Source: Bacillota bacterium (lineage in GTDB: Bacteria; Bacillota; Sulfobacillia; Sulfobacillales; JAIMBI01). Taken from it: a stretch of 35,219 nucleotides of DNA. The position numbers and the translations under genes were made by a program. Position 1 is the stretch's first letter. The number at the start of each line of letters is the position of its first letter. Below are positions 1 to 35,219 of this stretch, piece after piece. Location: assembly GCA_021846565.1 (NCBI GenBank), contig JAJZWS010000031.1, positions 1 through 35,219 on the forward strand. The letters run 5' to 3'. The notes under the pieces were generated by a model. The model searched no databases. It had not been told where the DNA came from and saw only the letters and a program-made list of their open reading frames with translations.

Positions 1-467
1 CGACCGGGAGCGCCGATGTCGGGTCATGCCGGCGTAACGCTGTCCGGTGGGGAGAGACGCCGAGACCGGCCGTTCGTCACCCGAGAGCGCTCTGCACCGG
101 GCGGCGTTGCCCCGAGGAGAAGGGCGGCACCCGCCCGCTTGGCGGGCAAACGCGGGGAGCTATCGCCCGTCCGGGGGCAACCAGTCCGGCAAGGCGTCGG
201 ACGGAACGGTCCGGCGCCCATTGCCGCCGGACCACCGATGGGTCTCATGGGCCTCCTCCAGCAAGATGGGCGGGTGGCGCCCGAGCGCGGCCAGGGATCC
301 ACATCCGCGCTGCCAACGTGTCCCAGCTGTAAACGCGAAACAGCCAACCCAGTCTTCCACGGAGCCGTCTGCCAACATCGTCGGACTGATGATGTCCCAG
401 TGCTGGGTCGTGTCCAGCCGGTCCGCGTGCTAGCGATAGAAGAGGACCTGAATGGTGTTAGGCAGGC
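1..467 (+). other. Left-edge region without a convincing gene; possible group II intron RNA fragment
   Basis: Several reading frames are open here, but none gives a recognisable protein and they look like chance in GC-rich DNA. The first 130 bases contain short blocks (GTAACGCTGTCC, GGGGAGAGACGCC, ACCGGCCGTTCGTC) that resemble, from memory, the structured RNA that precedes intron-encoded reverse transcriptases in bacterial group II introns. No reverse transcriptase follows on this side; a C-terminal fragment of one is found at the opposite end of the window. The assignment is weak and needs a covariance-model search. Confidence 0.2.
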
Positions 468-470
468 GCA

Positions 471-1145
471 TTAGTGAACCCCTGACTGGGGCGGCGACGG
501 GCGCAGGCGCTGCTGGCCCCAGGACTGCCCCTGCCGCTCAAGATCGTGCGAGACAGCCTCGAAGGGTATGGGATCCACCAGCACCGCCCAGGCGCTGTCC
601 TTGTCTGACACGTCTGGGGTGTAGGTGAGCTGCTGGAGAGAGACGAGGTGAAAACGCCTCGCCGTAGGTCGCACGGGTGCTCTGGATCAGGTCGCTCAGG
701 GTGGCGATGCCATGCATGAGGGCGCGTGCCGATCAAGATCACCGCGGGCCCGTGCGCGTCGGCCGACGGTGTAAGCCTTCTGACTCGCCACGTCCCGGGC
801 ATCGGCGACCGCGAGTCCCCTCCATCCGGCGTAGGGATAATGATGGCGAAAGCGATAGGCCCACAACGTCACCGAAACGTCGGCGAGACGCCATTGTGCC
901 TATTCGGTGGGGTGGATGTCCTGCGCGTCATGGCGAAGCTGCCCCAACATGTCGTCCAACCCGGGCAGCATGGGCAAGGTGGAGAGGGGTTGGCGGGTGA
1001 AGAAACCGAGATCGCGAGACCGGCGATGACCGAGATGCAACGCGAGGGCGGTGCCACCCGGCAGATAAAAGCTCTGCATGGCGGGCCAGTGGGACAGGAC
1101 ATCCGCCACGCTCGCGGTGCCGCCAGCCAGCACCTCTCCGTGCAT
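471..1145 (-). pseudogene. AbiEii/AbiGii-type nucleotidyltransferase toxin, frameshifted remnant
   Basis: AbiEii-family proteins are the nucleotidyltransferase toxins of AbiE-type toxin-antitoxin and abortive-infection systems. Reading leftward from an ATG at 1145, preceded by a GGGAGG ribosome site at about 1152-1157, the translation shows the family signature YLPGGTALALHLGHRRSRDL, followed by GFFT. After a stop and frame changes the sequence continues with DVASQKAYTVGRR and LSLQQLTYTPDVSDKDSAW, matching the C-terminal half of the family, and ends at the TAA at 471-473. Family members have DLDFF at the catalytic metal-binding site; here the second aspartate is glycine (codon 1005-1007). The frame breaks together with this loss indicate a dead gene. 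No intact AbiEi-type antitoxin is visible beside it. Confidence 0.75.
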
Positions 1146-1346
1146 CCGATCGCCTCCCAAAACTTAGTATGCCGCCGCTGTTGCGACCCGCGGCAGTGTG
1201 GCCTCGCGAGGCATAAGCCGTCGCACCCGAAGGTCCCCGCTCGCGCGTGAGTCGCATGGGCCCCATGCCCGCTCGTACCGGACGGTCAGCTTTCGCGGGA
1301 GGAACCCCACGGGCCGCGGCGACTTCGGTGTCGCCCCCGTGCGTGC

Positions 1347-3663
1347 TCAGTCCCAAACGACCCGCCAGACTGCTGGGGGCGGAGGGTCGTTTGGGGCCGG
1401 GCTCACGGGTCTCGCCACGGCAGCAAACGGCGTCCGCAGTACGCACAGCCCGAGGTAGTCGTCCGTCGGGCGCGATCGGGCGTCGCGGCGCCCTGAGACC
1501 AAAAGCTCCGTGATGGCCGACAGAAGGGGGGCGGGCATCCCCTGGGCCTGGAGACGCGCCTGGTGGACCACCGGCTCGACGGGTTCGGCCAACACCTCGG
1601 CCGCGGCCACCTTGGCCTCATTGTCATAGTTGGAGCCGCGCGCGGACGCAAATATTCTTGCCTGGACGTCCACCGTCCGTGTGGTGAGACCGGCGCCACA
1701 CACCAGACGCACCGCTTGGTCGGTGGGGCGGTCGGCCAACATGATCCGCGGTCCACCCGTCGTGGACGCCGGTGGCCTGCACGTGACCATCCACGGTCAC
1801 CCCGGGGGCGTTGGGACAGCCCACCAGCCTGACGGTCCACGTCCGGGTCTTCGGCACGATGCCCGCCGCGCCGGTGGCGGCCCCGATGGTCAGGGTGCCG
1901 GTGGCTTGCCCCCACGTGATGGCCGCAGACGCGGTCGGGGAAAGGCCACCGGTGTCCTCGTCCTCCACCAGCGTAAACGCACCGTCGGCTCCGGGTGCGA
2001 CCACCACCTCGAGGTGGTCAGGGTTTTGGGTGGCGTCTACATTGGCCTCACCCGCCAGCGGGACGATGGCACGGGCCCTAGCAGGACGGGAATGGAGTTG
2101 CCATCGCGGTGCCGGGTCAGCGTTCCTCTGCCCTCGTAGGCGACCCGTGAACAGATCCGTCCAGGTGCCCGTTGGCAGCGAGGCACTGACTGAGCCCATT
2201 AACGTCACAGGATCGTGCGGCGCCGTGATGGGCGCCACCAGCATCTCGGTGCCGAAGGCAAACTGATTGGGGACCCCGTAGGCCGCCGCGTCACCCGGAT
2301 GCGGGTGGTACATGGGGCGCACCAGCGGCTCTCCCTCCCCAGCCGCGCGGTGGTTCATCGTGTGGAGGTGTGGCACCAATCGGTGGCAGAACTTCCGTGC
2401 CGTCGCCATGCGCGTCCGCGCCTCCAAGCCAACTGTCCACGGTTCCCGCGTCAAACACGGGTTGGACGACGAGTGCAGTCGGAGGATGGGGGAAACACGC
2501 CCAGCTGTACCCAGCTGAGGGTCAGCGCGTCGCCCCGCCCTTCGAAAAAGTGGCTTCCGATGTCGTGGCCCGCCAGCCGTAGCCAATGTTCGCCGCGGTG
2601 GCGGTGAACTCTGGCTGAAAGGCGAGCGACGCCCAGGAGATGACCGGGTCTCCCGAGAAGCCCACTGGATAGCGGTGGCTCCCAGGCCCCGCATATCGGG
2701 ATAGGATGAGTGGTCGGCGGCCGTCCCGCACGGCATTCACGAAGTGATGGTGGTCTAAGAGCCACAGCGAGTCCACGCCGGACAGGCGCGGGTACGGCCC
2801 CGGCTGCCAGTTGATCCACCAAAAGTCCACGCCCTGTTCCTCCAGGGGGTGCAACAGCACGTCGAAATACGCCCGGAGGAAGTCCCTGTCCGTGGGATCG
2901 AAAGGGATCGGGTCGCCTCGCGAGCGGTCGCGGCCCAGCGCCAGCGCCATCCCGGCGGATCGCTCCTCGGAAGACCCCACGCCGTCCGCCGGATGCAGAT
3001 TCAAGGGGACCTTGACGCCGCGAGCGTTCAGGGCCGCCAGAAACGCATCCGGGTCGGGAAACAGCGCGGGATCCCGCGTGAAGTCCGCCACTGCCTTCGG
3101 CGGGGTCCACCGAGCGCACCAGATGCCAGTCCATGTCCAGCACGGCCACCGAAAAGGGGATCTTCGGCCTCGAAGCGCCGGAACACGGCCGAGATACTCG
3201 CCCGCGCTGTACGCGTGGTAGCGGCTCCAACAGTCGCCCAGCGCCCATCGGGGCAGAACGGGCGGCCGCCGGACAGCGCGCTTCACCGTCGTCGAGGCCC
3301 TACGCGAACACGTATAGATCTTGGCCCCCCGGGCCCCGCGGCACCACGCGCCCAGGCCACCGTTGTACTCCAACCGCAGGCGCCTCGTGGTCACCGCCAC
3401 GTGTCCGTCGGACCGCGCCACCTCAAAAGGGGAACCGGCAAGTGGCGGTTCACCGCGAAGGACGAGGCCCGGTCCTCGAACACGCCGTCCTCCGACCACT
3501 CAAGACCAATCAAGCCCTCCGTCACGACGGTGGACCGCCAGCGGTCGCCCTGAACAGACGCCCCTCGTTCAGTGCGGCCCCCTCTTTGCTGATGTTTTGC
3601 GATGCGGGCCCAAGCCTCAGGCCGATGGGCCGACGGCCGCCGCGGACGGCAAGTCGACGTCAA
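1347..3663 (-). pseudogene. Glycoside hydrolase family 31 (alpha-glucosidase-like), multiply frameshifted
   Basis: GH31 enzymes release alpha-linked glucose or xylose from oligosaccharides. Read leftward, family blocks appear in order but in different frames: an N-terminal EGLIGLEWSEDGVFEDRA (around 3500), PFSVAVLDMDWHLV (around 3150), ARGVKVPLNLHPADGV, GVDFWWINWQPG (around 2815), LILSRYAGPGSHRYPVGFSG (around 2670), LAGHDIGSHFFEGRGD, GEGEPLVRPMYHPHPGDAAA (around 2310) and a C-terminal beta-domain ending near 1350. At least five frame changes are needed, and the usual GWTGYTW block is missing. The nucleophile position of this subgroup, aspartate in WWIDWQ, is asparagine here (codon 2810-2812). 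The aspartate of the GFSGD block is kept. The gene lies directly downstream of an intact MFS gene and was probably its operon partner. The length near 770 codons fits the family. Confidence 0.85.
1352..1395. repeat. 12-bp perfect inverted repeat
   Basis: CCCAAACGACCC at 1352-1363 is exactly complementary to GGGTCGTTTGGG at 1384-1395, with a 20-base loop. It lies at the 3' end of the minus-strand GH31 remnant, so it may be that gene's terminator, although no T-run follows on either strand. A remnant of a mobile-element end is the alternative. Confidence 0.6.
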
Positions 3664-4846
3664 TGGGCACCCGAGCCATGGCCCCGGCGCTCACGAGGCC
3701 GACCCCGCCCAGCAAGAGCCAGGACAGGGGCGCGGCCCCCAGCGACGCCCCCAGCGAGTACAGCGCTCCCCCCAGCGCATTGCCGATGGAGCCTCCGACG
3801 CCGAGGGACAGACGGCTGAATCCGTAATACAGCCCAAACGCCTCCGACGACGCCAAACGGGAGGTGGCCGCAAACATGGCGGGGTTGATCAGCATGGACG
3901 CCGCGGACAGCGACAGCGCCCAGGGCCACAGCCACAGCGTGCTCACCCCCGAGAGCGCGGCCAGCAGTGTGCCCAGAGCCGCAATCACCATGCCGCCGGC
4001 CAGCTGGCGCTTTAGGGCAAACCGCGCACTCCAGCGGGTGACGCTGGTTTGCAGGAGAATAGCGGTCCCCGAGTACAGCGCCATGATCCACCCGATGAGG
4101 GCCGTGGGCGCATGGTCGCCCACGATGACCAACGGCAGCAGGATGTTGATCTGCGAGCTCAACAGGTAGTACCCGCTGACCACGCCGATGAGCGACATGA
4201 AGGGACGGTTGGCCCACACTTCCCGCCAGGCCATGGGGCCCGCCGTGCGCTTAACCGGCTCGGCGGCGGCTTTGGGATAGAAAAACAGCGTGAAGATGCC
4301 CGCCAGCATGAACATGAGGCCCGCCAGCCCGGCCACCCAGAAAAAACTCACGCCCAAGAGATAGGCCCCCAGGACCGGCCCCAGCACCATGCCGCCGTTG
4401 CCAAAGACAATGCGCTGGGCAAACACACGGGCCTGCTGCTCCTTGGGGACGGCCACCGCCAGCGCCGCCGCGTCCGCGGGACCAAACAAGGCGCCCCCGA
4501 GCCCCGACAGTACGGTGGCCACCACCACCAGCACGGGGTCGCGCGCCACCGCAAACAGCATAAAACCGGCAGCTCGCACCTCCATGCCCATCACGACGGC
4601 CCGTCGATAGCCCAGCCGGTCGGCCCACGCACCGCCCCACGGGGACAGCCCCTGCTGGCAAAACTGGCGCAGCGCCAAAATCAGGCCCGCGACCCAGGCG
4701 GGCCAGCCCAAGTCGCGCGTCAGGTAAACCGCCAGCACCGGCATCAAAAGAAAGAAACCAAAGTTGGACGCAAACGAATCAATCAGCAGGGCCCAGACGC
4801 CCGATGACCAGCCGGGCTCCTGCCACCGTGCCAACCACCATCTCAC
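3617..4846 (-). CDS. MFS transporter (MdtH-like exporter or sugar permease)
   Basis: A 409-residue inner-membrane protein with about twelve hydrophobic helices, the usual size for the major facilitator superfamily. The loop after the second helix (GGAWADRLGYRRAV) is the MFS motif A equivalent, and LSGLGGALFGPADAAALA is typical of drug/proton antiporters of the MdtH or YceL kind. The reading frame is open upstream to 5110, but a GTG at 4844-4846 has AGGAGGG five bases before it and gives a normal N-terminus, so that start is chosen. The GH31 glycosidase remnant lies immediately downstream on the same strand. This suggests an original sugar-uptake and cleavage pair, but sequence alone cannot decide between sugar import and drug export. 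Confidence 0.8.
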   Translation of the reverse strand: MRWWLARWQEPGWSSGVWALLIDSFASNFGFFLLMPVLAVYLTRDLGWPAWVAGLILALRQFCQQGLSPWGGAWADRLGYRRAVVMGMEVRAAGFMLFAVARDPVLVVVATVLSGLGGALFGPADAAALAVAVPKEQQARVFAQRIVFGNGGMVLGPVLGAYLLGVSFFWVAGLAGLMFMLAGIFTLFFYPKAAAEPVKRTAGPMAWREVWANRPFMSLIGVVSGYYLLSSQINILLPLVIVGDHAPTALIGWIMALYSGTAILLQTSVTRWSARFALKRQLAGGMVIAALGTLLAALSGVSTLWLWPWALSLSAASMLINPAMFAATSRLASSEAFGLYYGFSRLSLGVGGSIGNALGGALYSLGASLGAAPLSWLLLGGVGLVSAGAMARVPIDVDLPSAAAVGPSA

Positions 4847-5031
4847 GCGATCCCTCCTCTCTCGGCTCTCGGCCGGCTGGGTCGTCTCGCGTGGGGCGCC
4901 CCTGACCGTGCGCATGCGGCCTGAGTCGTGGGAGTTCGACCCGTCGACTGATACTAGCCCTTTAGTGGCTGTTTGTGGTCTCAAACGGACAGGAAGTGTT
5001 GGGCGGGCTCGGTGCGGCGCCTTCCCGCAAA

Positions 5032-5061
5032 TTGACGCCGCGTGGGCCAGCGTGGTATCAT
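5032..5061 (+). promoter_or_regulatory. Promoter of the rpmG-secE-nusG-rplK-rplA operon
   Basis: TTGACG at 5032-5037 and TATCAT at 5056-5061 are separated by 18 bases, a good match to a housekeeping sigma promoter. Transcription would begin near 5068, about 60 bases before rpmG. Confidence 0.7.
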
Positions 5062-5074
5062 CGTTCCTAGCGCC

Positions 5075-5091
5075 TGCGCCAAGATGGCGCA
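5075..5091 (+). promoter_or_regulatory. Short perfect hairpin in the rpmG 5' leader
   Basis: TGCGCCA at 5075-5081 and TGGCGCA at 5085-5091 form a perfect 7-bp stem with a three-base AGA loop, just downstream of the predicted start of transcription. It could be a protein operator or an RNA-stabilising 5' hairpin; nothing in the sequence chooses between them. Confidence 0.45.
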
Positions 5092-5127
5092 TGCTTCTGT
5101 CGTGCCGCACAAGTTGGGGGGAGCTCG

Positions 5128-5277
5128 GTGAGAACGATCATCACGTTGGCGTGCGGTGAGTGCAAGCGCCGCAACTATACGACCAGCAAGAACAAGAAAA
5201 ACGACCCGAACCGCTTGGAGCGGCGGAAGTACTGTCGCTGGTGCCGGGCCCACACCGTGCATCGGGAGACCCGCTGA
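5128..5277 (+). CDS. rpmG: 50S ribosomal protein L33
   Basis: This 49-residue protein begins at a GTG preceded by GGGGGGAG and reads [20 protein letters not shown] at the N-terminus, typical of bacterial L33. It keeps both zinc-binding pairs, Cys9-x-x-Cys12 and Cys36-x-x-Cys39, so it is the zinc-containing (C+) form of L33. It is a small component of the large ribosomal subunit near the E site. It is the first gene of the operon that continues with secE and nusG, the usual arrangement in Bacillota. Confidence 0.95.
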
Positions 5278-5320
5278 CCGCCAGCGCGGTGTGAGGCTCG
5301 CATGAGGGAAGGCGTGACGG

Positions 5321-5539
5321 ATGGACGAGAAGCGACGCTCCCGGTTGACGCCGGCGGAGCCCGGCATTGTGCGGTTGCCGCGCGAGGTGGTGGGCGAACT
5401 CAAGAAAGTGGTGTGGCCCACCCTGCGGCAGACGCTGGGCTACACCGGGTTCACCGTGGTGATGGTGCTGGTGACGGCCGGCATTTCGTCATTGCTGGAC
5501 ACCGTGTTCACGGCGTTGTGGACCGGTATCATGCGCTGA
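5321..5539 (+). CDS. secE: Preprotein translocase subunit SecE
   Basis: A 72-residue protein with a basic N-terminus, the conserved amphipathic segment VVGELKKVVWPTLRQTLGYT (residues about 23-42) and one transmembrane helix (TVVMVLVTAGISSLLDTVF), the single-helix form of SecE. SecE clamps the SecY channel in the cytoplasmic membrane and is needed for Sec-dependent export. The ATG follows GAGGGAAGG and lies 43 bases after rpmG. The position between rpmG and nusG is the canonical one. Confidence 0.95.
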   Translation: MDEKRRSRLTPAEPGIVRLPREVVGELKKVVWPTLRQTLGYTGFTVVMVLVTAGISSLLDTVFTALWTGIMR

Positions 5540-5602
5540 CCATGCGGCGCACCGGGCGGACCGCGGTCCCGCCCATTTTTGTTGGGAAGGCGGCTCTGGC
5601 GG

Positions 5603-6133
5603 GTGAGTAAGCATGATTGGTATGTGATCCACACCTACTCCGGGTACGAGAACAAAGTCAAGGCGAACCTGGAGCGCCGGGTGGAGTCGATGAACATGGG
5701 AGATCAGATCTTCCAGATCATCGTGCCGATGGAAGATGCGCTGGAAGTCAAGGACGGCAAACAGCGCGTCGTCAAGAAAAAGGTGTTTCCCGGCTACGTG
5801 CTGGTGGAGATGACCATGACAGATGACTCCTGGTACGTGGTGCGCAACACCCCCGGCGTCACTGGTTTTGTGGGATCCGAGCCCCGACCCATTCCCCTGT
5901 TGGAAGAAGAAATGAAGCTCATCACGGGGGAGATCAAGCGTGAGGGGCGCGGCCCTCGGATTCACTTGGATGTGGGCCAATCGGTCGAGGTGACCGATGG
6001 CCCGTTTGCCGGCTTCACGGGCGTGGTGGACGATGTGTACCACGATCGCGCCAAGGTCAAGGTGATCGTGTCGATGTTTGGACGCGACACCCCGATGGAA
6101 CTGGACTTCACCCAGATTCGCGAGATGGACTAG
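5603..6133 (+). CDS. nusG: Transcription termination/antitermination factor NusG
   Basis: A 176-residue protein that starts at a GTG ([16 protein letters not shown]), the universal NusG N-terminal motif. The NGN domain covers roughly residues 1-115 and includes [14 protein letters not shown] and [17 protein letters not shown] domain follows ([13 protein letters not shown]). NusG binds the RNA polymerase clamp helices, modulates pausing and couples transcription to translation or Rho. Upstream in-frame starts would add residues with no family match, so the GTG is preferred, although the GGGAAGG site is 12 bases away. It is co-transcribed with secE and rplK. Confidence 0.96.
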
Positions 6134-6152
6134 CCTAGACAGGGGAGCGAAC

Positions 6153-6578
6153 ATGCCGAAGAAAGTTACGGGTGTCATCAAGTTGCAAATCCCGGCCGGC
6201 AAAGCCACCCCGGCGCCGCCCGTGGGGCCGGCCCTGGGGCAGCACGGGGTCAACATCATGGCGTTCGTCAAAGACTACAACGAGCGCACCGCGAGCCAGG
6301 TGGGCACCGTGGTGCCGGTCGAGATCACGGTGTTTGAGGACCGGTCGTTCACATTTGTGCTGAAGACGCCCCCGGCCGCCGTCCTCATCAAGAAGGCGCT
6401 GGGCGTGGACAGCGGCTCCGCAACCCCTCAGAGCAAGAAAGTGGGGAAGCTGACGCGCGACAAAGTCCGTGAGATTGCGGAAGCCAAGATGCCGGACTTA
6501 AATGCCCGCGACATTGGCGCCGCGATGCGCATGATTGAGGGCACCGCCCGCAGCATGGGCGTCGACATCGTCGACTGA
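6153..6578 (+). CDS. rplK: 50S ribosomal protein L11
   Basis: A 141-residue protein of standard L11 length. The N-terminal domain has the proline-rich [20 protein letters not shown] helix that is targeted by thiopeptides and contacted by release factors and RelA. The C-terminal domain, ending [13 protein letters not shown], binds the GTPase-centre region of 23S rRNA. The ATG at 6153 lies after AGGGGAG and is supported by the [18 protein letters not shown] opening. The gene is 19 bases after nusG and 55 bases before rplA. Confidence 0.97.
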
Positions 6579-6633
6579 CCAAGAACGACATCAGGTGGGA
6601 GGCTTCGGCCGCTGCACCACAGGAGGAACCACA

Positions 6634-7347
6634 ATGGCGAAACTGACCAAAGCCCAGAAAGAGCAGGGCACTCTCTACGATCCGACCGAGCTGTTTGACG
6701 ACCGCGCGGGCGTCCAGCTGGTGAAGAAGCTCTCGCGCGCCAAGTTTGACGAGTCGATCGATGTGGCCGTGCGTTTGGGCGTGGACGTCCGCCACTCAGA
6801 CCAGGTGGTGCGCGGGGCCGTGGTGCTGCCGAACGGCACCGGCAAGAATCCGCGGGTCGCGGTGTTTGCCAAGGGCGACAAGGCCAAGGAAGCCCAGGAT
6901 GCCGGCGCGGACATCGTGGGCGCCGAGGAACTGGTGGAGAAGGTCCAGGGCGGCTGGCTGCAATTTGACACGGCAGTGGCCACCCCCGACATGATGGCGC
7001 TGGTGGGCCGCCTGGGGAAGCTCTTAGGGCCCCGCGGCCTCATGCCCAATCCCAGGACTGGAACCGTGACGTTTGACGTCGCGTCCGCGGTGCGCGAAAT
7101 CAAGGCCGGCAAGGTCGAGTATCGGACCGAAAAGGCGGGCATCGTGCATGCGACGATCGGGCGCGTCTCGTTCGCGGACGAGGCACTGGTGGAGAACCTG
7201 GGGGTTCTGCTGGATGCGCTGGTCAAGGCCAAGCCGCAGGCGTCCAAGGGCCAGTACATCAAAACGGTCACGCTGTCTTCGACCATGGGCCCGGGCGTCA
7301 AGCTGAACCCGCTGACGGCAGGCAAAGCGTTGGCCACCACGGCCTAG
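6634..7347 (+). CDS. rplA: 50S ribosomal protein L1
   Basis: A 237-residue L1 protein with the family motifs [40 protein letters not shown] and [21 protein letters not shown]1 forms the mobile stalk near the ribosomal E site and is often a translational repressor of its own operon. The ATG is set by a perfect AGGAGG at 6621-6626, seven bases upstream. It is the last gene of this half-operon; rplJ, normally next, is 16 kb away. Confidence 0.97.
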
Positions 7348-7383
7348 CGCCCTCGCCCATCGACCACCCGCATAAAAAACTTC

Positions 7384-7415
7384 GGGCGCACGGTCCATCC
7401 GTGCGTCCGCCCTTT
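7384..7415 (+). terminator. Terminator-like hairpin after rplA
   Basis: GGGCGCACGG at 7384-7393 pairs with CCGTGCGTCC at 7399-7408 (ten pairs, one G-U) around a TCCAT loop. Only TTT follows at 7413-7415, but six A residues precede the stem at 7374-7379, so the structure would be a stronger terminator on the minus strand. It plausibly ends the rplA transcript and insulates the following genes. Confidence 0.6.
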
Positions 7416-7601
7416 ATGATAGGGGTAGACCCTGGCTCGCCGTTCTCTCGCGGCCGCCCACTCTCGCGCTCGCCATTCTCCGTGGCCGGTTGCTGACGCT
7501 TGGCCGTCGTTCCAAAACCAGAGCATCCGCCTTCACAAGGGTTCGCTATCACACGAGTCATCTGGCAGCGGTCGTGGTTGCTGAGAGAAAGGGGGATCGC
7601 G

Positions 7602-7766
7602 GTGCGCATCGCAGCCAGAATTGCGGGCGCCCTGGTGGCGCTGGCCGCCCTGCTGGACGGTACGCTGTTGGAGCATCGCCATCATGTGCTGGCCGGCGCC
7701 TTGATTTTCGTCGTGGGCGTGGCAATGCTGTTGGTGGTGTCGGGCGCGTCGGAGCCGCGCCAATAA
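7602..7766 (+). CDS. Small two-helix membrane protein, unrecognised
   Basis: A 54-residue protein starting at a GTG eight bases or so after AAAGGGGG. It has two hydrophobic segments, RIAGALVALAALLDGTLL and VLAGALIFVVGVAMLLVV, joined by the short polar turn EHRHH, so it should be a small integral membrane hairpin with both ends on the same side. I recognise no family. It stands alone 34 bases before ddl and may share its transcript. The frame is open upstream to 7500, but only the GTG has a ribosome site. Confidence 0.5.
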   Translation: MRIAARIAGALVALAALLDGTLLEHRHHVLAGALIFVVGVAMLLVVSGASEPRQ

Positions 7767-7799
7767 CGACCCGTAAATCTTCCGTTGGGGGGCACCCAG

Positions 7800-8852
7800 G
7801 TGAAGCGACGCATCGTGGTGATGATGGGCGGCCCGTCGGGGGAGCACGAGGTGTCGCTGGCATCGGGACGGCAGGTGGCGCGGGCCCTGCATGGGCTGGG
7901 GCATGAGGTCGCGGCCCTGGTGGTGGGCCGCGACGGCGCTTGGTCACGGCTCCCGGTGGAGGCGTTGCCCGCGCTGGCGCCGAGCGTCCAGGATCCGGGG
8001 CGGACGGCGGTGGACCGCGAGCAGATGCCGGTCGGCGTGGCGCTGCTGGCGGGGGTGGACGCGGTGTTTCTGGCGTTTCACGGGAAGTTCGGCGAGGACG
8101 GGGGCATCCAGGGACTGCTGCAGACGCTGGGCGTCCCGTACACCGGGAGTGGGCCCCTGGCGTCGGGTCTCGCCATGCATAAAGCCAAAGCCAAGGAGTT
8201 GTATCAGTTCCACGGCCTTCAAGTGCCGCGGAGTGTGACGGTGGAGCGCCAGGGGTGGCGGACGGATCCCATCCGAACCGTCGCGCGCGTGCTGGAGACC
8301 GTGGGCCTGCCGCTCGTGGTCAAGCCCAATCAGGGGGGCAGCAGCATCGGCGCCACGCCGGTGGCCGTGGCCGCCGAGGTGTCCCCCGCACTCGAGCTGG
8401 CGTTCGGGCAGGATGACCTCGTGCTGGTGGAAGAAAGGCTCCGGGGGACGGAGCTCACCTGCGCCGTGCTGGAGGAGCCGGATGGGGCGCTCACCACGCT
8501 GCCGGTCGTCGAGATCAAGTCCCGGCACGACGCGTTTTTCGATTTTGACGAGAAGTATCGGGGCGCAGACGCGGTGGAGATTGTGCCGGCGCGGATCCCC
8601 GACGAGGTGGCCGCGGCGTGCCAGGCGGTGGCGAAAACCGCCCATCGGGCGCTTTTGTGCGAGGGGTTCTCCCGCACCGATCTGTTTTGGACCCCACGCG
8701 GGCCGGTGGTGTTGGAAACCAACACGATTCCCGGGCTCACGCCGCAGTCGCTGCTCCCGCGGGCGGCCCAAGCGGCCGGGATCCCCTTTCCGGACCTGAT
8801 GGAGCGTCTGGTGGAACTTGCGATTCTGCGGGCGGAGCGCCAAGCTCAATAG
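7800..8852 (+). CDS. ddl: D-alanine--D-alanine ligase
   Basis: A 350-residue ATP-grasp enzyme that joins two D-alanines with ATP to make the dipeptide used for peptidoglycan precursors. The N-terminal signature MMGGPSGEHEVSLASG is present, followed by FHGKFGEDGGIQGLLQTLGV and YTGSG. The ATP-grasp loop is LVVKPNQGGSSIGATPV, and the metal- and substrate-binding C-terminus is VVLETNTIPGLTPQSLLPRA. GTG at 7800 is chosen because GGGGGG lies nine bases upstream and the protein then begins KRRIVVMMGG, as in the family. It sits outside the usual division and cell-wall cluster, next to an ECF sigma gene. Confidence 0.93.
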   Translation: MKRRIVVMMGGPSGEHEVSLASGRQVARALHGLGHEVAALVVGRDGAWSRLPVEALPALAPSVQDPGRTAVDREQMPVGVALLAGVDAVFLAFHGKFGEDGGIQGLLQTLGVPYTGSGPLASGLAMHKAKAKELYQFHGLQVPRSVTVERQGWRTDPIRTVARVLETVGLPLVVKPNQGGSSIGATPVAVAAEVSPALELAFGQDDLVLVEERLRGTELTCAVLEEPDGALTTLPVVEIKSRHDAFFDFDEKYRGADAVEIVPARIPDEVAAACQAVAKTAHRALLCEGFSRTDLFWTPRGPVVLETNTIPGLTPQSLLPRAAQAAGIPFPDLMERLVELAILRAERQAQ

Positions 8853-8930
8853 TGGGCCCAGAGCGCGTGTCACATACGGGTCCGTGGGACGACAGAGAGA
8901 GCAGGACTGACACGGGAGACGGGGGGTCAC

Positions 8931-9434
8931 ATGGGCGACAGCGTGCATCCGCCGAACGGACATGCCTCGCTGGAGGACTGGGGGCGGCGTCTTGCCGCAT
9001 ATTTCCGCGCCCGCGGCTCGGCGGCCGACGCGGACGACCTGGCGCAGGACACCTGGGTGCGCTACCTCACGTACGAGCAAGAGCGCCCGGTGCGCGAGTC
9101 CGGGGCGCTCTTGTCGGTTATCGCGCGCCGGGTGTGGATTGACCATGTGCGGCGAGACCGCCGGCGCGGTTTGGTCATGTCGTCCGTGAACGGGGACGAG
9201 GACCGGGCGGACGCGGCTTCCGACTTCGTCGCTCCGACGGTGTCCCGTCTGGATTTGCTGGCCGCGCTGCGCCAGCTGTCACTTGAGGACCAAAAGCTCA
9301 TTCGCTGGCGATTTTCGGACGGCCAGTCACTCGACTACATTGCCCAGCGGCTGCAGATTACCCCCGCCGCGTGCCGCCAGCGCATGGTGCGGGCGCTCCG
9401 CCGCGTCCGTCAGCTGGTGGACGAGCGGCGTTAG
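8931..9434 (+). CDS. ECF-type RNA polymerase sigma factor
   Basis: A 167-residue sigma-70-family protein with only regions 2 and 4, the extracytoplasmic-function layout. Region 2 contains ADADDLAQDTWVRYLTYE and IARRVWIDHVRRDRRRG. Region 4 is SLEDQKLIRWRFSDGQSLDY followed by a helix-turn-helix, IAQRLQITPAACRQRMVRAL. Such factors redirect RNA polymerase to stress or envelope genes and are normally held by an anti-sigma factor. None is evident next to it: ddl is upstream and an unrelated minus-strand gene converges from downstream. The ATG follows a GGGGGG site seven bases away. The target promoters are unknown. Confidence 0.85.
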   Translation: MGDSVHPPNGHASLEDWGRRLAAYFRARGSAADADDLAQDTWVRYLTYEQERPVRESGALLSVIARRVWIDHVRRDRRRGLVMSSVNGDEDRADAASDFVAPTVSRLDLLAALRQLSLEDQKLIRWRFSDGQSLDYIAQRLQITPAACRQRMVRALRRVRQLVDERR

Positions 9435-9443
9435 CCCGCCCGT

Positions 9444-10310
9444 CTAGTGCGAGTCTGCGGCGGCCAGCACCTCCTTCAAGGTGTCGACCGTCCTGCTGGC
9501 TTGGGTGACCGCCTTCCACACGTCCCCCATCAGCTCGTAGCTGTCGGCGAGGTACTCGTCCAGGTCGGACACGGTGAGGTCCACCTGGAACCCTAGGAGC
9601 ACGCGCGTCGGGTCGACCGTGGCGCGTTGGTCCTGCCAAGTCCCCTGGCGGTACACCACATCTTCACACCAGCGCCGCAGGCGGTCGCGCGCGGCCAGCG
9701 CGCTGTCCCGCGCAGATTGCATCGCCTCCACGAGCGCGTCGCGCGCCTCGGGCTCGAGCGCGGGGAGAGCGGGAGCCGCCGGCGGGGACTCCGGTATGCG
9801 CAGCAGGGCTCCAAGCACGCCGGCGGCGCTGCGGTCCGGTCCGGTCCGCAGTCGGTCCACCTCCGCCCCCAGGCGTTCGCCCAGTTGCTTTAACGTCGCG
9901 ATGGCCTCTCGGGCCGCGTCGCGGTCCTCATGCCGCCTAAGCTGCCAGGTGTCCCGGCATGCTTCGTCGAGGCGCTTCGCGCTGTCATACTGCTCGGCGG
10001 GAACCTGAAAGCCCTCCTGCACTTCCAGGCTGATGCAGTGGCGATCGAACGGCGACAGGCGGCTGCCCCAGTACATCGCGCCAACGTTGTTCATCCGGAT
10101 GTTGTCACCGGCGTGCTGCTCCCACTCCACCATCGATGCGATTTGCTTGGCCGTGCACTGGCCCGAAGCCAGACGATCGCGGACAAACTGGGTGCGAATC
10201 AGGTGAACCTGCACGCCGAGCGCGCGGGTCACGGCGTCGGGGTCGGTGATGGCGGGAAGGGTGGGGTCCTCGGACGGGTCCAGCGTCGCCTCGTCGTCTT
10301 GGTGGTTCAT
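9444..10310 (-). CDS. Hypothetical protein, 288 residues, unrecognised
   Basis: A soluble, acidic and strongly helical protein with no signal peptide or membrane segment. The ATG has AAAGGAG nine bases upstream, and codon use matches its neighbours, so it is a real gene. Residues 1-35 are low-complexity and acidic. Residues about 40-110 form a compact block (IRTQFVRDRLASGQCTAKQI, then WEQHAGDNIRMNNVGAMYWG). Two heptad-like helical stretches follow (about 110-165 and 195-245), split by a proline/alanine linker (PPAAPALPALEP). I do not recognise a family. It converges on the ECF sigma gene with ten bases between the stop codons, so the two ends of transcription could interfere. Confidence 0.7.
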   Translation of the reverse strand: MNHQDDEATLDPSEDPTLPAITDPDAVTRALGVQVHLIRTQFVRDRLASGQCTAKQIASMVEWEQHAGDNIRMNNVGAMYWGSRLSPFDRHCISLEVQEGFQVPAEQYDSAKRLDEACRDTWQLRRHEDRDAAREAIATLKQLGERLGAEVDRLRTGPDRSAAGVLGALLRIPESPPAAPALPALEPEARDALVEAMQSARDSALAARDRLRRWCEDVVYRQGTWQDQRATVDPTRVLLGFQVDLTVSDLDEYLADSYELMGDVWKAVTQASRTVDTLKEVLAAADSH

Positions 10311-10908
10311 GAATAGGCTCCTTTCGCTGTTGACGCCAGGTCACCCGTTCATGGACCCTCCGCGGGGTGGTGCGTGCCGCAAAGCGAAAACGCACCATTC
10401 CCACGGAAGGTGCGAAGACCGCTTGGACACCAAGCGCTTCATGTATCCCCTCCGACAAGGGGTGGGATTTGGCACCAGCCATATCGGTGGTTGCCGCGGC
10501 GTCATCGGGCCCATTCCCTCGACCGCTCTCCATGAACGTGATCCCTATGCAGTTGTCGATCCCTGGCCATTCTACGGCCCCCGGGCGCGGCAGACAAGCG
10601 GGAATGACAACATCGATGGACCAGGTGGGGAAACGAGACGCATCCGACGAACCGCCCGTCGGGTTGGCAGCCAGATATCGTGGCGCACCGACAGGCGGCT
10701 ATGATGAATTTCTGGGTGGCGCGCTGTCTCGCGCGCCGGTTATCGGGGGAGGCCGCACGCTTAGGTGGTGTGTCACGCCGCCGGCTCATCACCACGCCGA
10801 AAAACGTCCTCTCCGACGCACGTGGGGGATCCGGGCGGGCCAACCGTGCTGCGGTGGCCTGGATGGCTCTGTTGGCGGTCATGAGGTATACTTGCGGTCA
10901 GAGAGGAG
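10311..10908. other. 598-bp region with no recognisable gene
   Basis: Open frames exist on both strands but their products are low in hydrophobic structure, rich in Arg, Pro and Ser, and lack start-site support. The region should carry the promoter of the 288-residue gene on the minus strand and that of the AbrB/PIN pair on the plus strand. Two small inverted repeats are visible: GGTGCGT (10369-10375) with ACGCACC (10390-10396), and GCTTGG-ACA-CCAAGC near 10418-10432. I see no transposase or RNA gene here. Confidence 0.5.
10875..10900 (+). promoter_or_regulatory. Putative promoter/operator of the AbrB-PIN pair
   Basis: GCGGTCA occurs at 10875-10881 and again at 10894-10900, flanking a TATACT (-10-like) hexamer at 10887-10892. 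The direct repeats are 19 bases apart, about two helical turns, a layout expected if the AbrB-type antitoxin binds its own promoter. No good -35 is present. The antitoxin ATG lies only nine bases after the second repeat. Confidence 0.4.
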
Positions 10909-11193
10909 ATGGGTGGCATAATCACAGTGCGGATGCAGCGGCGAGGCATGATCACGATACCTAGCCCTCTCCGTCGACAACTAAGAATGCGTCAGGGACA
11001 ACCCATGGTCGTTCGGGCCCAAGGCGACCGGTACATCGTCATCGAGGTGCTGCCGATGCTGACGCCGGATGACTTGTTTGAACGCTACCCCGTGACCGAT
11101 GCGGTGGATGTTGAGGAGTGGCGGGGGGCGATGGGAGACGCGTTGGCCCGCCGCCACTCGGACATGGGCGGCGATTCGAATGAGCCTGACTGA
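10909..11193 (+). CDS. AbrB/MazE-type antitoxin (SpoVT-AbrB fold)
   Basis: A 94-residue protein whose first 45 residues (VRMQRRGMITIPSPLRRQLR, then MRQGQPMVVRAQGDRYIVIE) are the swapped-hairpin DNA-binding fold of AbrB-like antitoxins. The C-terminal tail, DLFERYPVTDAVDVEEWRG, would wrap the toxin. It overlaps the downstream PIN gene by 14 bases, as usual for translation-coupled pairs. It should neutralise that toxin and repress its own promoter. The GAGAGGAG sits directly against the ATG, so a start a few codons downstream (GTG at 10927) is possible. Confidence 0.75.
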   Translation: MGGIITVRMQRRGMITIPSPLRRQLRMRQGQPMVVRAQGDRYIVIEVLPMLTPDDLFERYPVTDAVDVEEWRGAMGDALARRHSDMGGDSNEPD

Positions 11194-11599
11194 GGGCTTT
11201 GTGGACACGAATGTGTTTCTGCACGCGCAGAGCCACGACGAGCACTCAAGGTGGTGCCGGGAACTCTTGCGGTGTGCCGCGAACGGGACCCTGTCGCTTA
11301 CGATCGATCCGATTGTGCTGCACGAACTCACCTATGTGTTGCCCCGCTATGTCCAGCAGATGGGCCGGCGTGATGTGGCGCTGTACCTGCGCACGGTGGT
11401 AGCTTGGCCAGGCATCGTTCTCCACGATGAGCCGTTTTGGCTGTCCGTGTTGGACACGTGGGAATCCGACGGGCGTCTCTCGTGGGCCGATGCCGTGTTG
11501 ATACGACGGGCACAGGCGGCGGGACGCCCCGTCTGGACACGAAACCACCGAGACTTTGCCCGCTATTCCCTTGCCCCCGCCGCGTGGCCCGAGCCCTAA
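11180..11599 (+). CDS. PIN-domain ribonuclease toxin (VapC-like)
   Basis: A 139-residue PIN-domain protein. The acidic metal-binding residues are at the expected places: Asp9 in GFVDTNVFLHA, Glu49 in VLHELTYVL, Asp104 in SWADAVLIRRAQ and Asp125 in NHRDF. PIN toxins cleave tRNA or rRNA with Mg2+. The ATG at 11180 lies inside the antitoxin gene and is chosen because the protein then begins eight residues before the first catalytic aspartate, as in the family. It ends 99 bases before the convergent pepN gene. The RNA target cannot be told from sequence. Confidence 0.8.
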   Translation: MSLTEGFVDTNVFLHAQSHDEHSRWCRELLRCAANGTLSLTIDPIVLHELTYVLPRYVQQMGRRDVALYLRTVVAWPGIVLHDEPFWLSVLDTWESDGRLSWADAVLIRRAQAAGRPVWTRNHRDFARYSLAPAAWPEP

Positions 11600-11698
11600 C
11601 CAGGCTAGCCTACGTGTGCCCCAACAGGTATCAGAGGGGGGACTCAGTCCAGGCGGGCCCCCTTCCTTGCGCGAACTGCCTGAAGACCGTGGTCGCCG

Positions 11699-14281
11699 TC
11701 ACCCAGGGGTCGAGCTCAACGACTCCGCCAAGTGGCCGCGGTGGCGCTGGCGGAACGCGAGGTGGACGGACTGCAGCTCCTGGGCCTGATCCACGACGGG
11801 TTGCACTGGACCGACGGGGTGGGTCATAAGCCACCGGTTGATGCGGTCGGCCAAAGGCTCGTCCAGCACGTACGGCAGGCCGTACATCAGGTAGCCGAAC
11901 GACATGGGCGGATACTTGGCCGCTAGTTCGTCCCAGCGGGATTCCACCGCCTCCCACAATGCGGACGCGGCCGCCGGGCGCGCAAGGGCCGTGGCCAGCG
12001 CACCCAGCGAGTCCTGCGTGCGCACGTCGTCCGACAGATAGAGGGCCACGGTACGCTCCACGAGGGCAGGGTCAGTAAAGTTGGCCAGTTGGTAAAGGTA
12101 CCGGACGCGGTTCTGGGGCGTCGGATCGGAGGCGGCCCGCTGCCGCATCTGCTCCCACTCGGCAGCGCCGCCGGCCTCGGCCACCACGCGCGCCACGGCC
12201 ATCACCAGGTCCGGTGCGTTGCGCGCCGAGCCCGCCTCGTCGGCGTGGAAGCGCTTGAGTGCCTCGGCCTGGACGGCGGCGTCCTGCCCGATGGTCCCCA
12301 GCAGCGGGATGATGCGGGCGCGGAGCAGGGTGCGCCGGTTGTCTTCGCCGGGAGCCGCGTCCCAGCCCACGTCGTCCAAGGCTGGCCCGGCCATCTCGCG
12401 GACGAGCTGCCCGAGCGCCGGCCGATCGACGTCGTTGGCCACGATGTCCAACAGGGAGAGACCTTCGGCCATCTGCGCCCACACGTCGGGATCCCGTTCC
12501 GTGCGGCAGGCGCGCCACAAGGCAGCCGCCGAAGCCAACGGGGTCAAGCCCGCCAGCGCTGAGGCCCACACGTCGCTTGCCAGCGCCACCCGTTCGCGCG
12601 GGTGCAGTGTGCCCAGGTGGGCCAGCAGGCGCTTGGCCAGGGGTCCGTCGTAGGCGGCACGGTAAAATCCCCACGCTCCATCGTTGATGGTGGCAAACGT
12701 CCAGTCGGCCGGCAAGCTGAGCGTTTGGTCGTTGGCACCCAGGATGGTGCGGAGCGCCGTGCGCCCGCCATCCGGCTGCCCAACGCCCACGACTAGGGGA
12801 ACGCGCCACGTCCGGCCGTCATCCTCCCCTTGATAAAGAAACCGCCGCTGCGAGAGGCGGATGTGCTTGCCGTCGCCCACCAGGGCGGCCGAAACTAGGG
12901 GATAGCCCCCTTGCATGACCCAAGCGTCCATGACGTCCCGCACGGGTTCACCCGACGAGCCTTCGAGCGCGTCCCAGAGGTCGTGCGTCTCCGTGTTGCC
13001 ATAACTGTGCCGCGTGAGGTACTCCCGAATGCCGTCCCGGTACACGTCCGCGCCCAAAAACTGCTCCATCATGCGCAGCACCGACGCGCCTTTCGAGTAC
13101 GTCAGCACGCTGGCCATGCCCATGGCATCCTGCACCCGCTGGACCGGGGTTTCGATCGGACGGGTGGACAACAGCCCGTCAGTCCGGAGTGCCGCGGCGC
13201 GGTCCCGACCAAACTCGGTCCACACGTCCCACCGGGGGTTCCAGTCGTCGGTGGCTAAAAGCTGCATGAAGGAGGCAAACGCCTCGTTCAGCCACATCCC
13301 GTTCCACCAGCGCATGGTCACCAGATCGCCGAACCACATGTGGGCGGTTTCGTGGTCCACCGTGGCGACCACGCCCTTCCGGTCCTGCTCCGATGCGCGG
13401 TCCGGGTCAGCCAGCAGAGCCACTTCCCGGTAGATGATGCAGCCAAGGTTCTCCATGGCGCCGGCGGCGAAGTCGGGGATGGCGACGTGATCAAGCTTGG
13501 GGGCGGGGTACGGAATGCCGAAGTACTGGTGGAAAAACTGGAGGCTGTGGCGCGCCGCCTCCAAAGCCAACCCATACCGGCCCGACTGGCCCGGCGTGGC
13601 GACGACCCTCACGGGCACCCCGTCCACCTCAAGGGGCGGGCTCACGTCCAGCGGGCCCACCACCATGGCCACCAAGTATGTTGACATGGGCATGGTCTCG
13701 GCGAACCTGACGCGGTGGCGACCAGGGCCGGCTGCCTCTCGGGAAACTTCCGGGCCGTTGGAGATGGCCACGAGCCCGTCGTCCACCACCAGGGAGATGG
13801 CAAACGTCGCCTTCATGTCGGGCTCATCCCAACACGGGAACGCGCGGCGCGCATCGGCCGCCTCAAATTGGGTGGCCGCCAGCACGGCGGTCTGGCCGTC
13901 GGCGGCCTGGTAGGTGGACCGGTACAATCCCACCAGGCGGTCGTTCAAGGTACCCGCAAACGGCATCGCGAGCGTCCAGGTGCCAGGCGCCACGTCGCCG
14001 GGCCACGTCAGGACCAGCTCTTCGTCGTCGGGACGATAGGCGACCGCCCCGGTTATCCGCGACCCGCCGGCTCCCACGAGCGAGGCGGCGTGGACGGTGA
14101 GTTCGGCCGCGTTGAGCACAAACTCGCGGACCGTCGCGTCCACCTGTACTTCGACCACCACGGTGCCGTCAAAGCGGGCAGCGTCCAGATCGGGGGTGAT
14201 GTCGAGCTCATAGCGCTTGGGCCGCACAGTGCGCGGCAGCCGGCCGGGAGATGAAGCCGGGGGGGAGTCGGGTGAGGTCAT
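11699..14281 (-). CDS. pepN: M1-family zinc aminopeptidase
   Basis: An 860-residue protein that removes N-terminal amino acids from peptides. The substrate-recognition motif GAMEN is at residues 274-278. The zinc site is HETAH at 310-314 with the third ligand Glu333 in WLNEAFASF, 19 residues after the second motif residue, as in all M1 enzymes. Tyr395 in TYSKGAS is the transition-state tyrosine. A C-terminal ERAP1-like helical domain follows. No signal peptide is seen, so it is cytoplasmic. The ATG has AAAGGAGG eight bases before it. It diverges from the ornithine cyclodeaminase-like gene across a 242-bp gap that should contain both promoters. Length and motifs are complete. Confidence 0.92.
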   Translation of the reverse strand: MTSPDSPPASSPGRLPRTVRPKRYELDITPDLDAARFDGTVVVEVQVDATVREFVLNAAELTVHAASLVGAGGSRITGAVAYRPDDEELVLTWPGDVAPGTWTLAMPFAGTLNDRLVGLYRSTYQAADGQTAVLAATQFEAADARRAFPCWDEPDMKATFAISLVVDDGLVAISNGPEVSREAAGPGRHRVRFAETMPMSTYLVAMVVGPLDVSPPLEVDGVPVRVVATPGQSGRYGLALEAARHSLQFFHQYFGIPYPAPKLDHVAIPDFAAGAMENLGCIIYREVALLADPDRASEQDRKGVVATVDHETAHMWFGDLVTMRWWNGMWLNEAFASFMQLLATDDWNPRWDVWTEFGRDRAAALRTDGLLSTRPIETPVQRVQDAMGMASVLTYSKGASVLRMMEQFLGADVYRDGIREYLTRHSYGNTETHDLWDALEGSSGEPVRDVMDAWVMQGGYPLVSAALVGDGKHIRLSQRRFLYQGEDDGRTWRVPLVVGVGQPDGGRTALRTILGANDQTLSLPADWTFATINDGAWGFYRAAYDGPLAKRLLAHLGTLHPRERVALASDVWASALAGLTPLASAAALWRACRTERDPDVWAQMAEGLSLLDIVANDVDRPALGQLVREMAGPALDDVGWDAAPGEDNRRTLLRARIIPLLGTIGQDAAVQAEALKRFHADEAGSARNAPDLVMAVARVVAEAGGAAEWEQMRQRAASDPTPQNRVRYLYQLANFTDPALVERTVALYLSDDVRTQDSLGALATALARPAAASALWEAVESRWDELAAKYPPMSFGYLMYGLPYVLDEPLADRINRWLMTHPVGPVQPVVDQAQELQSVHLAFRQRHRGHLAESLSSTPG

Positions 14282-14523
14282 CGTCAGCCTCCTTTAGCAA
14301 ACCTGAGCGGGGCACCGCGGCCGCGCGGTGGCTTCCCGCGGCCCGGGCCGGGTGGCTCGGGGAAGCGGGCCACGGTCCTCGAATCAGTATGACGCACCGC
14401 GTTGGTAAGGGCGAATGGGCCTCAGGATCAGTCTCTTGGTGGCGCGGACTGTCCGCAGGTCCATCGGCGGATGGACCGATGAGGGCGGACCGGCTAGGAT
14501 CCGGTGGACAGAGGGGGAGGAGC

Positions 14524-15456
14524 ATGCGCATCCTTCTGGACCAAGATGTGGCCCGGGTGCTCACCATGGCGGATGCGGTGGCAGCCATGCGAGGCGCTTT
14601 TCAAGCCCGGGCCGATGGGCACTTGACGAGTCCGCCGCGCGCCGGCTTCTCCGCCGGGGCGGTGGGGCTCCGCTGGACGCCCGGCGCGCTCCACGGTCAG
14701 GTGGGACTTCGGCTCTACATGACCGGGGTGTCCCGGGGAGACCAGCTCACTGCCCTGTGGCGTGCCGACGGGACACTCCGGGCGCTCGCCATCGGGCCAA
14801 CCGTGGGGCGCCTGAGGACCGGGGCCATCGGGGGCGTGGCCATCGATGTGATGGCCCGGCCCGATGCCCGGGTGCTGGGCATCATCGGGTTTGGAGCCCA
14901 GGGATGGATGCAGCTGGAGGCAGCCCTCGCGGTGCGGCCCATTGAGCGCGTGTGGGTGTACCGTCGCGATGCCGGCCGACTGGCCGCCGACGCGGCGAAA
15001 GCCTCCGAGCGATTCGGCCTCCCCGTGGAGCCAGCACCCAACGCCGAACACGTCGCGCGGACCGCCGACATCCTGGTGACGGCGACCCGCGCGGACGCGC
15101 CGGTCGTGCAAGCCTCCTGGCTTGCGCCAGGCGTGCACGTGAACGCCCTCGGGCCCAAGGCCCAGAGCGGGCATGAGATCGGCCTGGATCTGGTGGAGCG
15201 CGCGGCGCTGGTTGCCTCCGACGTGCCTGAACAGTATCAGGCAGAGCGGGACTTTCTGCTGCATGGCACACCGTACACCGACCGGATCCGCGACCTGGCC
15301 GGCGTGATGACGGCTCGCACACTGCGTGACCCCACCGCTGTGACCCTATTTCTGTCGCACGGCCTGCCCGGGACCGAGGTGGCTCTGTTGGCGCGGGCGG
15401 CCGAGGCGGCGGAGGCACGGGGGGTGGGTGCAGTCCTGGCGGATGAGACATGGTAA
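14524..15456 (+). CDS. Ornithine cyclodeaminase / mu-crystallin family protein
   Basis: A 310-residue NAD(P)-binding protein of the family that includes ornithine cyclodeaminase, archaeal alanine dehydrogenase, ketimine reductase and staphylopine or cysteate-type synthases. The dinucleotide fold is clear, with VLGIIGFGAQGWMQLEAALA and the strand-helix VWVYRRD. RTGAIGGVAIDVMARPDA and HVNALGPKAQSGHEI also match family blocks. The catalytic lysine that usually lies in a GVK(I/V) segment appears to be arginine here (VGLRLYMTG), so the reaction is uncertain. The ATG follows GGGGGAGGAG closely. It is the first gene of a tight cluster and overlaps the next gene by seven bases. Confidence 0.8.
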   Translation: MRILLDQDVARVLTMADAVAAMRGAFQARADGHLTSPPRAGFSAGAVGLRWTPGALHGQVGLRLYMTGVSRGDQLTALWRADGTLRALAIGPTVGRLRTGAIGGVAIDVMARPDARVLGIIGFGAQGWMQLEAALAVRPIERVWVYRRDAGRLAADAAKASERFGLPVEPAPNAEHVARTADILVTATRADAPVVQASWLAPGVHVNALGPKAQSGHEIGLDLVERAALVASDVPEQYQAERDFLLHGTPYTDRIRDLAGVMTARTLRDPTAVTLFLSHGLPGTEVALLARAAEAAEARGVGAVLADETW

Positions 15457-15968
15457 CGCCCAGGCTGCGGGCCGCCACGGCGGAGGACCTGCCGTTTTTG
15501 TGGGATGTGCTGTATGAAGCCATCTTTGTGCCGGCGGGGCAGGCGCCCCCGCCCGTGAGCGTGCTGCGGGATCCGCGAGTAAGCCACTATTTGGCGGGGT
15601 TTCCGACGCACCCGGGCGACCGCGGGCTGGTGGCCGAGACGCCGACGGGACCGGTGGGAGCTGCGTGGCATCGGCGCATGCCGGCGTCTAATCCCGGCTA
15701 CGGCTTTGTGGGACCCGACGTGCCGGAGGTGACCATTGCACTCATGCCGCCCTATCGGGGGCAGGGCATCGGGACGCGGCTGTTGCGGCAACTGTTGGCG
15801 GACGCCGAGGCCGCGGGCCACCCGGGACTGTCGCTGTCGGTCCACGCCAAGAATCCCGCTCGGCGGTTGTACCAGCGCCTGGGGTTCGTCCGCGTGGCGA
15901 GCCGCGTGGCGGCTGACGAGGCTTGGACCATGTGGTGCGTCCTGGGGGCGGGCGACGGCTGTGGCTGA
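15450..15968 (+). CDS. GNAT-family N-acetyltransferase
   Basis: A 172-residue acetyl-CoA-dependent acyltransferase. The acetyl-CoA pyrophosphate loop is MPPYRGQGIGTRLLRQLLAD (about residues 98-117), and the C-terminal core strand and helix are LSVHAKNPARRLYQRLGFVR. The substrate is unknown; the family modifies amino acids, peptides, antibiotics or proteins. Its ATG lies inside the end of the preceding gene, and its end overlaps the next gene by eight bases, so translation is probably coupled along the cluster. Confidence 0.85.
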   Translation: MVTPRLRAATAEDLPFLWDVLYEAIFVPAGQAPPPVSVLRDPRVSHYLAGFPTHPGDRGLVAETPTGPVGAAWHRRMPASNPGYGFVGPDVPEVTIALMPPYRGQGIGTRLLRQLLADAEAAGHPGLSLSVHAKNPARRLYQRLGFVRVASRVAADEAWTMWCVLGAGDGCG

Positions 15969-16584
15969 GCCATGCGGCCCGGTGGTGTGGGTAGCGCTGG
16001 TGCGCGGGCTCAACGTCGGCCGTCGCTGGATCACCATGCCGGAACTCCGGTCCTTGGCGCTGGCCTGTGGCTTTGTCGACGTGGCGACGTATATCCAGAG
16101 CGGCAACCTGCTGGTGGCGGCGCACGAACCGGGCGAAGCCGTCCGCGTGCGGCTTGAGCGGGCGCTGGCCAGCCGGCTCGCGGAACCCGTCCCGGTGGCG
16201 GTCGTCTCACCGGCTGCCATGACCCGGGTGGCTGAGGCGGCGCCTGTCGCACCGCTGGGCGAGGTGGTGTACGTGGCCTTTTGGGTGGAATCCCCCGAGC
16301 CCGACCGCCTGGCCGCGCTGCCCTCGCGGGTGCCGGCGACGCTGGACCGTCTGACCGTGGGGTCTGACGCCGTATACATCGAGTACCGCCACGGGGTGCA
16401 TGGGTCGCCCCTCAGCAACGCGTGGCTGGAACGCCAGCTCAAAGTGCCGATGACCTTGCGCAACGTGACCACGGTGTCCCGACTGGCTTTATTGGCCCGC
16501 GCGTGGACGCCAAGCGGCCCGGGCCATCTGAACGAGAGGAGCGCTGATGGCCATGCCCACGATGGCAACGATGGTCTGGTTTGA
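15961..16584 (+). CDS. DUF1697 family protein
   Basis: A 207-residue protein with the family opening VWVALVRGLNVGRRWITMPE and the conserved VATYIQSGNLLV block at about residues 39-50. Later blocks (SNAWLERQLKVPMTLRNVTT) resemble the C-terminal half of DUF1697. The function of this family is not established. The GTG at 15961 is inferred because the family motif begins ten residues after it; the frame is open further upstream but there shadows the GNAT gene. It overlaps the following gene by 38 bases. Confidence 0.8.
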   Translation: MAEPCGPVVWVALVRGLNVGRRWITMPELRSLALACGFVDVATYIQSGNLLVAAHEPGEAVRVRLERALASRLAEPVPVAVVSPAAMTRVAEAAPVAPLGEVVYVAFWVESPEPDRLAALPSRVPATLDRLTVGSDAVYIEYRHGVHGSPLSNAWLERQLKVPMTLRNVTTVSRLALLARAWTPSGPGHLNERSADGHAHDGNDGLV

Positions 16585-17095
16585 AACGCATTCAACGACC
16601 GAGGACAATGAACAACATGTCGCCACGGGGTGGCATCCCGGGCAGCTGTCGGACACCGGGCGGCGCCAGACGGTTGACTTGGGCCAGCGCATCCGGGCGC
16701 GCAGCATCGGGCGCATCTATGCCTCCGACCTGGGGCGCGCCGTAGAGACCGCTCGGCTGGCGGCACCGAGCGTGCCGCTCTTCTTGGACTGGCGACTCCG
16801 TGAATGCCACTACGGCGACTGGAACGGCGCGGACGCGGCCCGGGTGCATGCGCACCGCGCACAGTTCTTGCACCAGCCCTACCCTGGAGGTGAAAGCTGG
16901 CGCCAGGCAGTGCAGCGGGTGGGCTGGTTTGTGGAGGACCTCCGCCGCCTGGCCCTGACCGAACCGGTCTTAATTGTGGGCCACGTGGCCACGCGACTGG
17001 GGATGGCCGTGCATCTCGGCGGACAATCCCTGGAGGACCTGCTGGATGGTCCGTCGGATTGGCAGCCCGGATGGTCCTGGCGATTGACGTGTTAG
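16547..17095 (+). CDS. Histidine phosphatase superfamily protein with altered RHG motif
   Basis: A 182-residue phosphoglycerate mutase-like protein. Most members start with RHG; here the segment is WFETHSTTEDNE, so His15 remains but the neighbouring arginine and glycine are replaced. Other active-site parts are kept: SDLGRAVETA (Arg64), LRECHYGDWNG (Glu86) and the second catalytic His146 in LIVGHVATR. I recall an ETHSTT-type subgroup with this pattern in other GC-rich Gram-positives, so it may be active rather than decayed. The substrate is unknown. The ATG has GAGAGGAG upstream. It is the last gene of the four-gene overlapping cluster. Confidence 0.8.
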   Translation: MAMPTMATMVWFETHSTTEDNEQHVATGWHPGQLSDTGRRQTVDLGQRIRARSIGRIYASDLGRAVETARLAAPSVPLFLDWRLRECHYGDWNGADAARVHAHRAQFLHQPYPGGESWRQAVQRVGWFVEDLRRLALTEPVLIVGHVATRLGMAVHLGGQSLEDLLDGPSDWQPGWSWRLTC

Positions 17096-17161
17096 GCAGA
17101 TTTTTCGTCTGCCGCGCAGGATGCTGGACTTTGGCAGGTGCAAGGCGAAGGTCTGACAGCT

Positions 17162-17190
17162 TTGCCCGAGGGTTGGCGCCATGGTAAAGT
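17162..17190 (+). promoter_or_regulatory. Promoter of the second AbrB-like/PIN pair
   Basis: TTGCCC at 17162-17167 and TAAAGT at 17185-17190 are 17 bases apart. The predicted start near 17197 leaves a short leader with the GGGGGAGGAGAGG ribosome site at 17205-17217. Confidence 0.5.
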
Positions 17191-17222
17191 CGCACAGTGC
17201 GGTTGGGGGAGGAGAGGTTCTC

Positions 17223-17465
17223 GTGCCGGCGATGAAGATATCCAGCAAGCGGCAACTGACACGGCCAAGCACATTGGCCAAGCAGGCGGGCAGCGGTCCG
17301 CATGACCGCGTGTGGGTGACGCTTGTGGGGGATGAGATTCGCCTGCGAAAAGTGCCGGACGATCCCGTCGCTTACTTTGCTGGCATCCTGTCGCGGTCAT
17401 TTGCCAACCCGGACGACGCGGACCGGTGGCTTGGGGAGGAACGTGATGCGTGGCACTCGACCTGA
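17223..17465 (+). CDS. AbrB-like antitoxin
   Basis: An 80-residue protein opening MKISSKRQLTRPSTLAKQAG (from the ATG four codons in), which resembles the N-terminal beta-hairpin of AbrB/MazE DNA-binding domains. It continues with DRVWVTLVGDEIRLRKVP, the second hairpin. The acidic tail DDADRWLGEERDAWHST would bind the toxin. It overlaps the next PIN gene by 16 bases. GTG at 17223 is preferred for ribosome-site spacing; ATG at 17232 is the alternative. The match is weaker than for the first pair, but the context supports it. Confidence 0.65.
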   Translation: MPAMKISSKRQLTRPSTLAKQAGSGPHDRVWVTLVGDEIRLRKVPDDPVAYFAGILSRSFANPDDADRWLGEERDAWHST

Positions 17466-17887
17466 CCGGCGGGACCTCGCACTCAGTCCTATTGGACACG
17501 AACGCCGTCATATACTTCCTGGCGAATTTCGATGGCGACGCCGCCGTGCTGCAGCCGCTTTTCCAAGCGGCGGCGTCCGGGCAGCTTGCGCTCATGATAT
17601 CCGTGGTCACGGAAGCGGAAGTTCGCGTCCGGCCGGAGGCAACAGGAGACCAGGCGGCGCTGGTGGCCACTCATGGATTTTTTCGGCGATTTCCGGGGCT
17701 CACGGTGTTGCCGGTGGATCGCGCGGTGGCGAGGCGGACCGCCCAGATCCGCGCCGAGCAGCGCGATGCGCTCATCGTGGCGACCGCGCAGCTGGCGCCA
17801 GGCGTGGCGATTGTCGGAAGTGAGCTGGCCGGGCGCGGGAAGACCGAGCCATGCGAGTTCACCGCATGGGACCCTCTGGTGGGATAG
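17450..17887 (+). CDS. PIN-domain ribonuclease toxin (VapC-like)
   Basis: A 145-residue PIN-domain protein beginning at a GTG nine bases after GGGGAGGA inside the antitoxin gene. Asp16 (VLLDTNAVIYFL), Glu55/Glu57 (SVVTEAEVRV) and Asp106 (QRDALIVATAQL) match the metal-binding acids. The fourth position is Glu125 in VGSELAG rather than the usual Asp. It is the predicted mRNA, tRNA or rRNA endonuclease of the pair. It is only distantly similar to the PIN toxin at 11180. Confidence 0.78.
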   Translation: MALDLTGGTSHSVLLDTNAVIYFLANFDGDAAVLQPLFQAAASGQLALMISVVTEAEVRVRPEATGDQAALVATHGFFRRFPGLTVLPVDRAVARRTAQIRAEQRDALIVATAQLAPGVAIVGSELAGRGKTEPCEFTAWDPLVG

Positions 17888-18193
17888 AGGAATCCGCACC
17901 GGTCGCGAGCGTCCACGGACTGACGCACCTGCACCCGGGAGCCAGAGAGGTCCCTTGCCGTTCCACGACCGCTTCCGCTCACCGTGGATTCCTGGCACGC
18001 CCATCGCAGGGCAGGACCGGCTCCGTCCGACCCTGCAGACCCGCGGTGACGGGGCGCTTTCTCAGCGTCAGCTCGCCGTCCATCGTCCACCGATGCATCC
18101 GAGGCGGGCCGGCTCCGATGAGCGTAAGCGGTTTCGCTATGCTGTCATGGCAGGGGTGGTTTGAGCCATTCCAGGCCCAAAAGGGGGATCGCG
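17888..18193 (+). other. 306-bp intergenic region before the D-aminoacylase gene
   Basis: No convincing gene on either strand. A TATGCT near 18138-18143 could be the -10 of the D-aminoacylase promoter, but no good -35 stands 17 bases upstream. The ribosome site AAAAGGGGG lies just before the ATG at 18194. Confidence 0.4.
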
Positions 18194-19720
18194 ATGCGGA
18201 CGGTGATTGCCAACGTGACCGTGCTGGATGGGTCGGGAGGGCCCTCCCGGGCTTCGGATGTGTGGCTGGATGGCGAGCGGATTGACCACCTGGCCGCGCC
18301 CGGCCTTTCCCACGGACGCGCCACCGTGGTGGCCGGCGACGGGTTGGTGTTGGCGCCCGGCTTTATCGACGTGCATTCCCACGCCGACCGCTCGCCGTTC
18401 GCGAACGAGCCCGATACCACCAAACTGCTGCAGGGCATCACCACGGAAGTGGTGGGCAATTGTGGCTCGAGCCCTCTTGACGCCGACGACCATCCCACCA
18501 GCTATCTGACGGCCCTGGACCGGGCGCGGTCGGTGACCAACCTGGCGCCGCTGTTGGGCCACGGCAGCCTTCGGCGGCGCGTGATGGGCATGGCGGGGCG
18601 GGCGCCTCGAGCCCAGGAGGCCCGCACCATGCGGGCTTGGCTCGAGCAGTCGCTGGACGCCGGGGCGTTTGGCCTGTCGTCGGGCCTGTTTTATGCGCCG
18701 GGTTCCTATGCCGACGCCGACGAGCTGGCGGCGCTCCTGGAGGGGCTTGCCAGCCGCCCTCTAATTTACGCCAGTCACATTCGCAATGAAGGCAGCCGCC
18801 TGGTGGAGGCGGTGGACGAGTTCTTGGCCGTCGGTCGGCAGACCCACACGGCGCTCCAACTGTCCCACCACAAGGCGGCCGGGCTGCCCAATTGGGGGCG
18901 GACGGCGGAGACGCTTCGCCACATTCACGCAGCTCGTGCTGACGGGGTGGTGGTGGCAATGGACGCGTATCCCTATACCGCGTCCAGCACCTCGGTATCA
19001 GCCAACTTGCCGGGCTGGGTGCTGGAGGGCGGGGTTGACGCGGCCTTGGAGCGCCTGGCGCACCCCGCCACGCGGGACCGCATCCGACGGGAGTGCGAGG
19101 ATCCTGCCCTCGACAGCGAGTGGGAGAGCATGGTGGCGGCCACCGGGTACGACCGCATGGTGGTGGCCTGGAACCCGGCTGGCGGGACGGGGCAGGGCCA
19201 GACCCTGGCCCAGTATGCCCGCGAGCGGCACCTGTCGCCCTTCGACGGTATGGTTCATCTGCTGCAGGAGAGCCGGCTGGCCGCTACCATGGTGGCGCAC
19301 AGTATGGACGAGGGGGACTTGGTGCGAGTGCTGCAGGATCCCGAGTGCTGGATCGGGACCGACGGAGTGCTGGGGTCCCGCTCCGCCCGTCCCCACCCAC
19401 GTCTGACGGGCACGTTTCCGCGCGTTTGGCGCGAGTTTGTAGTGAAGCGGCACCTGCTGGCGCCCGAAGAAGCGATTCGGCGCATGACCGGCGGGCCTGC
19501 CACCCACTTTTCGATTCCGGAGCGTGGTCGCGTGGCACCGGGGTGGGTGGCCGACTTGGTCCTGATGGATCCCGACCGACTGGCGGACACCTCGACGTTC
19601 GACCAGCCGTGGACGCCGCCCGAAGGGGTCGTGGGGGTGTGGATGGCCGGCCGCCGCGCGGTGGCGGACGGGCGGTATCTGGGCACCGCCATGGGCCGGC
19701 GCCTCACGCCCGCTCGATAG
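18194..19720 (+). CDS. N-acyl-D-amino-acid deacylase (D-aminoacylase family amidohydrolase)
   Basis: A 508-residue metal-dependent hydrolase that releases D-amino acids from N-acyl-D-amino acids. Metal ligands of the family are present: His61 and His63 in FIDVHSHAD, bridging Cys90 in VVGNCGSSP, His195 in YASHIRNEG, His225 in LSHHKAAG and catalytic Asp390 in IGTDG. The small beta-domain is formed from both ends (TVIANVTVLDGSG and the C-terminal VVGVWMAGRRAV). The ATG at 18194 follows AAAAGGGGG and begins at the first beta-strand. The cysteine ligand separates it from dihydroorotase-like relatives. It may recycle D-amino acids, linking it loosely to ddl in the same block. It is a single-gene unit. 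Confidence 0.88.
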   Translation: MRTVIANVTVLDGSGGPSRASDVWLDGERIDHLAAPGLSHGRATVVAGDGLVLAPGFIDVHSHADRSPFANEPDTTKLLQGITTEVVGNCGSSPLDADDHPTSYLTALDRARSVTNLAPLLGHGSLRRRVMGMAGRAPRAQEARTMRAWLEQSLDAGAFGLSSGLFYAPGSYADADELAALLEGLASRPLIYASHIRNEGSRLVEAVDEFLAVGRQTHTALQLSHHKAAGLPNWGRTAETLRHIHAARADGVVVAMDAYPYTASSTSVSANLPGWVLEGGVDAALERLAHPATRDRIRRECEDPALDSEWESMVAATGYDRMVVAWNPAGGTGQGQTLAQYARERHLSPFDGMVHLLQESRLAATMVAHSMDEGDLVRVLQDPECWIGTDGVLGSRSARPHPRLTGTFPRVWREFVVKRHLLAPEEAIRRMTGGPATHFSIPERGRVAPGWVADLVLMDPDRLADTSTFDQPWTPPEGVVGVWMAGRRAVADGRYLGTAMGRRLTPAR

Positions 19721-19811
19721 CCGAGCACCGTGCCGACGCAGGACGTGGTGCCCGGGACCGGCGCGCCTGGTCCCGCCTTACCCAGGTCGGCGTGGCCCGT
19801 TCCGCAGGACG

Positions 19812-19851
19812 TTGCATTGTAGTCCCGAAATCGGCTACAATGGGACTACAA
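19812..19851 (+). promoter_or_regulatory. Promoter with palindromic operator for the Phd/VapC pair
   Basis: TTGCAT at 19812-19817 and TACAAT at 19836-19841, 18 bases apart, form the promoter. A perfect 10-bp inverted repeat, TTGTAGTCCC (19817-19826) and GGGACTACAA (19842-19851), overlaps it. A third half-site, CTACAAT (19835-19841), pairs with ATTGTAG (19816-19822). The arrangement is what is expected for cooperative repression by the Phd-type antitoxin/toxin complex. Confidence 0.75.
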
Positions 19852-19862
19852 GGAGGGTGGCC

Positions 19863-20147
19863 ATGTCCGAGACGGTGGGAATCCGGAAACTTAAGGCGCA
19901 CTTGAGCGCCTACGTCGGGCGCGCGCGGGACGGTGAAACGGTGCTGGTGACGGATCGAGGCACGGTCGTGGCGCGCCTAGTCCCGCCGTCAGAGGCCGAT
20001 GCGGCCACCCGGGCGCTTCGCGATCGACTGGCGGCGGTGGGAGTGGCGTGGAGCGGACTTAAACCTCTCGGCATGCCCATGGACAGAGCCGCGCGATTCG
20101 ATGAACCCGCGTCGCTGGCCCGCGCGGTACTAGAGAACCGTGACTGA
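19863..20147 (+). CDS. Phd/YefM-type antitoxin
   Basis: A 94-residue protein with the Phd opening VGIRKLKAHLSAYVGRARDG followed by ETVLVTDRGTVVARLVP. This is the DNA-binding N-terminal fold. The C-terminus (DEPASLARAVLENRD) should occupy the toxin active site. The ATG lies seven bases after AAGGAGGG. It is homologous to the antitoxin at 34507-34782. It overlaps the toxin by eight bases and probably represses through the palindrome just upstream. Confidence 0.88.
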   Translation: MSETVGIRKLKAHLSAYVGRARDGETVLVTDRGTVVARLVPPSEADAATRALRDRLAAVGVAWSGLKPLGMPMDRAARFDEPASLARAVLENRD

Positions 20148-20583
20148 GGCCGGGGTTCTCTACCTCGACAGCAGCGCGCTGGTCAAGCTGTATGTGGACG
20201 AAACCGGCTCCAAGGACGTGCGCAGGTGGGTGGCGCACGCCCCCGTTGCCACCACGAGCCGCGTCGCCCATGTGGAGGTCGCGGCCGCCGTGGCCCGGCG
20301 CGTCCGCGAGCAGCTGATGGCGGAAAACGCGGCCAACGCGCTGCGCGCGGTCTGGGAGCGTGACATGGAGCGCCGATTGGCCGTCATCGACCTGTCGGCC
20401 ACGATCGCCGCGCATGCGGCCTTGCTTACGGAGGACTACCCCCTCCGTGGCATGGACGCTATCCACTTGGCCTCGGCGCTATGGATCAAGGGCAGTATAG
20501 GGTCGCCCGTAACGTTCGCGGTGTGGGACGTGCGCTTGGGAGAGGCCGCGCGGCACGCCGGACTGGATGTCTGGGGCGTCTGA
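20140..20583 (+). CDS. vapC: VapC-type PIN-domain toxin
   Basis: A 147-residue PIN ribonuclease. Asp10 in LYLDSSALVKLYVDE, Glu46 in RVAHVEVAAAV, Asp106 in GMDAIHLASAL and Asp130 in VWDVRL are the four metal-binding acids. This LDSSALVKLY subgroup is typically paired with Phd-type antitoxins, as here. It starts at a GTG inside the antitoxin gene. It is clearly similar to the toxin at 34058-34507, but in the opposite orientation. Confidence 0.88.
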   Translation: MTEAGVLYLDSSALVKLYVDETGSKDVRRWVAHAPVATTSRVAHVEVAAAVARRVREQLMAENAANALRAVWERDMERRLAVIDLSATIAAHAALLTEDYPLRGMDAIHLASALWIKGSIGSPVTFAVWDVRLGEAARHAGLDVWGV

Positions 20584-20936
20584 CCAGCGCGCCGCGCGGC
20601 CTGCCCCAACCGTCAGTCGGCAACCGGAATATCCCGCGCCGTTTCACGCCCGACCTGGGGATTCCAACGGTCCTCGCCCTGGTTCTCCCGCGGCCGATGG
20701 TCCGCGGATTGGCCACCGTCCAATCCGTGTACACTGGGGCTGGGAGGTGCCTTCCAGCCATGGCCATCCGCGGGCCCTGTTAACTTTCTGAACAGCCGTT
20801 TTGCACGGACTTCCATAAGTGTTGTTGTAGCTCGGTGCAGCGCGCCGGGTTGGGTCGTTGCTGGACTGCGACGGCTCGCTCTCCTCCTAGTCTCGGCCGT
20901 CTTGAGTGCCCGAGGCATTGGAGGGGAGTGTGGGGT
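20584..20936 (+). promoter_or_regulatory. 353-bp region with promoter, inverted repeat and structured leader before the MFS gene
   Basis: No gene is recognised. GGATTGG (20706-20712) and CCAATCC (20720-20726) form a 7-bp inverted repeat just upstream of TACACT (20730-20735), a likely -10, so the repeat may be an operator over the -35. Directly after it, GGCTGGGAG (20738-20746) and CTTCCAGCC (20751-20759) form a nine-pair hairpin with one G-U. A further CTGTT/AACAG stem lies near 20777-20795. The leader to the MFS ATG would be about 195 bases, unusually long. It matches no riboswitch class that I can recognise. Confidence 0.45.
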
Positions 20937-22175
20937 ATGCGCACGAAGTGGGGACGCACGCCCGCGGTGGGTGTGTCGAGGAAGGTCGTCCGCCGCCGGG
21001 GCATTCTTCTGGGCTACGGCTTGGTGGACGAGGTTGTCACCGCGATTCCCGTGATAGGGGCGCCGCTGTTGCGCGCGGCCCTCAGTCTCAGCTATGCGCA
21101 GTTGGGGTTTTTGTTCGCGGTCGCGGCCTTGTCGGGGTTTTTATTTGAGCCGGCTCTCTCCCTCTGGTCAGACCGTCACGGCCAGCGCGGGTGGATTCTT
21201 GGCGCCCTGGGGGCCCTGACCGTGTGCTTTGCCGCTCTGGGTCTGGCCGATACCTATGGCGAATTGCTGGTGCTGTTTGCCGTTTACTACCCGGCGGTGG
21301 GCATCGCCGTCGGCCTGGCGCAGGCGGTCGTGGTGAATGAGGCGGACGACGCCACCAGTATCATGACGCGGTGGACGCTTCTGGCCGGCATCGGGGACCT
21401 CGTCGGCCCGCTGGCCATCAGCGCCGTCGCCGCCAGCCACTACGGCTGGCGCATGCTGGCTTGGCTGGGCGCCGCGCTGTGGGCGGCGCTGCTGGTGGCC
21501 ACCGTGCGCGTGCCGTTCGCTCCCGGCCCGTCCTCCCCCCGCGCGGGTCGCAGGCCGGGCACTTGGATGCTGGTGCGCGAGGCGCTGGCCACGCCCACGC
21601 TGTGGCGGTGGGCGATCCTGGCGTGGATTCCCACGATGATCGACGAGCTGCTGCTGGCGTTTGCCGCCTTATACCTGCACGGCGTGCGCCATGCGTCCGA
21701 GGCCGAGGTGGGGCTCCTCATCACGGGAACGCTGGTGGCGGCCATGGCGGCGCTCGCGCTGTTGGATCGGGTGACGGTCCTGAGGGCGATGGCCGAACAG
21801 AAGCCGCGGCGCCTCTTGGCTTTGATGGCGCTGGGCGTCCTGTTTGGCATGGTGGGGTTCCTCACGGCTACCACGCCCATCGCCGCGGGAGCCGGCCTTG
21901 CCGTCGTCGGCCTCTTTGGGGCGGGCTGGTATCCCATTGCGCAGGGTCGGACGTTTGCCCAAGCTCCGGGTCGCGCCGTGGTGGTGCGGGCCATCACCAG
22001 CCTCGGCGCCCCGCTTGAGGCGCTGCTGGCCGCCGGCGTGGGGCTCGTCGCACAGCGCTGGGGCCTTGCGGCGGGGGTGGCGTGCATCGCGACCGCCCCG
22101 CTTCTGCTGCTGGCCGCCCTGGCCGGGCGCTGGCCCGCGGAGCGGCCGACCCCCGCCGGGGCCGGATCTCCTTAG
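20937..22175 (+). CDS. MFS transporter
   Basis: A 412-residue membrane protein with about twelve helices in the major facilitator pattern. The first half holds LSYAQLGFLFAVAALSGFLF and the motif A loop SLWSDRHGQRGWIL, including the usual Asp-Arg. The second half begins near residue 215 after a basic cytoplasmic loop (SSPRAGRRPG). The substrate is not evident; it does not resemble a specific drug or sugar family that I can name. The ATG follows GAGGGGAGTG; the upstream extension to 20835 lacks hydrophobic character and is omitted. Its stop codon overlaps that of the convergent M24 peptidase by three bases. Confidence 0.8.
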   Translation: MRTKWGRTPAVGVSRKVVRRRGILLGYGLVDEVVTAIPVIGAPLLRAALSLSYAQLGFLFAVAALSGFLFEPALSLWSDRHGQRGWILGALGALTVCFAALGLADTYGELLVLFAVYYPAVGIAVGLAQAVVVNEADDATSIMTRWTLLAGIGDLVGPLAISAVAASHYGWRMLAWLGAALWAALLVATVRVPFAPGPSSPRAGRRPGTWMLVREALATPTLWRWAILAWIPTMIDELLLAFAALYLHGVRHASEAEVGLLITGTLVAAMAALALLDRVTVLRAMAEQKPRRLLALMALGVLFGMVGFLTATTPIAAGAGLAVVGLFGAGWYPIAQGRTFAQAPGRAVVVRAITSLGAPLEALLAAGVGLVAQRWGLAAGVACIATAPLLLLAALAGRWPAERPTPAGAGSP

Positions 22176-23284
22176 CGGTCCACCTCGATCCAGCGGTGCG
22201 ACAGCGCCGGGAGTACTTCGGCACCGTCCCGGGTCACGGCCACCACGTCTTCGATGCGGACGCCAAATTCTCCCGGCAGATAGATGCCGGGCTCGATGGA
22301 GAACGTCATGCCGACGGCCAGGGGAGTCTCGTCGCCGCGCATCATGAACGGCGGCTCATGACCCTCGAGTCCAATCCCGTGCCCCGTGCGGTGCACGAAA
22401 TACGGGCCATAGCCCGCCCGCTCAATGACGGCCCGCGCCGACCGGTCGACGGCGCTGGCCGGCGCGCCCACCGCCACGGCATCCTGGCCCGCCTGGCGCG
22501 CCTCATCCACGATGGCGAAAATCTCCCGGTATCGGTCGGTGGGGGTGCCCACATAGACGCAGCGGGTGAGGTCCGACCAATAGCCGTCCTTCCGACAGCC
22601 CAGGTCCAGCCACAGCGGGCCGTCGGCCAGCACGGTGTCGTCCGGCTGGTGGTGCGGGGCGGCCGTGTTGGCGCCATACGCCACCAGCTGCCCGCTGGGG
22701 CCGTCGCCCTCGGCCGCGCGAAAGGCTTGCAGCATGGCCGCCTGCACGTCGCGTTCGGTGGCGCCCCGGGTGACAGCCCGGGCGCCGACCAAAAAGACCT
22801 GGTCGGCAATGTGGGAGGCGGCGCGGAGTCGGTCCAGCTCGTCGGCGTCTTTGATCATGCGCAGCGGCCGTAGGACGCGGCTGGCCAAGGACACCTCGTC
22901 GGGTCGCAGTGCGTCCCCCACCTTCAGCACGTGGTCGTGGCGCGTCTTGTCGGACAGCAGCAGGGTGCCTCCGCCAGCGGCCGAGCCCGTGGCCAGCTCC
23001 AGCGCCTCGTGGAGGCGACGCTGGGGTCCCTCATCGTCCGCGTAGTCCAACACCGGCAGGTGCCCGAGCCGCAGCCTCACATCCGTGGCATTCACACCGG
23101 GCACCACCAGGGCGGCGCCGGTAGCCCCGACCACCAGGAAGCTCACGCGTTCGTCGCCGGGTGGGGTGTAGCCCACGGCATAGCGGACGTCTTCCCCGGC
23201 CGCCAACAGCAGGGCGCGGGCTCCCGCAGGCTCCAGCTGAGCCCGGATGCGGTCCAGTCGATGGGTCGCGGTGGTGTCGGTCAT
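22172..23284 (-). CDS. M24-family Xaa-Pro peptidase
   Basis: A 370-residue creatinase-fold metallopeptidase that releases an N-terminal residue before proline. The N-terminal half is the creatinase-like domain. In the C-terminal pita-bread domain the five metal ligands are present: Asp227 (LWLDLGC), Asp238 (YWSDLTR), His302 (GHGIGLEGHEPP), Glu331 (SIEPGIYLP) and Glu345 (VRIEDVV). No signal peptide is seen, so it should act in the cytoplasm, possibly in series with the M1 aminopeptidase. The ATG is preceded by GGAGGGG. Its promoter must lie close to that of the divergent rplJ leader. Confidence 0.88.
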   Translation of the reverse strand: MTDTTATHRLDRIRAQLEPAGARALLLAAGEDVRYAVGYTPPGDERVSFLVVGATGAALVVPGVNATDVRLRLGHLPVLDYADDEGPQRRLHEALELATGSAAGGGTLLLSDKTRHDHVLKVGDALRPDEVSLASRVLRPLRMIKDADELDRLRAASHIADQVFLVGARAVTRGATERDVQAAMLQAFRAAEGDGPSGQLVAYGANTAAPHHQPDDTVLADGPLWLDLGCRKDGYWSDLTRCVYVGTPTDRYREIFAIVDEARQAGQDAVAVGAPASAVDRSARAVIERAGYGPYFVHRTGHGIGLEGHEPPFMMRGDETPLAVGMTFSIEPGIYLPGEFGVRIEDVVAVTRDGAEVLPALSHRWIEVDR

Positions 23285-23386
23285 GGGACCCCTCCTTCAT
23301 GATGTCGCTGGCTTGCGCTGCCGCCACCTTCGCGGTCGCGGCCCCGGTTTCCTGTCGAGCCGGGAACGCTGAAGTTTTTTCGCCCC

Positions 23387-23416
23387 TTGACAGCGCCGGT
23401 AGAGTCCCGGTACAAT
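23387..23416 (+). promoter_or_regulatory. Promoter of the rplJ-rplL-rpoBC operon
   Basis: A perfect TTGACA at 23387-23392 and TACAAT at 23411-23416 with an 18-base spacer, giving a start near 23423, just before the L10 leader. Confidence 0.85.
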
Positions 23417-23425
23417 CCCGGTGAT

Positions 23426-23528
23426 GCCCAAGACGGTGGGTGCCGCAAGGCTCAATATCCCGCCCAGGCGATAGCCGTGAACCTCACGAAGCTTGACCTC
23501 TGTCTTGGGCGACAGAGGCTTTTTATTT
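23426..23528 (+). ncRNA. Ribosomal protein L10 leader (cis-regulatory RNA)
   Basis: The transcript before rplJ carries the L10-leader core: CCCAAGACGGTGGGTG, an internal AAGGCTCAATATCCCGCCC segment and a closing strand. GCCCAAGAC (23426-23434) pairs with GTCTTGGGC (23502-23510), forming the closing P1 helix, while GGTGGG pairs with CCCGCC inside. In this family the L10(L12)4 complex binds the leader to set L10/L12 output. Here the P1 3' strand overlaps the 5' arm and loop of the terminator at 23497-23528, so the two structures exclude each other. Confidence 0.85.
23497..23528 (+). terminator. Attenuator terminator in the L10 leader
   Basis: CCTCTGTC (23497-23504) pairs with GACAGAGG (23511-23518) around TTGGGC, followed by CTTTTTATTT. 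It lies directly before the rplJ ribosome site and competes with the leader's closing helix, which makes it the off state of the switch. Confidence 0.8.
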
Positions 23529-23540
23529 GGAGGGGACAGC

Positions 23541-24071
23541 GTGCCCAATGCCGCCAAGGCCGAAACCATCGAGGAGACGCGCGCCTTGTTGGAAGGCAGC
23601 GCCGCCGTGGTGCTGGCCAGCTATCAGAAGCTTTCCGTGACGCAGGTAGGGCGGCTGCGCGACCGATTGGCCGAGCGCGGCGTCCGGGCCCGCGTGGTGA
23701 AAAACACCCTCATCAAGCGGGCCGCCGACGAGGTGGGCATCACCGGGCTTGAGCCCTATCTCAAAGGCCCCACGATGCTGTTGGTGTCCGAGACCGATCC
23801 CGTGGCTCCGGCGCAGGGGGCCCAGGCCGCACAGCGCGAATTTCGCAATCTGGAGATGAAGGCCGGCATTCTGGGCCGCGAGGCGATTGGCTTGGCGGAG
23901 GTGCGCCAGCTGGCCGCCTTGCCAGGGCGCGAGGCGCTCTTGGGTCAGTTTGTGGGGACGCTGGCCGCCCCCATCCAGCGCCTGGTGTGGGTGTTGGACG
24001 CCCCGATTTCCCAATTGGCGCGGGTGTTGGACCAAGTGCGCCAACGCCGCGAGGCCGAGACTTCGGCGTAA
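23541..24071 (+). CDS. rplJ: 50S ribosomal protein L10
   Basis: A 176-residue L10 protein. The N-terminal rRNA-binding domain includes AVVLASYQKLSVTQVGRLRD and RARVVKNTLIKRA, and the C-terminal helix (DAPISQLARVLDQVRQR) binds L7/L12 dimers. Together they form the ribosomal stalk that recruits translation GTPases. The GTG start at 23541 follows TTGGAGGGG; an in-frame TTG at 23493 lies inside the leader RNA and is rejected. It is the first gene of the operon. Confidence 0.96.
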   Translation: MPNAAKAETIEETRALLEGSAAVVLASYQKLSVTQVGRLRDRLAERGVRARVVKNTLIKRAADEVGITGLEPYLKGPTMLLVSETDPVAPAQGAQAAQREFRNLEMKAGILGREAIGLAEVRQLAALPGREALLGQFVGTLAAPIQRLVWVLDAPISQLARVLDQVRQRREAETSA

Positions 24072-24136
24072 GAGGCGCGTTGCCCTATCATTGCCCGATT
24101 AAGGCTGGATGACTGATGACTTAAGGAGGTTGCCCA

Positions 24137-24523
24137 GTGGCACAGGTACAGGAGATTATCGAGCAGGTCAAAACCATGAACGTGTTGGAGCTGTCCCAGT
24201 TGGTGAAGGCGCTGGAAGAAGAGTTTGGGGTCACCGCGGCGGCGCCGGTTGCGGTGGCGGCTCCGGTGGCAGCGGGAGCCGCGCCGGTCGCGGTGGCGGA
24301 AGAGGTGGAGCAGACCGAGTTTGACGTGATTCTGACGTCGGCGGGCGACAAGAAGGTTCAGGCCATCAAGGCGGTGCGCGAACTCACCGGGTTGTCGCTG
24401 ACCGACGCCAAAGCCGTCGTGGACGGCGCGCCGAAAGCCGTAAAGGAAAAACTTAACAAAGTGGACGCGGAAGCCGCCAAAGCTAAGCTGGAAGAGGCCG
24501 GCGCGACGGCCCAAATCAAGTAA
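24137..24523 (+). CDS. rplL: 50S ribosomal protein L7/L12
   Basis: A 128-residue stalk protein with an N-terminal dimerisation domain ([20 protein letters not shown]), an alanine/valine/proline-rich hinge (about residues 35-55) and the C-terminal factor-binding domain ([30 protein letters not shown]). Four to six copies sit on L10 and stimulate elongation-factor GTP hydrolysis. The GTG lies seven bases after AAGGAGG. It follows rplJ by 65 bases. Confidence 0.97.
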
Positions 24524-24540
24524 CGGAGCCGAGTATTCCC

Positions 24541-24588
24541 GCCCATCCGCTGGTCGGCCGCAAAACAGGCCTTGACCAGGGGATGGGC
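24541..24588 (+). terminator. Long hairpin between rplL and rpoB (attenuator or processing site)
   Basis: GCCCATCC (24541-24548) pairs with GGATGGGC (24581-24588). Inside it TGGTC pairs with GACCA, and GGCC pairs with GGCC around GCAAAACA. No T-run follows directly, so it may be a partial attenuator or an RNase processing site that lowers rpoB expression relative to rplL, as known for this junction in other bacteria. Confidence 0.55.
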
Positions 24589-24600
24589 TTGTGATACGCT
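24572..24600 (+). promoter_or_regulatory. Possible internal promoter before rpoB
   Basis: TTGACC at 24572-24577 and TACGCT at 24595-24600 with a 17-base spacer. The -35 lies within the 3' arm of the hairpin described for this junction. Confidence 0.4.
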
Positions 24601-24698
24601 TGCCACTTGCCATATTTTTTCTTCTCGCCAAAACTTCATCCGGCCCTGGGAACTGGCCAGACATTGCACGGCAAACACGCTAAGGAGCTGACTGCTTA

Positions 24699-27600
24699 AT
24701 GGCCCAGCCGCTCGAAACTTCCGTGAACCCGCGACCCCCCGTTTCCCGCATGAGCTTCGGCTCGATCAATGAGGTTCTGGACATGCCGAACCTTATCGAG
24801 ATCCAGAAAAGCTCGTACGAGTGGTTTCTTCGCGAAGGGCTCAAGGATCTCCTTCGCGACATCTCGCCGATCCAAGATTTCACCGGCAATCTGCAGCTGG
24901 AGTTTGTGGACCACCAGCTGAAGACGCCCAAATACGACGTGGACGAGTGCAAAGCACGGGACGTCACGTACTCGGCGCCGCTGCATGTGAAGGTCCGGCT
25001 CATCAACAAAGAGACTGGCGAGATCAAGGAGTCGGACGTGTTCATGGGCGACTTCCCGCTCATGACCGACAAGGGTACGTTTATTATCAACGGGGCCGAG
25101 CGCGTCATCGTGAGTCAGCTGGTGCGTTCGCCGGGAGTGTACTTCAACCGGGAGTTTGACGTATCGGGCAAGCCTTTGTTTTTCGCCCAGGTGATTCCGA
25201 ACCGCGGAGCCTGGCTCGAGTTCGAGACCGACGCCAACGAAGTGATCTCGGTGCGCATCGACCGGACGCGCAAGATTCCCGCCACGATTCTGTTGCGGGC
25301 CCTGGGCTTGGAGACCGACGCGGCCATTCTGGAGGCCGTCGGCGAAGATGCGCGGGTCGAGCGCACCATCGAGAAAGATCCGAGCCACAACCGCGAGGAA
25401 GCACTGGTGGAAATTTACAAGCGACTCCGCCCGGGGGAGCCTCCCACGGTGGAGAGCGCTGACACGCTCCTGAAGTCGCTGTTTTTTGAGCCCAAGCGGT
25501 ACGACCTTGCCAGCGTGGGTCGCTACAAGGTCAACAAGAAGCTTTCGGTGCAGCGGCGCATCGTGGGGCACATGGCGGGCGAGGTGCTGGCCGACCGCGA
25601 AACCGGCAGCGTCTTGGCCCATGAGGACGAGCGCATCTCGCGGGAGACGGCGGAGGCCATCAGCGAGGCCGGCATCCATACGCTTACGCTGCGGACCGAT
25701 GCCGGCCAGGAGGTGCTGGTGGTGGGCAATGGATCACCTCAGCCCGACGTGCGCGTGATCACCCGCGAGGACGTCGTCGCGGTGTTCAACTATGTGATGA
25801 ATCTATACGACGAGGTTGGCTCGACCGATGACATCGACCACCTGGGGAACCGGCGCCTCCGCTCGGTGGGCGAACTGTTGCAAAACCAGTTCCGCGTCGG
25901 GCTGGGGCGCATGGAACGCGTGGTGCGGGAGCGCATGACCATTCAGGATGCGGAGTCGGTCACGCCGCAGGTGCTGATCAACATCCGGCCAGTGGTGGCG
26001 GCCGTCAAAGAATTTTTCGGCTCGTCGCAGCTGTCGCAGTTCATGGACCAGCACAACCCGCTGGCCGAACTGACCCACAAGCGCCGGCTGTCGGCGCTGG
26101 GCCCCGGTGGGCTGTCGCGTGAACGCGCGGGGTTCGAGGTGCGGGACGTCCACCACTCGCACTATGGGCGGATGTGCCCCATTGAAACGCCCGAAGGCCC
26201 CAACATCGGCTTGATGCTGTCGCTGTCGACGTATGCGCGCATCAACGCGTACGGCTTCATGGAAACCCCCTACCGGGTGGTTGACAAGCTGCACGGCGTC
26301 GTGACGACCGAAATCAAGTACCTGACCGCAGACGAGGAAGACGACGCCGTCATTGCCCAGGCCAACGAGCCCTTGGCCGACGACGGCCACTTTACCGCCG
26401 AGCGGGTGACGGTGCGCTTCAAGCAGGAAATCCTGGAGGTCGAACCGAACCGGGTGGACTTCATGGATGTGTCGCCGAAGCAGGTGGTGTCGGTGGCCAC
26501 GGCGCTCATTCCCTTCCTGGAACACGATGACGCCAACCGCGCGCTCATGGGCGCCAACATGCAGCGCCAGGCGGTGCCGCTCTTGCGCACCGATGCTCCG
26601 GTGGTGGGCACGGGCATGGAGCAGAAGGCGGCCCTGGACTCCGGAGTCATGATCGTGGCGGAGGGTGATGGCGTGGTGGACCGCGTATCCGCCCACCAGA
26701 TCACGGTGCGCTATGCGGAGGGCCAGGCCAAGAGCTATCGTCTGCACAAGTTCATGCGGTCGAACCAGGGCACCTGCATCAACCAGCGGCCGGTGGTGCA
26801 CCGCGGCGATGCGGTGCAGGCAGGCCAGGTGCTGGCAGACGGGCCCTCGACGGATCAGGGCGAGCTGGCGCTGGGCCGCAACGTGCTCGTGGCGTTCATG
26901 CCCTGGGAGGGCTACAACTACGAGGACGCCATTCTCATCAACGACCGGTTGGTGAGAGACGATGTGTTTACGTCCATTCACATTGAAGAGTACGAGAGCG
27001 ACGCGCGGGACACCAAGCTGGGCCCGGAGGAAATCACGCGAGACATTCCCAATGTGGGGGACGAGGTCCTAAAGGATCTGGACGAGCGCGGCATCATCCG
27101 CATTGGGGCGGAGGTGCGGCCCGGTGACATTCTGGTGGGCAAGGTGACGCCCAAGGGAGAGACAGAGCTCACGGCGGAGGAGCGGCTCCTTAGGGCCATC
27201 TTTGGTGAGAAGGCGCGCGAGGTGCGCGACACGTCGCTCCGGGTGCCTCACGGTGAGTCCGGCATCGTCGTGGATGTCAAAGTGTTCGAGCGGTCGGCGG
27301 GCGACGAGTTGTCGCCGGGGGTCAACCAGCTGGTGCAGGTGTACATCGCGCAGAAGCGCAAGATTTCCGAAGGAGACAAGATGGCGGGCCGGCACGGCAA
27401 CAAGGGCGTCATCTCGAAGATCCTGCCCGAGGAAGACATGCCGTTTCTGCCCGACGGGACGCCCGTCGACATCGTGCTGAGTCCCTTGGGCGTGCCGTCC
27501 CGCATGAATATCGGGCAGATTCTCGAAACCCATCTGGGTTGGGCGGCGATGGCGCTGGGCTTGAAGGTGGCGACGCCCGTGTTTGACGGGGCTTCGGACC

Positions 27601-28316
27601 ATCAGGTGGCGGAACTGCTGGAGCGGGCCCAGCTGTCGCCGGATGGCAAGACGGTGCTGCACGACGGCCGCACCGGCGAGGCGTTCGACAACCGAGTCAC
27701 CGTGGGTGTGGTGTACATGCTGAAGCTGGCCCACCTAGTCGACGACAAGATTCACGCGCGGTCCACGGGCCCGTACTCGCTGGTGACCCAGCAGCCGCTG
27801 GGAGGCAAGGCGCAGTTTGGCGGCCAGCGCTTCGGGGAGATGGAAGTGTGGGCGCTGGAAGCGTATGGAGCCGCCTACACCCTGCAGGAACTGCTGACGG
27901 TGAAGTCCGACGACACCGTGGGGCGGGTCAAAACCTACGAGGCCATCGTGAAGGGGGAAAACGTCCCCGAGCCCGGAGTGCCGGAGTCGTTCAAGGTGCT
28001 GATCAAAGAACTGCAGAGCCTGGGTTTGGACGTCAAGGTCCTGAACGAACTGGACGAAGAGATCGAGTTGCGCGAGTTGGAGGACGACATGGAGCCTCGG
28101 CGCTCGGATCTGCTGGTGGAGCCGCTGGACGACGATGGTTTGGAGGATCGCGAACTGCATCGGCTGATGGGCGATGGCCTGGAGGCGACGGCGGGGGCGC
28201 ATGCGCCCGAGGGCTTCGGTGAAGAAGACGCCGATGACGAGGCCGACGACAGTTCCCAGGCCATGGCCATCCTGCAGCGTGGAGGCTTGGACGACGATCG
28301 CGACGACCCGGAGTAG
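24699..28316 (+). CDS. rpoB: DNA-directed RNA polymerase subunit beta
   Basis: A 1205-residue beta subunit of Bacillota length without large insertions. The rifampicin-binding cluster reads [20 protein letters not shown]; Asp450, His460 and Ser465 (E. coli 516, 526 and 531) are the sensitive-type residues. The active-site and flap regions are present, including [15 protein letters not shown] and the C-terminal [20 protein letters not shown] clamp segment. An acidic tail of about 90 residues (many Asp and Glu) follows the conserved core. The ATG has AAGGAG about twelve bases upstream, rather far. It is transcribed with rplJL and rpoC. Confidence 0.98.
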
Positions 28317-28406
28317 CTCCGCGCCCGGTGCCGGCTTGGGGACGACGGGGCCCAGACGCCCTGCCATCCCTTCAAGCCCTTCAAGCAAAGGAGGACGACA
28401 CGCCGT

Positions 28407-31400
28407 ATGCTGGATGTGAACCACTTCGACTCCATGCGCATTGGACTGGCCTCGCCGGAGCAGATCCGGGAGTGGTCCAAAGGCGAGGTCAAGAAGCCTG
28501 AAACCATCAACTACCGCACGCTCAGGCCTGAGCGGGAGGGCCTGTTCTGCGAAAAGATCTTTGGCCCCCAGCGCGACTGGGAGTGCCATTGTGGCAAGTA
28601 CAAGCGCGTGCGCTACAAGGGCGTGGTGTGCGACCGCTGTGGCGTCGAGGTGACGCGGTCGAAGGTGCGGCGCGAACGGATGGGCCATATCGAGCTGGCG
28701 GCGCCGGTGTCGCACATCTGGTACTTCAAGGGCATCCCGTCGCGGATGGGCCTTCTGCTGGACATGACGCCGCGTCAGCTGGAAAAAGTCTTGTACTTCG
28801 CGTCGTATGTGGTGCTGGATCCTGGCGTCACGCCCTTGATGAAAAGACAGCTCCTGGTGGAGTCCGAGTATCGGGAGTATCGAGAGAAGTACCAGAACGA
28901 CTTCATCGCCGGCATGGGCGCCGAGGCGATCAAAGAGCTGTTGCTGGAGATTGACCTGGACAAACTGGCGGGCGAACTGCGGGAAGAACTGCATGCGTCG
29001 AGTGGCCAGCGGCGGCTCCGTGCCACCCGCCGCCTCGAGGTGGTGGAGGCATTTCGGCTGTCGGGCAACCGTCCGGAATGGATGGTGCTGGACGTTATCC
29101 CCGTGATTCCGCCTGATCTGCGCCCCATGGTGCAGCTGGACGGCGGTCGCTTCGCGACGTCCGACTTGAACGATCTGTATCGGCGGGTCATCAACCGCAA
29201 CAACCGCTTGAAGCGGCTGTTGGACTTGGGCGCCCCCGACATCATCGTGCGCAACGAAAAGCGCATGCTGCAGGAGGCGGTGGACGCCCTCATTGATAAT
29301 GGCCGCCGGGGGCGGGCCGTCACCGGCCCGGGCAATCGGGCCTTGAAGTCGCTGTCGGACATGCTGAAGGGCAAACAGGGGCGGTTCCGTCAGAACCTTT
29401 TGGGCAAGCGGGTTGACTACTCGGGCCGCTCGGTCATCGTGGTCGGGCCCACACTGCAGTTGCATCAGTGCGGCCTGCCCAAAGAGATGGCGCTGGAGCT
29501 GTTTAAGCCGTTTGTGATGAAGCGGCTCGTCAACGATGGGTATGCCCACAACATCAAGTCCGCGAAGCGCATGGTGGAGCGGGTGCGGCCCGAGGTGTGG
29601 GATGTGCTCGAGGATGTGATTCGCGAGCACCCGGTACTGCTGAACCGGGCGCCCACGCTGCACCGGCTGGGTATTCAGGCGTTTGAGCCGGTGCTGGTGG
29701 AGGGCAAGGCGATTCAGATCCATCCGTTGGTGTGCGCGGCTTACAATGCGGATTTCGACGGGGACCAGATGGCAGTGCACGTGCCGCTGTCCGCCGAGGC
29801 CCAGGCCGAAGCGCGGGTGCTGATGCTGTCGAGTCACAATATCCTGAACCCCAAAGACGGCCGGCCGGTGGTCACGCCCGCCAAGGACATGGTGCTGGGG
29901 TGTTATTATCTCACGCTGGAAGAGGCGGACGCGCTCGGCACGGACATGGTGCTGGCGGACATGGCCGAGGGACTCATGGCCTACCAGCAGGGAGTGCTCT
30001 CCCTGCACGCGCGCATTCGGATGCGCTTTGACGGCAAGCTCCAGTCGTCGACGCTCGGCCGGTTCATCTTCAACGAGGCGCTGCCGCACGAGCTCCGGTT
30101 CATTGACCGGGTCGTGGACCGCCGCGAGTTGTCCCGTCTGGTCGAAGATCTGTTCCGACACTTCGGCAACTCCATCACCGCCGATGTGCTGGACAGCATC
30201 AAGCAACTGGGCTTTCGGTTCGCCACCCAGGCCGGCACCACCATTTCGATCAGTGACATCGTGGTGCCGCCCGATAAGGCGGCCATCCTGGAAGAGGCCG
30301 AGGCGCTGGTGGTCCAGGTGGACCGTCAGTACCGGCGCGGGCTTATCACGCAGGACGAACGCTATGAGCGCATCATCGCCATCTGGACCGAGGCCAAGGA
30401 CAAGGTGACCGAGGCGCTGGTGGGCACGATGGAAGTGTTGAACCCGGTGTACATGATGGCCACGTCGGGAGCGCGCGGCAACATGCAGCAGATTTCCCAG
30501 CTGGCGGGCATGCGCGGGCTCATGGCGGACCCGTCCGGCCGCATCATCGAGCTGCCGATTCGCGCCAGTTTCCGTGAGGGCCTCACCGTCCTGGAGTTCT
30601 TCACCTCGACCCACGGGGCGAGAAAGGGCTTGGCAGACACGGCCATTCGGACCGCGGACTCCGGTTACCTGACCCGCCGGCTGGTTGACGTGTCCCAAGA
30701 TGTGATCATTCGGGAAGTGGACTGCGGCACAGACCACGGCAACCTCGTGGAGGAAATCCGCGATGGCGGCCAGCTGATCGAAGGGCTCGCCGACCGCATC
30801 ATCGGCCGGATGGCGTCGGGCCCGGTGACGCACCCCGAAACCGGTGAGGTGCTGGCACAGCCGAGCGAGCTCATTGACGAGGCGACGGCGGCCCGCATCG
30901 TGGAGGCCGGCATCACCCAGGTGTCGATTCGTTCGCTCTTGACGTGCCAGGCCCGCTATGGCGTGTGCGTCATGTGCTATGGACGCAACCTGGCGACCGG
31001 CATGCTGGTGGAAGTGGGGGAGGCGGTCGGCATCATTGCCGCCCAGAGCATCGGCGAGCCCGGGACGCAGCTCACCATGCGGACCTTTCACATGGGCGGG
31101 GTGGCTGGGGACGACATCACCCAGGGCCTGCCGCGCGTCGAGGAGCTGTTTGAGGCGCGCAAGCCCAAGGGGCAGGCCGTGATTACGGAGGTGGCGGGCA
31201 CCGTGCACCTCACCGACAACAAGGGACGGCGCGAGGTGACCGTCGCGGTCCAGGATGGGGAGGCCGAAGCTTACGCCATTCCGTTCGGGTCGCGCGTGAA
31301 GGTGCACGACGGCGACAGCGTGGAGGCCGGGCAGGAACTGACTGAGGGGTCCGTCAACCCGCACGACCTGTTGAAAGTGCGTGGCCCCGTCGGCGTCCAG

Positions 31401-31889
31401 GAGTACCTGGTGCACGAGGTGCAGCGGGTGTATCGCGTCCAGGGCGTGGACATCAACGACAAGCACATCGAGGTTATCGTGCGCCAGATGCTGAAGAAGC
31501 TGCACATTGAAGACGCCGGGGACACCGCACTGTTGCCGGGCAGCAACACGGATCGGTTCGAATTCCAGGACGTGAACACCGAGGCGCTGTTGCAGGGGCT
31601 CATGCCTGCGGTGGGCAAGCCCATGCTGATGGGAATCACCAAAGCCTCGCTGGCCACCGACTCGTTCCTGTCGGCGGCTTCGTTCCAGGAAACCACGCGG
31701 GTGCTGACGGAGGCGTCCATCAAGGGCAAGCGGGATCCGCTGCTGGGCTTAAAAGAGAACGTCATCATCGGTAAGCTGGTGCCCGCGGGCACCGGGATGG
31801 CGCGGTACCACGACGTGGGCGTGTACTCGCTGGGCAATGCCGACGAAGTGTCCTTCGTGGGGGACGCCTTGAGCCGATACCGCGAGTAG
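28407..31889 (+). CDS. rpoC: DNA-directed RNA polymerase subunit beta'
   Basis: A 1160-residue subunit. The catalytic loop [12 protein letters not shown] places Asp449, Asp451 and Asp453 as the Mg-binding triad. The N-terminal zinc ribbon uses Cys60, Cys62, Cys75 and Cys78; the second zinc site uses Cys773, Cys847, Cys854 and Cys857. The trigger loop follows ([11 protein letters not shown]). No lineage-specific insert is seen, which fits Bacillota rather than Chloroflexota or Gram-negatives. AAAGGAGG lies about twelve bases before the ATG. The 90-bp gap after rpoB contains a tandem CCCTTCAAG repeat (28368-28385). The genes that often follow, such as rpsL and rpsG, are absent. Confidence 0.98.
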
Positions 31890-31906
31890 CCCGTAGGCGG
31901 GTCCGC

Positions 31907-31936
31907 GACCGCCACCCGCCCCCGCGAGTGGCGGTC
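31907..31936 (+). terminator. Hairpin after rpoC
   Basis: GACCGCCAC (31907-31915) and GTGGCGGTC (31928-31936) form a perfect nine-pair stem with a 12-base C-rich loop, 18 bases after the rpoC stop. There is no T-run, so termination would be weak or factor-dependent. Confidence 0.5.
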
Positions 31937-32032
31937 CGGCGATCCCGGAGCCAGACTATCCAAGGGAACCGCGGGCCACCCCGCCTCCGTCCGCCGCGCA
32001 GGGCCTGCACTACACTGGGGGAGGACAAGCCG

Positions 32033-32974
32033 ATGCGCGTCGCATGGGGTGCTGTCGCGGTCGTGCTGGTGTTGGGGTTTGGCACCGTGGGACTTCACGT
32101 GATTTACGGCGCGTCGTGGCTGCAGTCGGTGTATGGCACCCTGGCGCTCATGACCACCGCGGGCGACAACCGCATCGTGCCGACCACGCCCGGACAAATC
32201 GTGTTTACGTTTATCCTGCTGGCGGTGGGGACGGCGCTCTGGATCTACTGGCTCTCGATCGTGGTGGCGGCGCTGTTGCGGGTAGACCTGACGAGAAAGG
32301 AGCGGCGTATGCAGGACCGGCTGAATCGCCTGGAAGGGCACTACGTGGTCGTGGGCGCTGGACGGGTCGGCCGCCGGGTGGCGCAGGAATTAACCCAGGG
32401 GGGCGCCGTGGTGGTGATCGTGGACACCGACGCCACCCGCATTGAGGCCGTGGAGGACGAGGCGGCCCTCGCAGTGACGCTGCCGGCCTACGACGTAGAA
32501 CATTTTCGCCGGGTGCGGCTCGACCGGGCGCACGGGCTGGCGTTGGCCCTCCCCGACGACGCGCAGAACTTATACGCCTATCTGGCGGCGCAGGACTCCA
32601 ACCCACACCTGCGTGTGGTGGCCCGCGCCCAAACGCAGGAAAGCGCCCATCACCTGCGGCGCTTGGGTGTCGGCGAGGTGGTCCTGCCCGATTTGGCTGG
32701 CGGCTACCGGATGGGGCGCATGCTGCTGAAGCCGCGGGCGCACGAACTGCTGCGCACCCTGACCGACGAAGCGGGGGTGGCGGTGCATGAGGTGGAGGTG
32801 GATGCGGAGCATCCTATGGCCAACCAACCCGTGCGCCATGTGCGCCAAGCGTTTGACGCGTCGTACACGCTACTGGGCTACTGGCGCGAGGGCACGACGC
32901 GGCTGGCACCCCCGGCCGACGACGTTCTCCACGTGGGCGATGTCCTCATCCTGCTGGAGCAGGAGTCCTCATGA
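32033..32974 (+). CDS. Two-helix ion channel with RCK (TrkA-N) domain, atypical filter
   Basis: A 313-residue protein with two hydrophobic helices flanking a pore loop (about residues 5-82), then a cytoplasmic RCK/TrkA-N domain beginning HYVVVGAGRVGRRVAQEL, with the nucleotide-binding GAGRVG at 108-113. A C-terminal TrkA-C-like part follows. This is the layout of bacterial K+ channels such as MthK. The filter differs sharply: where K+ channels have TTVGYGDI, this protein has TTAGDNRI (residues 41-48), so Tyr, Gly and Asp are replaced by Asp, Asn and Arg. Potassium selectivity is therefore doubtful. The ATG follows GGGGGAGGA. It is the first gene after rpoC. Confidence 0.82.
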   Translation: MRVAWGAVAVVLVLGFGTVGLHVIYGASWLQSVYGTLALMTTAGDNRIVPTTPGQIVFTFILLAVGTALWIYWLSIVVAALLRVDLTRKERRMQDRLNRLEGHYVVVGAGRVGRRVAQELTQGGAVVVIVDTDATRIEAVEDEAALAVTLPAYDVEHFRRVRLDRAHGLALALPDDAQNLYAYLAAQDSNPHLRVVARAQTQESAHHLRRLGVGEVVLPDLAGGYRMGRMLLKPRAHELLRTLTDEAGVAVHEVEVDAEHPMANQPVRHVRQAFDASYTLLGYWREGTTRLAPPADDVLHVGDVLILLEQESS

Positions 32975-33219
32975 CGCGGCCGGGCGCCGCGGGGTCTGAG
33001 CGGCTTGGGAGTTGGGTCGTTGAGAACGATCGGCACTTGAAGAAGGCTCAAGATGCGCAGGGGATTAACCACCCTCATGACCACACCCCGCACCACTCCG
33101 AGCGTGGCGAAGCGCCTTGGGCCAAGTCGTGTCATGCCCACCGGGCCAAGGAGAGTGGCCAGAATGCCGAAGAGGTCGGCCAGGGTGGCGCCCACCACGG
33201 GGATCCACCCCAGCCCCAA
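32878..33219 (-). CDS. Possible small membrane protein on the minus strand
   Basis: The 318-bp gap between the channel gene and the DUF998-like gene carries a minus-strand frame that reads like a membrane protein: GLGWIPVVGATLADLFGILA, then TLLGPVG, and further on VVMRVVNPLRILSLLQVPIV. Its third codon positions are GC-rich like the real genes, and the opposite strand translates to a His/Gln-rich product, the usual shadow of a membrane gene. The start is uncertain (TTG at 33219 or a GTG near 33255), no good ribosome site is seen, and the last 97 bases overlap the channel gene. It could be a remnant. Confidence 0.25.
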   Translation of the reverse strand: MGLGWIPVVGATLADLFGILATLLGPVGMTRLGPRRFATLGVVRGVVMRVVNPLRILSLLQVPIVLNDPTPKPLRPRGARPRHEDSCSSRMRTSPTWRTSSAGGASRVVPSRQ

Positions 33220-33292
33220 CGGGACGTTATCCGCCGGGAAACCGCACACGCACCGGTCCAACGCACCCGGCGTGTGGGGAGGGGGCCTGCCG

Positions 33293-33994
33293 ATGGAGCG
33301 CACTGAGATGGTCCGCACCGCCCCGAGGCCCAACCCCTGGTGGTGGGTGGGCATGGTGGGACCGGTGTTGTTCACCGTGAGTTGGGGGGCAGAAAGCTTC
33401 CTGGTGCCCGGCACCGATCCGTGGACGCAGTCCATCAGCTTTTTGGGGCAGGGCCCGTGGGGCTGGGTGCAAAATGACAACTTTGTGGTGTCGGGCCTGC
33501 TGGTGCTGGTGTTTGTGGGTGTCCTGTACGCCCAAAGCCCCGGTGGGCCGCCTCGGCTCAGGAGTTTGGCCCGGTGGCAGAGTCTGGCCGCGCTGGGCAT
33601 GGTGCTGGCGGGGTTGGTTCGGCAACGGGCCCGTTCCCCCGCGTTGCTGACCACCCCATTCGGGCCGATCACCTCGGCGGGCCTCGGGCACATTGCTGGT
33701 TCGGCGCTGGTTTACCTGGCCGTGGTCGGGGCCAGCGGGCTGGAAGGGTGGGCGGCAGCGCCCTGGTCAACTGAGGCGTGGCGCTGGTGGTCGCGCGTCA
33801 CCGCCACGGGTCTGGTGACCGGACTGGGGCTGTTTCTCATCACGGCAGCCGACGACGGCCCCAGTGGCTTGTGGGAGCGGGTCGTGGCCCTAATGGCCAG
33901 CGTGTGGATGGTCGCTTGGGTGCGTCGCACGCAGCGTATGACGCGCTGGGGCCCATCCCCGGGGTCAACCCCCCCAAGCGACCAATCCCGATGA
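33293..33994 (+). CDS. DUF998-like membrane protein
   Basis: A 233-residue protein with six or so hydrophobic helices. The segment PVLFTVSWGAESFLVPGTDP, followed by SISFLGQGPWGWVQNDNFVV, resembles the N-terminal part of DUF998 proteins, in which a short aromatic and Asn-rich loop lies between helices one and two. The function of that family is unknown. The ATG follows GGGGAGGGGG, and the upstream extension of the frame to 33053 is polar and rejected. It lies alone between the channel gene and the convergent VapC gene. Confidence 0.6.
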   Translation: MERTEMVRTAPRPNPWWWVGMVGPVLFTVSWGAESFLVPGTDPWTQSISFLGQGPWGWVQNDNFVVSGLLVLVFVGVLYAQSPGGPPRLRSLARWQSLAALGMVLAGLVRQRARSPALLTTPFGPITSAGLGHIAGSALVYLAVVGASGLEGWAAAPWSTEAWRWWSRVTATGLVTGLGLFLITAADDGPSGLWERVVALMASVWMVAWVRRTQRMTRWGPSPGSTPPSDQSR

Positions 33995-34057
33995 GGCGGT
34001 GGGAACCCCCGACCGACCGGACCCGTGTATGGCGGAGTTCCCGGGACCGGATGGTCC

Positions 34058-34507
34058 TCAGCGCGGCGCCGCCGTGGGATCCACGCCATCACCCGTCACA
34101 AGCAGTCCTGCCGTGATGGCCGCCTGTAAAAGCCGGTGGTCCCACACCACCATGGTGAGGGGCTCACGTTGCTGTGAGGCCAACCACATGGCGGAGGCCA
34201 GATGAATGGCATCCATGGCCCGCAGCGCCCCCCGATCGGCAGCCTCGCCAGCGTTCATCAGGATAAGCTCAACCGGAATCACGAACAGGTGGGACCAATC
34301 GGCGAGCAAGGCAGACTTGGCCCGTATATGCGCATCAGCGGACAAGAACCCTTCACGGGCGCGCCGGGCAAGCGCCGCGCGGACTTCGGCATACGCGATG
34401 GCACTGGTCGCCGAAAGAGCCGGCGGATTCACCAAGTGGTGCACCCGCTGGGAACCAGGCTCATCGATGTACAGTTTGACGAGGGCACTGCTGTCCAGAT
34501 ACAGCAT
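34058..34507 (-). CDS. vapC: VapC-type PIN-domain toxin
   Basis: A 149-residue PIN ribonuclease of the same subgroup as the toxin at 20140, starting MLYLDSSALVKLYIDEPGSQ. Metal-binding acids are Asp5, Glu41 (AYAEVRAAL), Asp99 (AMDAIHLASAM) and Asp123 (VWDHRL). Its ATG overlaps the antitoxin stop as TAATG, giving one shared base and tight translational coupling. Confidence 0.88.
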   Translation of the reverse strand: MLYLDSSALVKLYIDEPGSQRVHHLVNPPALSATSAIAYAEVRAALARRAREGFLSADAHIRAKSALLADWSHLFVIPVELILMNAGEAADRGALRAMDAIHLASAMWLASQQREPLTMVVWDHRLLQAAITAGLLVTGDGVDPTAAPR

Positions 34508-34782
34508 TAGCCCCGATCTTCCGAAATGGCGCGGGACAGAGCGTGCGCCTCATCCAAGTGGGCGGCCTCTTCCAGAGGCACACCCCGGGGAGCGCCTCCC
34601 TCCCAGGGAATGCCGTACTGGGCAGCCAGCTCCCGAGCGGCGGCCTGTGGGTCCGGTTTCAGCGGGCCCAGTCTCGCGACGGGTTGTCCTCGGTCTGTGA
34701 CCACGATGACGTCGCCGCTCCGCGCACGCGCAACGTATTGGCTCAGTTGCCGCTTTAAGAGGCGAATGCCCACGTGCGTCAT
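34507..34782 (-). CDS. Phd/YefM-type antitoxin
   Basis: A 91-residue protein with VGIRLLKRQLSQYVARARSG and VIVVTDRGQPVARLGP, matching the antitoxin at 19863. The toxin-binding tail ends HALSRAISEDRG. ATG at 34782 is six bases after GGAGGGG and is preferred to the GTG one codon upstream. A TATGAT (-10-like, plus-strand 34806-34811) lies in front of it. No operator palindrome as clear as that of the other Phd gene is seen. Confidence 0.86.
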   Translation of the reverse strand: MTHVGIRLLKRQLSQYVARARSGDVIVVTDRGQPVARLGPLKPDPQAAARELAAQYGIPWEGGAPRGVPLEEAAHLDEAHALSRAISEDRG

Positions 34783-34935
34783 CACTCACCCCTCCATGTG
34801 AGCTCATCATACCACAAATGTAGGCTCTGAGACGCGGCGCAAGCTTTGCCGCGTATGCTCGAGGGCTCGGCCGTGGGGTCTGCCGCCACGGTGGATGGCT
34901 CCTGAAGGCGGCTCTACGTCAACCCCGGTGGGATT

Positions 34936-35219
34936 TGGACCCAAGACCCCGCCCGCGCGTGGCGCCAGGGCCGGGCGGCGGCCGGGACCGTCGACTGCCT
35001 GGGCTGCACGCACCACCTGGGGACGAGCCGCACGGGCCGGATGGCCGTCAAGCGTCAGCCGACGACGAAGAGCGTGCAGCGGTTCCTGCGGGAGACGAAA
35101 GCGTGGCGGCGTCAGCACATGCATGACGCGCCGCGCGAGCACCAGCGGATGCTGACCGCGAAGCTGCGCGGGTTCTACCAGTACTTTGGGATATCCGGGA
35201 GCGCCCCCACGCTGGGGTG
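34936..35219 (+). pseudogene. Group II intron reverse transcriptase/maturase, C-terminal fragment
   Basis: In one plus-strand frame running to the window edge, the translation contains DCLGCTHHLGTSRTGRMAVK, a thumb-proximal block (FDFLGFTHYxGxSRxG in intact proteins), then TKSVQRFLRETKAWRRQHMH and KLRGFYQYFGISGSAPTLG, the maturase-domain signature KLRGHYxYYGVxGN. The seven RT palm motifs, including YADD, are absent upstream, where the DNA is instead the promoter of the Phd/VapC pair. It is therefore 5'-truncated; whether it continues intact beyond 35219 cannot be seen. Phe-to-Cys changes in the FLGF block suggest decay. Confidence 0.7.

Follow-up and report, generated by a model that had tools for sequence, protein, structure and literature searches.

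A clade of single-RCK channels in the Sulfobacillus order with a CNG-like filter in place of the potassium signature

On a contig from a bacterium of the Sulfobacillus order (GenBank assembly GCA_021846565.1, contig JAJZWS010000031.1) lies a gene for a channel of the RCK-gated kind in which the K+-coordinating Tyr-Gly of the selectivity filter, and the Asp that follows them, have given way to Asp-Asn-Arg. The question raised by this locus is whether such a filter is genuine and, if so, what kind of pore it would form. The features of the gene are collected in Table 1, with positions counted in the window, that is, the whole stretch of 35,219 nucleotides that was analysed.

Table 1. Features of the channel gene and its predicted product in the window
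Feature	Positions	Strand	Basis or remark
ORF, 313 aa: two-helix pore and single RCK domain	32033..32974	+	ATG start at 32033
Shine-Dalgarno-like GGAGG	32020..32024	+	8 bases upstream of ATG; direct sequence reading
TM1, residues 2-25	32036..32107	+	AlphaFold2 model, Ion_trans_2 match
Pore helix, residues 29-40	32117..32152	+	AlphaFold2 model
Filter loop TTAGDNRIVP, residues 41-50 (relatives: TTVGYGDIVP)	32153..32182	+	D45 codon 32165-32167
TM2 and linker helix to RCK, residues 53-98	32189..32326	+	AlphaFold2 model
RCK N-lobe, TrkA_N, residues 104-219	32342..32689	+	Pfam E 4.6e-26, over cut-off
Nucleotide-binding motif GAGRVG (residues 108-113) and acidic D131 ending second strand	32354..32425	+	Conserved in orthologues
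RCK C-terminal subdomain, TrkA_C, residues 251-308	32783..32956	+	Pfam E 1.1e-5, just below curated cut-off

The two-helix plus RCK layout proposed in the initial annotation, which was made from the sequence alone, is borne out by Pfam, sequence and fold matches alike, and it is the layout of MthK, with two helices, a pore loop and an RCK domain. Ion_trans_2 is matched above cut-off at residues 9-81 of the window protein, and TrkA_C is matched at E <= 0.01 in all 17 members of the clade described below. MthK is the best solved match for the window protein alone (E 1.6e-17, residues 9-306), while a search with the family profile places GsuK at the top (E 1e-57) and MthK next. The AlphaFold2 monomer model (mean pLDDT 83, pTM 0.57) shows a loop at residues 41-52 between the pore helix and a long TM2, with a Rossmann-type domain after residue 98; its top Foldseek match is again MthK (E 2.8e-19), although the relative placing of the domains is unreliable because global TM-scores are just 0.4-0.5. 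In the RCK domain, G108, G110, G113 and D131 are invariant among the 17 orthologues, the motif reading GAGRVG or GAGQVG, and this GxGxxG...D pattern, a form of the GxGxxG...D/E motif that marks the GsuK and KtrA type, predicts an RCK domain of the nucleotide-binding kind. No promoter or terminator was found near the channel gene.

The filter codons read ACC ACC GCG GGC GAC AAC CGC ATC GTG CCG and yield TTAGDNRIVP. A profile-profile alignment against 20 canonical homologues (E 1.6e-59) is gap-free over residues 1-85, so that GDNR falls exactly on GYGD; the TT-x-G-x-x-x-I-x-P spacing and the replacement of Tyr-Gly and Asp, both pointed out in the initial annotation, thus hold, and a register shift concealing a normal filter is ruled out. 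The annotation had also named two observations that would undo its reading, a base-calling error and homologues with a normal filter aligned differently, and neither occurred: the normal-filter homologues align in the same register, and the homologue search that it had suggested recovered TTAGDNRIVP in two other assemblies of the window genus, whose filter codons differ synonymously. Although the window genome is a draft assembly of 134 contigs, another 14 genomes, including complete ones, have related non-GYG filters, and GYGD is absent from every full-length orthologue in the order, which together with the synonymous differences refutes a sequencing or assembly error and leaves it a negligible probability.

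The channel gene was detected in 19 of the 42 genomes of the order (E <= 1e-30). The set analysed further comprises the 17 full-length orthologues, including the window protein and a copy from the complete Sulfobacillus thermotolerans Kr1 chromosome (L036), and leaves out a split copy (G001) and a copy truncated ahead of the pore (G040). None of the 17 carries the K+ signature TxG(Y/F)GD, and they show eleven distinct filters: TTAGDNRIVP, TTVGTNAVQP, TTVGDARLVP, STVSDSRITP, STVSDPRITP, STVSDSRLSP, STVSDSRIHP, STVSDPGISP, STVGDAGIHP, STVGDAGISP and ATVGDSRIHP. T42 and P50 are retained in all members, and G66 and the filter spacing are likewise invariant. An acidic residue, D45, occupies the filter Tyr position in 15 of the 17, Thr replacing it in a single lineage to which the TTVGTNA-type filter is confined. 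The inner filter is TVG or TAG in nine members and TVS in the other eight, where Ser replaces Gly at position 44; the second filter Gly (position 46) and the Asp after it (position 47) are absent throughout, four members having Pro at 46 and eleven Arg at 47. The clade is thus marked most consistently by T42, a small Gly or Ser at 44, D45 and P50, and the Asn-Arg of the window protein is just one variant.

A survey of 300 genomes sampled from the phylum also turned up full-length homologues, with E values down to 3e-63, and every fetched homologue from outside the order with a readable pore has Gly-Tyr or Gly-Phe at positions 44-45; since this survey is a sample, the same filter may exist elsewhere. 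G46 and D47 are present in 21 of 21 canonical homologues, a selected set from which five unusual filters containing Gly-Tyr (L069, L073, L076, L078 and L081) were left out. Some RCK channels of the wider Bacillota family vary directly after Gly-Tyr, with GYGI (L069), GYGL (L073 and L076), GYTE (L078), GYGP (L081) and GYD(R), L075 being listed with them, and the filter's outer end seems to be a recurrent site of variation in the wider family. A micrarchaeotal homologue (L047:1190-1849, + strand) reads LGHGIQE-KF in the pore region, where its alignment is uncertain, and has no K+ filter. In the tree, the non-canonical members and one pore-less fragment of their lineage form a single branch with support 100/99. 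The simplest history suggested by this topology would be one in which the filter was rebuilt once, at the root of the clade, and then diversified; the stem of the clade is long and intermediate filter states were not seen.

Pairwise Nei-Gojobori estimates for three members of the window genus gave dN/dS values of 0.13-0.20 for the pore. Between L007 and L008 the pore shows one non-synonymous and 29 synonymous differences, and the stretch of pore helix and filter zero and ten, respectively (dS 0.65). Mean identity within the clade is 58% for the filter and 57% for the RCK lobes. The pore including the filter is under purifying selection and looks like a settled alternative filter rather than one in decay. 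A decaying pore was rejected on the low dN/dS values, though one split copy in the window genus is broken (L018:1501-2381, + strand): its filter reads TTAGDTRMVP, about 23 RCK residues are missing and the frame shifts there, and it is either a pseudogene or an assembly error.

Comparison with known channels places the RCK part and the filter in different company. Archaeal MthK shares the two helices, the pore loop and one RCK, but it carries a canonical TVGYGD filter and its RCK lacks an intact GxGxxG and is gated by Ca2+. GsuK, an RCK K+ channel of Geobacter, shares the GxGxxG...D nucleotide motif, but it has two RCKs per chain and a TVGFG filter and is weakly K+-selective; its motif binds AMP, ADP and NAD+, and the channel is activated by ADP and NAD+ (PMC3510474). 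For the filter, the initial annotation considered NaK (TVGDG) the nearest known departure from the K+ signature. NaK of Bacillus (TVGDGN) is indeed a prokaryotic two-helix pore in which Asp stands in for Tyr, but it retains the second Gly and lacks RCK gating; it is reported to have only the two inner sites and to gain a four-site K+ filter when changed to TVGYGD (PMC9822992). The clade goes further than NaK, as the annotation claimed, but its pattern is matched better by CNG channels (TIGETPPP) and NaK2CNG (TVGDTPP), in which the Tyr position is likewise acidic and the next residue is other than Gly. CNG and NaK2CNG are non-selective or blocked by Ca2+: the NaK2CNG filter has a contiguous set of three sites, S2-S4 (PMC12376597), and Ca2+ near 14 uM blocks a chimera carrying TIGETPPP (PMC5052707). 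CNG channels differ in their six-helix subunits, their gating by a cyclic-nucleotide domain and their retention of Gly 44, and the outer end of their filter consists of prolines where the clade has Arg or Gly and then Ile; Pfam scans of the window protein and the 17 members revealed no cyclic-nucleotide-binding domain, and the model has two helices.

The filters of NaKTs, NirBac and CASTOR depart from the K+ signature to the same or a greater degree. NaKTs of Tsukamurella (LPMGNGPLSP) is also a two-helix bacterial channel with a filter far from TVGYGD, but this filter is Pro-rich and known from one species; the channel is non-selective and Ca2+-activated, with Ca2+ held in the filter by the backbone, and the filter was not found in other channels (PMC5052707). 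The NirBac proteins also combine a prokaryotic K+-channel scaffold with a rebuilt P-loop, but they carry a Kir cytoplasmic domain instead of RCK; flux through NirBac1.1 and NirBac1.2 is non-selective, NirBac2.1 carries TTGTD, and the NirBac P-loops are mutually unrelated (PMC4607889). The plant CASTOR/POLLUX/DMI1 channels likewise have an RCK gating ring and a filter without TVGYG but with a key Asp; they differ in their four predicted helices, their Ca2+ selectivity and a soluble domain that is larger and contains two RCKs. The CASTOR filter, ADSGNHA, belongs to an RCK-gated, Ca2+-selective channel that is inactive as D265N (PMC6697748), and it may be likened only loosely to the clade filter, in that an acidic residue is followed by one other than Gly. 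Membership of the Castor family was rejected, since neither the window protein (at E <= 1) nor any of the 17 members (at E <= 0.01) matched the domain.

The second filter Gly has a left-handed backbone conformation that Pro cannot take. Given the CNG/NaK2CNG-like pattern and the occurrence of Pro46, the channel is expected to have lost the outer K+ sites, to discriminate weakly between Na+ and K+, and to bind divalents at the Asp ring. The loss of K+ selectivity, already thought likely in the initial annotation, is thus supported as a prediction from sequence, and the channel probably passes several kinds of cation; no feature was found that would support the anion conduction also proposed there. 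The reading that we favour, with a probability of about 0.55, is that of an RCK-gated cation channel with a filter rebuilt once into a poorly K+-selective pore of the CNG/NaK type, opened by nucleotide and with an Asp ring that would bind divalents. The protein would assemble as a tetramer with an RCK gating ring. The retained inner residues T42, V/A43 and G/S44 would form ion sites S4 and S3, while the outer Tyr-Gly-Asp would be exchanged for an Asp ring and residues poorly suited to the strained backbone of the outer sites, giving a short inner filter that opens to a wide outer vestibule and passes Na+ and K+ with little preference. The D45 ring may bind Ca2+ or other divalents, which would block the pore or permeate slowly, and the pore would open when an adenine nucleotide (NAD+, ADP or ATP) occupies the GAGRVG...D site in the RCK ring. 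Sulfobacillus is acidophilic, and one may speculate that at low outside pH D45 is partly protonated and divalent binding weaker. Counted against this reading are the replacement of D45 by Thr in one lineage, the presence of Ser44 in 8 of 17 members, unlike NaK and CNG, the positive charge that Arg47 puts near the outer mouth in 11 of 17, which CNG lacks, the want of conserved neighbour genes, and the uncertain domain placing in a monomer model.

The genome setting bears on the possible role of the channel. The window genome encodes a single further Ion_trans_2 protein (contig C20:3912-4520, - strand; L082, L085), whose filter, TVGYGDVVP, is normal and which is likewise linked to an RCK; that RCK lacks GxGxxG, making this second channel the reverse of the window channel. 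KdpA is encoded as well, and no TrkH-family match was found in the window genome. Because a canonical RCK channel and KdpA are present, the window channel need not be the K+ channel of the genome. Both channel types occur together in at least 11 genomes of the order; a replacement of the order's other RCK channel was rejected, that channel being of a distant type with TVGYGD. Within the window genus the channel gene comes after rpoC, and no conserved neighbour genes pointing to a role were found beyond that genus. A DUF998 membrane protein is encoded just downstream (33293-33994, + strand), and a toxin-antitoxin pair of the VapBC kind, a PIN-domain protein with an overlapping antitoxin of the Phd/YefM type, lies at 34058-34785 (- strand). 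Among plasmids, only distant relatives were found.

Several other accounts of the pore deserve consideration. A divalent-preferring channel resembling CASTOR, in which the D45 ring selects Ca2+, Mg2+ or Fe2+ and the RCK ring gates, draws on the Asp after a small filter residue, as in ADSGNHA (PMC6697748), and on the prevalence of D45 (15 of 17); we regard it as rather unlikely, since one lineage has Thr at this position, the likeness is limited to a short motif, the RCK being unrelated and without a Castor-family domain match, D45 may be protonated at low outside pH, and NirBac1.2, another rebuilt prokaryotic filter, is impermeable to Ca2+ (PMC4607889). The bolder form of this idea, an undescribed order-wide family turned divalent-conducting (Ca2+, Mg2+ or Fe2+) through the Asp ring, as a convergent bacterial counterpart of CASTOR in acid-living bacteria, we hold to be unlikely. 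Equally improbable is a non-conducting nucleotide sensor or membrane anchor in which the pore module is a mere scaffold: two filter glycines are gone or replaced, and such changes abolish conduction in many K+ channels, but purifying selection acts on pore and filter, with no non-synonymous change in the pore-helix and filter stretch between L007 and L008, and the clade shows no variation at T42, P50 or G66 or in the filter spacing.

Co-assembly with the TVGYGD RCK channel of the same genome, the window protein serving as a regulatory subunit that alters the pore as CNGB does with CNGA, would accord with the joint occurrence of the two types in at least 11 genomes and one of each in the window genome. 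It appears very unlikely, given that a very large distance separates the two types in the tree, that their genes are not neighbours in the genome, that a second match is missing from several genomes carrying the non-canonical gene, and that RCK rings of one chain type usually self-assemble. That the filter, however unusual, is still K+-selective seems just as improbable, despite the retained inner sites and the K+ channels among its relatives; the clade also lacks the second Gly, and in NaK exchange of Tyr-Gly-Asp for Asp-Gly-Asn leaves only two sites and no selectivity (PMC9822992).

In the open-access literature searched, on Sulfobacillus channels and on prokaryotic RCK channels with unusual filters, we found no earlier account of this family. 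Rebuilt prokaryotic filters with measured non-selective conduction (NaKTs, NirBac) and a non-K+ RCK-gated filter in CASTOR are already known; the novelty here is a bacterial channel that unites a single RCK with a CNG-like filter and is conserved throughout a clade. The earlier prokaryotic examples came from single or few strains, whereas here a whole clade is involved, and its eleven filters, which share a scaffold that can be aligned gap-free with canonical relatives, constitute a natural mutational series for the tolerance of a tetrameric filter, bearing on how K+ selectivity is given up. If the channel conducts, it would join an RCK nucleotide ring and a CNG-like filter within one bacterial protein that is small and amenable to structural studies, and it raises the question of why acid-living bacteria keep an apparently poorly selective cation pore.
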